DNA of 64,000 nucleotides, taken from assembly GCA_028281535.1 (NCBI GenBank), contig JANQJS010000019.1, positions 1-64,000 on the forward strand, written 5' to 3'. The translations under genes were made by a program, and so were the position numbers. The notes under the pieces are model-generated. The model saw only the letters and a program-made list of their open reading frames with translations. It did no database searches and was not told the origin of the DNA. Source of the stretch: Sedimentisphaerales bacterium (GTDB lineage: Bacteria > Planctomycetota > Phycisphaerae > Sedimentisphaerales > SM23-30). Of this stretch, positions 1 to 64,000 are shown one piece after another. How positions within the stretch are numbered: position 1 is the first letter of the stretch; the number at the start of each line of letters is the position of its first letter.

Positions 1-2
1 TC

Positions 3-698
3 TATTGCAAAGCGCGATACGACGGTGAACAAGAACTTCGTGACAAAATTGTCGATGCGATTACAACGAATGAGACGCTCTTTTTTCGAGACACCTCTCC
101 TTATGAAGCTCTTCAACATAAATCTATTCCGGAATTAATTGATAGTAAATCAAATAGCTTGAATCCCAAACGGATTCGAATCTGGTCGGCGGCATGCAGT
201 ACAGGTCAGGAGCCATACAGCATCGCGATGGTATTGAATGAACTCATCCCAGATATTTATAGTTGGGATATTCAAATTCTGGCAACGGATATTTGTGATT
301 CAGCCATCGAGCAGGCCAGCTTAGGGCTTTATTCTAAATTTGAAATTCAACGTGGCATGGAGCAGCGATTACTTAGTAAATATTTTACCGAAACAGAAAA
401 CGCCTGGAAAGTCAAAGATGAGCTTCGTGGATTGATTGCGTTTAAAAAAATCAATTTAATGAAACCGTTTACTGGGATGGGGCCGTTCGATATTATTTTC
501 TGTCGAAATGTCGCGATTTATTTTGATGATGAAGATCGTAAAGATATGTTTCGTCGCATGGCAGCCATTCTTGATCCACATGGTTATATGTTTGTGGGGA
601 GCTCAGAGTCTTTATCTGATGTTGGACCGGAATTTACACCCCTGCATCACTGCAATTCAATTTTTTATCAGCCTCATCAATCTCCAGTTTCTACGTAA
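3..698 (+). CDS. cheR: CheR chemotaxis protein methyltransferase (5' partial)
   Basis: This gene adds methyl groups from S-adenosylmethionine to glutamates of chemoreceptors during adaptation. The frame is open from the first bases of the window, so the N-terminus is missing. The visible part begins just before the family hallmark TTNETLFFRD (positions about 78-107), followed by the SAM-binding stretch WSAACSTGQEPYSIAM and the FCRNVAIYF motif, both diagnostic of the CheR catalytic domain. About 230 residues are visible of a usual 270-290. An internal TTG at 159 is not the start because the conserved N-terminal motif lies upstream of it. No tetratricopeptide extension follows the domain. Its partner chemotaxis genes must lie to the left of the window. 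Confidence 0.93.
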   Translation, partial: YCKARYDGEQELRDKIVDAITTNETLFFRDTSPYEALQHKSIPELIDSKSNSLNPKRIRIWSAACSTGQEPYSIAMVLNELIPDIYSWDIQILATDICDSAIEQASLGLYSKFEIQRGMEQRLLSKYFTETENAWKVKDELRGLIAFKKINLMKPFTGMGPFDIIFCRNVAIYFDDEDRKDMFRRMAAILDPHGYMFVGSSESLSDVGPEFTPLHHCNSIFYQPHQSPVST

Positions 699-768
699 TT
701 TGTTTTAATAAAATAAGTTATAGCACCAGACAAAGAAAAATAAACTTTTTCTGATTTTTTGTTCTAAT

Positions 769-797
769 TTGGCGTTTTTACTAGGTATAGCTATGTA
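769..797 (+). promoter_or_regulatory. Candidate promoter for the sigma/FecR genes
   Basis: TTGGCG at 769-774 and TATGTA at 792-797 are separated by 17 bp, 50 bp upstream of the sigma factor start. The match is imperfect, so it may be a weak vegetative promoter or not the real one. Confidence 0.3.
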
Positions 798-846
798 AAG
801 TGTATATGGTGCGTTAAATGGTGAGCACTCAAGTTCCGGAGAGATA

Positions 847-1389
847 GTGTTGGACGTAACCAACTCAAATAACAAAGATTATGATGAATTTCTACGATTA
901 TTGCTTGTGAATCGTCGTAGAATATATAGTTATATTCTGAAATATGTGCTCAATATGTCAGATGCCGAAGATATTATGCAGGAAACGGTATCGATCATGT
1001 GGCGCAAATTCGATCAATTTGAAGCGGGGACTGCTTTTGGTGCTTGGGGGGTTGCCATTGCAAAAAATGAGGTTCTTAAACTTAATTCAAAGGCGTTTCA
1101 TTCCAAAGTACTTTACACACCTGAGGTTGCGGATTTTATTGAGCAACATAGGACTACCTATTCCGATTCAACACAGGTTTATTTAGAATCACTTAAAACC
1201 TGTATGGAAAAACTTCCTGAAAATGATCGACGTATGATCCAGATGCAATATGAACATGGATTAACGATTAAAGCTATTGCTGAAAAAATTAATCAATCTG
1301 TTCATGTGCTTTATAAAAAGTTTTCGCGTATTCACAGATCACTAATGCAGTGTGTTAATAAAACGGTTGCAGCAGAGGGGAGACGGTAA
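847..1389 (+). CDS. ECF-type RNA polymerase sigma-70 factor
   Basis: A 180-residue sigma factor with region 2 in its first half (the YILKYVLNMSDAEDIMQETV segment, about residues 30-50) and a C-terminal region 4 helix-turn-helix (LPENDRRMIQMQYEHGLTIK, about 120-145). The spacing and sequence fit the Rhodopirellula/Verrucomicrobium-type ECF group that is usually encoded next to a FecR/LamG membrane protein, as here: its stop TAA overlaps the next ATG by one base. The start is GTG at 847, or TTG at 850, behind a purine-rich GGAGAGA. By analogy with FecI-FecR pairs it is probably held or activated by the downstream membrane protein and directs transcription of cell-surface genes. Confidence 0.92.
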   Translation: MLDVTNSNNKDYDEFLRLLLVNRRRIYSYILKYVLNMSDAEDIMQETVSIMWRKFDQFEAGTAFGAWGVAIAKNEVLKLNSKAFHSKVLYTPEVADFIEQHRTTYSDSTQVYLESLKTCMEKLPENDRRMIQMQYEHGLTIKAIAEKINQSVHVLYKKFSRIHRSLMQCVNKTVAAEGRR

Positions 1390-3038
1390 TGCTGGAAGCA
1401 AAAAAACAAGAGCAAATCGAAGAGTTGGTCATGATTGGATTGCATGACAACTTAAGTGTTTCTCAAAGAGAAGAGTTGAATCATGTGCTTGGAAGCGACC
1501 AGGCTGCATTAGAGTATTACCTCGACTTCGTTACGCTCTGTAGTGCCATACGGGAAACGACAGAAGATCAAATTGAAGAGTACACATTACAAGAGCAGGT
1601 GCAGAAACAAGTTGATGTAGAAACGTTGGCAAAGCATCGATTGTCTGAATTTTTAGACTATTCTACATCTCAACCTGAAGAAACTTATACTCCTAGAAAA
1701 CCACGTTTAAAATCTAATTATGCAAAATCATATATTTCATCGATAAAAGCGATTGCTGCTTGTCTGATTGTCATAGGTTGTGGATGGGTTTATCTGCAAA
1801 TGAATCAGTCTCGCAGTGTGGCAAAGATTATTGATACAAAACAGGTTCAATGGAAAGAACCGGGATTTATCGTTCATCAAGAGTCTGAATTACAGGCAGC
1901 ATCTTATCATTTGTTGCAAGGAACCGTGGATATTGAATTTCATAATGGAGCAAGCGTTTCGTTTGAAGGGCCTTGTGAATTTACTTTAACCTCCTCGAGT
2001 AGTGCTTTTCTAACAGCAGGGAAATTGCATGCTCATGTACCGCCACGTGGGGTTGGATTTACTGTAGAAACCCCTGAGGCATCGATTGTGGATCTAGGTA
2101 CAGACTTTAGCGTACATGTTGATGCTCAAGGTCAGAGTGATGTATACGTGTTTGATGGGTTAACCAAACTGTATTCTAAGAAATCTTCACAAAATGTTAA
2201 TGTTATTAAAGGTGAATCGAAGCGTGTTGCTATAAATGGAACTATTACTTCAATTCCTTTATCTGAACATGCCTATGCTAAACAAGAGGCTGAAGTAAAA
2301 AATGGTATAAAACAAGATGAAACTCAAGAAGGAAGTGGTGCTTCTATACTATCACCTTTGGTTGGTTTTACTTTTGGAGATGATGATTCATTGACACAAA
2401 GTAGTATTTTACCAGGTGGACATGTTGTTTCTTTTGCTGGCAACCTGGATCGTATGAATCCCGTATTAGTTTGTCAGCAAGAGAAACCATGTTTAAGAAT
2501 CAATGATTTAAGTGATGAAGATTGGTCTGCTGGTATTACATTTTCATTATGGATTAAACCTGAGCAATGGGTATCACAAAACATTTTATTGCATGGTGTT
2601 TTGGAAGAAGATTATGACATGGATGATATGGCGTTTTATCAACAACTTTATATTGAATCTGATGATGCCAAGGATAGCGTCTATATCGTTTTGAAACATC
2701 ATCCTTTAACGGTCGATGATGAATTTGATGAGGATGCCGTTGTAATGAGAGCCCCAGTCGAATTGCCAGCAGATAATGGGGTTCATATTGCTATTCGCCG
2801 TATGGATGAACATTTTTCATTGTTTATCAACGGTGAAGCTTTGCATTCTGTAACGCATAAGGCTGATAGTATTAATTTTAATATTTTTGATACGACCTTT
2901 TTAGGCGGGTCCTCAGAAATAATGGAAGACGCATTGTCATTACCTGGATTTAAAGGGGTGATGGATGATATTGCAATTTATAATCGAGAACTTACCCACG
3001 AAGAGATTGAATCGTTGTATCGAGAGCTGCAACACTAG
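1389..3038 (+). CDS. FecR-domain membrane protein with C-terminal LamG domain
   Basis: Translationally coupled to the sigma factor (TAATG). The cytoplasmic N-terminus (1-118) is acidic and contains a region that could contact sigma. One membrane helix spans about 119-137. A periplasmic FecR domain follows (about 147-265), including FEGPCEFTL and VDLGTDFSVHVD, and a LamG/concanavalin-like domain fills about 330-549, ending in IYNRELTHEEIESLYREL, a typical LamG ending. The layout fits a transmembrane sigma regulator that senses a carbohydrate or surface ligand; this role is inferred from the family. The large secreted oxidase next door starts about 100 bp later and is the obvious candidate target gene. 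Confidence 0.85.
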   Translation: MLEAKKQEQIEELVMIGLHDNLSVSQREELNHVLGSDQAALEYYLDFVTLCSAIRETTEDQIEEYTLQEQVQKQVDVETLAKHRLSEFLDYSTSQPEETYTPRKPRLKSNYAKSYISSIKAIAACLIVIGCGWVYLQMNQSRSVAKIIDTKQVQWKEPGFIVHQESELQAASYHLLQGTVDIEFHNGASVSFEGPCEFTLTSSSSAFLTAGKLHAHVPPRGVGFTVETPEASIVDLGTDFSVHVDAQGQSDVYVFDGLTKLYSKKSSQNVNVIKGESKRVAINGTITSIPLSEHAYAKQEAEVKNGIKQDETQEGSGASILSPLVGFTFGDDDSLTQSSILPGGHVVSFAGNLDRMNPVLVCQQEKPCLRINDLSDEDWSAGITFSLWIKPEQWVSQNILLHGVLEEDYDMDDMAFYQQLYIESDDAKDSVYIVLKHHPLTVDDEFDEDAVVMRAPVELPADNGVHIAIRRMDEHFSLFINGEALHSVTHKADSINFNIFDTTFLGGSSEIMEDALSLPGFKGVMDDIAIYNRELTHEEIESLYRELQH

Positions 3039-3144
3039 CGCAATCTTAATGTTAATAAAAGTGAAGTATTATTGGTGGATGGATGGCTAGTATCTGTTGG
3101 TGTGTAAAAAATGGAAGTAAAGTAAATTGGAAAGGACATCTGGG

Positions 3145-6100
3145 ATGAAAAACAAAGTAAAAAGTTATATGACAATATTCATAATGGCAGTTCTGTGCTC
3201 ATCTTCTTCGCAGCTATTCGCGCAAGGGTCTTGGACAGCGCCTGTTGCATCAGGTGGTGTCGAAGGGATTCATATGGGAATGTTGCATACAGATCGCGTG
3301 TTTGTCTATGGTTGGCGTGAAGGGGGGCCGCATGTTTATCGTATATTTAATCCTGCAAACCCAACCCAAGGAACGAGCGGTAGTACCTCTGGCGATCATT
3401 TTTGTGCTGGCCATAGTGTACTAGAAGATGGTTCGTTTCTGATTGTTGATGGTACCGCCGGTGGGGCCATTGCACGTTTCAATCCTATTACAGAAACATT
3501 TCCTGTAGTAGGTAATACCATTACGAATGACGAACGATGGTACCCATCAACGATGATTTTGGGTAATGGACTTGTGGTCACCTTTGGTGGTGTTCCTTCA
3601 GGTGGAACAGCGACATCAGACCCTGCTAACTTACTTTCTGCAGAAATTTACAATCCAACCAGCCATAGTATTAATTATTTAAATGGCGGTGGTGCTGTTT
3701 TGGGATATCAGCAAGGTGGTACTGCTTATTCTCGTGTCTTTATGGTACCGACGAATAATCCAAACCCCAATATCTTTAAAATATTTAATCCCGGCCCATC
3801 AGCCCAATCTTATTTTTATGAAATTAATACGAATACTTTGACCAGTACCATGACTCTAGGCCCGGTAGATCCTTTCACACCACCAGCCAGTGGCGGTGAA
3901 CCCGCCGGGCGTTTGGAAGCCATATATGTTCGTTTGCATGATGGCCGAGTGCTTGCTGCGGGTGGATTTAGTTTAGATGAATCCACAGCACCCGTGAATA
4001 CTGCAGCTATTGTCGATCCAGAAGCTGCCTCGCCTTCATGGTCAGCTGTTGCAAGTATGAATGTTTCTCGTCACTACTTTTTAGCTAGCATGTTAGCAGA
4101 TGGTCGCGTACTGGTTTATGGTAGTGGTACATCGGCAGAAATTTATAATCCTGCTACGAATACCTGGACCAATGTTCCGAATATGTCTTTACCTCGTGGT
4201 TATCATGCGACAGGTGTATTGATGCCTGATGGCAAAGTAATTGTTTCTGGTGGTCAAGGTAATGGAGGCTTAGGTGGGTATGGCGAAACAGATCAGATTC
4301 AGATTTATTCACCTGATTATCTTACGGCAGGTGCTCGTCCAACCATCACATCGTCTCCCACGCAAGCAGGCTATGGTCAAAACATTAATGTAGGTTATAC
4401 CTCGAGCAGTCCGATTACCGATGTTGTTTTACGGCGACCGGGTACATCAACGCATAGTTTTACTTATAATATGATTGGTGTGAGTCAGTTGAGTGGTGAT
4501 ATTGCTGTAACAGATAATGGCTCTTCATTGACCGTAACGGTTCCATCCAATCCTACCTTACTTCCTCCTGGATATTATATGATGTATATTTTCCGATCGA
4601 ATTCAGGCACACAAATTCCATCGGTTGCTGCGTGGGTTCAAATCGGTGACTTTGCTCCAGCTGAAACGGATCCTCCCACACCCAATCCAGCCACTTTTGC
4701 ATCTGCGCCTACAGTGAATGGTTCACAAATTGATATGACAGCAACAGCGGGTTCTGATGCAACGCTTCCAATTGATTACTTCTTTGATGAAACCTCAGGA
4801 AATTTTGGTGGTGACGATAGTGGTTGGCAGAATTCCACAAGCTATTCAGATACCAGCTTAATTGGTAATACACAATATTGTTATACCGTTCAGATGCGTG
4901 ATGGGGCAGGTAATGCTGGCACTGCTTCATCTCCTTCATGTGCAACCACGGGTAATATAGATTCAAGTGCTCCAACTCCTATTGGATTTGCCGTCGCTCC
5001 TTCTGCTGTCGGCGATACCATGATCACTATGACGGCACTGACCGCTAGTGATGATACACCGCCGATTAGTTATCAGTTTCAAGAAACGTCTGGAAATTCA
5101 GGTGCGACGAGTAGTGGATGGCAATCATCTACCACGCATTTGGATTATGGTTTAACACCCAATACACAATATTGCTATCAAGTTCGTGCTCGTGATGCCG
5201 TGGGGATTCCCAATGTGTCAGCTTATTCAGCCAATACGTGTGCGACGACGAATGTTGAAGATGGCTATGTTGAAATTCAAGTAGGACCTGGTAATGTATT
5301 TACGCCATCGGATGTCACGATTAATGTGGGTGATACGGTGGAATGGAATTTTGTAGAAGGTGGCCACAACGTTTGGGCTGGATTGACTGGCGCACATAAT
5401 TTCTTTGATAATAATCCAAGTCAGATCATCTTTAGTTCTTCGGCAACACCACAAACTACCAATCCTGCGGGAGTGCTATATGCCATGACATTTGATCAAA
5501 CCTTTTTGTGTGGCACAACAGGCGATGGCGGAAGTTCAAATGTTTATAACTATCACTGTCATATTCATGGCAGCGGTATTCCAAACTTTATGGCTGGACA
5601 AATTACCATCAATGGAGGAATGGATGCCGATCTGAATAATGATAATATCGTTAATGTTTTAGATCTTAATTTGTTTGCGAGTGGTTGGCTTATGCCGAAT
5701 TGCAATCAGTCGAATAATTATTGTAACGAGACAAACCTCTCATGTGATGGTTTAACCAGCCTCAATGATTTTGCTTTACTGCATGGTTTCTGGCTAAACA
5801 TACTTGATAATACCGCTCCTACACCTAATCCGGCGACATTTGCTTCTCCGCCAGCGGCAGATAGTGATAGTGCGATTAGCATGATTGCGACTACTGGTAG
5901 TGATGTCGCAAGTCCTGTGGAATATTTCTTTGATGAAATCTCCGGCAATAGCGGTGGAAGTGATAGTGCTTGGCAGACATCAACCAGTTATACCGATTCC
6001 GGATTAGCAGAGTCTACTCAGTATCAATACACTGTTCAGATGCGTGATGCATTTGGTAATGTTGGAACAGCATCAGCTGTCTCTAGTGCGACGACAGATT

Positions 6101-6630
6101 CATCTTGTGGAAGCGGTCAACCTTTTAGCGATTATCTAGGTGCAGGCCATACTACAGGTATTACGGTAACTCAGAGTAGTTCTGATGGCACCTCAACGGG
6201 ATTGAAAACAATTGATGGGTCTGGTTTGACGGGTAATGCTCATGATACAAGTGAATTCAGTGCATGGCAAAGCCCGGATACTGCTGCAAATCCAAATCCT
6301 GCTCGCGGCACGGGTCATTGGATCCAATATGATTTTGGTCAGCTTTATACACTTGGTATGTTACATGTCTGGAATCATAATGAAACTTGCTGTACAACAC
6401 GTGGAATGCAAAGTGTTAAGATTGATTATTCACAAGATGGCTCCACATGGATAGAGCTAACGGGTGTACCTAATTTCCCTCAAGCTCCGGGTAACAATAG
6501 TTACACTGGATTTGATGCTGTTGATTTTGGTGGTATTTGTGCTCGTTATGTGATTATAACTTCTATTAGTAATTATGGTGACGGATTTTCTCACTCACTG
6601 GGCGAAGTGAAATTTAATTTGAATCCATAA
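3145..6630 (+). CDS. Secreted galactose/glyoxal-oxidase-like copper radical oxidase with FN3, cupredoxin, dockerin-like and discoidin domains
   Basis: A modular exported enzyme. ATG 3145 is preferred over TTG 3127 because GGAAAGGA lies 8 bp upstream and a signal peptide ending in LFAQG follows. The kelch propeller and DUF1929-type domain (to about residue 500) keep the ligands of galactose oxidase: Cys87 in FCAGH and Tyr133 in RWYPSTM (the thioether pair), Tyr353-His354 in RGYHATG, and His437 in TSTHSF (numbering from 3145). It therefore probably oxidises an alcohol or aldehyde with O2, releasing H2O2. Two FN3 modules, a plastocyanin-like copper domain (His in GGHNVW, then YHCHIHG and a Met), a dockerin-like DADLNNDNIVNVLDLNLF repeat, a third FN3 and a C-terminal discoidin (F5/8) domain follow. 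Substrate unknown; the discoidin domain suggests glycan binding. Confidence 0.85.
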   Translation: MKNKVKSYMTIFIMAVLCSSSSQLFAQGSWTAPVASGGVEGIHMGMLHTDRVFVYGWREGGPHVYRIFNPANPTQGTSGSTSGDHFCAGHSVLEDGSFLIVDGTAGGAIARFNPITETFPVVGNTITNDERWYPSTMILGNGLVVTFGGVPSGGTATSDPANLLSAEIYNPTSHSINYLNGGGAVLGYQQGGTAYSRVFMVPTNNPNPNIFKIFNPGPSAQSYFYEINTNTLTSTMTLGPVDPFTPPASGGEPAGRLEAIYVRLHDGRVLAAGGFSLDESTAPVNTAAIVDPEAASPSWSAVASMNVSRHYFLASMLADGRVLVYGSGTSAEIYNPATNTWTNVPNMSLPRGYHATGVLMPDGKVIVSGGQGNGGLGGYGETDQIQIYSPDYLTAGARPTITSSPTQAGYGQNINVGYTSSSPITDVVLRRPGTSTHSFTYNMIGVSQLSGDIAVTDNGSSLTVTVPSNPTLLPPGYYMMYIFRSNSGTQIPSVAAWVQIGDFAPAETDPPTPNPATFASAPTVNGSQIDMTATAGSDATLPIDYFFDETSGNFGGDDSGWQNSTSYSDTSLIGNTQYCYTVQMRDGAGNAGTASSPSCATTGNIDSSAPTPIGFAVAPSAVGDTMITMTALTASDDTPPISYQFQETSGNSGATSSGWQSSTTHLDYGLTPNTQYCYQVRARDAVGIPNVSAYSANTCATTNVEDGYVEIQVGPGNVFTPSDVTINVGDTVEWNFVEGGHNVWAGLTGAHNFFDNNPSQIIFSSSATPQTTNPAGVLYAMTFDQTFLCGTTGDGGSSNVYNYHCHIHGSGIPNFMAGQITINGGMDADLNNDNIVNVLDLNLFASGWLMPNCNQSNNYCNETNLSCDGLTSLNDFALLHGFWLNILDNTAPTPNPATFASPPAADSDSAISMIATTGSDVASPVEYFFDEISGNSGGSDSAWQTSTSYTDSGLAESTQYQYTVQMRDAFGNVGTASAVSSATTDSSCGSGQPFSDYLGAGHTTGITVTQSSSDGTSTGLKTIDGSGLTGNAHDTSEFSAWQSPDTAANPNPARGTGHWIQYDFGQLYTLGMLHVWNHNETCCTTRGMQSVKIDYSQDGSTWIELTGVPNFPQAPGNNSYTGFDAVDFGGICARYVIITSISNYGDGFSHSLGEVKFNLNP

Positions 6631-6666
6631 TAGAATGATCTCAGCAATCATTGCTGTCTAACTTTA

Positions 6667-6697
6667 GCAAGGCTCTATTATGGGCCTTGCTTTTTTT
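6667..6697 (+). terminator. Rho-independent terminator after the copper oxidase
   Basis: GCAAGGC at 6667-6673 pairs with GCCTTGC at 6684-6690 and is followed by seven T, 37 bp after the oxidase stop codon. Confidence 0.85.
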
Positions 6698-6706
6698 ATG
6701 AAAAAA

Positions 6707-7261
6707 TTAAAGAGTGATTGTGTGTTGGCTAAGTTTCTTTTCGTGCTCAAGGAGATCTTTTTTTGTCGCACTGCCTCCTACTGCAGAATAGTTTCCAATG
6801 ATACCATCGCTTCGAGTAACACGATGGCATGGGATGATTAGAGGCGTTTGATTATTGGCCATCACTGATCCAACAGCTCGCGCGGCATTAGGGTGCCCGG
6901 ATCGGTTGGCAAGTTCACCATAGGAAAGTGTCTGGCCAGGGAGGATATTAATGCATTCCGAGAGTACGCGATGACCAAAATCCTTTGTCCAGGAAATATT
7001 AATATTCAACGTTAGGTCAATGATGTTACCAAGGTAGTATTGTTGAATATAAGATTGTAGATCTACAAGAAGTTGTTTTCGATGTTTGGTCTGCGGATTA
7101 TGGTGGGTGATTTTCTTGAGGAGGCTTTTGTCTGTTTTTTCTGGTAAATAAATACGGTGTAACAGACTCTCGTCAGCCACCAGCCCGGCAATACCCCATT
7201 CGGTATCAAGCAGGCAATAATAGGTTGGTTGCTTAGGTGTATTTACGAGTGTTATTTCCAT
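6707..7261 (-). CDS. ogt: Methylated-DNA--protein-cysteine S-methyltransferase
   Basis: Suicide repair protein that transfers alkyl groups from O6-alkylguanine to its own cysteine. The active-site PCHRV is present (Cys145 in IIPCHRV), preceded by the DNA-binding helix-turn-helix YGELANRSGHPNAARAVGS, where RAVG contains the arginine finger, and an N-terminal ribonuclease-H-like domain. 184 residues is in the usual range for Ogt/MGMT. It is transcribed leftward and is convergent with the oxidase gene. No Ada activator domain is attached. Confidence 0.95.
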   Translation of the reverse strand: MEITLVNTPKQPTYYCLLDTEWGIAGLVADESLLHRIYLPEKTDKSLLKKITHHNPQTKHRKQLLVDLQSYIQQYYLGNIIDLTLNINISWTKDFGHRVLSECINILPGQTLSYGELANRSGHPNAARAVGSVMANNQTPLIIPCHRVTRSDGIIGNYSAVGGSATKKDLLEHEKKLSQHTITL

Positions 7262-7338
7262 GCATATAGTTTAGCATGTAATAACGAGGGAAAAAATAAA
7301 AATGAGTGATTAAATTTTAGTTTAATGATGGGATAGAG

Positions 7339-7752
7339 CTATTCGGGGAAATCATCGTCGGTATCTAACGAAATACTGGAGCCTGCCAGGTCAGGAATTG
7401 AGCTTTCAAACGAATCATCCATAGAGTCATCATCTGGGGGCGGGAAGATTTCTTTGGGGTGTCCATCGATTTGGACAACAAATTTCATGGGGCCTACTTT
7501 GACGATATCACCCGCTTTGATTTTGGCTTCAGTGACCATTGCGCTGTTAACATAAGTTCCATTCGCGCTGCCAAGGTCTTGAATCGTCAATTCTTGTTCA
7601 TTGATCGTAAAACGACAATGTTTTCGTGAGACAATTGATAAAGGGATTCTAACATCACAGTCAGGTCTGCGTCCAATGGTGGAGGTGCCTGATTTTAATG
7701 ATATTTCTTTCTTGTGGCCCTTGCGATTGAAAATCACCAGTTTTGCATTCAT
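7339..7752 (-). CDS. FHA-domain protein
   Basis: A 137-residue cytoplasmic protein made almost entirely of one forkhead-associated domain, which binds phosphothreonine peptides. The diagnostic residues are present: GRRPDCDVRIP (Gly27-Arg28), SRKHCRF (Ser42, Arg43, His45) and GSANGTYVNS. The C-terminal 35 residues are acidic and Ser/Asp-rich, a probable disordered tail. Such proteins usually act with Ser/Thr kinases or type III/VI secretion; none is encoded nearby, so the partner is unknown. Confidence 0.93.
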   Translation of the reverse strand: MNAKLVIFNRKGHKKEISLKSGTSTIGRRPDCDVRIPLSIVSRKHCRFTINEQELTIQDLGSANGTYVNSAMVTEAKIKAGDIVKVGPMKFVVQIDGHPKEIFPPPDDDSMDDSFESSIPDLAGSSISLDTDDDFPE

Positions 7753-7987
7753 AATTAACGCCTTACAGAAAAAGCCCGTAAATTATTGGGTATAAAACCA
7801 TTATATCAATCTAACAGGTAATATGCAATAGGATTGCTATGAAAAGTTCAGTGAATCCCTGATATCTTAAAGCAATAGTCGCTATAACTATATTATCGGT
7901 CGTATATATAAGAGAGTATTAGAAACTTGAGGCTATTCATGAAGTTAAATAATCATAAGATATCTATATGAATATTTTATAATTATT

Positions 7988-8335
7988 TTAACCGTTGGGA
8001 TCAAACTCCTCAAATTCTTCAAACTCTTCTTCTTCTACCATTGTTTCATCATCTACATCAACAGCATCATCTCCTGAATCATCGATATCAGTACTGAAAT
8101 CGACGTTATCAAGGGGAGCTGTGCTTCGATGTCTAGGAATCAAGGTTGTAGCCTCATCAAATGATTTATTTGCCAGATCCAGGTCAACAGGCGGTAAACT
8201 TGATACTGCAATTCCATCAATTGAGGCATCAAATGGCGTTGGTGTATCCTGAACATCTTTGTTACATGAAGTAAATATAACCAAAATCAATCCAAATGAG
8301 ATTGTAATCATGGCATAGCGGCATTTATTTAGCAT
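7988..8335 (-). CDS. Small acidic lipoprotein, function unknown
   Basis: 115 residues with a signal peptide and lipobox-like end (ILVIFTSCNKD), so probably anchored to a membrane by a lipidated cysteine. The rest is low in structure-forming motifs and the last 35 residues are almost all Asp/Glu (a DDDSGDDAVDVDDE-like run and EEEEFEEFEEFDPNG). The acidic tail ends in Asp-Pro-Asn-Gly, a tripeptide pattern common in this genome's exported proteins. No known family recognised. The acidic run could bind Ca2+ or other cations, but that is speculation. Confidence 0.5.
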   Translation of the reverse strand: MLNKCRYAMITISFGLILVIFTSCNKDVQDTPTPFDASIDGIAVSSLPPVDLDLANKSFDEATTLIPRHRSTAPLDNVDFSTDIDDSGDDAVDVDDETMVEEEEFEEFEEFDPNG

Positions 8336-8925
8336 CCGATAATTCCTAACAATTGGTTAAAATATGGGATGTTTGGTTCATATATCCCATTTATTAAGGC
8401 CTATTGTAACAAATTAAGCGTTGGGCGCCAAGCTCACCTGGGGGGTAAATTACCACTGATTTTAGACCAATATTCATTTGGCCAATAATCTAATCCAAAG
8501 TCCTTTAAAATAAGGAATTTATCTATAAAAAAGTCTCCGAATTATCAGAGAGTGGTCTGCCCATTTTGACGATAATTTGAGTGGAACATAGTAGGGATTT
8601 TATAAATATCCGGCTGGGGCCGGAAATGGAATTAACCTTTTGTTATTTAAGGAGTTAATGGTTGGGAATGCTAATTAGGTCGGGGAGATCAGCCTGTAAT
8701 CACGCAGATTGCACTGGCTAACTCTCCTGTTTTATCGGTCGTTGTGGGATTTATTTCATTATAGGCTGCATGTTAAGAGCTTTACAAGCTTGGTTTGTAG
8801 AGTGTGCTTAGCTATGTATTCATAATGACCATCATGCCATGAAAAGCGGTCGGGTATTCTTTTTGAATTCAAATTGCAGTGTGCTGATATTTTTAACTTT
8901 TGTTACTAGGAGATAGGATTAGATT
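8336..8925. other. 590-bp intergenic region with two stem-loops, no gene seen
   Basis: Between the divergent lipoprotein and the export operon. I find no convincing ORF. TCCGGC (8609-8614) and GCCGGA (8619-8624) make a perfect hairpin with a 4-nt loop. A second, broken stem joins GGAGA (8684-8688) and AGCC (8691-8694) with GGCT (8716-8719) and TCTCC (8723-8727), followed by TGTTTTATC, which could be a weak terminator or part of a 5' leader. The operon start has a good ribosome-binding site, AGGAGA, about 12 bp before ATG 8926. Confidence 0.4.
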
Positions 8926-9153
8926 ATGTCTGCGTCAGAGAAAAAAAATCGGGGCGAAAAAGTTGTCAATGGTTGGTTTATGGTGTTGCTGATCGTGGTA
9001 TTCAGCATCGCGTACCATTACTTTTTTGAGGGTATGTTTTTCTTACAAGAGACCAGGATCCCTAACCCGGCGACAGTTTATTTATTGAGTTTTGGCTCGA
9101 TGGTATTGCTGGTTAGGTATTACAAAAAAATACTGCATAGTCGCACAATGTAA
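8926..9153 (+). CDS. Small two-helix membrane protein of the polysaccharide export operon
   Basis: 75 residues with two hydrophobic segments (about 17-40 and 49-65) flanked by charged ends. It has its own ribosome-binding site and ends 13 bp before the Wza-like lipoprotein gene, so it is probably the first gene of the export operon. No family recognised; a role in polysaccharide assembly or export is inferred only from position. Confidence 0.55.
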   Translation: MSASEKKNRGEKVVNGWFMVLLIVVFSIAYHYFFEGMFFLQETRIPNPATVYLLSFGSMVLLVRYYKKILHSRTM

Positions 9154-9166
9154 ATTTAGGTTACAT

Positions 9167-10210
9167 ATGAATTTCTATAAACAGTTATTAGCTTTAGTAT
9201 GGACCGTGATATTGACATGCTTAATGGCAGGATGTCAGGATCATAAGATTTCATCATCTACGGAGATCAATGATTTTTCGAAGATGGAGCCCGGATGGTC
9301 TAAAGTGTCTGAGGATGTCAAAGATATTTCAGGGTCTCCTGGTCCTTACCGTGTCATCGCAGGTGATGTGTTAGAGTTTACGCTGCCATTTATGGTTGAA
9401 CGTGTTGAAATGGCGGAAGAAAAAAACTCATTTGAGAAACAGAAAGCCTATCATTGTCGAGTGAGCTCAGATGGAACAATTTCCATGCCTCTTTTGGGAC
9501 AGGTTTTTGTTGAAGACTTAAATCTTCCAGACATAGAAGCGTTGTTAATTAAAGCATACCATCCAAAATATTTGGTAGATCGCCCAGCGATCGTTGGCAA
9601 AGTTATAGAATATCAAAAACAGAGTGTGACAATTTTGGGAGCTGTAAAAGAGCCGGGGATTGTCATGTTACAGCATGATGAGATGACGTTGTATTCTGCA
9701 GTGATGAAAGCTGGTGGTATTACTGACAAGGGTGCCATGACGATCGAAGTAACACGCAAGGATAAAGAGAATAAAAGTGAGTCTGTGTTATTGCCCATTC
9801 GTCATAAGAATGTACCGATGGCTAATATTCAGCTGCGTCATGGTGACCATATAGAAGTAAAACCTTTTATACAACAAAGCATTACTGTTACTGGATTGGT
9901 TAATCGGCCCGGTGTTTTTCCTATCGAGCCAGGCATGAAAACGAGTGTTATAGATGCGTTGGCCTATGCGGGTGGTTTAAATACGGTTGCTGATCCACAA
10001 GTGGTTCGCGTCATGAGACAGAATGAGAATGGCGAGTTAATTAATATTAAATTAGGTGTAAAAGAAAAAGAGATAGCCAAAGCTGCAAGTATTCAGTTGC
10101 GATCGGGTGATATCATTACGGTTGATCAGACAGTACGAACACGAACGAGATTGTTTTTATCAGAAATTTTGAAAATTGGAACAGGTATCAATGTAGGGAA
10201 ATCTTACTAG
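9167..10210 (+). CDS. Polysaccharide export lipoprotein (Wza/SLBB family)
   Basis: Outer-membrane polysaccharide export protein. The start is ATG 9167, which gives a lipoprotein signal peptide ending in CLMAGC; a longer upstream frame from 9092 lacks a signal and overlaps the previous gene. The export domain starts with GPYRVIAGDVLEFTLP and contains SSDGTISMPLLGQVFVEDL. Two SLBB-type segments follow (VTILGAVKEPGIVML and ITVTGLVNRPGVFPIEPG). It should form the outer-membrane part of the export channel and work with the Wzz/BY-kinase protein encoded 30 bp downstream. Confidence 0.93.
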   Translation: MNFYKQLLALVWTVILTCLMAGCQDHKISSSTEINDFSKMEPGWSKVSEDVKDISGSPGPYRVIAGDVLEFTLPFMVERVEMAEEKNSFEKQKAYHCRVSSDGTISMPLLGQVFVEDLNLPDIEALLIKAYHPKYLVDRPAIVGKVIEYQKQSVTILGAVKEPGIVMLQHDEMTLYSAVMKAGGITDKGAMTIEVTRKDKENKSESVLLPIRHKNVPMANIQLRHGDHIEVKPFIQQSITVTGLVNRPGVFPIEPGMKTSVIDALAYAGGLNTVADPQVVRVMRQNENGELINIKLGVKEKEIAKAASIQLRSGDIITVDQTVRTRTRLFLSEILKIGTGINVGKSY

Positions 10211-10240
10211 TTTAAGTGAGACGCCTTTAAGAAATAATAT

Positions 10241-12787
10241 ATGACAAACAAGATTCGACCAACAACTCCAATCCAATCGGGTGATTCAAAGAATGAATTA
10301 CACGAGATGGTAGAAATGGTACGCCGGATAATTAAAATTATTTGGCGATGGCGGTGGTGTTTTGTTTTCTCATTGACCATAAGTATCATTGCTGCCTTTA
10401 TCTATCTCAAGACGACCCCTCCAGTGTATCGAAATGTGTCACGGCTTTATGTTGAACGATCAGGCCCCAAAATTATATCTAGAGAAGAAGGGGTTCTCAC
10501 TCAATCCAAGAATTATTTCTATACACAAGCCGAGCTCTTGTTGTCAACTCCTGTGTTGTCTAAAGTTGCCGATGATCCTGCAATTTCTTCTTTAGACATA
10601 TTTAAAGGCAAAGTAGACAAGGTCTCTTTTTTGAAAAAAGGTTTAAGAAGTGGTGTAGGTAAAACCAATGATGTGATTTCATTAGGGTTTGATAGTCATT
10701 ATCCTGAACAAGGGGCTCAGGTTGTAAATGCCATTGTTAATGCTTATGTAAGCTATCATGCTGACCGAAAGCGATCGACATCACAGGAAGTATTGGAGAT
10801 TTTAAAAAATGAAAAACGTCAACGCGAAGCAGAGTTAAATGAAAAACTTCAAAAAATATTGGAGTTTAATCAAAATAATACGGTTTTTGCATTTCAGGAA
10901 GATCGTCAAAATGTGGTATTGCAGAGATTATCGACCCTGTCAGATGCATTAACGAAAATACAATTGGAAAATATTGATAAGAAAACACAATTGGAAACCA
11001 TAAAGTCAATATTGCCAAATCCGGATATGCTGGAAAATTTTATTCGTTCCCCAGAAAGTCAAAAGTACTTAACAAAGTTTAATTCTGAGCAGGCACAACT
11101 TAAAGAAAAATTGAAGCGATTTGAAACCAAATTAAAAACCATGCTTCAATATTTTACACACGAGCATCCGAGTGTGCAAAAGGCTAAAGCACAAATAGCG
11201 GAAACGAATAATGAACTGGATCATCTTGGGTCAAATGTTGCTTCTTACATCGAACAGGAAGTATCGCGTCAATGGCAGACCGTTCAGAAAAAACAAGAGC
11301 AGATTCAAAAATCTTTTGATGCTCAAAAACTCGACTTGCAAGAGCTGAATACTCGTGAAGCCGAGTTGGCTATTTTAAAATCAGAGGCAAACCGTATCGA
11401 CCGGATTAATGGTATTTTAGATGAACGTATTAAAGAGATGAATGTGACGGATGATGTTGGTATATTTAATATTACGATATTGGAAACAGCTAGAAAGCCG
11501 CGAGCTCCGATATCTCCAAATACTTTTCTTGTTTTATTAACGGCGATAATTTGCGGTACAGCAATTGGATCTACTTTGGTGTTTATTATGGAAATGAGCT
11601 TGACTGGACTCTCTCATGCAAAAGATATTTCCGCGGTATTTCAAGTACCTATTTTAGGGATGGTTCCCCGGATGTCTGATCAGAGTTCTATTTCAAGTTG
11701 TGGCCAACAGGTTCGCTTACAGCCAGACGGTATTGCTTCTCAGGGGTATCAAACCATTCGCAACCGCCTGCAGTATTATCAAGCTGATAAAAATGTAAAA
11801 ACGATTTTAATTGCATCTGCTGAGTCTGGTGAAGGTAAGTCTTTATTTGCAAGCAATATTGCTATTTCCTTTGCCAAATCTGGTCAACGTACATTAATAG
11901 TTGATGCCAATTTAAGAAATCCGATGCAGCATGAAGTCTTTTTATTGAATGCCGATCGGGGGTTAACCAGTGTGTTGTCAGGTCAGAATTTATTGTCACG
12001 TGCGATTCAGCAAACCTCCTCTCCATCCTTGGATGTTTTGCCTGCTGGGCCTTTGATAGGAAATCCTTCAGATGTTCTAGGCAGTGATGTTTTTCATGAG
12101 ATCTTATCAACGCTTAGTAAAAGTTATGACCGAGTCATTGTCGATAGTACCGCAATGAATCATGCGGCAGACTCTGCAGCATTGGGTGCTGTCTGTGATG
12201 CGACGTTATTGATCGTCAAGGCAGAAAAAACCACGCGAAAAGCAGGGTTGAAATTAATGGATCGTCTTGAGAGTGTTGGAAGTCATATTCTTGGTGTAGT
12301 TGTTAATGATGTCTTTAGAGATGAAGAAAATTACATTAACCGCTATCAAGGTATGAAGGAAAAATCAAAATCTGCAGAACCAATCGCTGTTCAAGCCCCG
12401 GTGGTTGTGAGTCAGCCAGTTTCTCAACCTGTGCATTTTTCTGATTCACAGCAGCCATTGAGTTTGAAGTTAGATCAAATCAAGGAACCGTTGGTTAAAC
12501 AGATGAATCATGAGAAAGAAGTGATCCAGGATATTCATCAGAAAGTGGATTCGATCAATGATGAGCTTCAAAAAGTATTGCCGTCTGATCAATTAAAAAA
12601 TCTCTTTGCAGCGAGTCAAAAAGAAATAGAAGAAAAGATGGATTCCGCTGGCATGATGAATATGTTGGAAGAAAACCTTAAAATGATTCAAAAAATGATG
12701 GACCATCATGGCATGAATGCTGAGCCTCGTGAGGTTACTCAATCGAAATCTGTTGAACCAGAGATTAAAAAAGACATGTCTGACTAG
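10241..12787 (+). CDS. Wzz-like chain-length protein fused to a BY-kinase (CpsD-like) ATPase domain
   Basis: 848-residue inner-membrane polysaccharide co-polymerase. First helix at about 38-57, periplasmic coiled coil (about 190-400), the PxxP-type KPRAPISP before the second helix at about 428-450, then a cytoplasmic P-loop domain: Walker A SAESGEGKS (526-534), A' motif TLIVDANLRNP, and Walker B-like YDRVIVDST in place of the usual DTPP. It should control polysaccharide chain length and export with the upstream Wza-like protein. Unusually, the roughly 145-residue tail has no tyrosine; instead of a Tyr cluster it has a Gln/Val/Pro linker and a Met-rich coiled coil. It may therefore not autophosphorylate in the usual way. 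Its stop overlaps the convergent transporter gene by 4 bp. Confidence 0.85.
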   Translation: MTNKIRPTTPIQSGDSKNELHEMVEMVRRIIKIIWRWRWCFVFSLTISIIAAFIYLKTTPPVYRNVSRLYVERSGPKIISREEGVLTQSKNYFYTQAELLLSTPVLSKVADDPAISSLDIFKGKVDKVSFLKKGLRSGVGKTNDVISLGFDSHYPEQGAQVVNAIVNAYVSYHADRKRSTSQEVLEILKNEKRQREAELNEKLQKILEFNQNNTVFAFQEDRQNVVLQRLSTLSDALTKIQLENIDKKTQLETIKSILPNPDMLENFIRSPESQKYLTKFNSEQAQLKEKLKRFETKLKTMLQYFTHEHPSVQKAKAQIAETNNELDHLGSNVASYIEQEVSRQWQTVQKKQEQIQKSFDAQKLDLQELNTREAELAILKSEANRIDRINGILDERIKEMNVTDDVGIFNITILETARKPRAPISPNTFLVLLTAIICGTAIGSTLVFIMEMSLTGLSHAKDISAVFQVPILGMVPRMSDQSSISSCGQQVRLQPDGIASQGYQTIRNRLQYYQADKNVKTILIASAESGEGKSLFASNIAISFAKSGQRTLIVDANLRNPMQHEVFLLNADRGLTSVLSGQNLLSRAIQQTSSPSLDVLPAGPLIGNPSDVLGSDVFHEILSTLSKSYDRVIVDSTAMNHAADSAALGAVCDATLLIVKAEKTTRKAGLKLMDRLESVGSHILGVVVNDVFRDEENYINRYQGMKEKSKSAEPIAVQAPVVVSQPVSQPVHFSDSQQPLSLKLDQIKEPLVKQMNHEKEVIQDIHQKVDSINDELQKVLPSDQLKNLFAASQKEIEEKMDSAGMMNMLEENLKMIQKMMDHHGMNAEPREVTQSKSVEPEIKKDMSD

Positions 12788-13650
12788 GCTTTTGATTTCT
12801 GAGGAATGAGGACGATGAGTACGCCGGTAACAAAAAAGATGCAGGCGAAGTAAAAGGATGCATGTGGGATTTCATCAAGCCAAAAATAGGCAAAACTTCC
12901 AGCGAAAATGATTTGTAGTAATGCCATGCTTGCAACGATTTGGCTTCTTAGCTTTTTCATTAAATAATTAATCAGCGAATGTCCGATGACTGTGGGGATG
13001 GTTCCAAGGCCAAGGATAAGCATCAATTCTTTCGTTGAATAAGTTCCCAGTGGTTTTTGTCCTAGGCATAAAGCAAATATAATACAGCAGATGGCTGCAA
13101 AAAAATAGAGCGGTGTAATATATAGAAATATATTTGGAATATCCTGGTTTTTTTTGGCCAATGCGATATAAAAACATGCCAAAAACATTGAGCCAAAACA
13201 AATAGTGTCGCCCCAGAAATTCTCCTGGCTGATACTAAAATCTGCCACGCCTATCCAGACAACACCCATCATCGCAATAAGTGTTCCAAGGATTTCCCTG
13301 CCGGTTGGTTTTTCACGTGTAAGTGCAAAAATAATAAATGGCATTATAATCGGGATAAGATTAACGATAACAGTTGAATTGGCTGCTGGCGTTTTTCGGG
13401 CCCCGGAGATCCAGGAAATAAAATGGAGTGCGAGAAATAACCCGGGCAAAAATGCTTGCCAGACCTGTTTCATTTTAAAAGTGTCGTGATGCTTTTTTTT
13501 CTGATAGAAAAAGATCGGGGCAAGTAATGCAACGGCAACGAGTAGTCGCCATGCCGCGAGCCAGTACATATTTTCACTGCTAAGTTTGATAAATATGACG
13601 GAAATAGAGCAGGAAATCACTGCAACAAGGGCAAGCAGATAATATAGCAT
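12784..13650 (-). CDS. EamA-family (DMT superfamily) transporter
   Basis: 288-residue polytopic protein with about ten hydrophobic helices and two EamA repeats, the second starting around GDTICFGSMFLACFYIALAKK. The LAALHFISWISGARKTPAANS-like segment and the ending LDEIPHASFYFACIFFVTGVL are typical of the RhaT/YdcZ-like metabolite exporters. Substrate cannot be deduced. It lies 43 bp after ispH on the same strand and its end overlaps the convergent kinase gene by 4 bp, so no terminator separates them. Confidence 0.9.
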   Translation of the reverse strand: MLYYLLALVAVISCSISVIFIKLSSENMYWLAAWRLLVAVALLAPIFFYQKKKHHDTFKMKQVWQAFLPGLFLALHFISWISGARKTPAANSTVIVNLIPIIMPFIIFALTREKPTGREILGTLIAMMGVVWIGVADFSISQENFWGDTICFGSMFLACFYIALAKKNQDIPNIFLYITPLYFFAAICCIIFALCLGQKPLGTYSTKELMLILGLGTIPTVIGHSLINYLMKKLRSQIVASMALLQIIFAGSFAYFWLDEIPHASFYFACIFFVTGVLIVLIPQKSKA

Positions 13651-13693
13651 AGGATCGTGACTCCAACCAGGAGTTTATCCCCAGGTGAATCGA

Positions 13694-14614
13694 TTAGGCT
13701 ACTTCAGCAGGTAGCTTAAAAGTCACATTTTCTTTTTTGTAAGTCATTGTGTCAATCGTTGCATTGTCGCGCTCTTGGAAAAATTTGACAACGCCTTGAA
13801 CGACTTTTTCAGGGGTAGATGCCCCAGAGGTAATGCCAACCGTTTCCACATTTTCTAGCCATTCTTCTTTGATATTTTTGTAGCTAGAAATTAAATAGGC
13901 TGGTACTTTTAATTTGGCGGTTTCCACAAGACGATTTGAATTTGAGCTATTTTTTTCACCTGCAACAAACACAAGATCCACCATTTCAGATAGACGTTTT
14001 ACCGCTTCCTGGCGATTGGTTGTCGCATAGCAGATATCATCTTTGGAATTTTTGATATCTGGAAATTTTTTATAAAGTGCTTCAACAATTTGCTTGGTAT
14101 CATCTTTCGATAATGTCGTTTGCGTAATAAAGGCAACCTTGTCTGGATTTTCAACGATGAGATTTTCAACATCTTCAACCGTCCCAACGATGTGCATTGG
14201 GGCATAACCTTGCGTGCCAATGACTTCCTGGTGACCTTCGTGGCCGATTAATATGATTTCGTACCCATCATTGTCGTAGCGAATGGCTTTTTTATGAACT
14301 TTGTCCACCAATGGGCAGGTTGCATCAATGACTTCTAACTGTAAATCTTTTGCTTCCTGATAAACTTGTGGTGAGACGCCATGGGCACTCATGATTAATA
14401 TGCCACCTGAGGGGACATCTGAAATATGATCCACAAAGATGGTGCCATAGTCGTTGATCAGTTCATTGACAACTTGAGCGTTATGGACAATCTCATGATT
14501 GACATGAACTTTCCTACCGGGATATTTTTTGTGTGTCAATTTCACGGCTTCGATGGCCATATGTACGCCAGCACAAAATCCTCTGGGTTCTGCGAGTATG
14601 ACTTTTTTTATCAT
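13694..14614 (-). CDS. ispH: 4-hydroxy-3-methylbut-2-enyl diphosphate reductase
   Basis: Last enzyme of the methylerythritol phosphate pathway, making IPP and DMAPP with an iron-sulfur cluster. The three cluster cysteines are present: Cys14 in RGFCAGV, Cys100 in DATCPLV and Cys195 in CYATTNRQ, together with the conserved His/Glu segments VNHEIVHN and GHEGHQEVIGT. 306 residues is full length. It is followed by the EamA transporter on the same strand; a functional link is not evident. Confidence 0.97.
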   Translation of the reverse strand: MIKKVILAEPRGFCAGVHMAIEAVKLTHKKYPGRKVHVNHEIVHNAQVVNELINDYGTIFVDHISDVPSGGILIMSAHGVSPQVYQEAKDLQLEVIDATCPLVDKVHKKAIRYDNDGYEIILIGHEGHQEVIGTQGYAPMHIVGTVEDVENLIVENPDKVAFITQTTLSKDDTKQIVEALYKKFPDIKNSKDDICYATTNRQEAVKRLSEMVDLVFVAGEKNSSNSNRLVETAKLKVPAYLISSYKNIKEEWLENVETVGITSGASTPEKVVQGVVKFFQERDNATIDTMTYKKENVTFKLPAEVA

Positions 14615-14754
14615 ATAATTTCCTGTAAATTCTTGTCATATAAGAAGCTATTAAAAATCTATCATAAACATATTCTCGCGAACTTTCAAGTGCAATCGTT
14701 GTGAGTTTTCGATATTGTAACTTATTGAAAGACTAGAAGTTGCAGTCTTTGATT

Positions 14755-14783
14755 TTGATGGAAAAGGGCATGGTTGCTATAAT
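14755..14783 (+). promoter_or_regulatory. Sigma-70-type promoter for the ThuA-like gene
   Basis: TTGATG (14755-14760), 17-bp spacer, TATAAT (14778-14783). A start near 14790 would give a leader of about 119 nt before ATG 14909. Confidence 0.7.
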
Positions 14784-14908
14784 AGATAGTCGATATCCGT
14801 GTCATTCTTTGGCGTGTTAGAGATTGTTTTTGTCATCGATTTCGATTACACTAATGCGTCTAAATTTTTGTGTGTTACTTTTTTTATTACTTCACTTGAG
14901 GGTAAACC

Positions 14909-16054
14909 ATGTATCAAAATGTAAAGAAGATTCAGTTATTGATTTTAAGTTGTCTATTTATAGCGTTGACATTTGGTAGTCAAAGCTCATTGCTGGCTGG
15001 GGCGAAAACGCCGATTGTCAAATCAGATAAGAAAGCGGGCATCAAAGCATTGATTATTACTGGTCGAAATAATCACGATTGGTGCCGCACGTCACCAATT
15101 TTAAAACAGATGTTGGAAGATTCCGGTTTATTCTCAGTTGATCTTGTCAAGGTGGAAACTGATGAAGAGACTCGGGCATTTCATATCGACTTCAAGCCTT
15201 ATGATGTTTTGGTTCTGGACTACAATCACTATGTCGGACCAACCGAAATTGAGGAAGAGGAAGAAGAGGAGCATGGTCCCGGCGAAGAGGATGCCGAAGG
15301 GGATGGTGACGGTGAAGGCGAAGGTGAGGAGGAAGAAGAAGGGCATGATGATGAAGGCGAAGGCGAGGAAGATGACGAAGAGTTTGAAGATGATGAAGAC
15401 GATTGGGTAGAGCCTGAAGCTATACAATGGCCAGATGCCACGAAAAAAGCTTTTGTAGAATATGTTAAAAATGGCGGTGGCGTTGTTTCTTATCATGCCG
15501 CGAATAATGCATTTGGTGGTTGGAAAGAATATAATGAAATCATTGGTCTAGGTGGTTGGGGTGGTCGCACAGCGGCATCAGGTCCTTACCTTCGTTGGCG
15601 GGATGGCAAAGTTGTCATTGAGCAGGTGCCTGGTCCTTGTGGCGAACATGGTGAAAAACATGATTTCTTGATGGTGAATCGTAATACCGAACATCCTATT
15701 ACAAAAGGATTGCCTGAAAAATGGATGCATGCATTTGATGAGTTGTATGATCACTTACGTGGTCCTGCTATGAATATTACATTATTATCAACAGCGTTTT
15801 CCAAGGATTCAAATAATGATGAACCAATCCTTTGGACAGTTGATTATGGCAAGGGCCGTTGTTTTCATACCACTTTAGGGCACGTTTGGCTTGGTGAAAA
15901 AGGAGTGCCTGCTCTCGAATGCGTTGGCTTTATCACAACATTTTTACGTGGAACTGAATGGGCTGCGACAGGAAAAGTCACACAGGAAGTACCTAAGGAT
16001 TTTCCAACGGAAGATAAGATTAGTCGTTGGAGTGGATTTAAGCCACCAAAATAG
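14909..16054 (+). CDS. Secreted ThuA-like domain protein with acidic insert
   Basis: Signal peptide (residues 1-31, ending SSLLAGA), then a ThuA/class-I glutamine-amidotransferase-like fold: KALIITGRNNHDWCRTSPIL, VLVLDYNHY, GGGVVSYHAANNAFGGW and a C-terminal GKGRCFHTTLGH. ThuA proteins are linked to sugar oxidation (3-keto sugars) and many planctomycete members are exported beside cytochromes and dehydrogenases, as here. Odd feature: residues 113-167 form an almost pure Glu/Asp/Gly insert inside the fold, between the second and third core strands, coded by GAA/GAG/GAT/GGT repeats. It could bind cations or be a flexible loop. Downstream there is a strong terminator, and the cytochrome gene has its own promoter. 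Confidence 0.88.
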   Translation: MYQNVKKIQLLILSCLFIALTFGSQSSLLAGAKTPIVKSDKKAGIKALIITGRNNHDWCRTSPILKQMLEDSGLFSVDLVKVETDEETRAFHIDFKPYDVLVLDYNHYVGPTEIEEEEEEEHGPGEEDAEGDGDGEGEGEEEEEGHDDEGEGEEDDEEFEDDEDDWVEPEAIQWPDATKKAFVEYVKNGGGVVSYHAANNAFGGWKEYNEIIGLGGWGGRTAASGPYLRWRDGKVVIEQVPGPCGEHGEKHDFLMVNRNTEHPITKGLPEKWMHAFDELYDHLRGPAMNITLLSTAFSKDSNNDEPILWTVDYGKGRCFHTTLGHVWLGEKGVPALECVGFITTFLRGTEWAATGKVTQEVPKDFPTEDKISRWSGFKPPK

Positions 16055-16080
16055 TCATATATATGGTATCAAATGAAATG

Positions 16081-16119
16081 AATGCCAGTCACTACGAAAT
16101 GTAGTGTCTGGCATTTTTT
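16081..16119 (+). terminator. Rho-independent terminator after the ThuA-like gene
   Basis: AATGCCAG and CACTAC (16081-16095) pair with GTAGTG and CTGGCATT (16101-16115), one bulged T on each side, loop GAAAT, then four further T. Confidence 0.88.
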
Positions 16120-16159
16120 AATGGTTGTTATATAAGGCTTTATCGTATTGTATAGCTGC

Positions 16160-16188
16160 TTGTAAAATTGTAGAGAACCGAGTATAAT
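16160..16188 (+). promoter_or_regulatory. Sigma-70-type promoter for the multiheme gene
   Basis: TTGTAA (16160-16165), 17-bp spacer, TATAAT (16183-16188), 69 bp before the start codon. Confidence 0.68.
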
Positions 16189-16256
16189 GTGTATTCGTAC
16201 TAGTTATTTGAATGCTACCCCAATCTCTCCACAAAAAACTAAAGGTGTGACTGAGT

Positions 16257-18974
16257 ATGACAAATGACCCTGCCCCCGCGACGAAACCTAAGTTTGTATA
16301 TCTCATTGTTTGTTTTGTTTTTTTACTAATGCTTGTCACTGCGTTGATAGCTCAAGTGCCATCGTTCATTGGTTGGCTGGAAACAAAAGAGTCTGGTATT
16401 GCACAAAGCTTGGCTGATTCAGAGTTCATCAAATTTTGTGGTCGCTTTCATCCGATGATTTTACATTTTCCTGTGGCACTTCTGACGATATTGCTTTTGT
16501 TTGAAGTGATTGCATTTTTTAGAACCTCCAAAGGGTTTGAGGCGGCGATGTGGATTTTGCTGATTCTGGGTTGGCTCTCAGCGGTTAAGGCGTCTATCTT
16601 CGGCGTTTTTCTTTCCTGGAGCGGTGGTTACGATTCCGAAACGCTGTATTGGCACAAATGGTTAGGTATTGCTGTTGCCATATTGTCCACTATTTTAGTC
16701 GTACCGAAATTAATGTATGGCATAAAAAAGAAGAAAAAGTTTTTGCATACTTATCGAGTACTGTTAGTAGGTTGTGCGGTTTTGATTTCCTTTGCAGGTC
16801 ATTATGGAGCCAATCTGACACATGGTTCAAATTATTTAACGGAATATATGCCTGATTCTATCGCCAATTTATTGGGCATCGAAAAGGGCGCATCAAAAAC
16901 TGTGGTTGCATCCAGTGGTGATTTTGCCAATAACGTTTGGCCCATATTAGAATCACAATGTCTTCAGTGTCATGGTGCGGAAAAGCAAAAAGGTGATTTT
17001 CGCGTTGATTCTTTGGAAGCGTTGTTGTTTGGTGGCGAGAGTATGACTCCCGGGGTTGTCAAAGGCGATGCGATGGCCAGTGAACTCATCCGTCGTGTAC
17101 TTTTGCCAATAGAGCATGATGAAGTGATGCCACCTGAAGGCAAAGGTGTGATGACACCAGAAGATATTATGACGCTGGTGAATTGGGTTAATCGTGGTGC
17201 TCAGTGGGCAGAGGGGACGTCAGTGGCAGAGGCTGTTGAAGAGACTGAAGTCACTGTCACGCAGAAGCCAAGGGTTGAGATTGAATTGCCAGAGGTGGTT
17301 GATTTTGATGTTCATATTATGCCGATCTTGCAAGAGCGATGTATCGAGTGTCATGGTCCTGAAAAACAAAAAGGAAAATTGCGTGTCGATTCGCTTGCTT
17401 GGATTGCCAAAGGTTCTCGAGGCGACCCTGTTGTTATTTCTGGTAATCCAGATGAAAGTTCATTTTACACATTAACTATTTTACCTGAAGATGATCCAGA
17501 TATCATGCCAGCCAAAGGGGATCCGCTGACAAAAGCACAACAAGCATTGATTTACCGTTGGATCGAACAGGGTGTAGACTTTCCTGCTGAAGAACCTGTT
17601 GAGCAAATTCAACCAGAGAAAGAACAAAGTCATAAAAGTGAACCAGCCGCCTCTTCTTTAGCGGCGGTCGCATTTGGTTCTGGACCGAAAAATAGTATTT
17701 CATATGAAAAAGATATCGAGCCTATTTTAAGACAAAATTGTACCCGTTGTCATGGCATTAATCGTCAGGAAAGTGGTTTGCGTTTGGATTCTTTGGAATG
17801 GATTGCCAAAGGGGCAGATGGTGCACCGGTGATTATCTCAGGGAAACCAGAAGAAAGCGAATTGGTTTATTTAATCAATCTTTCACCTGACAATGAACGG
17901 TTTATGCCATATAAAAATGAGCCATTAAGTCGGATGGAAATTGAATTAATTGAAGAGTGGATTCGACAAGGGGTGAAACTACCCAAAGTGGATCCAACCG
18001 AGGTCACTTTAACAGGTGATAAAATTGACTTTAAAAGAGACATCATGCCCATCATGAATAAGCATTGTGTTGAGTGCCATGGTACGGTGAAGCAGAAAGG
18101 CCAGGTTCGTGTTGATTCTTTAGAGTGGATTGCTAAGGGGGCTGACGGTGAACCGATCGCAATATCTGGTCGACCTCAAGATAGTAAGCTTTATACATTA
18201 ACTATTTTGCCTGCGGATCACCCTGATGTGATGCCTGCAAAAGGAGATACCTTAAGCAAAGCTGAAACGGAATTGCTTCGCAAATGGTTATTGCAAGGTG
18301 AAAAAATGTTAGAGGTTGAAGTCCAAAAACCTGAAGTGGCTGATCCCGCCTTGTCTCGGCCTTTAATTCATTTTGCCAATCAAGTGCAGCCGATTTTTAA
18401 TCAAAGTTGTGTGGAATGTCATGGCCCTGATAAGCAATATAGTCAATTGCGATTGGATTCTTTGGAACAATTAAATAAAGGTGCAAATGGAAATTCGGTT
18501 GTTGTCGCTGGCGATGATAAAGCCAGTAAACTGTATGATCTAATTTCTTTGCCATTTGCGCATGATGATTTTATGCCAGCTCAGGGGGATCCTCTCACCG
18601 ATGAAGAAACAGAATTGGTTCGCAGCTGGATTGTCCAGGGGGCGGGTGATGGTGTTCCTATTCATTTTGCCAGCCAGATTCAACCGATTTTTAATCAAAC
18701 TTGTGTCCATTGCCATGGGCCGGAAAAGCAAAAAGGCCAATTGCGATTGGATTCATTTGAATGGCTCAGTAAAGGTGCTGGTGGCAAAGAGGTGGTTGTT
18801 GCTGGAAATCCTGAAAAAAGCTTACTTTATAAATTGGTAACTTTACCATTTGAACATGTTGATTTTATGCCAGCTCGTGGCGAGAAATTGCCTCAAGAGC
18901 AAGCTGATTTATTACGTGACTGGATTGTTCAGGGAGCACGTCAAGTCGATTCAAACCAGGTCTCTAAACATTAA
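16257..18974 (+). CDS. Membrane protein with six tandem planctomycete cytochrome c domains
   Basis: 905 residues. The N-terminus (to about 220) has about five helices, including GRFHPMILHFPVALL, YWHKWLG and GHYGANLTHGSNYLTEYMP; this resembles DUF2231-type membrane modules with conserved histidines. Six PSCyt1-like repeats follow, with heme motifs at residues 235 (CLQCH), 362 (CIECH), 495 (CTRCH), 604 (CVECH), 718 (CVECH) and 816 (CVHCH). Each repeat also has an LRLDS-like strand and a Met-Pro (MPAKGD, MPYKNE, MPAQGD, MPARGE and similar) that may supply the distal Met ligand. It should carry electrons from periplasmic oxidations. Repeats 2-4 share DSLEWIAKG almost exactly, which suggests internal duplication. 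The dehydrogenase gene follows after 23 bp. Confidence 0.9.
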   Translation: MTNDPAPATKPKFVYLIVCFVFLLMLVTALIAQVPSFIGWLETKESGIAQSLADSEFIKFCGRFHPMILHFPVALLTILLLFEVIAFFRTSKGFEAAMWILLILGWLSAVKASIFGVFLSWSGGYDSETLYWHKWLGIAVAILSTILVVPKLMYGIKKKKKFLHTYRVLLVGCAVLISFAGHYGANLTHGSNYLTEYMPDSIANLLGIEKGASKTVVASSGDFANNVWPILESQCLQCHGAEKQKGDFRVDSLEALLFGGESMTPGVVKGDAMASELIRRVLLPIEHDEVMPPEGKGVMTPEDIMTLVNWVNRGAQWAEGTSVAEAVEETEVTVTQKPRVEIELPEVVDFDVHIMPILQERCIECHGPEKQKGKLRVDSLAWIAKGSRGDPVVISGNPDESSFYTLTILPEDDPDIMPAKGDPLTKAQQALIYRWIEQGVDFPAEEPVEQIQPEKEQSHKSEPAASSLAAVAFGSGPKNSISYEKDIEPILRQNCTRCHGINRQESGLRLDSLEWIAKGADGAPVIISGKPEESELVYLINLSPDNERFMPYKNEPLSRMEIELIEEWIRQGVKLPKVDPTEVTLTGDKIDFKRDIMPIMNKHCVECHGTVKQKGQVRVDSLEWIAKGADGEPIAISGRPQDSKLYTLTILPADHPDVMPAKGDTLSKAETELLRKWLLQGEKMLEVEVQKPEVADPALSRPLIHFANQVQPIFNQSCVECHGPDKQYSQLRLDSLEQLNKGANGNSVVVAGDDKASKLYDLISLPFAHDDFMPAQGDPLTDEETELVRSWIVQGAGDGVPIHFASQIQPIFNQTCVHCHGPEKQKGQLRLDSFEWLSKGAGGKEVVVAGNPEKSLLYKLVTLPFEHVDFMPARGEKLPQEQADLLRDWIVQGARQVDSNQVSKH

Positions 18975-18997
18975 ACAGATATGAGAAAGATTAAAAA

Positions 18998-20050
18998 ATG
19001 ACAGATACCATGACGGCCTACTCTTTGTATGGCAAAGAAGATCTGCGAGCAGAAGCAAAACCCAAACCTGTGGCTGGGCCTGGTCAAGTGATCGTCAAGA
19101 TTCAGCGGATTGGCATTTGCGGATCTGATATGCATTATTATGAACATGGGTATTGCGGTGCATTTGTTCCCAAGCGACCTTTTATTTTGGGTCATGAGTT
19201 TTCCGGGCAAATCATTGAAATCGGTGAAGGGGTAAAGGGATTTAAAATGCATGATCGTGTGGCTGTTGATCCATCACATCCATGCCATGTGTGTGAGTTC
19301 TGTTTAACCGGTCGTTATAATTTATGCGAGAATATGCGATTCTTAGGTAGTGCTAGTGTCGATCCTCATATTGATGGCGCTTATTGCGAATATATTTGTA
19401 TGCCAGCAGAAAATTGTTTTCATCTACCAGCTTCATTAGATTATGGCAAAGCGGCATTATTAGAACCTTTGTCTGTTTGTATTCATGCCGCTCGACAAGC
19501 AGGTGAATTATTTGGAAAAACTGTTTTGATCACTGGAGCCGGAACCATTGGGCAATTACTGCTGCAAGTATTGCAAACTATGGGAGCTGCGAAAGTTTGT
19601 GTCAGTGATGTTAAGTCTACTGCGAGGGATTTTTCCTTATTGCAAGGGGCTCAAGAGGCACTCGATCCTTTATCAGATCAATTTGAAAATCAGGCAGCGC
19701 AAATCGCACCTAAAGGATTCGATGTCATCTTCGAAGTATCTGGTGCACCGGCGGCATTAAAGCAGGCCATTCATCTGGCCAAGAGAGGAGCTACTCTGGT
19801 ACAGGTGGGGACATTACCTCAAGAGGTTTCCTTGCCAGCGAATTTAATTATGGTCAAAGAACTCAAGATGGTTGGTTCCTTTCGATTTGCCAACGTGATT
19901 CCTGCGGCGATTGATTTAGTGGCTTCCGGGCGTGGTCAGTTTGATTCGATTATTACCCATACATTTAAGTTTGATCAATTACTGGATGGCATGAAAAAAG
20001 CTTGCAGTCGAGAAGATGTCGTCAAGGTTCACATTTCGCTTGATGACTAA
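18998..20050 (+). CDS. Zinc-dependent medium-chain dehydrogenase (L-idonate/sorbitol dehydrogenase-like)
   Basis: 350 residues, NAD(P)-dependent polyol or sugar-acid dehydrogenase. Catalytic zinc ligands Cys41 (GICGSDMHYYEHG), His66-Glu67 (GHEFSG); structural zinc cysteines 96, 99, 102 and 110. The Rossmann motif ITGAGTIGQLLLQ and LLEPLSVCIHA follow. The GSDMHYY and MRFLGSA stretches are closest to L-idonate 5-dehydrogenase in memory, but the substrate is unproven. Lies 23 bp after the six-heme gene and 18 bp before the cNMP-binding gene, so probably one transcript. Confidence 0.9.
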   Translation: MTDTMTAYSLYGKEDLRAEAKPKPVAGPGQVIVKIQRIGICGSDMHYYEHGYCGAFVPKRPFILGHEFSGQIIEIGEGVKGFKMHDRVAVDPSHPCHVCEFCLTGRYNLCENMRFLGSASVDPHIDGAYCEYICMPAENCFHLPASLDYGKAALLEPLSVCIHAARQAGELFGKTVLITGAGTIGQLLLQVLQTMGAAKVCVSDVKSTARDFSLLQGAQEALDPLSDQFENQAAQIAPKGFDVIFEVSGAPAALKQAIHLAKRGATLVQVGTLPQEVSLPANLIMVKELKMVGSFRFANVIPAAIDLVASGRGQFDSIITHTFKFDQLLDGMKKACSREDVVKVHISLDD

Positions 20051-20068
20051 AATTGTTGTTATCGGGCC

Positions 20069-20908
20069 TTGGGTTTCGTGAAGTTGAGGGAAGTTCAGGT
20101 CGATAATAGCGATATGGATACCACCTATAAAATAGAACCTGTCGTAGCGAAATTTGTCATTTGCATGCGTTTGAATGAAGCAGATAATTTTATCGCAACG
20201 CGTCCCATCAAGTTAAGCGAAACAGAGCTTTCTTTGCAAACACAACTCAAAGTGGAGGTGGGCCAGGAAGTGCAATGTCGTGTAAAGCTCTGTCAGATTG
20301 ATAAGCCCATGATCATTGATGCCGTTGTGACTGAGACCAGTTATGATGATGTGAATGATCTGATGTTTTGTGTTTGCAAGTTTGTTGATATTGATCGAAC
20401 TTATTCAGAAGAAATTAAATTATTTAACGTTCAAACCGCATTCTCCTTATCCCATTTTTTGGCAGAGTTTCCATTATTTGAAGACTTTACTCAGCAGGAC
20501 TGTGAAACATTAGCGAAGTTTGTTACTTATCGTGAATTGGAAAAAAAACAAGTCCTATATTATGAAAAGACCACTGATAGTCATATGCAAGGATTGTTTA
20601 TTGTACAGTCAGGGTTGTTATCAATTTATAAAGGCAAAAAGCATCGACCTGATAAGCAAATTGCTGTGGTTTCTCCTGGTCAAATTTTTGGTGAAAACAC
20701 TCTGGTAACTGATCAGCCCCATACTGCGACTATCGCAGCCGTTAATGAATCGACCCTTATCCAAATCAGCAAGATTGGCTTTCAAAGGCTAAAGGAAAAA
20801 TATCCTGAGTTGGGTCTTAAATTTATGGAAATTGTTGCACGAACTCTTTCGAAACGTTTAGGGCGGACAACCAAACTACTCTTTAACCCTATAGAACTGA
20901 AAAAGTAA
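20069..20908 (+). CDS. Cyclic-nucleotide-binding protein with N-terminal beta-barrel-like domain
   Basis: C-terminal CRP/PKA-type cNMP-binding domain (about 130-270): FPLFEDFTQQDCETLAKFV, FIVQSGLLSIYKG, SPGQIFGENTLVTDQPHTATI. There is no helix-turn-helix after it, so it is not a CRP transcription factor. The first 125 residues are beta-rich and recall a PilZ barrel, but the RxxxR and DxSxxG motifs of c-di-GMP-binding PilZ domains are not clear. The start is uncertain: TTG 20069, GTG 20078 or ATG 20114. Lies between the dehydrogenase and two HD-GYP genes, so a second-messenger link is plausible but unproven. Confidence 0.82.
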   Translation: MGFVKLREVQVDNSDMDTTYKIEPVVAKFVICMRLNEADNFIATRPIKLSETELSLQTQLKVEVGQEVQCRVKLCQIDKPMIIDAVVTETSYDDVNDLMFCVCKFVDIDRTYSEEIKLFNVQTAFSLSHFLAEFPLFEDFTQQDCETLAKFVTYRELEKKQVLYYEKTTDSHMQGLFIVQSGLLSIYKGKKHRPDKQIAVVSPGQIFGENTLVTDQPHTATIAAVNESTLIQISKIGFQRLKEKYPELGLKFMEIVARTLSKRLGRTTKLLFNPIELKK

Positions 20909-21228
20909 TCTAAAGCCTTATAAAATATTGAATTATAAGTCGACAGAGCCCTCAATTTTTTCCATTTTCTTATTAAGTTACCGTCTCATTCATTCGATAA
21001 AAAATATGGAATAAGTGGGAATTACGAGGTCGGTTTCCAGTGTCGGGAATCTTTTCATTCCAGTGTAATCCCCTAGAAAAACCTTCGTTTAGAAGGATTG
21101 AAACTGTCGGGTAACGTTTATAGTACGAGATAATGTCCTATAACATTTGCGGGGTTTGACTCCAAATTTTTGCAGATGTGAAATTCGTATTATAAGCTAT
21201 TGGGAGTTAGGAATAGGACAGATTAGAT
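20909..21228. other. 320-bp intergenic region, no gene seen
   Basis: AT-rich. A single small hairpin CCTTC-GTTTA-GAAGG lies at 21082-21096 and is followed by ATTGAAAC; it occurs only once. No c-di-GMP riboswitch core was recognised. A TTGACT occurs near 21160 but has no convincing -10 at the right distance. Confidence 0.4.
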
Positions 21229-22455
21229 ATGGCTATTATGTTTAAAATTGATGATTTGCAGGTCGGGATGTGTCTTGGGGAAGATATCATGAGTGGTATG
21301 CATACGCTGATGTCCAAAGGGCGTGAGCTTACCGCAGATGATATTGGTTATCTTAAAAAGAAATTTCCAGATCTTTCTGTCCAGATTGATGATGGTACCA
21401 ATAATGATCCTGAAGAACTTGAGGAGCTGTCCCCGGAAGTGGCTCAGCAAATCGAACAGAATTTTAAGCGAGTTGTTGAGAAGGCCGGGAGTTTTGTCAA
21501 GCATGGCAAAACCATCGATGAAAAACGTCTTCAGGAAATTGAAGATGCCATTAGCGAAATGCTTAAGTTCATTAAAGAAAATCCCATGACGATGAATCTT
21601 CTTGAACAATCTTCGGGTTGGCATGAATATTTACGTGATCATGGATTAAGTGTCTTTTACTATACCACCATGTTGGGATTTGCACTTCAAGATCACTTCA
21701 ATGAAATTAATTCTGATGATGATCAAAAATGTGTGACCAATGGATTACGACCTGTGGCAACAGCAGCTTTATTCCATGATATTGGTATGGTGCCTATTCA
21801 GCATCTATATGATAAATCAGGCAAGCCGGATGACAAGGAATGGTCATCAATCAAAGCACATCCAGCTGTTGCAATGGATATTTTGCCCGAAGAAATTGGC
21901 GAAGAAGTTCGCAATGCGATCCAGCATCATCATGAAAACTATGATGGTAGTGGATATCCATATGGCATTAGTGGAGACGATATTAATATTTTCAGTCGAA
22001 TCCTTCGAATTACCGATGCGTTTGCCGCTGCGACGACTGCAACAGCCTACCGTAAAAAGAAATCACAAATCCAGGTTTTGTTTGAGATGATCAATGGCGA
22101 ATTTAGGAATTGCTATGATCCTGGATTACTTAAAGTCTTTGCCAATATCTTACAGCCTTTACCTGTAGGTGCTAAGCTACGCCTGAATACAGGACAGTGG
22201 GCTGTGGTTGTTCAACAGAATCCCAAAAATCCATTTAACCCGATGTTGCTGATTGCATTTGATTATAACAATGTGATGCTGCCAAAAGGGCAAATGGAAA
22301 AACCATTTTATCTTTCTGATCGTAACGACATCGAGATCGTGGCGTTTGGTAAAAAAGCTTTGCCATTCATGAAAGATTTTAAATGTCATGCCCCATTTAA
22401 GTCGGCGGATGAAGCGTTAGAGAAAACCTGCGCTGCGCTCTTTGAAGCGGTGTAG
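21229..22455 (+). CDS. HD-GYP domain protein (putative c-di-GMP phosphodiesterase), copy 1
   Basis: 408 residues. The C-terminal half carries a full HD-GYP core: His138 region, HD pair His183-Asp184 in LFHDIGMVPIQHL, His211 in KAHP, HHHENYDGSGYP with the GYP signature (about 233-244), and Asp263 in RITDAFAA. It should hydrolyse cyclic di-GMP using a metal centre. The N-terminal 110 residues form a small domain beginning LQVGMCLGEDIMSGMHTLMSKG, a pattern often seen before HD-GYP domains, then a helical stretch. No receiver or membrane segment is present, so it is cytoplasmic. Its close paralogue follows 236 bp downstream. Confidence 0.92.
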   Translation: MAIMFKIDDLQVGMCLGEDIMSGMHTLMSKGRELTADDIGYLKKKFPDLSVQIDDGTNNDPEELEELSPEVAQQIEQNFKRVVEKAGSFVKHGKTIDEKRLQEIEDAISEMLKFIKENPMTMNLLEQSSGWHEYLRDHGLSVFYYTTMLGFALQDHFNEINSDDDQKCVTNGLRPVATAALFHDIGMVPIQHLYDKSGKPDDKEWSSIKAHPAVAMDILPEEIGEEVRNAIQHHHENYDGSGYPYGISGDDINIFSRILRITDAFAAATTATAYRKKKSQIQVLFEMINGEFRNCYDPGLLKVFANILQPLPVGAKLRLNTGQWAVVVQQNPKNPFNPMLLIAFDYNNVMLPKGQMEKPFYLSDRNDIEIVAFGKKALPFMKDFKCHAPFKSADEALEKTCAALFEAV

Positions 22456-22690
22456 AGCTTATAATCCTCATAACTTAACAATTAACTAAACGTTTATACC
22501 CCCAAAACAGTTTATGGGACGTTGTGTGCTTACTGACTATATCATACTCTTGATATAGCGGAATATCGCAAGTGAACTATGATCATATCAAGCCAGTGGT
22601 TCGCTATCGTAATCCGTTCTGTAGGATAATTAAGAGATATCGTTTAATGCAGTCAAAAGTTTATATCAAAACTACACAAGGTGGTTGCCC

Positions 22691-23920
22691 ATGTCAGAAA
22701 CAATGCTAGGACCAGAAGAACTTCAGCCAGGGATGTGTCTTGATGAAAATATTGTTAGTGGTATGCATACTATTTTGCCTAAAGGCAAAGAACTGACCGA
22801 TAGCGATATTGAATATCTCAAGAAAAAATTTCCGATGATTTCTGTCAAAGTGCATGATAGCACAGAAGATGATGTGGCCGATGAACTGTCTGAAGAAGTT
22901 TCTGAAGAGCTTAAGGAAAGTTTTAATCGTGTGATGGAAACCGCTGGTTCATTTATGAAAGATGGACGAGCAATTGATGAAGCGAAAATGAAAGAAATCC
23001 AGCAAGCTATTACCGAGATGCTGGAATACATACAAAGCCATCCGGTCAATATGAATCTATTGGAAAAATCTGCAGGTTGGCATGATTATCTGCGTGATAA
23101 AGGGATGAATGTTTTTTATTACACGACCCTACTTGGTTTTGAATTGCAGGATCATTTTAAACAGATGCATGCAGATGATAATTCAAGCAGGAAGACATCT
23201 CTGATGTCAAGTTTACGACCCTTATCGACGGCGGCCTTATTCCATGATATCGGCATGGTGCCCATCCAACATCTCTTTGATAAAAGCGATAAGCCGGATG
23301 ATAGTGAATGGTCATTGATTAAGGCACACCCATCAGTTGCGGCAGAGCTATTGCCAGAAGATATGGATAAAAAAGTGCATGCCGCGATTCAGCAGCATCA
23401 TGAGAATTTTGATGGAAGCGGTTATCCTTTTGGCTTAAGCGGAGAGGATATAGATATCTTTAGTCGTGTCATCCGAATTGCGGATGCCTTTTCATCAGCG
23501 ACGATGGGCACAGGTTACCGTAAAGGCAAATCCATGATGCATACTCTTTACGAAATGATCAATGGCGAATACAGCCATTGTTATGATCCAGGATTATTAA
23601 AATTATTTTCAAATATTATCCAACCATTGCCGGTTGGTGCAAAATTGCGTTTGAGTACCGGCCAGTGGGGTGTTGTTGTGAAACAAAATTCTGCCAATCC
23701 CTTTGATCCGGTGATTTTGATTGCCTATGATCACAACAATTACCCGATCCCCAAAGGGCAATTGGAAAAGCCATTTATTCTATCCCAGCGATCTGACATC
23801 AAGGTTATTTCTTTTGGTAAAAAACCGATGCCTTTTATGAAGGATGCGACAGCAAATAATCCTTTCAAAAACAGTGACGCTCTTTTAGAGAATACCTGTA
23901 ATCAAATATTTACCGATTAA
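22691..23920 (+). CDS. HD-GYP domain protein (putative c-di-GMP phosphodiesterase), copy 2
   Basis: Paralogue of the preceding gene over its whole length. The start is ATG 22691 behind AAGGTGG; an upstream TTG two codons earlier is less likely. All motifs are kept: LFHDIGMVPIQHLFD, KAHPSVAAELLPED, QQHHENFDGSGYP and RIADAFSSA. Differences are mostly in the N-terminal helical segment and a short insertion (SSRKTSLMSS) before the HD motif. Both copies should be active as judged from motifs; tandem copies suggest a recent duplication with separate expression, since each has its own leader of more than 200 bp. Confidence 0.92.
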   Translation: MSETMLGPEELQPGMCLDENIVSGMHTILPKGKELTDSDIEYLKKKFPMISVKVHDSTEDDVADELSEEVSEELKESFNRVMETAGSFMKDGRAIDEAKMKEIQQAITEMLEYIQSHPVNMNLLEKSAGWHDYLRDKGMNVFYYTTLLGFELQDHFKQMHADDNSSRKTSLMSSLRPLSTAALFHDIGMVPIQHLFDKSDKPDDSEWSLIKAHPSVAAELLPEDMDKKVHAAIQQHHENFDGSGYPFGLSGEDIDIFSRVIRIADAFSSATMGTGYRKGKSMMHTLYEMINGEYSHCYDPGLLKLFSNIIQPLPVGAKLRLSTGQWGVVVKQNSANPFDPVILIAYDHNNYPIPKGQLEKPFILSQRSDIKVISFGKKPMPFMKDATANNPFKNSDALLENTCNQIFTD

Positions 23921-23968
23921 ACTACATGTTATTTGTGTTTGAATTTCTAAACCGTGATAGCTGTTTGA

Positions 23969-24232
23969 TTAGCTAGTGGTGTCTTGGCGGGTGATTTTTT
24001 CTTTGAGATTTTTGTCGTAGGGACCAATAAGTGATTCAAGTAGGCTAGGGTCACGGTCAGGTTCCATGCCTTGATGGATGCGTGCCATGCGTTCTTCGTG
24101 TTTGATTTGCATGCCCTTGAGGGAGAGAACTGTCACCATAATAGCGACAGTAATGGCAAAAACTGTTATGCTAAGAAGGCCCATGACTTGGCCGCCATTC
24201 ATACTTAACAACATTTCTTTTAATGTATCCAC
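23969..24232 (-). CDS. Small single-pass membrane protein, function unknown
   Basis: 87 residues from GTG 24232, which sits 5 bp after a strong AGGAGG. The open frame continues upstream to 24433, but the extra 67 residues look like translated noise, so the GTG start is preferred. One helix (GLLSITVFAITVAIMVTVLS) near the N-terminus is followed by a basic/acidic cytoplasmic tail with HEERMARIHQGMEPDRDPS. This helix plus short HEER-type tail resembles small membrane proteins common in planctomycetes and other bacteria, with no known function. Convergent with the second HD-GYP gene. Confidence 0.55.
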   Translation of the reverse strand: MDTLKEMLLSMNGGQVMGLLSITVFAITVAIMVTVLSLKGMQIKHEERMARIHQGMEPDRDPSLLESLIGPYDKNLKEKITRQDTTS

Positions 24233-24643
24233 AAGGACCTCCTGAACCTCAATTTTTAGCTGTTGCTTGAATATTAGACGATCATCTCGGGTTGAAGTTA
24301 CAATAATTTTAGCAAAAAAGTGGAAATAAGTAAATATATGATTGATACGAATATGTGTATTAAAGCCACTCGAAATACGTTGAGAGAAAAAAATAATTAG
24401 GAAGACAAACTTTAGGGGTTTTGGACTCGCCAAGGTACTAGTGACCGTTCTAGCCCTTTGGTATGCTTGTAGTTAAATCTATCATTATCTGATTCTATCA
24501 ATTGAAAAATCCACCTTCTTTTTATATAATGTAGCCTGTGCAAACCCTTTCTCAATGGGCTGTGGCGTAAGGTCTTTTAGTTCAATTGGTTAGGTTTTGC
24601 TGGCTGGGAAGAAAACGATTGATAGCACACGCGAGCTTGATTT
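24233..24643. other. Intergenic region with promoter of the downstream membrane protein
   Basis: Apart from the promoter at 24502-24530, I see only a tRNA D-arm-like string (24578-24593) with no anticodon or T-arm to go with it, so no RNA gene is called. Confidence 0.4.
24502..24530 (+). promoter_or_regulatory. Sigma-70-type promoter
   Basis: TTGAAA (24502-24507), 17-bp spacer, TATAAT (24525-24530). Predicted leader of about 107 nt before ATG 24644. Confidence 0.68.
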
Positions 24644-26908
24644 ATGACCAAACGATTGTTGGCAGCCTTACTGGGTTGTTTGATTTTTATATTTTTCGGA
24701 GTCCTGGTCGCCATTGTTGCGATTGATTCTGATACCTTGGTATCTCGCGATATTGCCTACCAGCTCCCATTTGATCAGACCATAAGTGAGGCCCAAATCC
24801 TAATCGCTCTGGAGGATCAAAAGCAGATTTTGCAATCTCTTGCGATTTCATCTGAGGTGCAATGGCCTATTTCGCGAGATTTCCTCCTGGATAATCTTAA
24901 GTTTTCGTTATCCACACAACCACCGACTATTCATGTTTCTATGCAGTGTGACTCTCGCATTAATTTGATTTCACCTTTTGATCAATGGATTAAGCTATTT
25001 CAAAATCAAACTAGTGGACTCAATGGTCAAAATCCTTCGGTCTGGATGCCCAGCAATTCATTGCCAATAAATGCTACGCTTGATAAAGAAAATAAGAAAT
25101 TTGAAAACTTATTGATTTCTGAGTTGAAAAAAGAATTTACTTCTCAGAAACAAGTCACGAAAGAAAAAATGCAATTGCAACTCAAGTTAAACCGATTGCA
25201 ATCTGAATTAATTATGATAGAGCGGGGCGTGAATGATATTAATTTTGAAGATAACGAAGATTTTAAAACATATTTACAACCATACCTTTTACAGTCCTAT
25301 TCCAATCATCATTTATTATTGGAATATGAGAAAACCCTCAAGCTCACGCGTGATCAGAAAAACGCTCTTGATATTTTAGCTGGTAAAGAAACGTCCGTCG
25401 AAGGGCTAGCAGCTATCGAATCGGAACGAAATAAACGTCAGTTGGATATTATCATGGCACAACATGAGATCGAAACAATTAAACAGACCATTGATCAGAA
25501 AATAAAAACAGACCATTGGCCGATCTATAAACGCATTCAAAAAAATAAGATTTACGAATACCATAAAATGGTTGTCGGTTTCAAAGACCAGTTGAATGTC
25601 AAAGAAAAGCAATTGTTGGAAATTGCTATTCGTATTAGTTTGCATCAAGCGGAGCTCCATAAGTTAAATCCAACAAAGGCTCGATTTGTCAACTTGGAGG
25701 CTGGAAGTCCCACCTTAATGATTCAGAATCCTCTCGCTGCAACCCAAACCAAAACCGTATTTGGCCAGTTACAACTTTACCTTATTGCTGTGACAGGCTT
25801 TTTTGGTGCTGTTGTTGGATTGCTTGTTGGATGGTCAAAGTATCCTCAAAATAGGCTTAAGAAACAAAATGTTTCAAAAAACCCTTTTGAACTGGAACCG
25901 GTGATTATTGAGCGACCTATGACGCACCCGTTAACTGAAAGTAAAAGTTACGATGAGGTTAAGTCTGTTTCAGACAAGCCGAAACCAAAAGCACCAGCGA
26001 AGAATAAGCCAGTGGTCTCGCCAGGTTTAGCTAAAAAACCAGTAGAAAGGCCTTCCAAAAAAACACAACCTAAACCATTGCCTGACGATAACGCAAAGGT
26101 AGATAAAGAACCTGCATTAACTTCCTTGCAGAGTGAACCGATAAAACCTGTCAAAAAAGTGGTGCCGAAAAAAGAGGCCCCCAAAAAAGAACCAGCTCCT
26201 AAGCCAGAGCCGCCTAAGGTAATTGCGAAAAAGCCGGAACCTAAAATTGAAACAAAACCGGAATCAGATAAAAATATTTTTGATCCTAATAGCGATTCTG
26301 GCACCGAGGAACAGTGTGATGTGTATGCGGATATGATCGACGCATTGCGATCGCGAACCAAGTGTCCATTTATCATTGTTACTGCTGCGAATGCTAAAGA
26401 GATCTCGCCACGATTCCAGTCACAATTGGCAATTACATTGCAGAAGCGACAACAACGTGTTTTGATGATTGAAGCTGACGAATCCAGTTCGATTTGGGCT
26501 CAAGAAGTATTTAATGTACCCGTAGAGCCCGGTTTTTTTGAATGGCGATGCGGTCAGGCCTGGGTGTCTCAGGTCACCCACGATACCCATCTTCGCGATG
26601 TTGTATTTATGCCTGCTGGAAAATTGAATGCTCAGCAGGGAACGGATGATCTGGATTTATCTAAAGAGCGACATCGCTGGGATAATTTAAAGAATAGTTT
26701 TGACGTTGTTTTATTGTATAGCCCAAATGTTCTTGCCGCAAAAGCCAAACAGCCCCATCAGAAAGCCGCCAAACATCTTCTCGAAATGGCCGATGGTGTA
26801 TTCATTCTCACCAAATCACGTGGCATTGAAAAACTGCAGGAAAAATATCAATTACTGCTGACAGAACGTCCTGCCGAGTTGTTGAGTATCATCAACGTAA
26901 AAAAATAA
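24644..26908 (+). CDS. Wzz/BY-kinase-like membrane protein with degenerate P-loop
   Basis: 754 residues. Helix 1 at about 4-28, a long periplasmic part with coiled coils (about 150-350), helix 2 at about 375-398, then a Lys/Pro-rich linker (about 400-540) and a C-terminal domain of about 185 residues that follows the order of the CpsD/BY-kinase ATPase. The nucleotide site is lost: in place of a GxGKS loop it has TAANAKEISPR (580-590), the A' strand is RVLMIEADE (605-613) and the B strand FDVVLLYSP (686-694). It is probably a scaffold or regulator of envelope polysaccharide export, not a kinase. Has its own promoter. Assignment rests on architecture and weak motif similarity, since no search was possible. 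Confidence 0.7.
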   Translation: MTKRLLAALLGCLIFIFFGVLVAIVAIDSDTLVSRDIAYQLPFDQTISEAQILIALEDQKQILQSLAISSEVQWPISRDFLLDNLKFSLSTQPPTIHVSMQCDSRINLISPFDQWIKLFQNQTSGLNGQNPSVWMPSNSLPINATLDKENKKFENLLISELKKEFTSQKQVTKEKMQLQLKLNRLQSELIMIERGVNDINFEDNEDFKTYLQPYLLQSYSNHHLLLEYEKTLKLTRDQKNALDILAGKETSVEGLAAIESERNKRQLDIIMAQHEIETIKQTIDQKIKTDHWPIYKRIQKNKIYEYHKMVVGFKDQLNVKEKQLLEIAIRISLHQAELHKLNPTKARFVNLEAGSPTLMIQNPLAATQTKTVFGQLQLYLIAVTGFFGAVVGLLVGWSKYPQNRLKKQNVSKNPFELEPVIIERPMTHPLTESKSYDEVKSVSDKPKPKAPAKNKPVVSPGLAKKPVERPSKKTQPKPLPDDNAKVDKEPALTSLQSEPIKPVKKVVPKKEAPKKEPAPKPEPPKVIAKKPEPKIETKPESDKNIFDPNSDSGTEEQCDVYADMIDALRSRTKCPFIIVTAANAKEISPRFQSQLAITLQKRQQRVLMIEADESSSIWAQEVFNVPVEPGFFEWRCGQAWVSQVTHDTHLRDVVFMPAGKLNAQQGTDDLDLSKERHRWDNLKNSFDVVLLYSPNVLAAKAKQPHQKAAKHLLEMADGVFILTKSRGIEKLQEKYQLLLTERPAELLSIINVKK

Positions 26909-26980
26909 TCCATCTCTATTTTATAGCCCAAAAACCATTTTAGCCGATATTGGACTAGTATCGAACTAGACAAAAAAGGC

Positions 26981-26986
26981 TATAAT
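26981..26986 (+). promoter_or_regulatory. Extended -10 box close to a start codon
   Basis: TATAAT 26981-26986 is only 15 bp before ATG 27001. A transcript from it would have a very short leader or none. No good -35 was found at the right spacing. Confidence 0.45.
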
Positions 26987-27000
26987 GAATGAAAATACAA

Positions 27001-28002
27001 ATGACACAACAAGATCGTATAAGTCGTAAGCCCCTGGTTTGTATTTGCTTAGCGCTTATTTTCCTGTTGGGATGCCAGGTGACTCCTACTAAGTCATATG
27101 TAGCAAAGACGACCAAAGAATTATACGCCAAACCGACCGTGGGTGTCATGGCATTCAGTAATTATGCTCATGGCCAAATGCCGGCGAACCTGGGGCACCA
27201 ATTAGCAGAACAGCTTGCCGAAGAACTCATTCAAACCGAACGGTTTATCATTTTGACCCCGCAACAAACACATGGCGTATTGGCCCAAAATACCAGCCGT
27301 TTTCGCAAAAAGCAAGCGGCCCAATTCCTACCCAGCACTGCCAATCAAATCAGTTACCTGATTAGAGGAAAGATCACTGATTATGGCTATGTCGAATTAG
27401 ACAATTGGAAAGATCGAGTAGGGGAACTGAAAATGTTTAGCCGAGGTTACGCTATTGTGGGCGTAACCCTCAGTCTAATAGATACCCATACCGGGCATAC
27501 ATTAGCTGTCAAGCGGTTGAGCGGTAAAGTGAATTGCTCCAAGGAAGAGCTGGATAAGGTCAAGCATAATGAAAAAGCGTCCTTTGCCAGTAACGCTTAT
27601 TTCTACACGACTATGGGTAAGGCGACAAATAAATTTCTCAAATATGCCGTTAAAGAAGTTGGGCATTTAGTTAAAAATCCGCCATATCAGCCTAAAATCG
27701 CTTCAATGATCAATGATCGAGTGGTCATCAACGGTGGAAATGATCGGGGCATTCAGATGTATAGCCAATTTATTGTTCGTCCGCCATCCAATGTCGTGAT
27801 TGATCCCGATTCGAATGTGCAACTTGGGTTTATCACTGGCCAGAGAATAGGTAAAGTTCAGGTCACACAGGTACTTGAACATTATTCCATCGCCAAAATT
27901 CTCGAAGGCCATAATATGATTAAGCCGCACCAGACTCTGTTTCCCGTTGAGGTTTATGATAAGGTTGACCGTTCGCACAAGGCTGTTTTAAGCAACTATT
28001 AG
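27001..28002 (+). CDS. CsgG/FlgT-like lipoprotein
   Basis: Start chosen at ATG 27001, because an in-frame ATG at 26989 lies only 2 bp after the -10 box. Signal peptide with lipobox-like FLLGC. The N-terminal part (KPTVGVMAFSNYAHGQMP, LAEQLAEELIQTERFIIL, NQISYLIRGKITDYGY, GVTLSLIDTHTGHTL) follows the CsgG/curli-assembly pattern of an alpha/beta domain that builds outer-membrane assemblies. The C-terminus (VVINGGNDRGIQMYSQFIV, LGFITGQRIGKVQVTQVLEHYSIAKIL) resembles the FlgT C-terminal domain. Together these suggest a periplasmic or outer-membrane assembly factor. It follows the degenerate BY-kinase gene by 92 bp. Confidence 0.75.
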   Translation: MTQQDRISRKPLVCICLALIFLLGCQVTPTKSYVAKTTKELYAKPTVGVMAFSNYAHGQMPANLGHQLAEQLAEELIQTERFIILTPQQTHGVLAQNTSRFRKKQAAQFLPSTANQISYLIRGKITDYGYVELDNWKDRVGELKMFSRGYAIVGVTLSLIDTHTGHTLAVKRLSGKVNCSKEELDKVKHNEKASFASNAYFYTTMGKATNKFLKYAVKEVGHLVKNPPYQPKIASMINDRVVINGGNDRGIQMYSQFIVRPPSNVVIDPDSNVQLGFITGQRIGKVQVTQVLEHYSIAKILEGHNMIKPHQTLFPVEVYDKVDRSHKAVLSNY

Positions 28003-28250
28003 AGGTGGGGGCATATCTCCTTCCGGCAGGCTCTCGATGATTCTCGAGGTTTATTCTCATTGGTTGAGCGGGGATGTTACGCTTTTTATGGGATCCAGCG
28101 TTTTTAATCGGTCAGTCCAAAACGTTTCACATTCGGCTATAATTTGAATAATCTTGAATTTATCGGCCTTTTTCCTTGCAAAATCCCCCTTTTTTGATAG
28201 AAATAACCTTAGGACGTTTAAGAAAATAATCCATCATGGAGGATATTATT

Positions 28251-28955
28251 ATGAAGAAGGCATTTCGAATAGCATGTTCGCTTATTTTATCACTGGGCCT
28301 ACTAGTTTTGTCAGGTTGCAGTGAGTCTGTTAAGTTGAGTAATCAAGGTCAGGCCTTGGTGAAGTACGGTCAATTTCCTCAAGCTCAAGAGAAACTGACC
28401 CAAAGTCTGAACTATGATTATGAAAATGCTGAAGCTCATTATTGGTTGGGCCGATGCTATCATGCTGAGGGTAAAATTGAAAAAGCAATTTATCAATATA
28501 GCCTTGCTGTAAGGTTTGTACCTTCGAAAGATGTGTATCAAGTGACCTATATTAAATCACTTTATAATAATGGTCAGAAAAACGAAGCTTTTGAAGCTGC
28601 TCAAACATTTTTACGTTTAACCAAGAAAGATCCAACATATACCCAAGACAAGATCGTCTTAGCTCAACATTTTGCACAGAGCGGTATGTTGGACTTAGCA
28701 ATGATGACCTGTGATTACGCAACGGTTCAAGATCCAGGCAATGCTTCGCCTGTGGTCGCTAAAGCCGATTTGTATTTTAAATCAGGCCAAAAACAAGTAG
28801 GTGTCGAAACATTGCGTGAAGCGTTTCGCATTGATCCTTATTTTCCAGGTTTGGCATCGCGTTTAGGTACCCATGGCTTAAGAGTGAATATTCCTCAGTC
28901 AGATCAGAAAGTTCGTGGTGGTTCACCTTTGGAGCAACAACTCAGTACGCTATAA
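28251..28955 (+). CDS. TPR-repeat lipoprotein
   Basis: ATG 28251 is preferred over ATG 28236, because GGAGG sits 8-12 bp upstream of 28251 and the shorter protein begins with a good lipoprotein signal ending in LLVLSGCSES. At least four TPR-like helix pairs follow, the clearest being YDYENAEAHYWLGRCYHAEG plus KIEKAIYQYSLAVRFVPS. Such lipoproteins usually scaffold envelope assembly (as in type IV pilus or outer-membrane protein insertion). It follows the CsgG/FlgT-like gene by about 250 bp, with an imperfect CTCGA/TCGAG inverted repeat in between. Confidence 0.85.
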   Translation: MKKAFRIACSLILSLGLLVLSGCSESVKLSNQGQALVKYGQFPQAQEKLTQSLNYDYENAEAHYWLGRCYHAEGKIEKAIYQYSLAVRFVPSKDVYQVTYIKSLYNNGQKNEAFEAAQTFLRLTKKDPTYTQDKIVLAQHFAQSGMLDLAMMTCDYATVQDPGNASPVVAKADLYFKSGQKQVGVETLREAFRIDPYFPGLASRLGTHGLRVNIPQSDQKVRGGSPLEQQLSTL

Positions 28956-28978
28956 CGTATTCGTTTTATGGAATTGAT

Positions 28979-29010
28979 AAAAGGCAACTCACTTTGGGTT
29001 GCCTTTTTTT
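28979..29010. terminator. Terminator between convergent TPR gene and dnaA
   Basis: AAAGGCAAC (28980-28988) pairs with GTTGCCTTT (28998-29006), and the plus strand then continues with T to 29010. On the minus strand it is followed by TTTT only, so it is stronger for the plus-strand gene but may serve both. Confidence 0.85.
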
Positions 29011-29014
29011 ATGG

Positions 29015-30373
29015 TTAGTCGTTGAGTGTCAAGCCGGTGACAAGACCATCAACCATGTTTCTGATTGTGGGGTCATGATCACATAGTTTGTCAATATTTC
29101 GATAGGCATGTAGGACGGTGGTGTGATCGCGGCCACCAAAGTAACCACCAATTTCTTCCAGGCTATGTGATGTTAAGTCACGCGCGATGTACATACATAC
29201 TTGGCGAGGGAAGGCAATACTTCGACTACGTCGTTTACTTTGCAAGTCTCCCAGTCGGACATTGAAGTGTTGCGTTACAGCATCAATGATTTGTGTGATG
29301 GTAATTTGGTGTCGAATTTGTGTCGGTTCGTCACCAAAGGCTTCACGTGCCAGATCGAGTGTAATTTCACCGCCATCCAGCATGGCCATTCCGTAAATTT
29401 TAGTCAGAGCACCTTCGAGTTCACGGGTATTATTTTCCACGCGTTTGGCGATGTAGTTGATGATGTCATCTGGGACATTCATGCCTCGTAATTGCGATTT
29501 TTTGTATAAAATCGCCATGCGAGTTTCCATGCAAGGCTTATCAATCCGTGTCACCAATCCCTGGCTAAAACGGCTGATCAAGCGTTCTTCCAGGTTAGGG
29601 ATCTCAGAAGGGCTGCAATCTGCTGAAAGAATAATCTGTTTGCGACTTTGATAGAGCGTATTGAATGTATGGAAAAACTCTTCTTGGGATCGGTCGCGAT
29701 CCGTTAAGAATTGAATGTCATCAATGACCAGCATGTCAACATGACGATATTTGTATCTAAAATCGTATAGGTCACCTTCTTCAACCGCTCGGATGAAGTG
29801 ATTGACAAATGTTTCACAAGATAGGTACATGACACGCATGTCTTTATTGTTATTAAGTATGGATTGACTAGCCGCTTGCAATAAGTGCGTTTTGCCGAGT
29901 CCAACATCGCCATGGATAAACAATGGATTGTAAGTTTCTCCAGGAGAATCACTCACTGCAACGCAGGCGGCATGCGATAAGCGGTTGCACGGACCAACGA
30001 CAAAATTATCGAAAGTATAGTCAGGGCTAAAATAAAGAAAACTTGATTCATCACCATCAACAGGAGAATCAGATGCTTCACTATCTCCGGAATGAGAAGG
30101 TTCGCCTGAGGACTCTTCTTCCTGATCACTTAATACGACTTCAATACCTACCAGGCGACCGGTCACATTTTGGACGGCCACTTTGAGTGAGTCGTTACAT
30201 TCAGGCTGCTTGAGGTATTGTTTCCAACTTCGTTCTAGTGCCCCGATGCGAAGCAAACCATTTTCCAGGCTAATCGGTTCAAGTTGTTCAAACCAGCTGC
30301 GCCAGCTTTCGCTGTGATACTTTTGAAAATAGCGCAGTATGTTATCCCAAATATCTGCTAAAAGATCAGCCAC
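29015..30373 (-). CDS. dnaA: Chromosomal replication initiator DnaA
   Basis: Full-length 452-residue initiator that binds DnaA boxes and opens the origin. Domain I (1-80), an acidic disordered domain II (85-112), AAA+ domain III with Walker A GDVGLGKTH (155-163), Walker B VIDDIQF (Asp218-Asp219), and domain IV with the signature GGRDHTTVLHAYRNI (about 413-427). The start is GTG at 30373 behind GGAG about 10 bp away. It is transcribed away from an 820-bp AT-rich gap. Confidence 0.98.
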   Translation of the reverse strand: MADLLADIWDNILRYFQKYHSESWRSWFEQLEPISLENGLLRIGALERSWKQYLKQPECNDSLKVAVQNVTGRLVGIEVVLSDQEEESSGEPSHSGDSEASDSPVDGDESSFLYFSPDYTFDNFVVGPCNRLSHAACVAVSDSPGETYNPLFIHGDVGLGKTHLLQAASQSILNNNKDMRVMYLSCETFVNHFIRAVEEGDLYDFRYKYRHVDMLVIDDIQFLTDRDRSQEEFFHTFNTLYQSRKQIILSADCSPSEIPNLEERLISRFSQGLVTRIDKPCMETRMAILYKKSQLRGMNVPDDIINYIAKRVENNTRELEGALTKIYGMAMLDGGEITLDLAREAFGDEPTQIRHQITITQIIDAVTQHFNVRLGDLQSKRRSRSIAFPRQVCMYIARDLTSHSLEEIGGYFGGRDHTTVLHAYRNIDKLCDHDPTIRNMVDGLVTGLTLND

Positions 30374-31193
30374 AGTATTGCAATCTCCTTTCGCTGCTTA
30401 TCATAATTGCTGATACATGCATCATCCTATCCCACTGACATCGGTTTTAAATCCAACATGCGATAACCCACCCATTGCGCTAATCATTCATTTGGTTGAA
30501 ATCAACTAGTTGCGAAAAGAGTTGCGCCAATTTTTTCCGATATGAATATCCCACTCCATTGGGCTTCAGATTTGTATAGCTAAACCGAATTTTAGAAAAA
30601 ACTCAGATAATATGTACAGTTATTTTTTTGAAAGTTTTTGAAACAAAATTTCTTACTAAGTGTTCCTAGTCTACTGATGTTCTAACAAAGTGTCAATGGC
30701 AAAGAACAGAAACTTTAACATGTTTTCGTAAACCGATATATCACAATGTATTTTATCTATTTCGATTTGTTAATTAATTTGTAAACACTTTTTGTTAACA
30801 GCATGTGTTTGCTTAAAATTAAATAGAACGATGGTGTTTATTTTATGATGATGCGTATATATATCACATTTACTAATGTTAATCACTCAGATAAATCCTG
30901 ACTATAGATGAATTATTCTTGGTTGCTGTCATCAAAAGTCTGTTTTTAGTTTAGTCGACTCTGGCTGTGAGATTTTGGGTCATTTTCAGGCATCTGTGGT
31001 CGGGAGACAAAACCCATATTCACATAAACAGCTGATTAACATAAAGATAGGGGGAGGGGGAATGATTTTTCAGCAAATCGTTTGACTTCGAACTTAAATA
31101 TCTTAAACTGTTGTACTTATCGTTTATTGTTAAGGTAAAACCCCCTGCAGCATACCTGGGGACAGATTTTAGAAACGAAGATAAGTAGTAGAT
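30374..31193. other. Candidate replication-origin region (oriC), not proven
   Basis: 820-bp AT-rich gap between divergent dnaA and the phosphoesterase-yidC genes. No exact TTATCCACA-type box was found; the best is ATATTCACA at 31016-31024 (one mismatch). Three similarly oriented repeats occur at 12-13-bp spacing: TTTGTTAATT (30766), TTTGTAAACA (30778) and TTTGTTAACA (30791), with an inverted relative TAACAAA at 30683. The 10-mer ATATATCACA occurs at 30736 and 30859. A G-rich run (GGGGGAGGGGG) lies near 31050. The gene neighbourhood supports an origin, the boxes only weakly. Confidence 0.45.
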
Positions 31194-31946
31194 ATGTTTG
31201 CAATAATTTCTGATATACATTCGAATTTAGCAGCGTTGCAAGTTGTCCTTGAAGACATTCGTAGCCGTGGCATCAAAGAGATTTTCTGTTTGGGTGATAT
31301 TGTCGGTTATGGTCCTGACCCTAAAGAGTGTCTTGATTTAATTATAGAAAATAACATTGCTAGTATCATGGGTAATCATGACCATGCTGTCTTTTATGAG
31401 CCGACCAACTTCAATTCTGGTGCAGAAAAAGCAAGTTACTGGAGTCGCCAGGCGTTGGAAGATGAACCTGATGCTGAAAAACGTAATCAGCGTTGGGCAT
31501 TTTTAGGTCGATTGTCTGTTCGGCTGCAGATGGGAAATATCATTATGGTACATGCTTCGCCAAGGCGACCTGTCACAGAATATATTTTCCCCGATGATAT
31601 CTATACCAATTCAACGAAGATCACATCGATCTTTGAACGTGTTGACCATCTCTGTTTTGTCGGGCACACACATGTGCCAGGTGTTTTTCTAGAAGATCCC
31701 GATTTTTATAGTGTGGATGAATTAGATTATGAATATACCATTAGTGATCAAGAGCGAGCAATTATCAATGTCGGATCAGTAGGTCAACCTCGCGATCAGG
31801 ATACACGCAGTAGTTATGTTGTCGTGACGGAAGAAAAAATTCAATTTGTACGTTTGGAATACCCGATCGAAGAAACAGTTCAGAAGGTATATGCAAATCC
31901 TTATCTAGATAACTTTGAAGGCGATCGCCTGAAAGTGGGCCGGTAA
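31194..31946 (+). CDS. Calcineurin-like metallophosphoesterase
   Basis: 250 residues with the five metallophosphoesterase motifs in order: DIHSN, GDIVGYGPDP, GNHDH, VHASP and GHTHVPG, plus NVGSVGQPRD at the end. This form resembles the YfcE/ApaH-like group of small phosphodiesterases; the substrate is unknown. It overlaps the end of the AT-rich gap and stops 3 bp before yidC, so the two are almost certainly cotranscribed. Confidence 0.92.
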   Translation: MFAIISDIHSNLAALQVVLEDIRSRGIKEIFCLGDIVGYGPDPKECLDLIIENNIASIMGNHDHAVFYEPTNFNSGAEKASYWSRQALEDEPDAEKRNQRWAFLGRLSVRLQMGNIIMVHASPRRPVTEYIFPDDIYTNSTKITSIFERVDHLCFVGHTHVPGVFLEDPDFYSVDELDYEYTISDQERAIINVGSVGQPRDQDTRSSYVVVTEEKIQFVRLEYPIEETVQKVYANPYLDNFEGDRLKVGR

Positions 31947-31949
31947 TTT

Positions 31950-34028
31950 ATGGACGGAATCGATATTAAGCGGCTACTCTTGTCGTTTGTTTTGTGTGTT
32001 GGTATTATGATTGCGTGGCAATCTTACATGCTAAAGAAAAATCCGCCTAAGCCTCGACCTGCCTCGGCCCCTGCATCGTCTACATCACCAACCTCGCCTG
32101 TCTCCTCTTCCTCCTCTGGGACGCCTGTCGCAGATACGTTTACGCAACCACAGCTAAGCAGTGGTGATAAGCCAGCGACACCCGTAGAGGGGCAATGGAC
32201 CTTGAAGGCGGTAGAGCCAGCGATGGATGAGGTAAAGCTTGGTTCACTATCAAAAGAGAGTTTGTATAAATCTGAAATCACCATGGATTCTAATAGCGGG
32301 GCGGTAAAGTCTGCCTTTTTGAGTGAATATAAATTAAAAGTGTCTGACGAGGATACTCTGTACCCTGTTTTAATGCCGGTACAATATAAGAATAAGCCAT
32401 TAAACTCATTTATGCTAGGTCAGCTGAAAATCAAAGGCCGCAGCGAAGTGTTTGATTTGTCAGGTGGTTGTTGGCAGCAAATCAAGCATGAGGATGGACA
32501 GGGCGTTTCTTATTTAGCGGAAATTGTTGATGATAAAGACAGTGTGCTTTTTACGATTCGAAAAATCTTTAGTTATCAACCTAATGACTATCAGATGGAT
32601 TTTTCGATTGAATTAATCAATAAAACGATTGGGCCACTGGAAATTGAATCATTGCAATTTGCAGGCCCGGCAGGCCCCATTTTAGAAGATCTCAGGTCCG
32701 ATCGTCGCCAGACCGTCGCGGCCTTTCAACCAATCACTGGAGATGGCGTTTATATTGAAAAGTATCAGTTGGCACAAGCACGTGGCGACGATAGCATCGT
32801 GAATGGTTTAGGGGAAGTCATTCGTAAGCACCCGAATGATCGCATGCTTTGGTATGGTGTGAGTAATAAGTTTTTTACCTGTGTCTTGCGTCCGCTTGCG
32901 ATTACAAATACGTCGAACACGAATTATGTTTTTCAAGGTAAAGTGCAATCTGAATTTGCGATGCTGGAGCCTGATTATCGAAAATTTGAAAGTACCATCG
33001 AAGAGCATTTGACCATGGCGACCCATATTGGCCTTGATCCAGGAGAGGCGTTGGCTAGCCAGCAAGCGGTTACAATGCCCTTTAAAATTTATCTCGGGCC
33101 AATTGATAGCGATCTGTTTACCCAGGAACCTTATGCTGCTTTATATTTTGAAAACTTGTTAAATACAATGGCTTGTAGTGCGTGTGCTTTCGATTGGCTA
33201 ACCGCCTTTATTTTAAAGATGCTTAAATGGTTTTATGGATTTATGGGTAATTATGGCATTGCCATTATTATTCTCGTGCTTTTGGTTCGGCTGGTTCTTC
33301 ATCCCATCACCAAAAAAGGCCAGGTGAATATGATGAGTATGTCTAAAGCCATGGCGAAAATTCAGCCAAAGATGGAAGAGATCAAAAAGAAATATGCGGG
33401 TAATAATGCGGAAATTCAAAAGCGTACCATGGCTCTTTATAAGGAGCAGGGTGTCAATCCAGCTGCGGGTTGTTTGGGAATGATCCCCATGCTGATTCAG
33501 ATGCCGATCTGGATCGCTCTTTATACCGCTGTTGATGCTAATGTTGCATTGCGTCATGAAGGGCTTTTTCCTGCATCATTTCATTGGTTAACAGATCTTT
33601 CGGCACCTGACCGTTTAATTCCATTTAGCGTACTGGGCTTGCCTTCATTTACCATGCCTTTAAATATGGGCTACGTGGATGCATTTAATTTGCTTCCTAT
33701 TTTGTTAACCATCGCAATGTATTTACAAACCAAATTAACGGCTCAGCCCACTGCAGCAACAAATCCTCAGATGGAACAGCAGCAAAAAATTATGCGTGTT
33801 ATGATGCCCGTTATGATGCTATTCTTTTTCTACGCCGCACCGTCAGGACTGAATCTGTACATCATGGCCAGTACATTTGCCGGTGTTATAGAGCAAAAAC
33901 GCATTCGTAAGCATATCGAACAAGAGGATGCTGAAAAGGCGAGTGTGACCACACAGGCAACATCCAAAATCACCAAAAAAATGGAGCCTAAAAAGAAAAA
34001 GCCTAAACCGCCGACACGTTTCAATTAA
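31950..34028 (+). CDS. yidC: Membrane protein insertase YidC
   Basis: 692 residues. N-terminal helix (about 8-24), a Pro/Ser/Thr-rich linker, a large periplasmic P1 domain (about 75-400), then the conserved insertase core of five helices including WFYGFMGNYGIAIIILVLLV and GCLGMIPMLIQMPIWIALY, and a Lys-rich tail (KKMEPKKKKPKPPTRFN). It inserts inner-membrane proteins with or without SecYEG. The yidC-dnaA proximity is common near bacterial origins, although the usual rpmH-rnpA pair is not seen here. Confidence 0.97.
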   Translation: MDGIDIKRLLLSFVLCVGIMIAWQSYMLKKNPPKPRPASAPASSTSPTSPVSSSSSGTPVADTFTQPQLSSGDKPATPVEGQWTLKAVEPAMDEVKLGSLSKESLYKSEITMDSNSGAVKSAFLSEYKLKVSDEDTLYPVLMPVQYKNKPLNSFMLGQLKIKGRSEVFDLSGGCWQQIKHEDGQGVSYLAEIVDDKDSVLFTIRKIFSYQPNDYQMDFSIELINKTIGPLEIESLQFAGPAGPILEDLRSDRRQTVAAFQPITGDGVYIEKYQLAQARGDDSIVNGLGEVIRKHPNDRMLWYGVSNKFFTCVLRPLAITNTSNTNYVFQGKVQSEFAMLEPDYRKFESTIEEHLTMATHIGLDPGEALASQQAVTMPFKIYLGPIDSDLFTQEPYAALYFENLLNTMACSACAFDWLTAFILKMLKWFYGFMGNYGIAIIILVLLVRLVLHPITKKGQVNMMSMSKAMAKIQPKMEEIKKKYAGNNAEIQKRTMALYKEQGVNPAAGCLGMIPMLIQMPIWIALYTAVDANVALRHEGLFPASFHWLTDLSAPDRLIPFSVLGLPSFTMPLNMGYVDAFNLLPILLTIAMYLQTKLTAQPTAATNPQMEQQQKIMRVMMPVMMLFFFYAAPSGLNLYIMASTFAGVIEQKRIRKHIEQEDAEKASVTTQATSKITKKMEPKKKKPKPPTRFN

Positions 34029-34212
34029 ATGTGCTTTAATTACGCCTTAAACGAATATAGATCAAGTATTGAAGCGGATAACGCGGATCTATTTTGATTT
34101 CCGTGGAATAAGGCAATGCATTTTCTTTTTATATCAAATCCGTGAATTGCGCGTCATCCGTGTTCTATATCTTAGTTCGATAGATCATTGAATTATTATG
34201 AAATGAATAGTA

Positions 34213-34357
34213 GGGATCTTACTGCTATGACCTGGGAGGCTTTGCCACAGCAGTAAGAAATCCCAAAGGGTAAGGTGAGTAGACTTTTGTCTTTAATGTT
34301 TTGTCTGTATCATTTTTTATGATGCAGCATGAAAGGGAGGCGATCCTTTCATGCTGC
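34213..34357. ncRNA. Candidate structured RNA, class unknown
   Basis: Four stem-loops in 145 bp: GGGAT + TTACTGCT (34213-34226) with AGCAGTAA + ATCCC (34249-34264); AGAC-TTTT-GTCT; ATCAT (34309-34313) with ATGAT (34319-34323); and a perfect 14-bp stem, TGCAGCATGAAAGG (34323-34336) with CCTTTCATGCTGCA (34345-34358), loop of 8. No T-run follows the last stem in either direction. It does not match the cores of tmRNA, RNase P, SRP RNA or the riboswitches I know. Strand unknown. Confidence 0.35.
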
Positions 34358-34911
34358 AATCTCTCTCACTCCTAAGATGGAGTTCTTGGCCCGATTGCAA
34401 ACAAGGCATGTGGTTCTGGTTAGAAAAACGCAACCGAGCCAACCTAAAACAAATTAGTTCATATGGGTTTAGTCTTTTTATTAATTTTTTGCTGTATCAG
34501 GAAATTTTAGGTCCTTCCATGAAGACCGGGTAAGTTTGTCGTTGCCGCCATTATTGGTAAGAGTTTATTGTTTGTACCAACCAGTTGGCGGGGCTCTGGA
34601 AGGTTTCTTCATTTAACACTATGTCTGTCATAGTGTCCCCATTAGCTTTTTGTATAATTCCATGAATCCCGGAATTTAGCTAATTCAAATTATATTTAAT
34701 CACAATGATCAAAATGGTTTTCATCATTGTTATCTTATTATATCAGATCCGAAGGGGAAATTTCCACTGACTACACCTTATTTTTATCAAAAAAGATAAA
34801 AAATAGGATTTTCCTATTTTCACCAATCGGTATATGTCTTGTGATCCAATGATCATCATGGGCGTTATTTAAGGATTTCAACCCTTGTAAAACCCCAAAA
34901 CTTTGGTATTA

Positions 34912-34927
34912 TTGACTTGTTAGTCAA
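34912..34927. promoter_or_regulatory. Operator-like palindrome upstream of the nitronate monooxygenase gene
   Basis: TTGACT-TGTT-AGTCAA, a 6-bp inverted repeat about 80 bp before ATG 35006. It may bind a dimeric repressor and may overlap a -35 element. Evidence is only the symmetry and position. Confidence 0.3.
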
Positions 34928-35005
34928 CAATCAGTTGCGATCGCTATTGATTTATAGTGACGTTGAATCAATGCCGTGTTCTTATATTCAGATGAAAGGA
35001 AATCA

Positions 35006-36460
35006 ATGAAATCTGATAATTCTGTTCTTAAAGCTTCATCAAATCATCCGTTTGATATTATACAAGGTGGGATGGGGATTGGTGTCTCCAATTGGCGTTT
35101 AGCCCAAAGTGTTGCTCAGCAGGGACAGCTCGGCGTAGTTTCTGGGACGGGGATTGATACGATTCTTGTGCGCCGTTTGCAGGTGGGGGATATCGATGGT
35201 GTTTTCCGCCAGGCGCTATCGCAATTTCCCATCCCTGAGATGGCTGAGCAAATTGTTGCAGATTATTTTATTGAAGGAGGCAAGCCAGATGATCAACCCT
35301 TTAAATTATTGCCCATGCCTGACCTAGATATGGATCGCTTGCGTCAAGAATTGTTAATCGTTGCCAATTTTGTTGAAGTTTTTTTGGCCAAGCAAGGCCA
35401 TGATGGGTTTATAGGCATTAATTATCTGGAAAAGATTCAGATTCCCACATTGCCATCCTTATTTGGTGCAATGTTAGCAGGTGTGGATTATGTCTTAATG
35501 GGAGGAGGAATACCGCTATCGATTCCTGGATGTTTGGATGGCCTATCCAAGATGGAGCCTGTTGAGCTCAAATTAAGTGTCGAAGAAAATATTGATGGCA
35601 TTGAATTTTCGCATCGGTTTAATCCGAAAGAATTTTATTCAGGAGAATTGAATGAATTAAAGAGACCAAAATTCTTAGCAATCGTATCTTCTGAAATTGT
35701 TGCCAAGACAATGATTCGTCGCGGTTCAGGTGAGGTGGATGGTTTTGTAGTGGAAGGACATACTGCTGGTGGTCATAATGCGCCTCCACGTAAAACCGGG
35801 AGCGAAGAGCCTGCATCGTTCGGGGTAAAAGATGTTGCAAATCTTGATAGGATAAAAGCCATCGGCAAACCATTTTGGTTAGCAGGAGGATGCGCATCGC
35901 CACAGGCGTTAGAAGAAGCAAAATCGAAAGGTGCAAGAGGCATACAGGTCGGAACAGCGTTTGCGTTGAGCAATGAATCAGGTGTTTTGCCTGAAATTAA
36001 ACAAGAGGTCATTGAGAAAAGTTTAAATGGCTCATTGGAGGTGATGACAGATTTTCAAGCATCCCCAACAGGGTATCCCTTTAAGTTGGCTTGCATTAAT
36101 CATGCATTACATGCCAAGAGTGAACGACGAAGAGATCGCATATGTGATTTAGGGTATTTACGTGAACTCTATTATAAGGGAAATGGAAAATTAGGATACC
36201 GATGTCCAGGCGAGCCAGAAAAGCAGTATCTAAGCAAAGGTGGTTGTAACGAAAAAACCGTAGGCAAACAATGTTTGTGCAACGGTCTGGCTGCAACCAT
36301 TGGTTTAGAGCAAACACGAAAGGGGATAAAAGAATTACCAATTATTACCTTAGGAGATGATTTGTCTTTTATAACCAAGTTGGCAACAGACACTATGACA
36401 GGCTATGCAGCCAAGGAAGTTATTTCATATTTGAAATCCAACAAACCTGTTGGTGCCTGA
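35006..36460 (+). CDS. Nitronate monooxygenase-family flavoenzyme (long form)
   Basis: Start at ATG 35006 behind GAAAGGA; GTG 34976 upstream is less likely. The FMN-dependent barrel starts IIQGGMGIGVSNWRLAQSV and contains the flavin-phosphate and active-site regions VVEGHTAGGHNAPP, FWLAGGCASPQALEEA and GIQVGTAFALSNESG. It is about 484 residues, longer than the 310-380 of ordinary nitronate monooxygenases, because of an insertion near 70-150 and a Cys-containing C-terminal extension (CPGEPEKQYLSKGGCNEKTV). It should oxidise alkyl nitronates or a related substrate; the family is also close to PfaD-type enoyl reductases, so the exact reaction is uncertain. Confidence 0.82.
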   Translation: MKSDNSVLKASSNHPFDIIQGGMGIGVSNWRLAQSVAQQGQLGVVSGTGIDTILVRRLQVGDIDGVFRQALSQFPIPEMAEQIVADYFIEGGKPDDQPFKLLPMPDLDMDRLRQELLIVANFVEVFLAKQGHDGFIGINYLEKIQIPTLPSLFGAMLAGVDYVLMGGGIPLSIPGCLDGLSKMEPVELKLSVEENIDGIEFSHRFNPKEFYSGELNELKRPKFLAIVSSEIVAKTMIRRGSGEVDGFVVEGHTAGGHNAPPRKTGSEEPASFGVKDVANLDRIKAIGKPFWLAGGCASPQALEEAKSKGARGIQVGTAFALSNESGVLPEIKQEVIEKSLNGSLEVMTDFQASPTGYPFKLACINHALHAKSERRRDRICDLGYLRELYYKGNGKLGYRCPGEPEKQYLSKGGCNEKTVGKQCLCNGLAATIGLEQTRKGIKELPIITLGDDLSFITKLATDTMTGYAAKEVISYLKSNKPVGA

Positions 36461-36584
36461 AAATTAAGTCACTACGATTTCAAGTATACATAGTTAAGCC
36501 GTAGGTGAGCTATAATCAGTGTCTGGCCTTTAACATTTTTTAAGGATTGGTGTCGCCACAAGCTAAATGGTTTGATCATCTAAA

Positions 36585-36743
36585 TCAGTGGCAACCACAA
36601 CCTTCATGGCCGCAACCTACATGATCAATATGGCCGTTAGAACAAGATTCGTCGCAGTAATACTGGCCATCCTTTTCGAAGGCGTTGTTCGTGTCTACCA
36701 TACAAATACATTCATCACAAGCACATTTAATTTTGTCTGCCAT
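36585..36743 (-). CDS. smtA: SmtA-type bacterial metallothionein
   Basis: A 52-residue gene read on the minus strand from ATG at 36743 with AGGAG about 6 bp upstream. It has nine cysteines and a GCGHEGCGCH ending: CACDECIC at 7-14, YYCDESCSNGH at 28-38 and the His/Cys tail. This spacing matches the zinc metallothionein SmtA of cyanobacteria and related bacterial proteins (CxCxxCxC ... YYCxxxCxxGH ... GCGHxGCxCH). It should bind zinc, cadmium or copper in the cytoplasm. No SmtB-like repressor gene is in the window; upstream inverted repeats at 36787-36803 and 36852-36874 may be operator sites. Confidence 0.85.
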   Translation of the reverse strand: MADKIKCACDECICMVDTNNAFEKDGQYYCDESCSNGHIDHVGCGHEGCGCH

Positions 36744-37309
36744 GATAATCTCCTATTAGTTTCTTTGATGTTTACCAAATTCACGATGGAAAAATGTTTT
36801 TCATATATGACATCGTCAATTTTACTAAATTTAATTATAACGAAACAAGAAAAAACCGTTTCATGTTTGGTTTTCTGCAAATAATTATCACATTTACCGC
36901 GAGTGTTTCAAAATAAATTAATTTATCGGATTTAAAAACAATAATGAAGTTAAGTAGATCGACAGCACTTTAAAATGCAAATGCAATTGCAAAAGCTTTG
37001 TGAATGAGTTTTTTATATACAGCAGTGATTAATTCTAGCGCAGATAGATGGTGTTGGTTTCCAGGCATACGATAAAAAAAACTTTCATGATTAGTTTACT
37101 TGCTGAATTGATCCACTACAAAACTGCACCATTCTACGAAGAGTTTTTGATACGATTATTTTTTGTGCAATTAAGATGAATAAGATCTTGTAAATCAGAT
37201 TTATATTTCCATTGAATCTTTTTAAAATTTGCCCTGGATTTCTCAGCTCAATCCATGTTCAATATAGTCCCCTACAAAAATCAATCGTTTTTATATGGAG
37301 TGTAAGAAT
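36744..37309. other. Intergenic region between metallothionein and GH95-like gene
   Basis: AT-rich with no protein gene. In metallothionein orientation it holds an imperfect palindrome (36787-36803, TGGAAAAATGTTTTTCA on the plus strand) and an AAAACC/GGTTTT inverted repeat (36852-36857 with 36869-36874). These are candidate regulatory sites only. Confidence 0.35.
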
Positions 37310-40009
37310 ATGGATACAAACCCACTATTTATGTCCGACAAGTCCTATCTAAAAACAATGAACCTCTTGCTCGTTTTGCTACTTAGCATTCCGTTTGGTT
37401 CTTTTGCACAAGCTTCAAAAAATGAAAGCAGCTCAACCATTTTGAATGTGGATTATGAAGCATTAATCTCCAAAGCTGATTTGCATTATACGCAGCAGGT
37501 GCGATCAAGCATGGAAGGACTTCCTGTAGGCAATGGTGTTATGGGGAGTCTTGTGTGGACAACGCCAAAGCAGCTTAAGATGCAAATCAATCGTGTTGAC
37601 GTTTATTGTGCCAACAGTAAAACGAATAGTTTTCCACGTGTCGATTCCGATTACTCGCATGGTTGCGGGTTTGTAGATATCGAGTTCGCAGATTATGGTC
37701 CCGATGCCTTTCCCGCTGACAACACACAACAGCATTTGTCAGTCTATAACGGTGTCGTTACGGTGACAGGAAATGATGTGAAGGCAGAAGTTTTTGCCTG
37801 GCAGGATGGCGATGTGATGGCCGTTCGAGTTACTGACAATCGTCAGGATCCTGATAGCATAAAAGTTACCTTAAGAGCACTGCGGCCGGTCACCTATCGG
37901 CTTAAAAATCATTATGCCTTTAGCCGTGTTTCAACGCAAAATAATCAAATCCTATTACGTCAGCAGTTTACTGAAGGAGAAGATTCACCAGACCGAACGG
38001 CCATGTTTCCACAGCCGGAAATAACGGATATCGAAGATCGCATCTATTATTGTGGTTCATCTGTTGCGATAGGGCTTCTGGGACGAGACGGTCAGGTCAA
38101 GCAGCTTAACGATGGGGCGATTCAATTGGCGGCACAACCTGGCAAAGGAAGCTTTATGATATTGATTGCCAGTGCTGCGACGTTTGATATTAAGCAGGAT
38201 ATAAATGTCACCGCTCTTGGACAACTAAAGAGAGCTTCTGATTTGGGAGAGTCAAAGTTGATGACATCAACGAAAGATTATTGGCACAAATTCTGGTCGA
38301 GCTCGTTTGTCTCTCTTGAAAGTGATGACGATATAGCCGAATATATTGAGAAGCATTATACCTATTACCTTTACGCGATGGCGTCTTGTTCACGGGGTCA
38401 GTATCCACCTCGATACAGTGGTATGTTATGGAATACTGAAGGTGATGTGCGGCGATGGGGATCCATGAAGTGGATGTATAACCTGTTTTGTTATTATAAC
38501 AATGTTCTGTTAGCCGCGAATAAAATTGATCTGACAGAACCGCCCGTCAAGATGTTTGCGAAGAATTATGATGCCATGGCACTGGCATCACGTCAACAAT
38601 GGGGAAGTAAAGGTATATATATTCAGGAAACGACATGGTTTGATGGTCCTCCTCGATTGCCGGAAGATATTGCCGAGGAAATGAGAGACCTATACCTTGT
38701 GCGTAAACCATGGTCTGAAGTGTCGGACGAATTTATGAAGTATGCTGCATCAAAAAATGCATTTGATAGTCGATGGTGCTGGAAGAACTTTGATGTTGAA
38801 AGGTGGATAAACGGCCACTATCACTGGGAAGCCAGGGAGTCGTCACCCTATAGTTATGTGCTTCATTTATTTGCCCCGGGCGCGAAGATCGCGTACTTCC
38901 ATTGGCAGCGATATGATTACACGCAGGATAAGCAATGGCTCCGCGAGTTCGGCTATCCTGTTATTAAAGGGGTTGCGGAATTTTATCGCAATTATCCCAA
39001 TGTTAAAAAAGAAGATGATGGAAAATATCATATTCATGGCGTCAATAATTGGGAATCAACATGGGGTGCATCAGATACTATCGAAGAGCTGAGCGCGATG
39101 CGTGCCGTAACAGAAACGGCCCTCCGTGCGTCAGAGACGCTCGATGTGGATCATGACATGCGTCCGATTTGGCAGGAGTTTCTCGATAATATGACGCCGC
39201 TTCCGACACATACAGAAGAATCGAAGCAAGACAAGATCCGTTACTGGGTCAACACCAAGCATCAATCCCTTGGAAGGCAAAGTACGAATCGACGAGCCAC
39301 AACACCCAGTACCTATTATGATCTGTTTACATTAGAAACTACGAATCCTGAGATGGTTGAGCTTGCCAGGAATTCTTATATCCCGTTTTCAAAACGTGGA
39401 ACCGAAGAACCCAGGGTTAGCGAGTTGTCCAAGGCAACCATCACGACGGCGACCATGGGAGATGCCGAAGGCATCAAAGCCTTAATTCCCGCACAGATTC
39501 GCTATGGTGGCCTTGAAGAAGGCTATCCAGATATGGAGCAAAATTGGGCTCGGTGGCGAGGCCCGCTGAGAAATCGGATGAGCCTGATGGAAGGCTACCA
39601 GGGAATGGGCCTGCAACGGATCGGTAATTGTATGAATGGGCTTGTTCTTTCGTTATGCAGAGCTGCCCCGCCAAGTCCTGCAGGGCAGACGGTGATCCAT
39701 GTATTTCCCGCATGGCCAAAAGACTGGAATGCGCAATATACACTGTTAGCTCGCGGCAATTTCCTGGTGACAGCATCCATGCAGGATGGGATCATAGAAT
39801 TTGTGGAGATCAAATCACAATCCGGTGGTGAATGCAGACTGCGTAATCCCTGGGGTGAAAATGCTGAGGTTACGATCTACAAAGACAGTAAAAAATGGAA
39901 AAAGATGAAAGGGTCTTTGCTGAGTTTCGATACAAAAATAGGTGAGTCTTTTGTCATTGTTCATAGGAAGTCACCCGATGAATATAAGCAGACTGTTTTA
40001 GGGATGTAG
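37310..40009 (+). CDS. Exported GH95-like glycoside hydrolase
   Basis: Start at ATG 37310 behind GGAG; ATG 37295 gives a poorer start site. About 899 residues with signal peptide (LLLVLLLSIPFGSFAQA). The N-terminal beta domain has GLPVGNGVMGSLVW, the pattern by which GH95-type (alpha-L-fucosidase/galactosidase) and DUF5703-type proteins begin. A long alpha-helical middle (GMLWNTEGDVRRWGSMKWMYN, GVNNWESTWGASDTIEEL) fits an (alpha/alpha)6 catalytic barrel, followed by a short beta C-terminus. The enzyme should act on cell-wall or algal oligosaccharides outside the cytoplasm. Family assignment is by overall pattern, so the linkage is not certain. Confidence 0.65.
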   Translation: MDTNPLFMSDKSYLKTMNLLLVLLLSIPFGSFAQASKNESSSTILNVDYEALISKADLHYTQQVRSSMEGLPVGNGVMGSLVWTTPKQLKMQINRVDVYCANSKTNSFPRVDSDYSHGCGFVDIEFADYGPDAFPADNTQQHLSVYNGVVTVTGNDVKAEVFAWQDGDVMAVRVTDNRQDPDSIKVTLRALRPVTYRLKNHYAFSRVSTQNNQILLRQQFTEGEDSPDRTAMFPQPEITDIEDRIYYCGSSVAIGLLGRDGQVKQLNDGAIQLAAQPGKGSFMILIASAATFDIKQDINVTALGQLKRASDLGESKLMTSTKDYWHKFWSSSFVSLESDDDIAEYIEKHYTYYLYAMASCSRGQYPPRYSGMLWNTEGDVRRWGSMKWMYNLFCYYNNVLLAANKIDLTEPPVKMFAKNYDAMALASRQQWGSKGIYIQETTWFDGPPRLPEDIAEEMRDLYLVRKPWSEVSDEFMKYAASKNAFDSRWCWKNFDVERWINGHYHWEARESSPYSYVLHLFAPGAKIAYFHWQRYDYTQDKQWLREFGYPVIKGVAEFYRNYPNVKKEDDGKYHIHGVNNWESTWGASDTIEELSAMRAVTETALRASETLDVDHDMRPIWQEFLDNMTPLPTHTEESKQDKIRYWVNTKHQSLGRQSTNRRATTPSTYYDLFTLETTNPEMVELARNSYIPFSKRGTEEPRVSELSKATITTATMGDAEGIKALIPAQIRYGGLEEGYPDMEQNWARWRGPLRNRMSLMEGYQGMGLQRIGNCMNGLVLSLCRAAPPSPAGQTVIHVFPAWPKDWNAQYTLLARGNFLVTASMQDGIIEFVEIKSQSGGECRLRNPWGENAEVTIYKDSKKWKKMKGSLLSFDTKIGESFVIVHRKSPDEYKQTVLGM

Positions 40010-40045
40010 CGAGCCGGTTGAGCTGTCTATCCTTTTATTACCACT

Positions 40046-40846
40046 ATGATGATGAAGTGTATATCATTACTAATCGCCTTTTTGTCTATGGTAGGCTGCA
40101 AATCACTGCCGCAAGCAAATTTCGCTCCAAGTCAGCCTTCTGTCGCGATAGTGACATACAACATTAACTGGGGGAGTCCAAATCCTGAGCAGGTTGCTGA
40201 ATTTCTACAAGCGGCCAATGCGGATATTGTCTGTCTGCAAGAAACGCATAGACAATGGGAAGTCTTTCTTCAGGATCGACTTTCAAAAATCTATCCTTAC
40301 TGCTCATTCCATTCCTCGCGCGGAGCTGGGGGAATAGCGTTCATGTCAAAATATCCATTGAACAATATACGACTTTTGAAAGCCCAGGCCGGCTGGTTCC
40401 CGGCTCTTATTGCTGACGTAGTAACACCGATTGGATCACTGCAGATTCTCAATGTGCACTTGAGGCCTCCACTAAATGATCAAGCTTCAGCAACTGTTTC
40501 TGCTTACTACGAAAGTTCAAACATCCACCAAAAGGAGCTCGCCTATTTTCTTCAGTCAGCAGATTTAAATGCTCCTTTAATCATTGCTGGCGACTTCAAC
40601 GAGAATGAGCGTCGCAAAGCTATTCAAGGCCTTCTCGCAGAAGGGTTCACAGATGCTCTTTCACTATTTGATACGAAATCGCAGACTTGGACATGGAAAG
40701 TACTCCCAGGACTCACACTCAAGAACAGGTACGATCATATTCTTTTCAACCAGCATTTGCACTGCACAGGTGCGAAGGTGGTCGATGTTAAAGCAAGTGA
40801 CCATCGTCCTGTGCATGCTGTTTTGGTGAATAACAAAGTGCAATAA
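40046..40846 (+). CDS. Exported endonuclease/exonuclease/phosphatase (EEP) family lipoprotein
   Basis: 266 residues with lipoprotein signal (FLSMVGCKSLP). The EEP fold is marked by TYNINW, VCLQETH, IAGDFNEN, RYDHILFN and SDHRPVHAV, which hold the metal-binding Glu, Asp and His residues. Substrate unknown: this family includes phosphodiesterases, nucleases and sphingomyelinases. Lies 36 bp after the GH95-like gene and ends 13 bp before the remnant of a HAF-repeat gene on the other strand. Confidence 0.88.
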   Translation: MMMKCISLLIAFLSMVGCKSLPQANFAPSQPSVAIVTYNINWGSPNPEQVAEFLQAANADIVCLQETHRQWEVFLQDRLSKIYPYCSFHSSRGAGGIAFMSKYPLNNIRLLKAQAGWFPALIADVVTPIGSLQILNVHLRPPLNDQASATVSAYYESSNIHQKELAYFLQSADLNAPLIIAGDFNENERRKAIQGLLAEGFTDALSLFDTKSQTWTWKVLPGLTLKNRYDHILFNQHLHCTGAKVVDVKASDHRPVHAVLVNNKVQ

Positions 40847-41818
40847 AGCGGAGATGAAATCAACTCATTTAAGTCTCGCATGCCATTAAAATTATCCCAG
40901 ATAAAAGCATGCCTGCCTTGGGCCGTCTCACTTTCGCCCACGATGATAGAGGATTTGTTGATATCTAAGGCAAGGGCAGATACCGCTCCACCTGGTAGGT
41001 CACCCAAATCCAGAATTTGCAAACTTGAATTCCATATGACAGCATGCTTGCCATCTGCCCCGTGACTGGCACCAACGATTTGCTTTTGGTCATTAATGCG
41101 AAGTGCTTCGCTTCTCTCATCACCGCCAGGTAGTTCGCTGAGTTCTATGAGTCCACTATTAGGATCCCAATAGAAACCGCGCCGGCCACCAGTGGTTGTA
41201 CTTTCGCCAACGACTTGCTCATGATTGTTAATACCACTGGCAAAACTCGTATTCGTCCCACCTGGTAAATCGTCAATCGTGCCAATGTAAATGATACTAC
41301 TATTTGGGTCATTCGGATCTTGGGGGATATTCGTATCCCACACAACGGCCTCTATATCCGTAGCACCAATACTTCCACCAGCGATTAAACCATGATTGTT
41401 GATACCGATACCATAGGCCAAATTCAGCGGGACCATTTGATAAAACATTCAAGAATGTAACACCAGAGTTCGGATCATAAATAAAGGGTCGGATGATACT
41501 ATTTGGATCTGCTACATAACCTGTGATCTGGCCATGGTTATTGATATCGTAGGCGAAACTATTTTGACCAGCGCCCAAAAGAGGATCCAAATTGACCAAA
41601 CCGTTGGCGTGATCCCAAATAAAAGCAATGGAACCATTCCCTTCTATTGTTTCTCCGCCCACAACTTGCCCAGCATTATTTATTTTATAGGCACGACTAT
41701 CATTTGAATTTTCTGTCAAAATCCCAATGCGCGTCATGAGATATTTTGGTTGAGAAAAACCAATGATAGGATTAATAAGAATGGCCAAAAGAGTGAATAA
41801 GGGGTACGCTTTCAACAT
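40735..41818 (-). pseudogene. HAF-repeat exported protein, frameshifted and truncated
   Basis: Two minus-strand frames belong to one ancestral protein. The first (41818-41309) has a signal peptide and HAF repeats (YKINNAGQVVGGE, YDINNHGQITGYV). The second (41448-40735) continues with GINNHGLIAGGS, GINNHEQVVGES, RINDQKQIVGAS and HAFIWDNFNGMRDLNELI. The repeat register changes near 41410-41420, where a single extra base in GAATTTGGCC breaks the frame; removing it gives AEFAYGIGINNHG. After DLNELI (about 40859) homology stops and the frame runs through the end of the EEP gene on the opposite strand, so the 3' part is lost. A sequencing error for the frameshift cannot be excluded. Confidence 0.7.
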
Positions 41819-41966
41819 TTTCCTTCGTTCCTTTATCTTTATAGAGATTGCTCACACTTCAATTTAGCATTGATTATAGCTTGCTAGATTTTTTGCTACA
41901 ATATCATATTTTAGGCTAATTATAGACCTGTTTACAGTACATACCTGATCCTTTTGATCTCCTCGA

Positions 41967-41972
41967 TATAAT
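41967..41972 (+). promoter_or_regulatory. Possible -10 box for mnmE
   Basis: TATAAT about 75 bp before ATG 42042. A -35 (CTGATC) with 16-bp spacing is only weakly matched. Confidence 0.35.
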
Positions 41973-42041
41973 AGAAATCTTCAGGTCGTGTATTTTAATA
42001 TTCCCATCGCTTCATCATCTGTTTTTTCGTACAATATCTCT

Positions 42042-43448
42042 ATGCAGGATATGATATTACCTCCAGACGATACAATTGTTGCTATTAGTAGTGGCGACGG
42101 CACAGCCTATCATGGTATTGTGCGATTGAGCGGCCCGCAAGCTTACAGCTATTGTCAAAAAATCTTTCAAGCTGATGATGGCAGTAATGATTTTCAGTCG
42201 CTTACCTGGGAGCGGCGTATAGGGCAGTGTTTTCTGGATGAGGATGTTGTTGTGACTGCTCAGGTCTATTTTTTTAAATCACCTCGTAGCTATACAACTC
42301 AGGATATGGTTGAATTTCATTTGCCTGGTTCGCCAGCACTGTTGAAAATGGTGCTTCGTCAATTTTTAAATCTCGGGGCAAGAATGGCTGGGCCCGGCGA
42401 GTTTACTGCACGTGCTTTTTATAATAACCGAATCGATTTAACACAAGCTGAAGCAGTAGCGCAAATGATCAATGCCAGAAGTGATGATCAACTTCGTGCA
42501 GCGGGGCGTTTATTAGAAGGTAAGCTCTTAAAAAATTGCAAATCCCTATCCAAGAGAATCGCGCATCTTTTAGCGTTGGTAGAAGCAGATATTGATTTTA
42601 GTGACGAAGATATCGAAATAGCAAATCATCATCAACTCACCACAGAACTCAATAGTATTGTCCAGGAAATTAAATCGCTAATAGATAATAGTGTCAGTTG
42701 GCAGCAATTAGATCATTTGCCCCAAGTGGTTCTGGCTGGCTTGGCCAATGCCGGCAAGAGTACTTTAGCCAATTCTCTGTTGAAGATGGATCGAGCGATT
42801 ACAAGTAGTATTGCTGGGACAACTCGCGATTTAGTGACGGCTCCATTGGCCCTTGCGCAAGGGGAGTGCATGTTGGTTGACACCGCTGGGTTGGGAGAGG
42901 TCGAAGATCCGCTAGGGGCTCAAGCCCAGGAGCTAAGTTTGCAAGCGGTTAAATTTTGTGACCTTCTCTTGTTCGTGATAGATGCTTCAAAAGATGGTTG
43001 GAAGCAAGAGATCAATTTATTGAATGAGTTGCAAGGTGTCGCCCCGACTTTGATCATTGCGAATAAAATGGACCTGGTCACAGCAAGTACTCAAGGGCAA
43101 TTGGAATCTATTGCTAAAGAATTTTCTGGTGAGCTGTTTGCAATTAGTGCCAAACATGACGACAACTTGTCCCAACTCAAAAGGCACATCGAAGATAAGC
43201 TTCAGGAAGTTCCGGGCTGCTCAAGTGAGTCGATTGCTTTGACATCACGTCAGCGGCAATCGCTTGAAGATGGTTTGGCTCGATGTCAGGCGGCACTGGA
43301 TATGATTTCGTCAAACTCAGGATTCCAAACCGAATTTTTTGCCCTGGAATTAAGAGAGAGCCTGGATTATTTGGGCGGGATCAGTGGCAAGGTAACATCC
43401 AATGATGTCTTGGGCATTATCTTCAGCGAGTTTTGCATCGGTAAGTAG
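42042..43448 (+). CDS. mnmE: tRNA modification GTPase MnmE
   Basis: Full-length about 468 residues from ATG 42042 (MQDMILPPDDTIVAISS). The family start NDTIVAIA-like sequence supports this start or ATG 42051, while the longer frame from 41988 has no conserved residues. N-terminal folate-binding domain with GPGEFTARAFYNNRIDLTQA, GTPase domain with G1 GLANAGKST, G2 SIAGTTRD, G3 DTAGLGE and G4 NKMD, and the conserved ending FCIGK whose cysteine is needed for activity. With MnmG it makes the 5-carboxymethylaminomethyl group on wobble U34. Confidence 0.97.
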   Translation: MQDMILPPDDTIVAISSGDGTAYHGIVRLSGPQAYSYCQKIFQADDGSNDFQSLTWERRIGQCFLDEDVVVTAQVYFFKSPRSYTTQDMVEFHLPGSPALLKMVLRQFLNLGARMAGPGEFTARAFYNNRIDLTQAEAVAQMINARSDDQLRAAGRLLEGKLLKNCKSLSKRIAHLLALVEADIDFSDEDIEIANHHQLTTELNSIVQEIKSLIDNSVSWQQLDHLPQVVLAGLANAGKSTLANSLLKMDRAITSSIAGTTRDLVTAPLALAQGECMLVDTAGLGEVEDPLGAQAQELSLQAVKFCDLLLFVIDASKDGWKQEINLLNELQGVAPTLIIANKMDLVTASTQGQLESIAKEFSGELFAISAKHDDNLSQLKRHIEDKLQEVPGCSSESIALTSRQRQSLEDGLARCQAALDMISSNSGFQTEFFALELRESLDYLGGISGKVTSNDVLGIIFSEFCIGK

Positions 43449-43808
43449 GGGGTGATCAAGTCTGAATTTCTCCAAAATCTGAGTCGTAATTGACGCAAAA
43501 TCTAAGGTTGGAATAACCATGCTTTAAATGGTTTATTTTAATATGTTTATAATTGTTAACTTGGGAACTTTCTTTGACTTGGGTGGCTTGTAGGGATTGT
43601 GAGGTCTCGTCGGACTGTATGAATTTTGCACTTTTTTGCTTGCTTATATGGCATTTTGGGATATACTTATATTTGAGAGAACTTATTAGAAGAGAACATT
43701 TTCCTCCTCCTTTTGAGCGAGAGAGAGAGAGAGCCACACAGTCCTTTTTCTCTCGCTTTGTTTTTATCTTTCAAAACCAAGAGAATTTTCGATCTTCTGT
43801 TTAATATA
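43449..43808. other. 360-bp intergenic region with GA tract
   Basis: No coding character. A (GA) microsatellite runs at about 43719-43732. AGCGAGAGA (43716-43724) pairs with TCTCTCGCT (43749-43757) and is followed by TTGTTTTT, so this stem may act as a late terminator for mnmE; it may also be a simple-sequence artefact. Confidence 0.35.
43716..43765 (+). terminator. Possible terminator downstream of mnmE
   Basis: 9-bp stem AGCGAGAGA/TCTCTCGCT with a 24-nt loop followed by a T-rich tail. The stem lies in a GA repeat, and the 268-bp distance from the mnmE stop is long. Confidence 0.3.
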
Positions 43809-44156
43809 TTATTTAGGGTAACTAGCTGTGACGCTGGTACTTATCCCACCTCGAGCCGTAAAACTTCCCGTCACTTTCATCCATCTGGGCTGGCTAGCCT
43901 TTATGAAATCGTCAAGTAATTCATTGGTGAGATATTCGTAGAAAATCCCCTTATTCCGATAGGATTGCATATAGTATTTCAGAGCTTTGAGTTCCAGACA
44001 GACCTTGTCAGGGCAATAAGTGATTGTGATGGTGCCGAAGTCAGGCTGACCCGTTTTAGGGCAAACACTGGTGAATTCCGGGCAATCAATTTTAATTTCG
44101 TAATCCCTTTGTGGAGCAGGATTTTCAAATGTTTCCAGGGGTGGTTTTTCAGCCAT
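43809..44156 (-). CDS. queF: NADPH-dependent 7-cyano-7-deazaguanine reductase
   Basis: Reduces the nitrile preQ0 to the amine preQ1 in queuosine synthesis. 115 residues, the short type I form. Catalytic Cys32 and nearby Asp39 in [13 protein letters not shown] are present, as is [20 protein letters not shown], the substrate-binding signature. Transcribed divergently from queC, with a 71-bp shared leader. No preQ1 riboswitch was recognised there. Confidence 0.95.
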
Positions 44157-44227
44157 CTCTTGTGATTTCTTTCTTTAGGGTGTATATAGTTTCTTTTGAG
44201 AAAACATCTTACACGCAAGGACAATGA

Positions 44228-44920
44228 ATGACAAGTGAATCACCAAAAAAGGCCGTGATATTGCTCAGTGGCGGGTTAGATTCCTATACGACTGCCGCGA
44301 TTGCTCAGTCGCAGGGGTTTGACTGTTATGGGCTCACGATTGGCTATGGCCAGCGGCACAATATTGAATTGGATTGTGCAAATAAGGTCGCTGCCAGGCT
44401 GGACCTGCAAGATCACAAGACGATTAAACTCGATTTGAGGCTATTTGGCGGCTCAGCTCTGACAGATGAGATTGATGTGCCAGATTTTGAGGATCATTCT
44501 GAGGCTGAAATTCCAGTGACCTATGTTCCGGCACGCAATACCATTATGCTATCCCTAGCACTCGGTTGGGCAGAAGTTCTTGAGGCATTTGACATTTTCA
44601 TTGGTGCAAATGCCGTCGATTACAGCGGCTATCCTGATTGTCGTCCGGCTTTTATCCAGGCATTTGAGTCCTTGTCTAATCTAGCGACCAAAGCTGGTGT
44701 AGAGGGATCGAAATTTACCATCCATACGCCGTTGATTGATCTGACCAAAGCTGAAATTATCCAAAAAGGGCTCGATTTAGGCGTGGATTATTCGCTAACC
44801 CATAGTTGCTATAATCCAGATAAAAACGGCGTGGCCTGTGGGCATTGCGATTCCTGTATCTTGCGGCTAAAAGGATTTGAGCAGGCGGGCGTGAGTGATC
44901 CAATTACTTATGCGGCGTGA
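44228..44920 (+). CDS. queC: 7-cyano-7-deazaguanine synthase
   Basis: ATP-dependent enzyme that converts 7-carboxy-7-deazaguanine to preQ0. PP-loop SGGLDSYTT near the N-terminus, the conserved [18 protein letters not shown], and four zinc cysteines (194, 204, 207, 210) in [17 protein letters not shown]. 230 residues is full length. Followed after 20 bp by queE. Confidence 0.96.
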
Positions 44921-44940
44921 GTTGTTAATAAGGTGATCTA

Positions 44941-45627
44941 TTGAGAGTAAATGAAATATTCTATTCGATTCAAGGTGAAGGTCGTCTGGCAGGCCAAAGC
45001 AGTGTTTTTGTCCGTTTAGCCGGGTGCCCCTTGCGATGCGTTTGGTGTGATACGCCTTATGCTTTAAAATCAACGGATGGTGAAAACCGATCGCTAGATT
45101 CCGTGCTTGAAGAGGTCAAGCGGTACCCATGCAAAAATGTTGTGGTTACTGGTGGTGATCCCATTATCGCTAAGGAATTACCCGAGTTAATGCAATCGCT
45201 GAAAGATTTAGGTAAGCATACGACCATCGAAACGTCAGCGATTCAGTTTCGTGATGTCTCGTGTGATTTGATGAGCATGAGTCCCAAATTATCGCATTCG
45301 ACGCCATGGGAAGGGGAGCACAGTTCGTTTGCTGAGTCTCACGAGAAAAACCGACTTAATGTCGAAGCGATTCAGAAATTTATCGATCAATATGATTACC
45401 AATTAAAATTTGTTGTGCAGCAAGAAGCAGATTTATCGGAAATTGATGATTTACTTTCGCAGTTGAACGATGTTGATCCCAATAAAGTTCTTTTGATGCC
45501 GGAAGGCCGTTCTCGTCAGGAATTGCATGAGCGAAGTGATTGGATGATTAAAGTTTGTCTTGAGCGTGGTTTTCGTTTTAGTTCAAGGCTTCATATCGAT
45601 CTTTGGGGAAATAAGCCGGGTAGGTAA
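44941..45627 (+). CDS. queE: 7-carboxy-7-deazaguanine synthase
   Basis: Radical-SAM enzyme making CDG from carboxytetrahydropterin. Cluster motif C29xxxC33xxC36 in AGCPLRCVWCDTPYA, preceded by YSIQGEGRLAGQSSVFVRL, and VVTGGDP for SAM binding. Starts at TTG 44941 behind AAGGTGA. With queC and queF it covers the middle of the pathway; queD and tgt are not in the window. Confidence 0.94.
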   Translation: MRVNEIFYSIQGEGRLAGQSSVFVRLAGCPLRCVWCDTPYALKSTDGENRSLDSVLEEVKRYPCKNVVVTGGDPIIAKELPELMQSLKDLGKHTTIETSAIQFRDVSCDLMSMSPKLSHSTPWEGEHSSFAESHEKNRLNVEAIQKFIDQYDYQLKFVVQQEADLSEIDDLLSQLNDVDPNKVLLMPEGRSRQELHERSDWMIKVCLERGFRFSSRLHIDLWGNKPGR

Positions 45628-45649
45628 TATGTTTTTGAAATCTGTGCGC

Positions 45650-45689
45650 AAAAAAAGGGCCGCTCGATATTTACCCATACAGAGCGACC
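45650..45689 (-). terminator. Rho-independent terminator facing left
   Basis: On the minus strand GGTCGCTC pairs with GAGCGGCC (one mismatch; plus-strand positions 45658-45665 and 45682-45689), followed by a run of seven T (plus-strand A 45650-45656). It faces away from pabB and toward the end of queE, so it does not terminate any annotated gene. Confidence 0.7.
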
Positions 45690-45766
45690 TCACTCCACTT
45701 ACCCTTCATTACTTAGCTTAAATTATCACAAAGAACTTTTCTTAAACTCGATTTTCATCGATCCGC
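45650..45766 (-). ncRNA. Candidate small RNA, unknown class
   Basis: A minus-strand -10-like TATAGT (45777-45772) is followed by a short stem TCGAT-GAAA-ATCGA (45748-45761, GAAA loop) and, about 100 bp on, by the left-facing terminator. Together they would give an RNA of about 115 nt. A 15-codon reading frame (GTG near 45771, ending SSL) overlaps the 5' part, so a leader peptide is another reading. No homology evidence. Confidence 0.35.
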
Positions 45767-46121
45767 GCAACACTATACTCCAAAATACTCCGCTGAAAAA
45801 TGAACACGTTTAAGAATTAAGCAATAATTTAGAACAACAAAGAGACTCAAAAACTTGATTCATTAATATTACACTAATATTACATAAGTCGTCAATAGGT
45901 GAAATCCAAAAAAACCAAAAAACTTCCACTAAATATCCAGAACGTTTTATTTCTAAGAACTTAGAACGCAAAAAAATTGAGCGTTATTTTGCTTATAAAA
46001 GCAGGGGTAAAATGAAAGGTAATATGGTATTATATGCGACGAAGGCTTATTTTTTCTAAGTTATTAATATATAGACACTAACTATTTACAAGTAAAATAT
46101 AGTAAGTATACATACTAAATA

Positions 46122-47516
46122 ATGCGTTTACATATAGAATCATTCAAACAATCACTATCACTAAGTGATCTGATCGCGAACCCCAATAATAGATTAAGCC
46201 AGATGATTATTGGTGATTTTTCCTCCAGTTATCCTGGTCGGTTCAGTTATTTTTGTCCACAACCTTCTAAGCAGTTTGTTTTTTACACTCATAGCAAAGG
46301 TCATCCATTTTTGGAATTTCAAAAACAACTGGATACTTATTGTATGAAAACTCCAGAGGATTGCCCGGTAGATTTTATTTGTGGTTGGGTTGGATTTTTA
46401 AGTTACGATCTTTGCCGTTATGTTGAAAGGTTACCAGATAACGTTTCTCATGATTTTGATGTTCCTTTGATGCAGTTTGGTTTTTATGATCATCTGATTG
46501 CTTGGGATCATCAAACGCAATGTGGTTATTGTTTAGTGTTGGAGTATGATGATCAAGTTGAATCTGTGGATGAGCGATTTCAACGTTTGCACAAATGTGT
46601 CTCTGCAGTAGGGGAAAAAACAGATAGAATGTTAGATCTTCCAGCATCATTTGATCGTTGGGATTACCGGGAAGATTGTGAATTGTCTCGTCAGGATTAC
46701 ATTGATAAAATTTTAAAAGCTAAAGAATATATTAAGGCGGGGGATATTTATGAGATCAATTTGTCGCATCGTTTTCAGAGATCGTTTGAAGGGTCTGTTG
46801 GTCAGCTTTATCACAGATTAACTCAACAAAACCCGTCTAGTTATTGTGCTTTGCTATGTGGACAGGCATTTGACATCGTTTGCAGTTCGCCGGAGCTTTT
46901 TTTACGAAAGCGAGGCCGTTCCATTCAGACCAGGCCCATTAAAGGAACCATTGCTCGTGGCAAAACCGTAGATCAGGACCAGGAGCATGCTCAACGGCTT
47001 TTTAATTCCGAAAAAGAGCGAGCTGAATTGAATATGATTATCGATTTAGAACGAAATGATTTGTCGCGGGTTTGTCAGCCGGGTTCTGTTGAGGTTTTGC
47101 AAGAGCGAGACATAGAGCAGCATCCGACCTTATTTCATGCGGTGGCAACAATTTCTGGGATATTAAAAGATAATATAACCCAATCTGATATTTTACGAGC
47201 TACTTTTCCAGGCGGCTCGATTAGCGGAGCACCTAAAATACGAGCGATGGAGATTATTGATGAATTAGAACCAACGGCTCGCAGTATTTATACAGGAAGT
47301 ATTGGTTGGTTTGGTGTAGATGGACAATTCGATTTGAATATTGCGATCCGTACGATTATACTGCAACAGGGATTGGCTTATTTTCAGGCTGGGGGTGCGA
47401 TTGTGGATGATTCGATCGCAGAGGATGAATATGAGGAAACGTTGACCAAGGCCAGGGCTTTGGCAACCGCTTTAATAACAACGCAGCAGCTGGAGACAAC
47501 GAAACAAACCGTATGA
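46122..47516 (+). CDS. pabB: Aminodeoxychorismate synthase component I
   Basis: Chorismate-binding enzyme for folate synthesis; 464 residues. Key stretches are RPIKGTIARG, LERNDLSRVCQPGSVEV, GGSISGAPKIRAMEII and YFQAGGAIVDDSIAEDEYEET, which contain the chorismate- and Mg2+-binding residues. The RPIKGT motif, where anthranilate synthase has a different residue at the key lysine, favours PabB. Its stop overlaps the aminotransferase start (ATGA), so the next gene is probably pabC. No glutamine amidotransferase (PabA) gene is nearby. Confidence 0.92.
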   Translation: MRLHIESFKQSLSLSDLIANPNNRLSQMIIGDFSSSYPGRFSYFCPQPSKQFVFYTHSKGHPFLEFQKQLDTYCMKTPEDCPVDFICGWVGFLSYDLCRYVERLPDNVSHDFDVPLMQFGFYDHLIAWDHQTQCGYCLVLEYDDQVESVDERFQRLHKCVSAVGEKTDRMLDLPASFDRWDYREDCELSRQDYIDKILKAKEYIKAGDIYEINLSHRFQRSFEGSVGQLYHRLTQQNPSSYCALLCGQAFDIVCSSPELFLRKRGRSIQTRPIKGTIARGKTVDQDQEHAQRLFNSEKERAELNMIIDLERNDLSRVCQPGSVEVLQERDIEQHPTLFHAVATISGILKDNITQSDILRATFPGGSISGAPKIRAMEIIDELEPTARSIYTGSIGWFGVDGQFDLNIAIRTIILQQGLAYFQAGGAIVDDSIAEDEYEETLTKARALATALITTQQLETTKQTV

Positions 47517-48370
47517 GTGAAAAAGTATTTTTAAATGATCAGTTGGTCGATGCCGAATCGGCACAAATTAGTATTCATGATGTGGGGCTATTGCATGGGA
47601 TCGGTTTATTTGAAACGATGCGTGCTTACGGCGGTAAGGTTTTTCGGTTGGCGGATCATTTGGATCGCTTATTTGATTCTGCCAAGGCATTGCAGATTCA
47701 TATTTCTCAACAGCGCAAGACAATTATTGGGGCGATTGAAGATTTGCTCATCGCCAACAATTTATCTGATGCTCGCTTGCGATTGACGGTGACGCCGGGT
47801 AGTTTGCGAAATGTCAATGATGATGGCACGATTCCTCAGAGTACCTTAATTATCACCGCTGCTCAAATGGTGGCGTATCCTCCGGAAATGTATGAAAAGG
47901 GAATGACGGTTTTGATCAGTGATTATAAACAGCATGGCAAAGATGCCACTGCGGGGCATAAAACCTTAAATTATTTTCCTCGCATGGCAGCCTTGCAGGA
48001 AGCGCATCAAAATCAAACGGGTGAAGCGATCTGGTTTACGGTAACCAATCGTTTGGCAGAAGGCAGTATCAGTAATATTTTTCTGGTGAAAGATAATATC
48101 TTAATAACGCCGCCGTTGGATACGCCCGTATTGCCTGGAATTGCTCGTAAGGTGGTTTTGGAACTTGCCAGAGAGAATGGTATTGAAGCAACGGAATCGG
48201 AATGTATTGTCAAAGATCTGTTGGGGGCAGATGAAGTCCTGTTGACCAATTCGATTATGGAAGTGATGCCGGTTTGTCGTGTGGAAAAACATGCGGTGGG
48301 CGATGAAAAGCCAGGACCGGTTTTTAAAAAAATAAGTGAATTGTATCGTGCGAAAACACAAGAAATATAA
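47513..48370 (+). CDS. pabC: Class IV aminotransferase, probable aminodeoxychorismate lyase
   Basis: PLP-fold type IV enzyme with FLNDQLVDAESAQISIHDVG at the start, Lys in HKTLNYFPRMAALQEA as the PLP lysine, and EVLLTNSIMEVMPV in the C-terminal domain. Overlap with pabB by 4 bp supports the PabC role (releasing p-aminobenzoate), but D-amino-acid and branched-chain aminotransferases share the fold and cannot be excluded. Confidence 0.85.
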   Translation: MSEKVFLNDQLVDAESAQISIHDVGLLHGIGLFETMRAYGGKVFRLADHLDRLFDSAKALQIHISQQRKTIIGAIEDLLIANNLSDARLRLTVTPGSLRNVNDDGTIPQSTLIITAAQMVAYPPEMYEKGMTVLISDYKQHGKDATAGHKTLNYFPRMAALQEAHQNQTGEAIWFTVTNRLAEGSISNIFLVKDNILITPPLDTPVLPGIARKVVLELARENGIEATESECIVKDLLGADEVLLTNSIMEVMPVCRVEKHAVGDEKPGPVFKKISELYRAKTQEI

Positions 48371-48472
48371 AGGATAATTCATTAGGGTCATGGCGAGGTT
48401 TTTATGTGTTCGCCATCCCCAAAACCTTTGGTTTTGAGGCTGTCACCCAGAGTTAAGATAAGTGATTCAATT

Positions 48473-49579
48473 ATGAAATTAAGTGAGATTAGTCAAAAAT
48501 TGCAAGCATTGGCGCCATTAGAGTTGGCGGCTGATTGGGATAATGTTGGCTTGTTGGTGGGCAATCCTGACCAAGCGATCAAGCGGGTGATGCTGGCGAT
48601 TGATATGACGCAAGCGGTTTTTGAAGAGGCCCAAAAAAATAAGACGGATCTTTTGTTGACCTATCATCCGCCGGTTTTTGAGCCGATGAAAAAAATTGTC
48701 TCTGGCCAAGGTGTGACGCCGCTGTTACATGATGCGATTCGCTCGAACATGGCGATTTATACGGTACATACTGCATTGGATTCTGTTAAGGGGGGTGTGA
48801 ACGATGTTCTGGCTGATGCCATTGGCCTAACAGAAACAAAGCCATTGCAATCGAGTGGTTTTGAATCAGAAAAAATGTGTAAATTGGTTGTTTTTTTGCC
48901 TGAAAGTGATTTGGCGAAAGTAAGCGAAGCGATCTTTGCTGCTGGTGCAGGTCATGTGGGTAATTATGATAAGTGTAGTTTTCGCTGTAGTGGTACAGGC
49001 ACCTTTCGAGGTGGAGAAGGAACGAATCCGACGGTTGGTAAAACAGGTCAATTTGAAGAGGCCGGTGAGTTTCGTTTAGAAACCATTGTTCCTGTTGTCG
49101 CGTTGAGTGCTGTGGTTTCTGCCATGATCAATGCACATAGTTATGAAGAAGTGGCTTATGATGTGATTCCGCTATTGTACGGCCAAACTGATGTTGGTTT
49201 TGGCCGGGTGGGAGATTTTTCGCAAGCCATCAGTAAAAAAACATTGATTGAGCAGATCAAGAAAACCTTTAAGCAAAGCGTGGTGGGTTTGATCGGTTCC
49301 GTTTCAGGGCGTGCCAAGCGAGGAGCTGTTTGTGCCGGTTCGTGTGGTTCAATGCTCAAGCATGTGATTCGACAGGGGTGTGATTTTTATCTAACAGGAG
49401 AACTAAAGCATCATGATGCTTTGAAGCTTCAAGAAGCGGGTGTGACTACCGTTTGTTTGAGTCATACCAATTCTGAACGCATTGTTCTACCTGAGATTGT
49501 TAAACGGTTAAAGCCGGATTGTCCGGGTGTTGAATTTAAAATCAGTCGTAAAGACAAAGATCCATTAAATTGGGGTTAG
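48473..49579 (+). CDS. Nif3-like dinuclear metal-centre protein (YbgI/DUF34)
   Basis: ATG 48473 (MKLSEISQKLQALAPLELAADWDNVGLLV-type start) is typical of the family; an earlier ATG at 48404 adds 23 residues without conservation. It has a metal-binding YHPP, TVHTALDS, TGELKHHDA and CLSHTNSER. About 368 residues including the central PII-like insert (EAGEFRLETIVPVVALSAVV). These toroid-forming proteins occur everywhere, bind two metal ions and have no firmly assigned reaction in bacteria. It ends 2 bp before the next gene. Confidence 0.93.
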   Translation: MKLSEISQKLQALAPLELAADWDNVGLLVGNPDQAIKRVMLAIDMTQAVFEEAQKNKTDLLLTYHPPVFEPMKKIVSGQGVTPLLHDAIRSNMAIYTVHTALDSVKGGVNDVLADAIGLTETKPLQSSGFESEKMCKLVVFLPESDLAKVSEAIFAAGAGHVGNYDKCSFRCSGTGTFRGGEGTNPTVGKTGQFEEAGEFRLETIVPVVALSAVVSAMINAHSYEEVAYDVIPLLYGQTDVGFGRVGDFSQAISKKTLIEQIKKTFKQSVVGLIGSVSGRAKRGAVCAGSCGSMLKHVIRQGCDFYLTGELKHHDALKLQEAGVTTVCLSHTNSERIVLPEIVKRLKPDCPGVEFKISRKDKDPLNWG

Positions 49580-49581
49580 AT

Positions 49582-50616
49582 ATGAAAAACGTTTGTCTAT
49601 GTATGATGATGTTGGTTGTTTCAGGATGTCAATTTCCAAACATACTTGGTGGTTCCAAGCCGCAAGCGAAGGTTGCGCCGGCTCCAACGAGTTCAACGGC
49701 ACCTGCGACACCAACGATCAAGATCACACCGAAAAAAGAGTTTACGACACCAGCGGTTAACATGAAACAAGAGATCGTAGATCCGACTATGGCTCGAGTT
49801 AATAACGAACCCATTCGAAAGAGTGATTTAACCGACGCATTGATTAAAAGTTATGGCCGTAAAATTTTAGATGAAATGATGGTGCTTGAAATGGTACGTC
49901 AGCGGGCTAAGTCGCAATCGATTGAAACAACCCCGAAGTTGATCGATCTGGAGCGACGAGGATTGTTGGCGGAGATGGCACCGAATGCGTTGCCGCAGAA
50001 TCGGGAAGCGTTGTTGGATTATTTGTTGCAAAGTCGTGGGTTAAGTAAGCCTCAGTTTGAAATGATTCTGGAGCGTCAGGCACTATTGCGTCAGATGGTG
50101 GATCATAATGTGGAAGTGTCTGATGATATGATTTTTCAAGAGTATGAATTCCTACATGGCAAAAAAGTGACCATTCGATTGATTAGTAATATTAATTTAC
50201 GAATCATGGAAAGTATTAAAAAACGTGTTCAGTCGGGTGAAGATTTTGTCATGTTAATGCGAAAATATTCTGAAGACCAAGCATCGCTCGCCAACGATGG
50301 TGTGATTGGCCCTTTTACCAAATCGGATCAGCGGATTCATCCAAAAATTCGTGATGCGGCCTTTAAGTTGGTACGTGAAGGTGATACGAGCGATTTGATT
50401 TCGTTTTATGATCAGGATGATGTTTATCGTTGGTACTTTTTACGAGCCGAAGCGATTGTGCGAGCCGATGGGACAAGCTACTCTGATGCCAAATTTGATA
50501 TGGTCGAGTCGATTCAAAAACGAACCATTAATCAGCGGATGAATCAATTACTAGACGAGATTAAAACGGAATCGAAAACTTTAATTTTGGATTCTGAATT
50601 GCGCAAAGCAAAATAG
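49582..50616 (+). CDS. Parvulin-type peptidyl-prolyl isomerase lipoprotein
   Basis: Start ATG 49582 gives a lipoprotein signal (MLVVSGCQF). A proline/threonine-rich linker and an N-terminal SurA-like helical region (ARVNNEPIRKSDLTDALIKS) precede a parvulin domain (about 195-300) with YEFLHGKKVTIRLISNI, RVQSGEDFVMLMRKYSEDQ and DGVIGPFTKSDQRIHP. It should help fold exported proteins in the periplasm. It is the last gene of the pabB cluster and is convergent with the SDR gene, 3 bp away. Confidence 0.85.
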   Translation: MKNVCLCMMMLVVSGCQFPNILGGSKPQAKVAPAPTSSTAPATPTIKITPKKEFTTPAVNMKQEIVDPTMARVNNEPIRKSDLTDALIKSYGRKILDEMMVLEMVRQRAKSQSIETTPKLIDLERRGLLAEMAPNALPQNREALLDYLLQSRGLSKPQFEMILERQALLRQMVDHNVEVSDDMIFQEYEFLHGKKVTIRLISNINLRIMESIKKRVQSGEDFVMLMRKYSEDQASLANDGVIGPFTKSDQRIHPKIRDAAFKLVREGDTSDLISFYDQDDVYRWYFLRAEAIVRADGTSYSDAKFDMVESIQKRTINQRMNQLLDEIKTESKTLILDSELRKAK

Positions 50617-50619
50617 TGT

Positions 50620-52071
50620 CTACTGTTTTCCTAATGCTTTTTGAGCGATGGTATTGAGCATGCCTTGGAAGATCAGGACATGAAAGGGATAGAGTAAATA
50701 CCAATAGAGTTGTCCTCCCAGTCCCTTGGGGTAATAGATGGCTGTTTGTCGGATTTCGCATTGGTCGTCTTTTTTTTCTGTGACTTCAAATTCGAGCCAG
50801 GCTTTGCCGGGAAGTCGCATTTCGGCAAAGAGTTTTAATTTTTTTTCGGGAATATATTCTTCCACACGCCAGAAGTCGAGTGCTTCACCTACGCGCAGGT
50901 GTTCTGGATCTCGCCTGCCGCGACGAAGACCGACGCCGCCGAACCAACTGTCAAGAAAGCCTCGAATACGCCAAAGAGTATTTCCGCAGTACCAACCGTT
51001 TTTACCGCCTATGGTGCGGATGGGTTTAAACGCTTTTTCTATTGAAGTTTTAACGATTATTTTTCGATCATCAGTAATACATTTATTTAGCGTTTCTAAG
51101 TTAAGTGGCTTAGGTGGGCCAACAGAACCAATGGCATCTGACCAACGTGAATTAATCCAGTCGCGGCCTTCGTTGTCGATGGTTTTTTGGATGGCTTCTT
51201 TTACGCTGAGCGGTTGAATATCGAAGACCTGACTGGCCAGCGGGTTTTCGACAACGGTTGGATGTTTAATGCTATCGATCAGCTTGCGGCCAATGCGTGC
51301 ATAGATAGGGGTGACCAGGTTCAGCCACCAGCTTGACAGTCTCGGCGAAAGTGCGGGCACAGGAATCATAAATCGTTTTAGATCTCGCTGTTTGGCATAT
51401 TCTTGCATGAGTTGTTCGTAGGTGACGATATTTTTTCCACCGATTTCAAATACTTCTGATTCATCAATGGGGATATTGATGGCCGCGATAAGATAATCAA
51501 TGACATCTTCGATAAAAATGGGCTGCGCTTTAACACGCACCCAACGAGGTGTGACCATGATCGGGAGTTTATCAACCAAGCTGCGAATCATTTCATATGA
51601 GAGGCTGCCCGAGCCAATAATGATCGATGCACGAAATTCAAATACTTGAATGCCCGATTCTCTGAGAATTTCACCGACTTTCAGGCGGCTTTCAAGATGG
51701 GCAGAGAGTTTTTCCTTGGAAGGAACCAGTCCTCCGAGATAAATAATTTTTTCAACCCCTGCTTTTTGTGCTGCGATGGCAAAGTTTTTTGCGATATCAT
51801 ATTCCAGTTGCACGAAATCTTTTTTAGAACCCATGGCATGGATGAGAAAGTAAGCGGTTTTGACACCATTCATGGCTTTCATTAGCGAGCCAATATCTAA
51901 ACCATCGCCTGCTATGACTTCCGTGGTCGGTAGCACTTTGTCCTTCATATAGTCAGGATTGCGAACCATACATCGCATATTGAAATTATTTTCTTCCAAT
52001 GCGCTGAGTAACCGACCGCCCACATAGCCGGTAGCACCTGTGATTAGAATAAGATCTTTATTTGGTTTCAT
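50620..52071 (-). CDS. SDR-family NAD(P)-binding protein with DUF2867
   Basis: Start ATG 52071, overlapping the end of photolyase by 14 bp; the longer frame to 52095 is not needed. NAD(P)-binding TGATGYVGGRLL at the N-terminus, then an extended Rossmann domain similar to NmrA-type epimerases. The C-terminal 140 residues are DUF2867-like (RVGEALDFWRVEEYIPEKKLKLFAEMRLPGKAWLEF). The domain pair is commonly found beside photolyase genes. Reaction unknown. Confidence 0.85.
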   Translation of the reverse strand: MKPNKDLILITGATGYVGGRLLSALEENNFNMRCMVRNPDYMKDKVLPTTEVIAGDGLDIGSLMKAMNGVKTAYFLIHAMGSKKDFVQLEYDIAKNFAIAAQKAGVEKIIYLGGLVPSKEKLSAHLESRLKVGEILRESGIQVFEFRASIIIGSGSLSYEMIRSLVDKLPIMVTPRWVRVKAQPIFIEDVIDYLIAAINIPIDESEVFEIGGKNIVTYEQLMQEYAKQRDLKRFMIPVPALSPRLSSWWLNLVTPIYARIGRKLIDSIKHPTVVENPLASQVFDIQPLSVKEAIQKTIDNEGRDWINSRWSDAIGSVGPPKPLNLETLNKCITDDRKIIVKTSIEKAFKPIRTIGGKNGWYCGNTLWRIRGFLDSWFGGVGLRRGRRDPEHLRVGEALDFWRVEEYIPEKKLKLFAEMRLPGKAWLEFEVTEKKDDQCEIRQTAIYYPKGLGGQLYWYLLYPFHVLIFQGMLNTIAQKALGKQ

Positions 52072-53500
52072 CACGCGACTCTTTGACGAAAGCAAGGTAA
52101 TCCAGCCTTGCCTGATTATGATCTACGATTGGATTCGGATAATTCTTTCCCAACGTAATACCGGCCTGCTGTAAAATATTTTCTGGAGCATTAAAAGGTT
52201 CGTGAATCCAACGTTTTGGTAAGTCCTTTAATTCAGGAAGAAATTTTTTCACATAATTTCCTTCAGGATCGAATTTTTTTCCCTGCAAAATCGGATTGAA
52301 GACGCGATAGTAGGGAGCTGCGTCTGCTCCACTTCCTGCCGCCCATTGCCAACCGAGTGAATTGTTTGCCAGGTCCGCATCCACAAGTGTATCCCAAAAC
52401 CATCGTGCGCCTTGGCGCCAATGAATTTGACAATCTTTGACCAGAAAAGAAGCGACAATCATTCGAACACGGTTGTGCATCCAACCCACTTTCCAGAGTT
52501 GTCGCATACCGGCATCGACGATTGGGTAGCCCGTCAGGCCCTTTTGCCAGGCCATTAGATGTTTTTTATTCGTCTTCCATTTTATTTGGTCAAAGCGTTG
52601 GTCTAAAGATTTATCGGTAGTATTGGGGAAATGTATAAGGATGTTATAGGCGAACTCTCGCCAAACCAGTTGGCGTAAAAACGCTTCGACATTATTTCGA
52701 TGGGATTGATTTCGTGATTTCTTATATTGGTTTTGTAAATGATGATAAATGACACGAGGACTGATTTGTCCAAATGCCAGATAGGGCGATAGACATGAGC
52801 CTCCACGTAAGGCCGGTTGGTCACGATCTTCGATATAATTTTCAACAGCGTTCTCTGAAAATTGTTTTAGATTTTTTTTTGCTTGATCTTGCGTTGGTTT
52901 CCAAAATTTTTTGATACTGGTATCCCATTTTATTTTAGGTAGAAGGTTAAGATCATCGATAGCAAGTGATTTTGGCCAGGAACTTGGTGAAGCAAGCTTT
53001 TTTGGATTTTTATGTGGCTTAGCTACATCGACCTGTTTTTGAAAGGCTTTATAAAAAGGAGTAAAGACTTTATAGACGGTGCCAGATTGACTGCGTATTT
53101 CTTGAGGATTACAAAGCAAATCATTACAAGATTCAACATAAATTCCTTCGCTAGATAATTCCGCGGTGATTTTTTTGTCCCATTTGATTTGATCGGGTTC
53201 GTAGCTGCGATTGAAGTAGAGTGAGTCTGCTTGTGTTTTTTCTATGATAGATTTTAGTATGAGTAAATATTCCCCTTTTGCCACGATGAGTTTTGAATTC
53301 AATTGTATTAATTGAGTCTGCAGCCCAACTAAGGCATCATGTAACCAACTTCGAGAGGCTGCGCCAAGCGGCCATTTGCCCATCGGACTTTCGGGACAGA
53401 TAAATAGGGGAAGAATTGGACTTTGTCGTTTGATGGCTTCGTAAAGGGCTGGATGATCTTCACATCGAAGATCACGGCGAAACCAAACAATGCTGAGCAT
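52058..53500 (-). CDS. phrB: Deoxyribodipyrimidine photolyase (class I)
   Basis: Light-driven repair of cyclobutane pyrimidine dimers. N-terminal antenna domain starts SIVWFRRDLRCEDHPALYEA. The FAD domain includes RGGSCLSPYLAFGQISPR, WKVGWMHNRVRMIVASFLVKD and WFWDTLVDADLANNSLGWQW, with the tryptophan relay. 480 residues is typical. The downstream SDR overlaps it by 14 bp, so they are cotranscribed. It argues for a habitat with light. Confidence 0.95.
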   Translation of the reverse strand: MLSIVWFRRDLRCEDHPALYEAIKRQSPILPLFICPESPMGKWPLGAASRSWLHDALVGLQTQLIQLNSKLIVAKGEYLLILKSIIEKTQADSLYFNRSYEPDQIKWDKKITAELSSEGIYVESCNDLLCNPQEIRSQSGTVYKVFTPFYKAFQKQVDVAKPHKNPKKLASPSSWPKSLAIDDLNLLPKIKWDTSIKKFWKPTQDQAKKNLKQFSENAVENYIEDRDQPALRGGSCLSPYLAFGQISPRVIYHHLQNQYKKSRNQSHRNNVEAFLRQLVWREFAYNILIHFPNTTDKSLDQRFDQIKWKTNKKHLMAWQKGLTGYPIVDAGMRQLWKVGWMHNRVRMIVASFLVKDCQIHWRQGARWFWDTLVDADLANNSLGWQWAAGSGADAAPYYRVFNPILQGKKFDPEGNYVKKFLPELKDLPKRWIHEPFNAPENILQQAGITLGKNYPNPIVDHNQARLDYLAFVKESRDETK

Positions 53501-53718
53501 TTTGATATCCTTTAGTGGGCCATAAAAATAAAACCATGAAACGACTCTATTATTACGTAGGATTCTAAGGTTTGATCTATCTTTTTTACAGGAATATTCT
53601 CAAAATTTTCTTTATCGGAACCAAGTTCGTTGAAGTCGCCTACTCTTTTGGACGATAAATCGGATATCGTTATTTATTAGGTCGTCCGGTCGGGTGTCGG
53701 GATCTAGCAGGAAATATC

Positions 53719-54054
53719 ATGAGTCACAAAAGTGATCTATTTGAGCTTATCAATGATAAGCCGGATAAATGGCAGCAGATCTTTCACGATGAAGTGCGTG
53801 TGATAGATCATCAATTTGATTTGAATGCCATGGATGAGAATGAAGTTAAATTGGTTGCACGTATGATTTACTTGCGAACAGAGAGTCGCTTTACGGCTAA
53901 TATTGTGCCGGAGAAGGTGGATGAAGTTCTGGATATTGCCAAGTTGATCATGGGGGCGCCCAAGCACTGGCTCACTAGTTTAAAAACATCCATTCTGAAT
54001 GAGCATCCTGAAATGGCGTATGGTGATTTTATTCAACCGCCGCTTTCTCAGTGA
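53719..54054 (+). CDS. Conserved hypothetical protein, 111 residues
   Basis: Starts with ATG 53719 behind AGGAAATATC. Mostly helical and acidic, with the pattern FHDEVRVIDHQFDLNAMDENEVKLVARMI near the middle. No family recognised. Convergent with another small unknown 12 bp downstream. Confidence 0.6.
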   Translation: MSHKSDLFELINDKPDKWQQIFHDEVRVIDHQFDLNAMDENEVKLVARMIYLRTESRFTANIVPEKVDEVLDIAKLIMGAPKHWLTSLKTSILNEHPEMAYGDFIQPPLSQ

Positions 54055-54066
54055 TCTATAGGATGA

Positions 54067-54378
54067 TTATTTGAATTGTCCGAAATAATCTTCGTCGTCT
54101 GGATCATCATCTTCTTCTTGCGATCCGACAAACTTAGCCTCGGTTTGTTTGAGAATACTCTGTGCATCCATCATGTCGGCTTGTGCTGCCATGTCTTCTA
54201 TCATTAATTCGATAGCCTGTTGACGTTGCAATTCAGAACATTGTAATCCCAGTTTCATCATTGCTGCAGCAACGATCGATGACATTTCAGGGCCAATGCC
54301 TTCAAAATTTTCAGCTTGCCGAAGAAGCAACTCATCTATTTCTTTGGGTAAATTAAATGACCGTTTGATATAATCCAT
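54067..54378 (-). CDS. Hypothetical acidic protein, 103 residues
   Basis: Starts MDYIKRSFNLPKEIDELLL; the first 30 residues could form a ribbon-helix-helix-like start, followed by helices and an acidic C-terminus (EEDDDPDDEDYFGQFK). No family recognised. Convergent with the preceding small gene. Confidence 0.55.
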   Translation of the reverse strand: MDYIKRSFNLPKEIDELLLRQAENFEGIGPEMSSIVAAAMMKLGLQCSELQRQQAIELMIEDMAAQADMMDAQSILKQTEAKFVGSQEEDDDPDDEDYFGQFK

Positions 54379-54613
54379 GACCGTTTCTCCTAAATGCTCT
54401 TACTCTTACTATCGGGAATATAGACGCGTTAAAAAAGTAAATTACTAGAGAAAATCGCTGTATATCGGACTTGTCTTGTGAAAGAGAAAAATGTTTCTGA
54501 AGTTATCTCAAATGCAGTCGAGAGATCTAAAATCGTAGGAGTTGAAATATGGTTAGTTTTGAGATTTCTCCGCTACGTCCGCAAACGAACTTCGATTGAA
54601 ATGACTTGGTGGA

Positions 54614-55492
54614 TTACTTTGCGTGATCGCTTAGGACTTTACCGATGATCTCAGGTAGGTCGGTTGCGATGAGTCCAATTTGGCCATAGGTTTCTGCAGC
54701 AATATCAGCAGCTTTGCCATGCGCCCAGACTCCAAGAGTCGCAGCTTGAAGAGGCGTGAGTTGTTTTTTGTTTCCGCCAAGAGCTAGAAGTGCACCAATC
54801 GTGCCGCTTAAACAATCACCACTACCACCGGTTGCCAGGCCTGGATTACCCGTGTTGTTGATATAGGTTTGGTTGCCATCGGTGACGACTGTCTGGTGGC
54901 CTTTGAGTACAACAATGGCGTTTGTTTTTTGTGATAATGTTTCGGCTTGTTCGCGGCGGTCATTCGGAAGAGATTCGCGAAACCAGGCTTGCCAAAGCCG
55001 TTGTATTTCACCTGGGTGTGGCGTTAGGATTGTGTCTCTTGGTAATTTAGTTTCTTGATTCGCAATCGCAGCAAGACAATTTAATCCATCGGCATCGATT
55101 AGTAATGGTTTCTTGCATTGGTAGGCAATAGTTTCAATGGTGCTATAGAGTTGAGATCTATATCCTAAACCTGGACCAACCACAACGCTGTCATTTTCTC
55201 CGAGTGCGTTCAGTATGTTTTGTCGAGCATTTGGGTGGATAAAACCATTTTCTTCTTCTAATGGAATCGTTGTTGCGCAAGGTGTCATTTGTGCTACCGA
55301 CAATTGAATGGAGTCGGGTGTGGCAATACGAACTAGCCCCGCGCCACTGCGAAGAGCCGCTAAGCCTGCCAGGCTCGGAGCGCCAGCCATTTGACGAGAG
55401 CCGCCAATGATGAGAACTTTGCCAAATATCCCTTTGTGGCTTTCGGGTTGGCGAGGAGGTAATGTTGGGATATCGTTTATTAATTGGCTCAT
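54614..55492 (-). CDS. nnrD: ADP/ATP-dependent NAD(P)H-hydrate dehydratase
   Basis: Repairs hydrated NADH/NADPH. 292 residues of the ribokinase-like YjeF C-terminal type: KGIFGKVLIIGGSRQMAGAP, VVGPGLGY, LLIDADGLN, LTPHPGEI and the catalytic NPGLATGGSGDCLSGTIG. The N-terminal epimerase domain (NnrE) is absent. Last gene of the tsaD-larB-nnrD run, 58 bp after larB. Confidence 0.92.
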   Translation of the reverse strand: MSQLINDIPTLPPRQPESHKGIFGKVLIIGGSRQMAGAPSLAGLAALRSGAGLVRIATPDSIQLSVAQMTPCATTIPLEEENGFIHPNARQNILNALGENDSVVVGPGLGYRSQLYSTIETIAYQCKKPLLIDADGLNCLAAIANQETKLPRDTILTPHPGEIQRLWQAWFRESLPNDRREQAETLSQKTNAIVVLKGHQTVVTDGNQTYINNTGNPGLATGGSGDCLSGTIGALLALGGNKKQLTPLQAATLGVWAHGKAADIAAETYGQIGLIATDLPEIIGKVLSDHAK

Positions 55493-55550
55493 TGTTATTC
55501 CAGCTTTTTTGTTAAGTTTGAATCACTTAATCTCAAGCAAGATGCCTGAG

Positions 55551-56309
55551 CTACTTTTTCGATGTTTGACGATTGATCATCGCGGCAATCGTACCAGCAC
55601 CAAAACCATTGTCAATGTTGACGACGGAGACGCCTGATGCGCAGCTGTTGAGCATGGTTAAGAGAGGTGCGAGTCCGTTAAAGCTTGCGCCATAACCGAT
55701 TGAAGTAGGTACGGCAATGACCGGGACTGAAACCAAGCCGCCGACGACAGAAGCTAGGGCGCCTTCCATGCCAGCAACGACGATGATGACACTGGCTTTT
55801 TGTAGTGATTCGTTATGACTTAGTAAGCGGTGTAAGCCTGCGACCCCAACATCATAAATGGTTTGGACGGTCTGGCCAAAAACTTCAGCTGTAACGCGGG
55901 CTTCTTCCGCAACTGGAATGTCGCTGGTGCCTGCAGTGACAACGGCGATTATTCCTTCGGTCTCTTTTTTTTCTTCTTGATAAAGAACAATTGCTCGAGC
56001 TCGCTGTTCATATTGCGCATTAGGGACAACTTTTTTCAGAGCTTCGTAGGTTTCTGGTTCGCAGCGTGTTCCCAGGACGTTAGTTCCCTTTTTTGCCATA
56101 CGTTGAAATATTTCAATGATTTGTTCGGTCGTTTTTCCTGGGCAATAGATTGTTTCTGGGGTGCCACAACGTAACGCTCGGTGATGATCAATCTTTGCGT
56201 AATCGATAGACTCAAAGGGGAGATCACGTAATTTTTCGAGGGCCTTATCGGTTGCGAGTTGGCCGTTTTGGACCTGTTCAAGAAGTTGTTTGAGTTGATT
56301 GGCGTCCAT
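55551..56309 (-). CDS. larB: LarB nickel-pincer cofactor biosynthesis protein
   Basis: A PurE-like carboxylase that makes the pyridinium dicarboxylate intermediate of the nickel pincer cofactor of lactate racemase. N-terminal helical region ending RDLPFESIDYAKIDHHRALR, then the PurE-type core with VTAGTSDIPVAEEA, VAGMEGALASVVGGLV and VPTSIGYGASFNGLAPLLTML. 252 residues, full length. LarC, LarE and LarA are not in the window. It starts 3 bp after tsaD. Confidence 0.93.
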   Translation of the reverse strand: MDANQLKQLLEQVQNGQLATDKALEKLRDLPFESIDYAKIDHHRALRCGTPETIYCPGKTTEQIIEIFQRMAKKGTNVLGTRCEPETYEALKKVVPNAQYEQRARAIVLYQEEKKETEGIIAVVTAGTSDIPVAEEARVTAEVFGQTVQTIYDVGVAGLHRLLSHNESLQKASVIIVVAGMEGALASVVGGLVSVPVIAVPTSIGYGASFNGLAPLLTMLNSCASGVSVVNIDNGFGAGTIAAMINRQTSKK

Positions 56310-56312
56310 AGT

Positions 56313-57350
56313 TTATGCTACGTGAAATGAGCTGGGTTCTAAAGAGAGTTCGGCAAATTGCCCTTCAATGAATTTATGATAGCCGAGCGAAGCAACCATC
56401 GCGGCATTGTCGGTACAATATTTTTTGGGTGCGACGATTAATTGGATGCCCTGTTTTTCGCAGGCCACTTGCAATGCGTCCCGCAAGGTTGAGTTGGCTG
56501 CAACACCGCCACCCATGAGCACGGTTTTGGCATTAATTTTATCAGTGGCACGTAAGGTTTTTTTTATGAGAACATCGATCACTGCTTGCTGAAAGCTTGC
56601 GGCGATATCTGCTTTTTCCTGATGACTCATCGTTTCAACACGATTGTCGCCTAACATGTTTTGTCCGCGGCAATGATAGAGTACCGCGGTTTTAATTCCG
56701 CTAAATGAAAAATCAAGCGACTCTTTGCTAAGCCAGGTGCGGGGGAATTGAATGGCTTTTGGGTCGCCATCTTTGGCCAATTTTTCAATCGATGGTCCAC
56801 CTGGATAGGGTAATTTTAAAATCGCAGCAACTTTGTCAAAAGCTTCGCCAGCTGCATCATCCAAGGTTTGTCCCATGAGCGACAACTCTAATGGATTGCG
56901 GCAATCGTAAAGACTGGTGTGGCCACCGGAGACCACCATCGCAACGGCAGGGAAGACTTCTTGCATTTGTTCCAGCAGTACCGATTGTATATGTGCATGA
57001 ATATGGTTGATCGCGATCAAGGGTTTTTGCCATGACCAGGCTAGGGCCTTAGCCGCAGTGACACCAATGAGCAGAGCGGGTGTTAAACCTGGACAATGAG
57101 CCACCGCGACAGCGTCAATTTGATCTTTTGTGATTGCTGACGATTCGAAGGTTTCACGAATGATGGGAATGATATTTTCAATATGGGCCCGGGCTGCGAT
57201 TTCCGGGACCACGCCACCATATTTCTGGTGCAAATCGATCTGAGAAGCTATCGGACTACAAAGTACTTTATGGCCATCCACTACAATCGAGGCTGCGGTC
57301 TCGTCGCAGCTGGATTCTATCCCTAAAATAGTAATCGTTTTGTTGGTCAT
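56313..57350 (-). CDS. tsaD: tRNA N6-threonylcarbamoyladenosine synthase subunit TsaD
   Basis: ASKHA-fold protein of the t6A modification of tRNAs that read ANN codons. Start at ATG 57350 gives the family opening ITILGIESSCDETAASIV. Metal ligands lie in NHIHAHIQS, followed by VVSGGHTSLYD, and the conserved DDAAGEAFDKVAAILKLPYPGG. 345 residues is normal. First gene of an operon with larB and nnrD. Confidence 0.97.
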   Translation of the reverse strand: MTNKTITILGIESSCDETAASIVVDGHKVLCSPIASQIDLHQKYGGVVPEIAARAHIENIIPIIRETFESSAITKDQIDAVAVAHCPGLTPALLIGVTAAKALAWSWQKPLIAINHIHAHIQSVLLEQMQEVFPAVAMVVSGGHTSLYDCRNPLELSLMGQTLDDAAGEAFDKVAAILKLPYPGGPSIEKLAKDGDPKAIQFPRTWLSKESLDFSFSGIKTAVLYHCRGQNMLGDNRVETMSHQEKADIAASFQQAVIDVLIKKTLRATDKINAKTVLMGGGVAANSTLRDALQVACEKQGIQLIVAPKKYCTDNAAMVASLGYHKFIEGQFAELSLEPSSFHVA

Positions 57351-57605
57351 TTTGTCTCTTATTAACGTCACAAAGATTTATATATCAACAAATTATCATA
57401 TCATAGAACATTGGAATTGTCAAAAGGGCATTCAGAGGGATTCAGGTGAAATTATCGATTGGTTTTGACATCTGAAAATAAATCTAAAATTAATCTGGCA
57501 ACTATTGGGCAAATATCGAGTTGTGGTCGATAGTTATAGCATCGGTCATAGTTGAGATATTGCTATTTTTCACTAAGAAAAACCCCTAAAAACTCCGAGA
57601 AACTT

Positions 57606-60050
57606 ATGAATAAAATTCAATTGCATGTCGTGACGTATCTTTTTCTGGTGTCATTTTGTTTGCCCGCTTTGTTTGGTCAAGAGCAGACTATCAAATATAG
57701 TGGTGGAAAAGGAAAAGGTAACAATCCCTATAAAATTAGTAACTCTACCGATTTGACGACTTTGGGGAATACCTCAAATGATTGGGGCCAACATTTTGTT
57801 ATGACAAACGATATAGATATGTCCGGTGCGACCATGAAGCCAATTGGAAGTTTGGCGGTCCCATTTTCTGGTAAGTTCGATGGGCATGGTTACAGCATCT
57901 TAAATTTAACGATTACGGGTTCAGATGATAGTGATATTGGTTTATTCGGTGTCGCCGGAGCGCCTGCAGATAAAAAAGAAAAACAGCCGGTGATTCAAAA
58001 TCTAGGTATCATCAATCCAGTGATTTTATTTGGAACTAATACGCCAGAACTACTTGACCCAAATGATCCTAACACCGATTTTTTGGTCGATAATGATTTG
58101 ACGCATGATGTTTTTGCTACTGGTGGATTGGTAGCATTTTTAGAAAGTGGCTTGGTCAGACAATGTTCCGTTCGAGGTAATGCCTCCAGTTCTATTACTG
58201 GTCATAAAATTGCAGGAGGTCTTATCGGAGAGATGGGAAAGGCCGCCAGCGTAGAAAATAGTTATTCTGGCCTTCAGGTGATTAGTAGTGGTGTTTCGGG
58301 TGGTTTGATTGGTATTGCACGCGGACATCTCGAAGCCTGTTATTCGACGGGGAGTGTGAGTGGTGTGATTTCCGGTGGGTCTATGGGATTTAATTTTCTA
58401 GATGATTTTACAGATGTTTTTTGGGACACACAAGCGAGCCAGCAAAACATTATGTACGGAAGAACGGTTAATTTTACATGCCCAAACTGTAATAGTCTGT
58501 ATGGTAAAACAACCAATGAAATGCAAACCCAAAACACCTTTCCTGAAGCAAGTTGGGATTTTAATAAGATTTGGAATTTAGATGAGCAGGAAGATTATCC
58601 TCGATTGTTTAATGAAGGCACACAGTTTCTAGATTTAGATTTTGTTGTAGAGGCGAGCCAGTATTTTCCATCATATGGCAGTGCATCAGGCGCTAGTGGG
58701 ACAGCCACCTTTAGAATTAATACGGCATTATTAGAAATGCAATGGACCATTATTTGCAATAATATCCAGGCAGATGCGGTTGAGTTACGTGGTCCTGCAA
58801 CCGTCGATCAAACAGGAATTGTCATGTTCGATCTTTTGGCCGAGAGTGATGTTGTTACAATAAATGGAACAGCAACGACACTTATGCGAACCACTCCTTT
58901 TGTGATTGAACAAGGGCAGTTAAATAATTTATTAAAAGGTGAGTGGTATGTACAGGCTTCAGGGGATTTTATTCAGGAAGTGATTTACGATCCTATGGGA
59001 GCATTAGATCCTACGTGTCGTATTGACCCAAATATTATAGCAGATCCAAATGGTGGATTGACACTGGAAAATGTCTTTGATCCTAATGGCATTATTCGAA
59101 CAGATATTCTTATGAATTCTAATAATCAGCTTGATCCTAATTGCGTTGTTGATGCAAGCGAGTTAGAAAATGTAGATGTCCTTATTGCTGAAAGTATTCG
59201 TGGGCAAGCCTTGAAGCGTTCAACAATGACCGTCGATAAGCTAAAAGTCAAGGCGGATGCGATCAGGACTGGTGGCGTGACGGATTCAATTTATATCTCT
59301 GGGCAGTTATATGATGATACCTCTGAGATCGATGTTATGGATGTGCTTAACGCTGATTCCATTTTTGTGGATATTACTATTCCTGGTTTTAGACTCATTG
59401 CCTTTGAGTTATTTTTAAATTTAGATGAGTTAGCGACGTTGCAAGTTTTAGCTCAGCAGCGGTTGGTTTATCCCACTGATAATCTTTCTTTGGTAAAAAC
59501 CTTTGTATTAGATTTCAAAAAGAATCGATATGTGATCGAATTTGAAAATATTAATTTAATTGGTTTAAGTACTCCTTTCGAATGTGAGCTTTCATTTGGG
59601 TTGTATTCTGGCTTAGCATCCGTTGCATTTGATGAAGATTTGGAGATCGGTAAAGCTATGCCACTATGTTTACAAAATTTATTTGCCGATGATGTTCGAG
59701 TCGATAAAGTCAAAGGTTCCAGTTCGTCTTTAAATATTCAAGGGCGCTTGTCTGCAATTGATCCCGCCATGGATTTAAATGTCTTTCCAGTAACGGTATC
59801 ATGGGGTGATTTTTCAGAAACCATCCTTTCAGGTGGTTTTGTTAAAAAGGGAAAAGGACGTCGGTACTCCTACAAAAAGCCCAAATCAAGTGCTGGCAAC
59901 ATTCAAAAAATGGACATCGATTTTGATAAATGTCTGTTCAAATGTTCTATCAAAGGTGCAACGGGCCTGGATGTCACTGGTGAGGTGACTTTTAACCTCA
60001 AAGTGAATGCCACGACGTTTGATGAATCGGATACATATAACTTCGACTAA
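57606..60050 (+). CDS. Exported GLUG-motif protein, paralogue 1
   Basis: ATG 57606 gives a signal peptide (VTYLFLVSFCLPALFGQ); upstream codons from 57552 are not needed. The N-terminus has YSGGKGKGNNPYKIS, DWGQHFVMTNDIDM and KFDGHGYSILNLTI, then GLUG-like repeats (AGGLIGEMGK, GGLIGIARG, CYSTGSVSG) that suggest a repetitive beta structure. A stretch rich in Asp-Pro-Asn (about 58980-59170) precedes a C-terminal region with two copies of a beta domain. The second copy ends GGFVKKGKGRRYSYKKPKSS, IDFDKCLFKCSIKGATGLD. It is probably secreted or cell-surface. Function unknown. Confidence 0.72.
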   Translation: MNKIQLHVVTYLFLVSFCLPALFGQEQTIKYSGGKGKGNNPYKISNSTDLTTLGNTSNDWGQHFVMTNDIDMSGATMKPIGSLAVPFSGKFDGHGYSILNLTITGSDDSDIGLFGVAGAPADKKEKQPVIQNLGIINPVILFGTNTPELLDPNDPNTDFLVDNDLTHDVFATGGLVAFLESGLVRQCSVRGNASSSITGHKIAGGLIGEMGKAASVENSYSGLQVISSGVSGGLIGIARGHLEACYSTGSVSGVISGGSMGFNFLDDFTDVFWDTQASQQNIMYGRTVNFTCPNCNSLYGKTTNEMQTQNTFPEASWDFNKIWNLDEQEDYPRLFNEGTQFLDLDFVVEASQYFPSYGSASGASGTATFRINTALLEMQWTIICNNIQADAVELRGPATVDQTGIVMFDLLAESDVVTINGTATTLMRTTPFVIEQGQLNNLLKGEWYVQASGDFIQEVIYDPMGALDPTCRIDPNIIADPNGGLTLENVFDPNGIIRTDILMNSNNQLDPNCVVDASELENVDVLIAESIRGQALKRSTMTVDKLKVKADAIRTGGVTDSIYISGQLYDDTSEIDVMDVLNADSIFVDITIPGFRLIAFELFLNLDELATLQVLAQQRLVYPTDNLSLVKTFVLDFKKNRYVIEFENINLIGLSTPFECELSFGLYSGLASVAFDEDLEIGKAMPLCLQNLFADDVRVDKVKGSSSSLNIQGRLSAIDPAMDLNVFPVTVSWGDFSETILSGGFVKKGKGRRYSYKKPKSSAGNIQKMDIDFDKCLFKCSIKGATGLDVTGEVTFNLKVNATTFDESDTYNFD

Positions 60051-60245
60051 TTTTATTGTCAAATTTGTGCGATATTTATGAACTAAAAAAGTAGATAAAA
60101 CTATTTGAGATAAGTCTTTAGATCTGTTAAAATTCTGTCATAGTGCCCAGAGATTGTAGGGTCGGAAAATTCCTGCTGCAATGAATTTAACATTTTAACG
60201 ATTTTCTTGGAAACCTTCGTTCGGTTTAACAATCTAAAGGATATC

Positions 60246-62945
60246 ATGAAATATAATTATCTACGATGTGTCGCATTAGTTATTGCTGTAACACTCTTTA
60301 GCAACGTTCTTTGGTCGCAGACCACAAGCACCACCAAATATAGTGGTGGCAGTGGTAAGGAGCGTGATCCCTATCTAATTTCTACCTCAGCCGATCTTAG
60401 CTCATTAAGTACGACCTCAGCCGATTGGGATCGTCATTTTGAGTTGACCGGATATATAGATGCTACAGGTGCTAACGTTACACCGATAGGTAATGCCACG
60501 ACACGATTTTCAGGAACGTTTAACGGGAATGGAAATGTTATTGCCAATTTAAATATCAAAACTTCCGTAAGCGAAGATGCAGGGTTGTTTGGTTGGGTTG
60601 GGCCACCTGCCGGTCCTTATGAAGAGGATCCGAAAATTCGAAACCTGGGTTTGATAAATCCTGTGGTTGAAATGGATGTCACCATCACTATCGACCCGAA
60701 TGATACCGTCGTGATTGATCCAAATGATCCAAATACTATTGGGGGTTCTGACCAAAATGCCATTAATCGAACAGTTTTTTCTGCAGGAAGTCTCGTTGGA
60801 TTTTTACAGAAGGGGAATCTAAAAAAATGTTTTGCTCGGGGTGTAGGTGATAGCAAGGTTAAAGGGTCGCCTATTGCAGGTGGTCTTGTTGGCGAAATGA
60901 GACATGGTGCAAAAATTGTGGATTGTTATGCCAGCGTGAATATAGAAAGCAGCGATATCGCTGGCGGATTAGTAGGTGTTTCGCGAGGAACGGTAACGAC
61001 CAGTTATTCAACCTGTGTAATTACAGCGGGGACCAGGCGTGGAGGGCTATTTGGGTTGAATGGTTTGGAATTTGTTCCGACAGATATATTATGGGATAAG
61101 ACGATTGGTGAGCCTGTTATGTGTGGTGGGCCATTAGACCCCAATGATATCTTAGGTGATTTTAATTGCGATGATACTCTGGGTAAAACCACTGCGGATA
61201 TGAAGGAAAAAGAGACTTTTTCTAGTAGGGGTTGGAAATTTGAAAAACCCTGGATCATCCAGGAAGAACCAGCAGATTACCCTCGAATCAATACGGAAGG
61301 GTTTCAGGCTATGACGCTTGAATTTAACATTGAGCCCGGTCAGGTCGTTCCGTTTTATACGCGAAATGTGAATGATCCTAATAGTCGTGGTATCATTAAC
61401 ATTAATAAGGCATTGTCGCAAATTGAATGGGACTTAACGATTAATGAAACCAATCAGGACCAGGTGTTTTTACGAGGACCGGCCAATGTTGGGAGTGTCG
61501 GGAATGTTCAGTTTGATTTGCTCACAAGTTCAGAACCCATTGATTTGACAGAAACGCAATTAAATGAATTGCTGGAAGGCAAATGGTACATCGAAGTTGT
61601 AGAGAAGCTTGATGAGGAAATTATTTTTGATCCCATGGCCGTTTTAGATCAAAATTGCTTTATTGATCCGGCTATAATTGTCGATCCGAATGGGGATTTG
61701 AGTTTAACCAATGTATTGGATTCATCAGGTATTTTGAAACCTATTGTATTGGTTGATCCGAATGGTACGCCTGAGGCAAGCTGTTTTGTGGATCCAAATA
61801 TTTATGTCGATTCGAATTGTGTGTTGGATCCAAATGGCCTGCTGAGTGTCAGTTGCGTTTTTGATCCCAATAATATTGAACCCAATTGTTCTCCTGATCC
61901 TAATTTTATACCACTAAGTTGTATATCTATACCGAATTTGAATGTTGATATTGATTTTGATTGTTTCATTAATCCGAATTGTACGATTCCAAAGAATGAT
62001 TTATTGATCCCTGGTTGTGTGTTGTATCCAGGGTGCGTGGTTGATCCGAATAATCTATCAGAGGTGGGGGTAATTATTAGTCAAAACATCCGCGGTCAGA
62101 TTGTTAAATTGTCAAATATGACCGTTGCAAAAATCAAAGTCAAAGCAGATAAAGATCGTTCAGATCCAGTGGTAGATACGTTAACAGTATCTGGTCAATT
62201 ATATGGCAATGAAGCGATGATTGACGTGGGAGATATTGCAAATGCCGATAGTTTATCAATTGAATTCACGGATGCAAACAAAAGCTTATTATTGATCAGT
62301 ATCAATCTTCCTACTGATATGGCAAGCAAAGTAAACATCATTAATAAGCAGCGTTATGCTTTAAAATCCAGTAATAAAACAAGTAAGATAAAAACGTTGT
62401 TGTTAGATTTTAAAAAGAATCAATACAGTATGGTCCTAAGAAATGTTAACTTGTCGGGTTTGACTACACCATTTGATATGAATTTGACCTTTGGAATCTT
62501 TAATGGAACGGCTGCATTAGATAGAGATGAAGATATTGCCATTGGAAAGCCTTTACCTTTGTGTTTAATGAGTTCGGTTGCCGATGACCTTCGTGTTTAT
62601 AAGGCCAAAGGATCCAGCAAATCGTTTAATGTCCAGGGAGGCATTTCAGCAGAGAGTCCAGACATGGATTTGAGTGGATTAGCTGTCGAGATCTTTTGGG
62701 GGAGTCATTTTAATGAAGTGATTGATGCGGGTGGTTTTGTCAAAAAAGGTAAGGGGAATCGCTATTCGTACAAAAAATCAAAGACAGATGCGGGTAATAT
62801 TCAATCAATGGATATCGATTTTGATAAGTGTGTTTTTAAGCTGTCGATCAAAGGAGCGACAAACCTCGATCTCTCAGAAGACGTGACCTTCAGGATAAAT
62901 GTTCTCGCAACAAACTATGATGAGTCAGATACATTTTCTTTTTAG
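60246..62945 (+). CDS. Exported GLUG-motif protein with Cys/Asp-Pro-Asn expansion, paralogue 2
   Basis: Start at ATG 60246, with AAAGGAT 7 bp upstream; the earlier ATG at 60207 has no support. Signal peptide (VTLFSNVLWSQ). Same layout as paralogue 1: YSGGSGKERDPYLIS, DWDRHFELTGYIDA, GLUG-like repeats, then a long DPN segment (about 61620-62070) with ten cysteines, each before a DPN or similar turn, against two in paralogue 1. The duplicated C-terminal domain follows and is closely similar (GGFVKKGKGNRYSYKKSKTD, IDFDKCVFKLSIKGA). Function unknown; the cysteine spacing suggests disulfide or metal cross-linking. Confidence 0.75.
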   Translation: MKYNYLRCVALVIAVTLFSNVLWSQTTSTTKYSGGSGKERDPYLISTSADLSSLSTTSADWDRHFELTGYIDATGANVTPIGNATTRFSGTFNGNGNVIANLNIKTSVSEDAGLFGWVGPPAGPYEEDPKIRNLGLINPVVEMDVTITIDPNDTVVIDPNDPNTIGGSDQNAINRTVFSAGSLVGFLQKGNLKKCFARGVGDSKVKGSPIAGGLVGEMRHGAKIVDCYASVNIESSDIAGGLVGVSRGTVTTSYSTCVITAGTRRGGLFGLNGLEFVPTDILWDKTIGEPVMCGGPLDPNDILGDFNCDDTLGKTTADMKEKETFSSRGWKFEKPWIIQEEPADYPRINTEGFQAMTLEFNIEPGQVVPFYTRNVNDPNSRGIININKALSQIEWDLTINETNQDQVFLRGPANVGSVGNVQFDLLTSSEPIDLTETQLNELLEGKWYIEVVEKLDEEIIFDPMAVLDQNCFIDPAIIVDPNGDLSLTNVLDSSGILKPIVLVDPNGTPEASCFVDPNIYVDSNCVLDPNGLLSVSCVFDPNNIEPNCSPDPNFIPLSCISIPNLNVDIDFDCFINPNCTIPKNDLLIPGCVLYPGCVVDPNNLSEVGVIISQNIRGQIVKLSNMTVAKIKVKADKDRSDPVVDTLTVSGQLYGNEAMIDVGDIANADSLSIEFTDANKSLLLISINLPTDMASKVNIINKQRYALKSSNKTSKIKTLLLDFKKNQYSMVLRNVNLSGLTTPFDMNLTFGIFNGTAALDRDEDIAIGKPLPLCLMSSVADDLRVYKAKGSSKSFNVQGGISAESPDMDLSGLAVEIFWGSHFNEVIDAGGFVKKGKGNRYSYKKSKTDAGNIQSMDIDFDKCVFKLSIKGATNLDLSEDVTFRINVLATNYDESDTFSF

Positions 62946-62995
62946 ATAGGCATTTATGTGAGTCAGGCGTCTTGATGCGTTGTCTTTTCAGCGGG

Positions 62996-63023
62996 TTGAT
63001 TTTTTCTGCTATTCTGCTATAAT
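62996..63023 (+). promoter_or_regulatory. Sigma-70-type promoter for the third GLUG paralogue
   Basis: TTGATT (62996-63001), 16-bp spacer, TATAAT (63018-63023), 44 bp before ATG 63067. Confidence 0.7.
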
Positions 63024-63066
63024 ATCAACATTGTTAGGGGGAATATAACCTACCGGAAAAGCGACG

Positions 63067-64000
63067 ATGTTGAAAAAAAATATCCTGTTATTATTTGTTG
63101 TTGGATTGCTATGTAATATCTGTCTGCCCCAACATGCCCATGCCGCTGATGAAGCCTATGGTGGTGGCAGTGGCACGATCCTTGATCCTTATTTGATTTA
63201 TACCGCGGAAAACCTGCAGAAAATTGGTAAAAATCAAGATGATTGGGACAAGCATTTCAAGCTCATGTCAGATATTGATATGAAGAAATTTACCGGAACG
63301 AAATTTAATATTATTGGTCGAAGTGCGACGAATGCGTTTACCGGCGTGTTTGATGGCAATCAGAAAGTCATTATCAACTTCAATTATAAAACAGCGACGG
63401 CAAATGAGTATGTAGGATTATTTGGCGTCGTCGGCGATTTGGTGGATGGCGGCTTGATCTTTGACTTGGGATTTGTCGATGTCGACCTGGATGCGATTAA
63501 TGCCTCAGCTGTGGGAAGCTTGGTAGGGTTTTTACAGAAAGGAACCATAGAACGCTGTTTTGTTTCCAGTGGCATTGTAAGTAATACTGATTTTGTCGGT
63601 GGCTTAGTCGGCGCCAACAGCGGTTCGATTTTTCAAAGTTATGCGGCTTGTAAAGTGTTAGGGAATGTGCAGGTGGGGGGATTTGTCGGTTCACAGCAAG
63701 CTGGGCTGATTCAAAATTGCTATTCACAAGGAAATGTTACAGGTGAAGATTTTGTCGGTGGTTTCGCCGGGGATCAATTTGAGTTTAGCAGTTTGATAAA
63801 TTGTTATTCATCTGGAAAAGTGAATGCTTTTGCTTTGGTTACCAATAATTTTGGTGGTTTGGTCGGTACCAATGAAGGTGAAATCATCGATTGTTATTGG
63901 GATAAACAGAAAAGCGATTTTGACAATATGTGCGGTACACAACCCAATGATGGCGTTGGCTGTAAAAACAGTAATGGGCAATCGACCAATAAAATGCAGC
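63067..64000 (+). CDS. Exported GLUG-motif protein, paralogue 3 (3' cut by window)
   Basis: Starts ATG 63067 with signal peptide (LLLFVVGLLCNICLPQHAHA). Third member of the family: YGGGSGTILDPYLIYT, DWDKHFKLMSDIDM, VFDGNQKVIINF, then clear GLUG repeats (VGGLVGANSGSIFQSYAACK, VGGFVGSQQAGLIQNCYSQG, GGLVGTNEGEIIDCYWD). No stop is reached before the window edge, so the C-terminal domain is not visible. Its own promoter suggests independent expression. Confidence 0.75.
   Translation, partial: MLKKNILLLFVVGLLCNICLPQHAHAADEAYGGGSGTILDPYLIYTAENLQKIGKNQDDWDKHFKLMSDIDMKKFTGTKFNIIGRSATNAFTGVFDGNQKVIINFNYKTATANEYVGLFGVVGDLVDGGLIFDLGFVDVDLDAINASAVGSLVGFLQKGTIERCFVSSGIVSNTDFVGGLVGANSGSIFQSYAACKVLGNVQVGGFVGSQQAGLIQNCYSQGNVTGEDFVGGFAGDQFEFSSLINCYSSGKVNAFALVTNNFGGLVGTNEGEIIDCYWDKQKSDFDNMCGTQPNDGVGCKNSNGQSTNKMQ

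Follow-up and report, generated by a model that had tools for sequence, protein, structure and literature searches.

A copper radical oxidase (CRO), predicted to be secreted and carrying a cupredoxin in the same chain, is encoded in the DNA analysed here (the window, 64,000 nucleotides of Sedimentisphaerales bacterium contig JANQJS010000019.1), and it is one of 31 CRO genes in this genome (class Phycisphaerae). A CRO family of this size, most of whose members lie behind sensor-type regulators of their own, seems to be previously undescribed. Taken together, the sequence comparisons point to a secreted, glycan-bound CRO of the GlxA/glyoxal oxidase kind, with a tethered cupredoxin as its partner and a cassette that would sense glycans; the chance that this whole proposal is right is put at about one half. 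The family would widen the bacterial use of CROs from single copies to a large paralogue set behind sensor-type regulators, and its 31 sequences with diverged propellers are material for substrate screening.

Domain layout and the oxidase head

The CRO-cupredoxin gene (3145-6630, stop included, forward strand, as are all features given here) has a 1161-aa product, and its reading frame is open from 3127. A probable ribosome-binding site read from the sequence, GGAAAGGA (3129-3136), lies 8 nt 5' of the ATG at 3145. The N-terminal sequence MKNKVKSYMTIFIMAVLCSSSSQLFA reads as a signal peptide (residues 1-26), and the product is predicted to be a secreted protein. The domain order is CRO, two FN3 modules, cupredoxin, dockerin-like repeat, a further FN3 module and a discoidin domain. 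The CRO consists of a kelch β-propeller (residues 28-395, 3226-4329; Pfam kelch at 2.7e-8 and a partial Glyoxal_oxid_N) and a GO-like E-set domain (residues 398-500, 4336-4644; PF09118, 1.3e-17). FN3 modules 1 and 2 (residues 506-603, 4660-4953, and 607-703, 4963-5253) lead to a cupredoxin of the plastocyanin/azurin type (5260-5622), with the type 1 (T1) ligands His741 (5365-5367), Cys805 (5557-5559), His808 (5566-5568) and axial Met816 (5590-5592). Downstream are a dockerin-like double calcium-loop repeat, recognized by sequence pattern only (residues 827-884, 5623-5796), FN3 module 3 (residues 886-984, 5800-6096; Ig_Rha78A_N/fn3 in Pfam) and an F5/8 type C (discoidin) domain (residues 1008-1146, 6166-6582; PF00754, F5_F8_type_C, 1.9e-11). 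Pfam matches of the FN3-type modules are Ig_Rha78A_N (1.5e-7), Interfer-bind (7e-7) and fn3 (4e-5); for residues 827-884 the Pfam search returned no dockerin model at E <= 1. The dockerin-like repeat also occurs in two other CRO paralogues and in several neighbouring secreted proteins.

The head has the residues of a CRO active site. Cys87 (3403-3405) corresponds to Cys228 of galactose oxidase and is expected to contribute to the Cys-Tyr cofactor. Trp132-Tyr133 (3538-3543), the second-shell Trp and the cross-linked Tyr, line up with W288-Y289 of GlxA when aligned to its wild-type and W288A chains. Tyr353-His354 (4201-4206) correspond to the axial Tyr and His copper ligand of galactose oxidase (Tyr495-His496), and the second His ligand, His437 (4453-4455), lies in the E-set domain. 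Across 60 aligned CROs of many phyla Cys87, Tyr133, Tyr353, His354 and His437 are all invariant, and Trp132 is at least 90% conserved; both Cys87 and Trp132 are retained in every paralogue of this genome that covers the position. The alignment with solved CROs supports a complete set of copper and Cys-Tyr residues.

In an AF2 model of 828 aa of the protein (59 external CROs as the alignment) the oxidase head has pLDDT values mostly of 75-98, and its kelch propeller mostly of 75-96. In Foldseek searches the modelled head matches galactose oxidase, GlxA and relatives in the PDB with E ~1e-32, and the best 27 PDB fold matches are CROs, all of them. As modelled, the kelch propeller and GO-like E-set form the CRO fold of the AA5/GlxA superfamily. 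GlxA itself (4unm) matches the head at 6.2e-25 (phmmer). The NCBIfam GlxA model NF052501 is matched at 9.5e-40, with a score (136.4 bits) far under the 800-bit equivalog cut-off, so that the oxidase is a homologue of GlxA, not the same orthologue. The activity predicted for such a head (Cu, Cys87-Tyr133, Tyr353, His354, His437, Trp132) is oxidation of an extracellular alcohol or aldehyde with O2 and release of H2O2. The substrate would probably be on a glycan or a small sugar product, and the FN3, dockerin-like and discoidin modules would anchor the oxidase to polysaccharide, making it surface- or matrix-bound.

These results bear out the initial annotation in several respects: it had placed Cys, two Tyr and two His at the galactose oxidase positions and suggested a comparison with solved structures, and it had read a cupredoxin with His, Cys, His and Met, as well as FN3 modules and a discoidin domain, from the same chain. 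Its dockerin-like repeat holds as a double calcium-loop pattern but not as a member of the Pfam dockerin family.

The paralogue family and its cassettes

The 31 CROs of this genome form one clade in the sequence tree (SH-aLRT 100) and have a single origin. No CRO genes were detected in any other sampled genome of the same family, and the highest firm count elsewhere, among about 790 sampled genomes of the class and phylum, is seven. Mean identity among the paralogues is 45% in the propeller versus about 60% in the other modules; the heads have therefore diverged while the partner domain is conserved. Invariant columns make up 26 of the 121 in the cupredoxin, compared with 29 of the 368 in the propeller and 14-15 of the roughly 98 in each FN3. 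By these measures the propellers, which would bind the substrate, are the most diverged part of the 31 paralogues. One copy (C43) is broken.

Four giant paralogues (2250-2950 aa) add a complete CotA-type laccase, giving at most three different copper modules per chain (CRO, laccase, cupredoxin). For example, the 524-aa insert of giant L045 is a full-length CotA homologue (best match 2.9e-106). The laccase copper motifs are kept in 4/4 giants. The insert resembles CotA laccase (PDB 1gsk) in its full length and copper motifs, but differs from it in being embedded between the CRO and cupredoxin of a much larger protein. The axial copper Tyr is replaced by Asp or Glu in exactly these four paralogues and in no others; the remaining active-site residues do not vary among the paralogues.

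In the window the CRO gene is preceded by two others. The first gene of the cassette (847-1389) encodes a 180-aa ECF sigma factor (Sigma70_r2 5e-11, Sigma70_r4_2 1.1e-7), and the second (1389-3038) a membrane anti-sigma factor (FecR 1.6e-6, Laminin_G_3 1.6e-12) whose cytoplasmic N-terminus is followed by a single TM segment (about residues 116-134), a FecR domain and a C-terminal LamG domain of the carbohydrate-binding type. Their domains identify them as an ECF sigma/single-TM FecR-type anti-sigma pair, the putative regulator of the adjoining CRO gene. The genome has about 31 FecR-LamG anti-sigma homologues, and all 20 that were tested have the hydrophobic TM segment. Immediately upstream of 24 CRO genes (that of the window and 23 further) is an ECF sigma gene, accompanied by a visible FecR-LamG anti-sigma gene at 21 of them; at L021 and L022, where FecR might be fused to sigma, the stretch is masked with N. 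Such a sigma gene, found at about three quarters of the paralogues and mostly with its FecR-LamG partner, suggests that an outside glycan sensed by FecR-LamG/ECF would switch on the matching oxidase. Co-duplication of the sigma/anti-sigma pairs with the CRO was considered and rejected: across 19 cassettes the pairwise identities of the CROs correlate neither with those of sigma (r = -0.01) nor with those of FecR (r = 0.08), and no simple cassette duplication is therefore seen. Many mosaic FN3 proteins in the genome have the same cassettes with other heads (G8/CEMIP, redoxin).

Clostridium thermocellum SigI/RsgI likewise comprises many paralogous sigma/membrane anti-sigma pairs, in which the anti-sigma has an outer domain of the carbohydrate-binding type, beside extracellular carbohydrate-acting enzymes (PMC4711584, PMC6056542). 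The sigma and anti-sigma families are different (ECF and FecR-LamG here), and a sensing role of the present cassettes is putative. COX1 adjoins Sco on C34, and the organism is therefore O2-using and has a copper-delivery protein.

Possible roles of the cupredoxin

His741, Cys805 and His808 are invariant in 31/31 cupredoxin domains of the genome, whereas the axial ligand at position 816 varies (Met in 23, His in 8). Further invariant residues are His751, His804 and His806. The Copper-bind model PF00127 scores the window copy (E 0.0011, 19.8 bits) under the 21.2-bit gathering cut-off and two paralogues above it (22.5 and 37.7 bits). The linker between CRO and cupredoxin holds two or three FN3, or several FN3 plus other domains, and its length, 206 to 815 aa among the paralogues, argues against fixed docking of the two. 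In the 828-aa AF2 model the FN3/cupredoxin part has pLDDT < 40, and single-sequence AF2 of the full protein gives a mean pLDDT of 31.

CROs lose activity by reduction and require a redox activator (PMC10928124). In the proposal preferred here the cupredoxin would be a one-electron copper partner held by a flexible tether, and its likeliest job would be to accept an electron from the CRO when this is semi-reduced and inactive, which would restore the radical state. Isolated CROs are activated by peroxidases or chemical oxidants; what maintains their active radical form in nature is, to our knowledge, an unsettled question, and laboratory CROs need added oxidants. The laccase in four paralogues and the occurrence of CRO/T1 fusions elsewhere count for a cupredoxin partner. 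Against it, O2 reduction takes place at the CRO's own copper, and turnover needs no electron carrier; the one paralogue that has PASTA domains in place of the cupredoxin keeps an intact active site; and the change from axial Met to His in 8/31 means that cupredoxin potentials may differ. A plastocyanin-like site may also have too low a potential for oxidising a cofactor of the GlxA type. The boldest form of the idea, that these are self-activating oxidases in which the cupredoxin (with the laccase in the four giants) is a built-in oxidant restoring the Cu(II)-radical CRO, as an individually switched arsenal of 31, is speculative. A natural fusion of a CRO with a one-electron copper domain, which nearly all of the 31 diverged paralogues retain and to which four add a laccase, opens the question of CRO activation to tests with a single expressed protein and point changes.

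Alternatively, the cupredoxin could be an unrelated module of a mosaic surface protein, for example an electron sink or matrix binder, with no dealings with the CRO. The variable linker, the single CRO that lacks the domain, and the wealth of other FN3 mosaics behind the same cassettes in this genome agree with this, but it is made doubtful by the presence of the cupredoxin in 29/30 long CRO frames, downstream of the CRO and with a spacing of 206-212 aa in 22 paralogues, by its absence from the non-CRO FN3 giants examined, by the invariant ligands and by independent CRO/T1 fusions elsewhere. The domain could also store copper and load it into the CRO site for self-processing of the Cys-Tyr cofactor, replacing the Sco/ECuC/DtpA route of GlxA. 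GlxA maturation relies on copper supply from Sco and related proteins (PMC4736821); a tether would free loading from linker length, in keeping with the 206-815 aa spread, and the three additional invariant His could form a second copper site. This is unlikely, however, in a genome with its own Sco, and for most CROs maturation requires no domain of this kind, which among the other sampled CROs is seen only in two fusions of different order. As a rule, moreover, T1 cupredoxins bind copper tightly and carry electrons.

Two further alternatives do away with the glycan or with catalysis. A copper-handling or manganese/iron-oxidising surface system, in which CRO, laccase and cupredoxin act on metals or make oxidants, would account for up to three copper modules in a chain and for a full-length CotA-like laccase with all its motifs, but it is improbable given that the tails (discoidin, FN3) and the LamG part of the anti-sigma factors point to glycans, and that the neighbours scanned include no metal-oxide or metal-resistance genes. 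The kelch head could also serve as a scaffold or adhesin with no catalytic function, in a variable surface-protein repertoire; the many long, FN3-rich paralogues, the broken C43 copy and the loss of the axial Tyr in four copies might suggest this. It is very improbable, since none of the 26 paralogues in alignment A1 departs from the Cys, the cross-linked and axial Tyr or the two His, at a mean propeller identity of 45%, and Trp132 persists in all paralogues covering it.

Relatives and fusions elsewhere

A motif search identified two CRO/T1-copper fusions in other bacteria, both with the copper domain N-terminal. L099 of Anaeromyxobacter sp. RBG_16_69_14 (950 aa) has a multicopper oxidase followed by a CRO, and L137 of planctomycete G434 (745 aa) a cupredoxin-like motif followed by a CRO. 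Like the 31-gene family, they hold a CRO and a copper module in one chain; unlike it, they are single proteins with no FN3 linker seen, and in the tree they cluster with each other, apart from the 31-member clade. Their existence rules out a CRO-cupredoxin unique to this genome, and among the other sampled CROs no cupredoxin like the present one was found besides these two of different order. GTDB was scanned with just two peptide patterns and with this genome excluded, so more fusions may exist. In the literature searched, with subscription papers outside the search, there was no published account of any CRO/T1-copper fusion and no description of a CRO with cupredoxin, plastocyanin or laccase, Planctomycetes and Phycisphaerae included. 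The initial annotation knew of no described enzyme with both domains in this order, which agrees with that literature and is narrowed by the fusions in the other order; the enzyme is also no isolated case but one of 31 paralogues.

GlxA (SCO2837 family, Streptomyces, PDB 4unm) shares with the present protein the propeller and E-set, the first-shell residues, the Trp before the cross-linked Tyr and secretion, and Sco is also found in the present genome. Identity is about 20%, and GlxA is one gene tied to CslA, without cupredoxin or FN3 tail, in contrast to the 31 copies with cupredoxin and ECF cassettes here. The fungal AA5 enzymes, both AA5_1 glyoxal oxidases (FgrAldOx, 9n3u) and AA5_2 galactose/alcohol oxidases (1gof, 6stx), are alike in fold and copper site; the chains matched are 20-24% identical in structural alignments and lack cupredoxin or laccase. 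A Trp directly before the cross-linked Tyr has been reported in FgrAldOx too (PMC13094651).

The oxidase head and its attached cupredoxin

The reading frame at 3145-6630 (+) encodes a protein of 1161 amino acids whose head is a copper radical oxidase (CRO). All the modules listed in the initial annotation are present, in the order CRO-FN3-FN3-cupredoxin-dockerin-like-FN3-discoidin, together with a signal peptide. Among solved structures the top sequence match is GlxA, a radical copper oxidase of Streptomyces (4unm, E 6.2e-25). The Cys, two Tyr and two His that had been placed in galactose oxidase positions are Cys87, Tyr133, Tyr353, His354 and His437, and all five are invariant in an alignment with 59 CROs of many phyla (nearly all at 28-34% identity). 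When an AF2 model built from that alignment (pLDDT mostly 75-98 in the CRO part) was compared with the PDB, as the initial annotation had proposed for known CRO structures, the top 27 fold matches were all CROs (E 1e-25 to 1e-32), including 6stx, 6ryx, 9g43, the galactose oxidase type 1gof and GlxA. Trp132, directly before the cross-linked Tyr, is positioned like W288 of GlxA. The Trp of the fungal aldehyde oxidase FgrAldOx has the same placement (PMC13094651), whereas W290 of galactose oxidase is placed otherwise. This suggests an enzyme on the aldehyde/GlxA side of the family more than one that oxidizes galactose.

The expected His, Cys, His and Met ligands of the cupredoxin were found as His741, Cys805, His808 and Met816. 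The Pfam score of this domain falls just below the cut-off, which is exceeded in some paralogues.

A 31-copy family in one genome

The initial annotation is borne out as an observation and supported in part as an interpretation. The finding is larger than the single protein first described, since the source genome contains 31 galactose oxidase-like E-set domains, all in paralogues of this gene. The paralogues are spread over many contigs, some longer than 200 kb, of an assembly whose listed completeness is 99.4% and contamination 0.01%. The 31 sequences form one clade (SH-aLRT 100; 108-row tree, quick method). No PF09118 match was found in sampled members of the same family, and in the sampled order there was nothing beyond a weak fragment in one genome (G050). 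Few of 397 genomes of the class (Phycisphaerae) and 392 of the phylum are CRO-positive; the firm maximum is 7 (G505), and up to 9 matches in G059 are all very weak and partial. Because the 31 CROs are one clade and so few sampled genomes of the class and phylum have any, the family is an in-genome radiation from a single ancestor.

The cupredoxin is present in 29 of the 30 CRO frames longer than 600 aa. The exception (L022:6435-10139, -), with PASTA repeats, F5/8 type C and HpiC1-like domains, nests among cupredoxin-bearing copies, so the ancestor probably already carried the domain. Outside these 30 frames, a copy on contig C43 is broken up by a frameshift or stop. The CRO-cupredoxin copy that runs over three frames, at L028:4669-8205 (-), is either a pseudogene or an assembly error. 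One CRO has its start at a contig edge.

The propeller averages 45% pairwise identity, against 59-63% for the E-set, FN3 and cupredoxin parts, and no part has a larger share of invariant columns than the cupredoxin (26 of 121). The substrate-binding part has diverged and the copper partner has not, a pattern consistent with many substrates and a shared redox or copper partner. Recombination homogenising the FN3/cupredoxin part could have contributed to the difference. In 8 of 31 cupredoxins the axial Met of the T1 (blue-copper) site is replaced by His (e.g., L026:16204-19899, L027:4592-10300 and L032:5902-11178); these read LHSGTITV or LHDGTITV where others have FMAGQITI.

Linkers, laccases and the possible role of the cupredoxin

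The CRO end and the cupredoxin start are 206-212 aa apart in 22 copies, which have two FN3 there; the distance is 309-313 aa in two, 629 aa in one and 810-815 aa in four. The last four hold a complete CotA-type laccase between FN3 modules (L045:7063-15906, -; L041:3841-12099, +; L040:6209-14371, +; L046:3-6743, -). These giants, with many FN3 modules, range from 2247 aa (cut by a contig end) to 2947 aa. The L045 laccase is a full-length homologue of 1gsk (about 1e-105), and the motifs HLH, HDH, HPMHMH and HCH-x3-H-x4-M are intact in all four. Their CROs form a clade of their own in which the axial Tyr is changed to Asp or Glu and the remaining first-shell residues are kept. The strangest feature of the family is that a single chain would hold copper centres of three kinds, coupled to a change at the axial position.

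CRO chemistry needs only O2 at the enzyme's own copper, so turnover does not require a cupredoxin as electron sink. CROs are, however, inactivated by reduction of the radical site and require a redox activator (PMC10928124), and GlxA maturation depends on delivered copper (PMC4736821). A tethered T1 domain could meet either need. The variable linker would suit a flexible arm and speaks against docking at a fixed site. Activation may rank somewhat above copper loading, as T1 sites carry electrons and four of the copies have gained a laccase. Adjoining COX1 and Sco genes in the source genome make O2 use and copper delivery plausible in this organism.

A literature search turned up no account of a CRO fused to either a cupredoxin or a laccase, and AA5 was absent from the papers found on carbohydrate enzymes of Phycisphaerae and Planctomycetota. 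Two more CRO/T1-copper fusions were detected by scanning 131 CRO reading frames for motifs, a set that contains a few duplicates and two copies from the source genome. In Anaeromyxobacter sp. RBG_16_69_14 (L099:5489-8338), a Pfam-confirmed multicopper oxidase with T1 motifs precedes the CRO; in planctomycete G434 (L137:43-2277), the N-terminal T1-like motif YVCIEHGGMRGNI precedes it, with no Pfam copper match. Both differ from the window family in having the copper part N-terminal, and they group together weakly (89) outside the 31-CRO clade of the 108-row tree. For these reasons the combination probably arose more than once, which favours a functional link. The initial view that no described enzyme has both domains in this order thus holds for the papers searched and for the order, but CRO/T1 fusions of another order exist. 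Among the genomes sampled, only the source genome has the CRO-FN3-FN3-cupredoxin order, the form with a laccase and a family of 31 copies.

Putative regulatory cassettes and neighbouring genes

The window CRO gene is preceded by genes for an ECF sigma factor (847-1389) and for a FecR-LamG protein with a single TM segment (1389-3038). Counting the window copy and a partial copy on contig C33, 21 CRO genes have this pair immediately upstream in the same order. At three more (L021, L022:2, L025) the stretch after the sigma gene is masked or shows no FecR frame, and seven have neither gene in view. About 10 of roughly 31 FecR-LamG genes precede non-CRO proteins, of which some contain G8/CEMIP or redoxin domains. 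With its LamG domain outside the membrane, the FecR-LamG protein may sense glycans, much like the SigI/RsgI pairs of Clostridium thermocellum (PMC4711584, PMC6056542). Across 19 cassettes, the pairwise identities of the sigma and FecR proteins do not track those of the CROs.

FN3-tailed proteins also occur behind such cassettes at L161:996-5534 (-) and L169:7006-11184 (-); their N-terminal regions of about 700 aa are homologous (64% identity) and have no Pfam match. Another cassette precedes a 1997-aa protein with G8, CEMIP beta-helix and cadherin-like domains (L159:6588-12581, -). An 1821-aa redoxin and subtilase protein (L035:10966-16431, -) adjoins a CRO gene. About 2.5 kb downstream of the window CRO, SLBB/Poly_export polysaccharide export and Wzz chain-length genes (9092-12787, +) perhaps supply a polysaccharide matrix for the oxidase. 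The 905-aa product of 16257-18974 (+) has repeated PSCyt1 (planctomycete-cytochrome) matches. Pairs of proteins of about 500 aa with a dockerin-like C-terminus recur near CRO genes (e.g., L033:11423-14752, L044:2058-5262 and L026:12074-15295); of four members scanned against Pfam, three had no match and one has a LamG domain.
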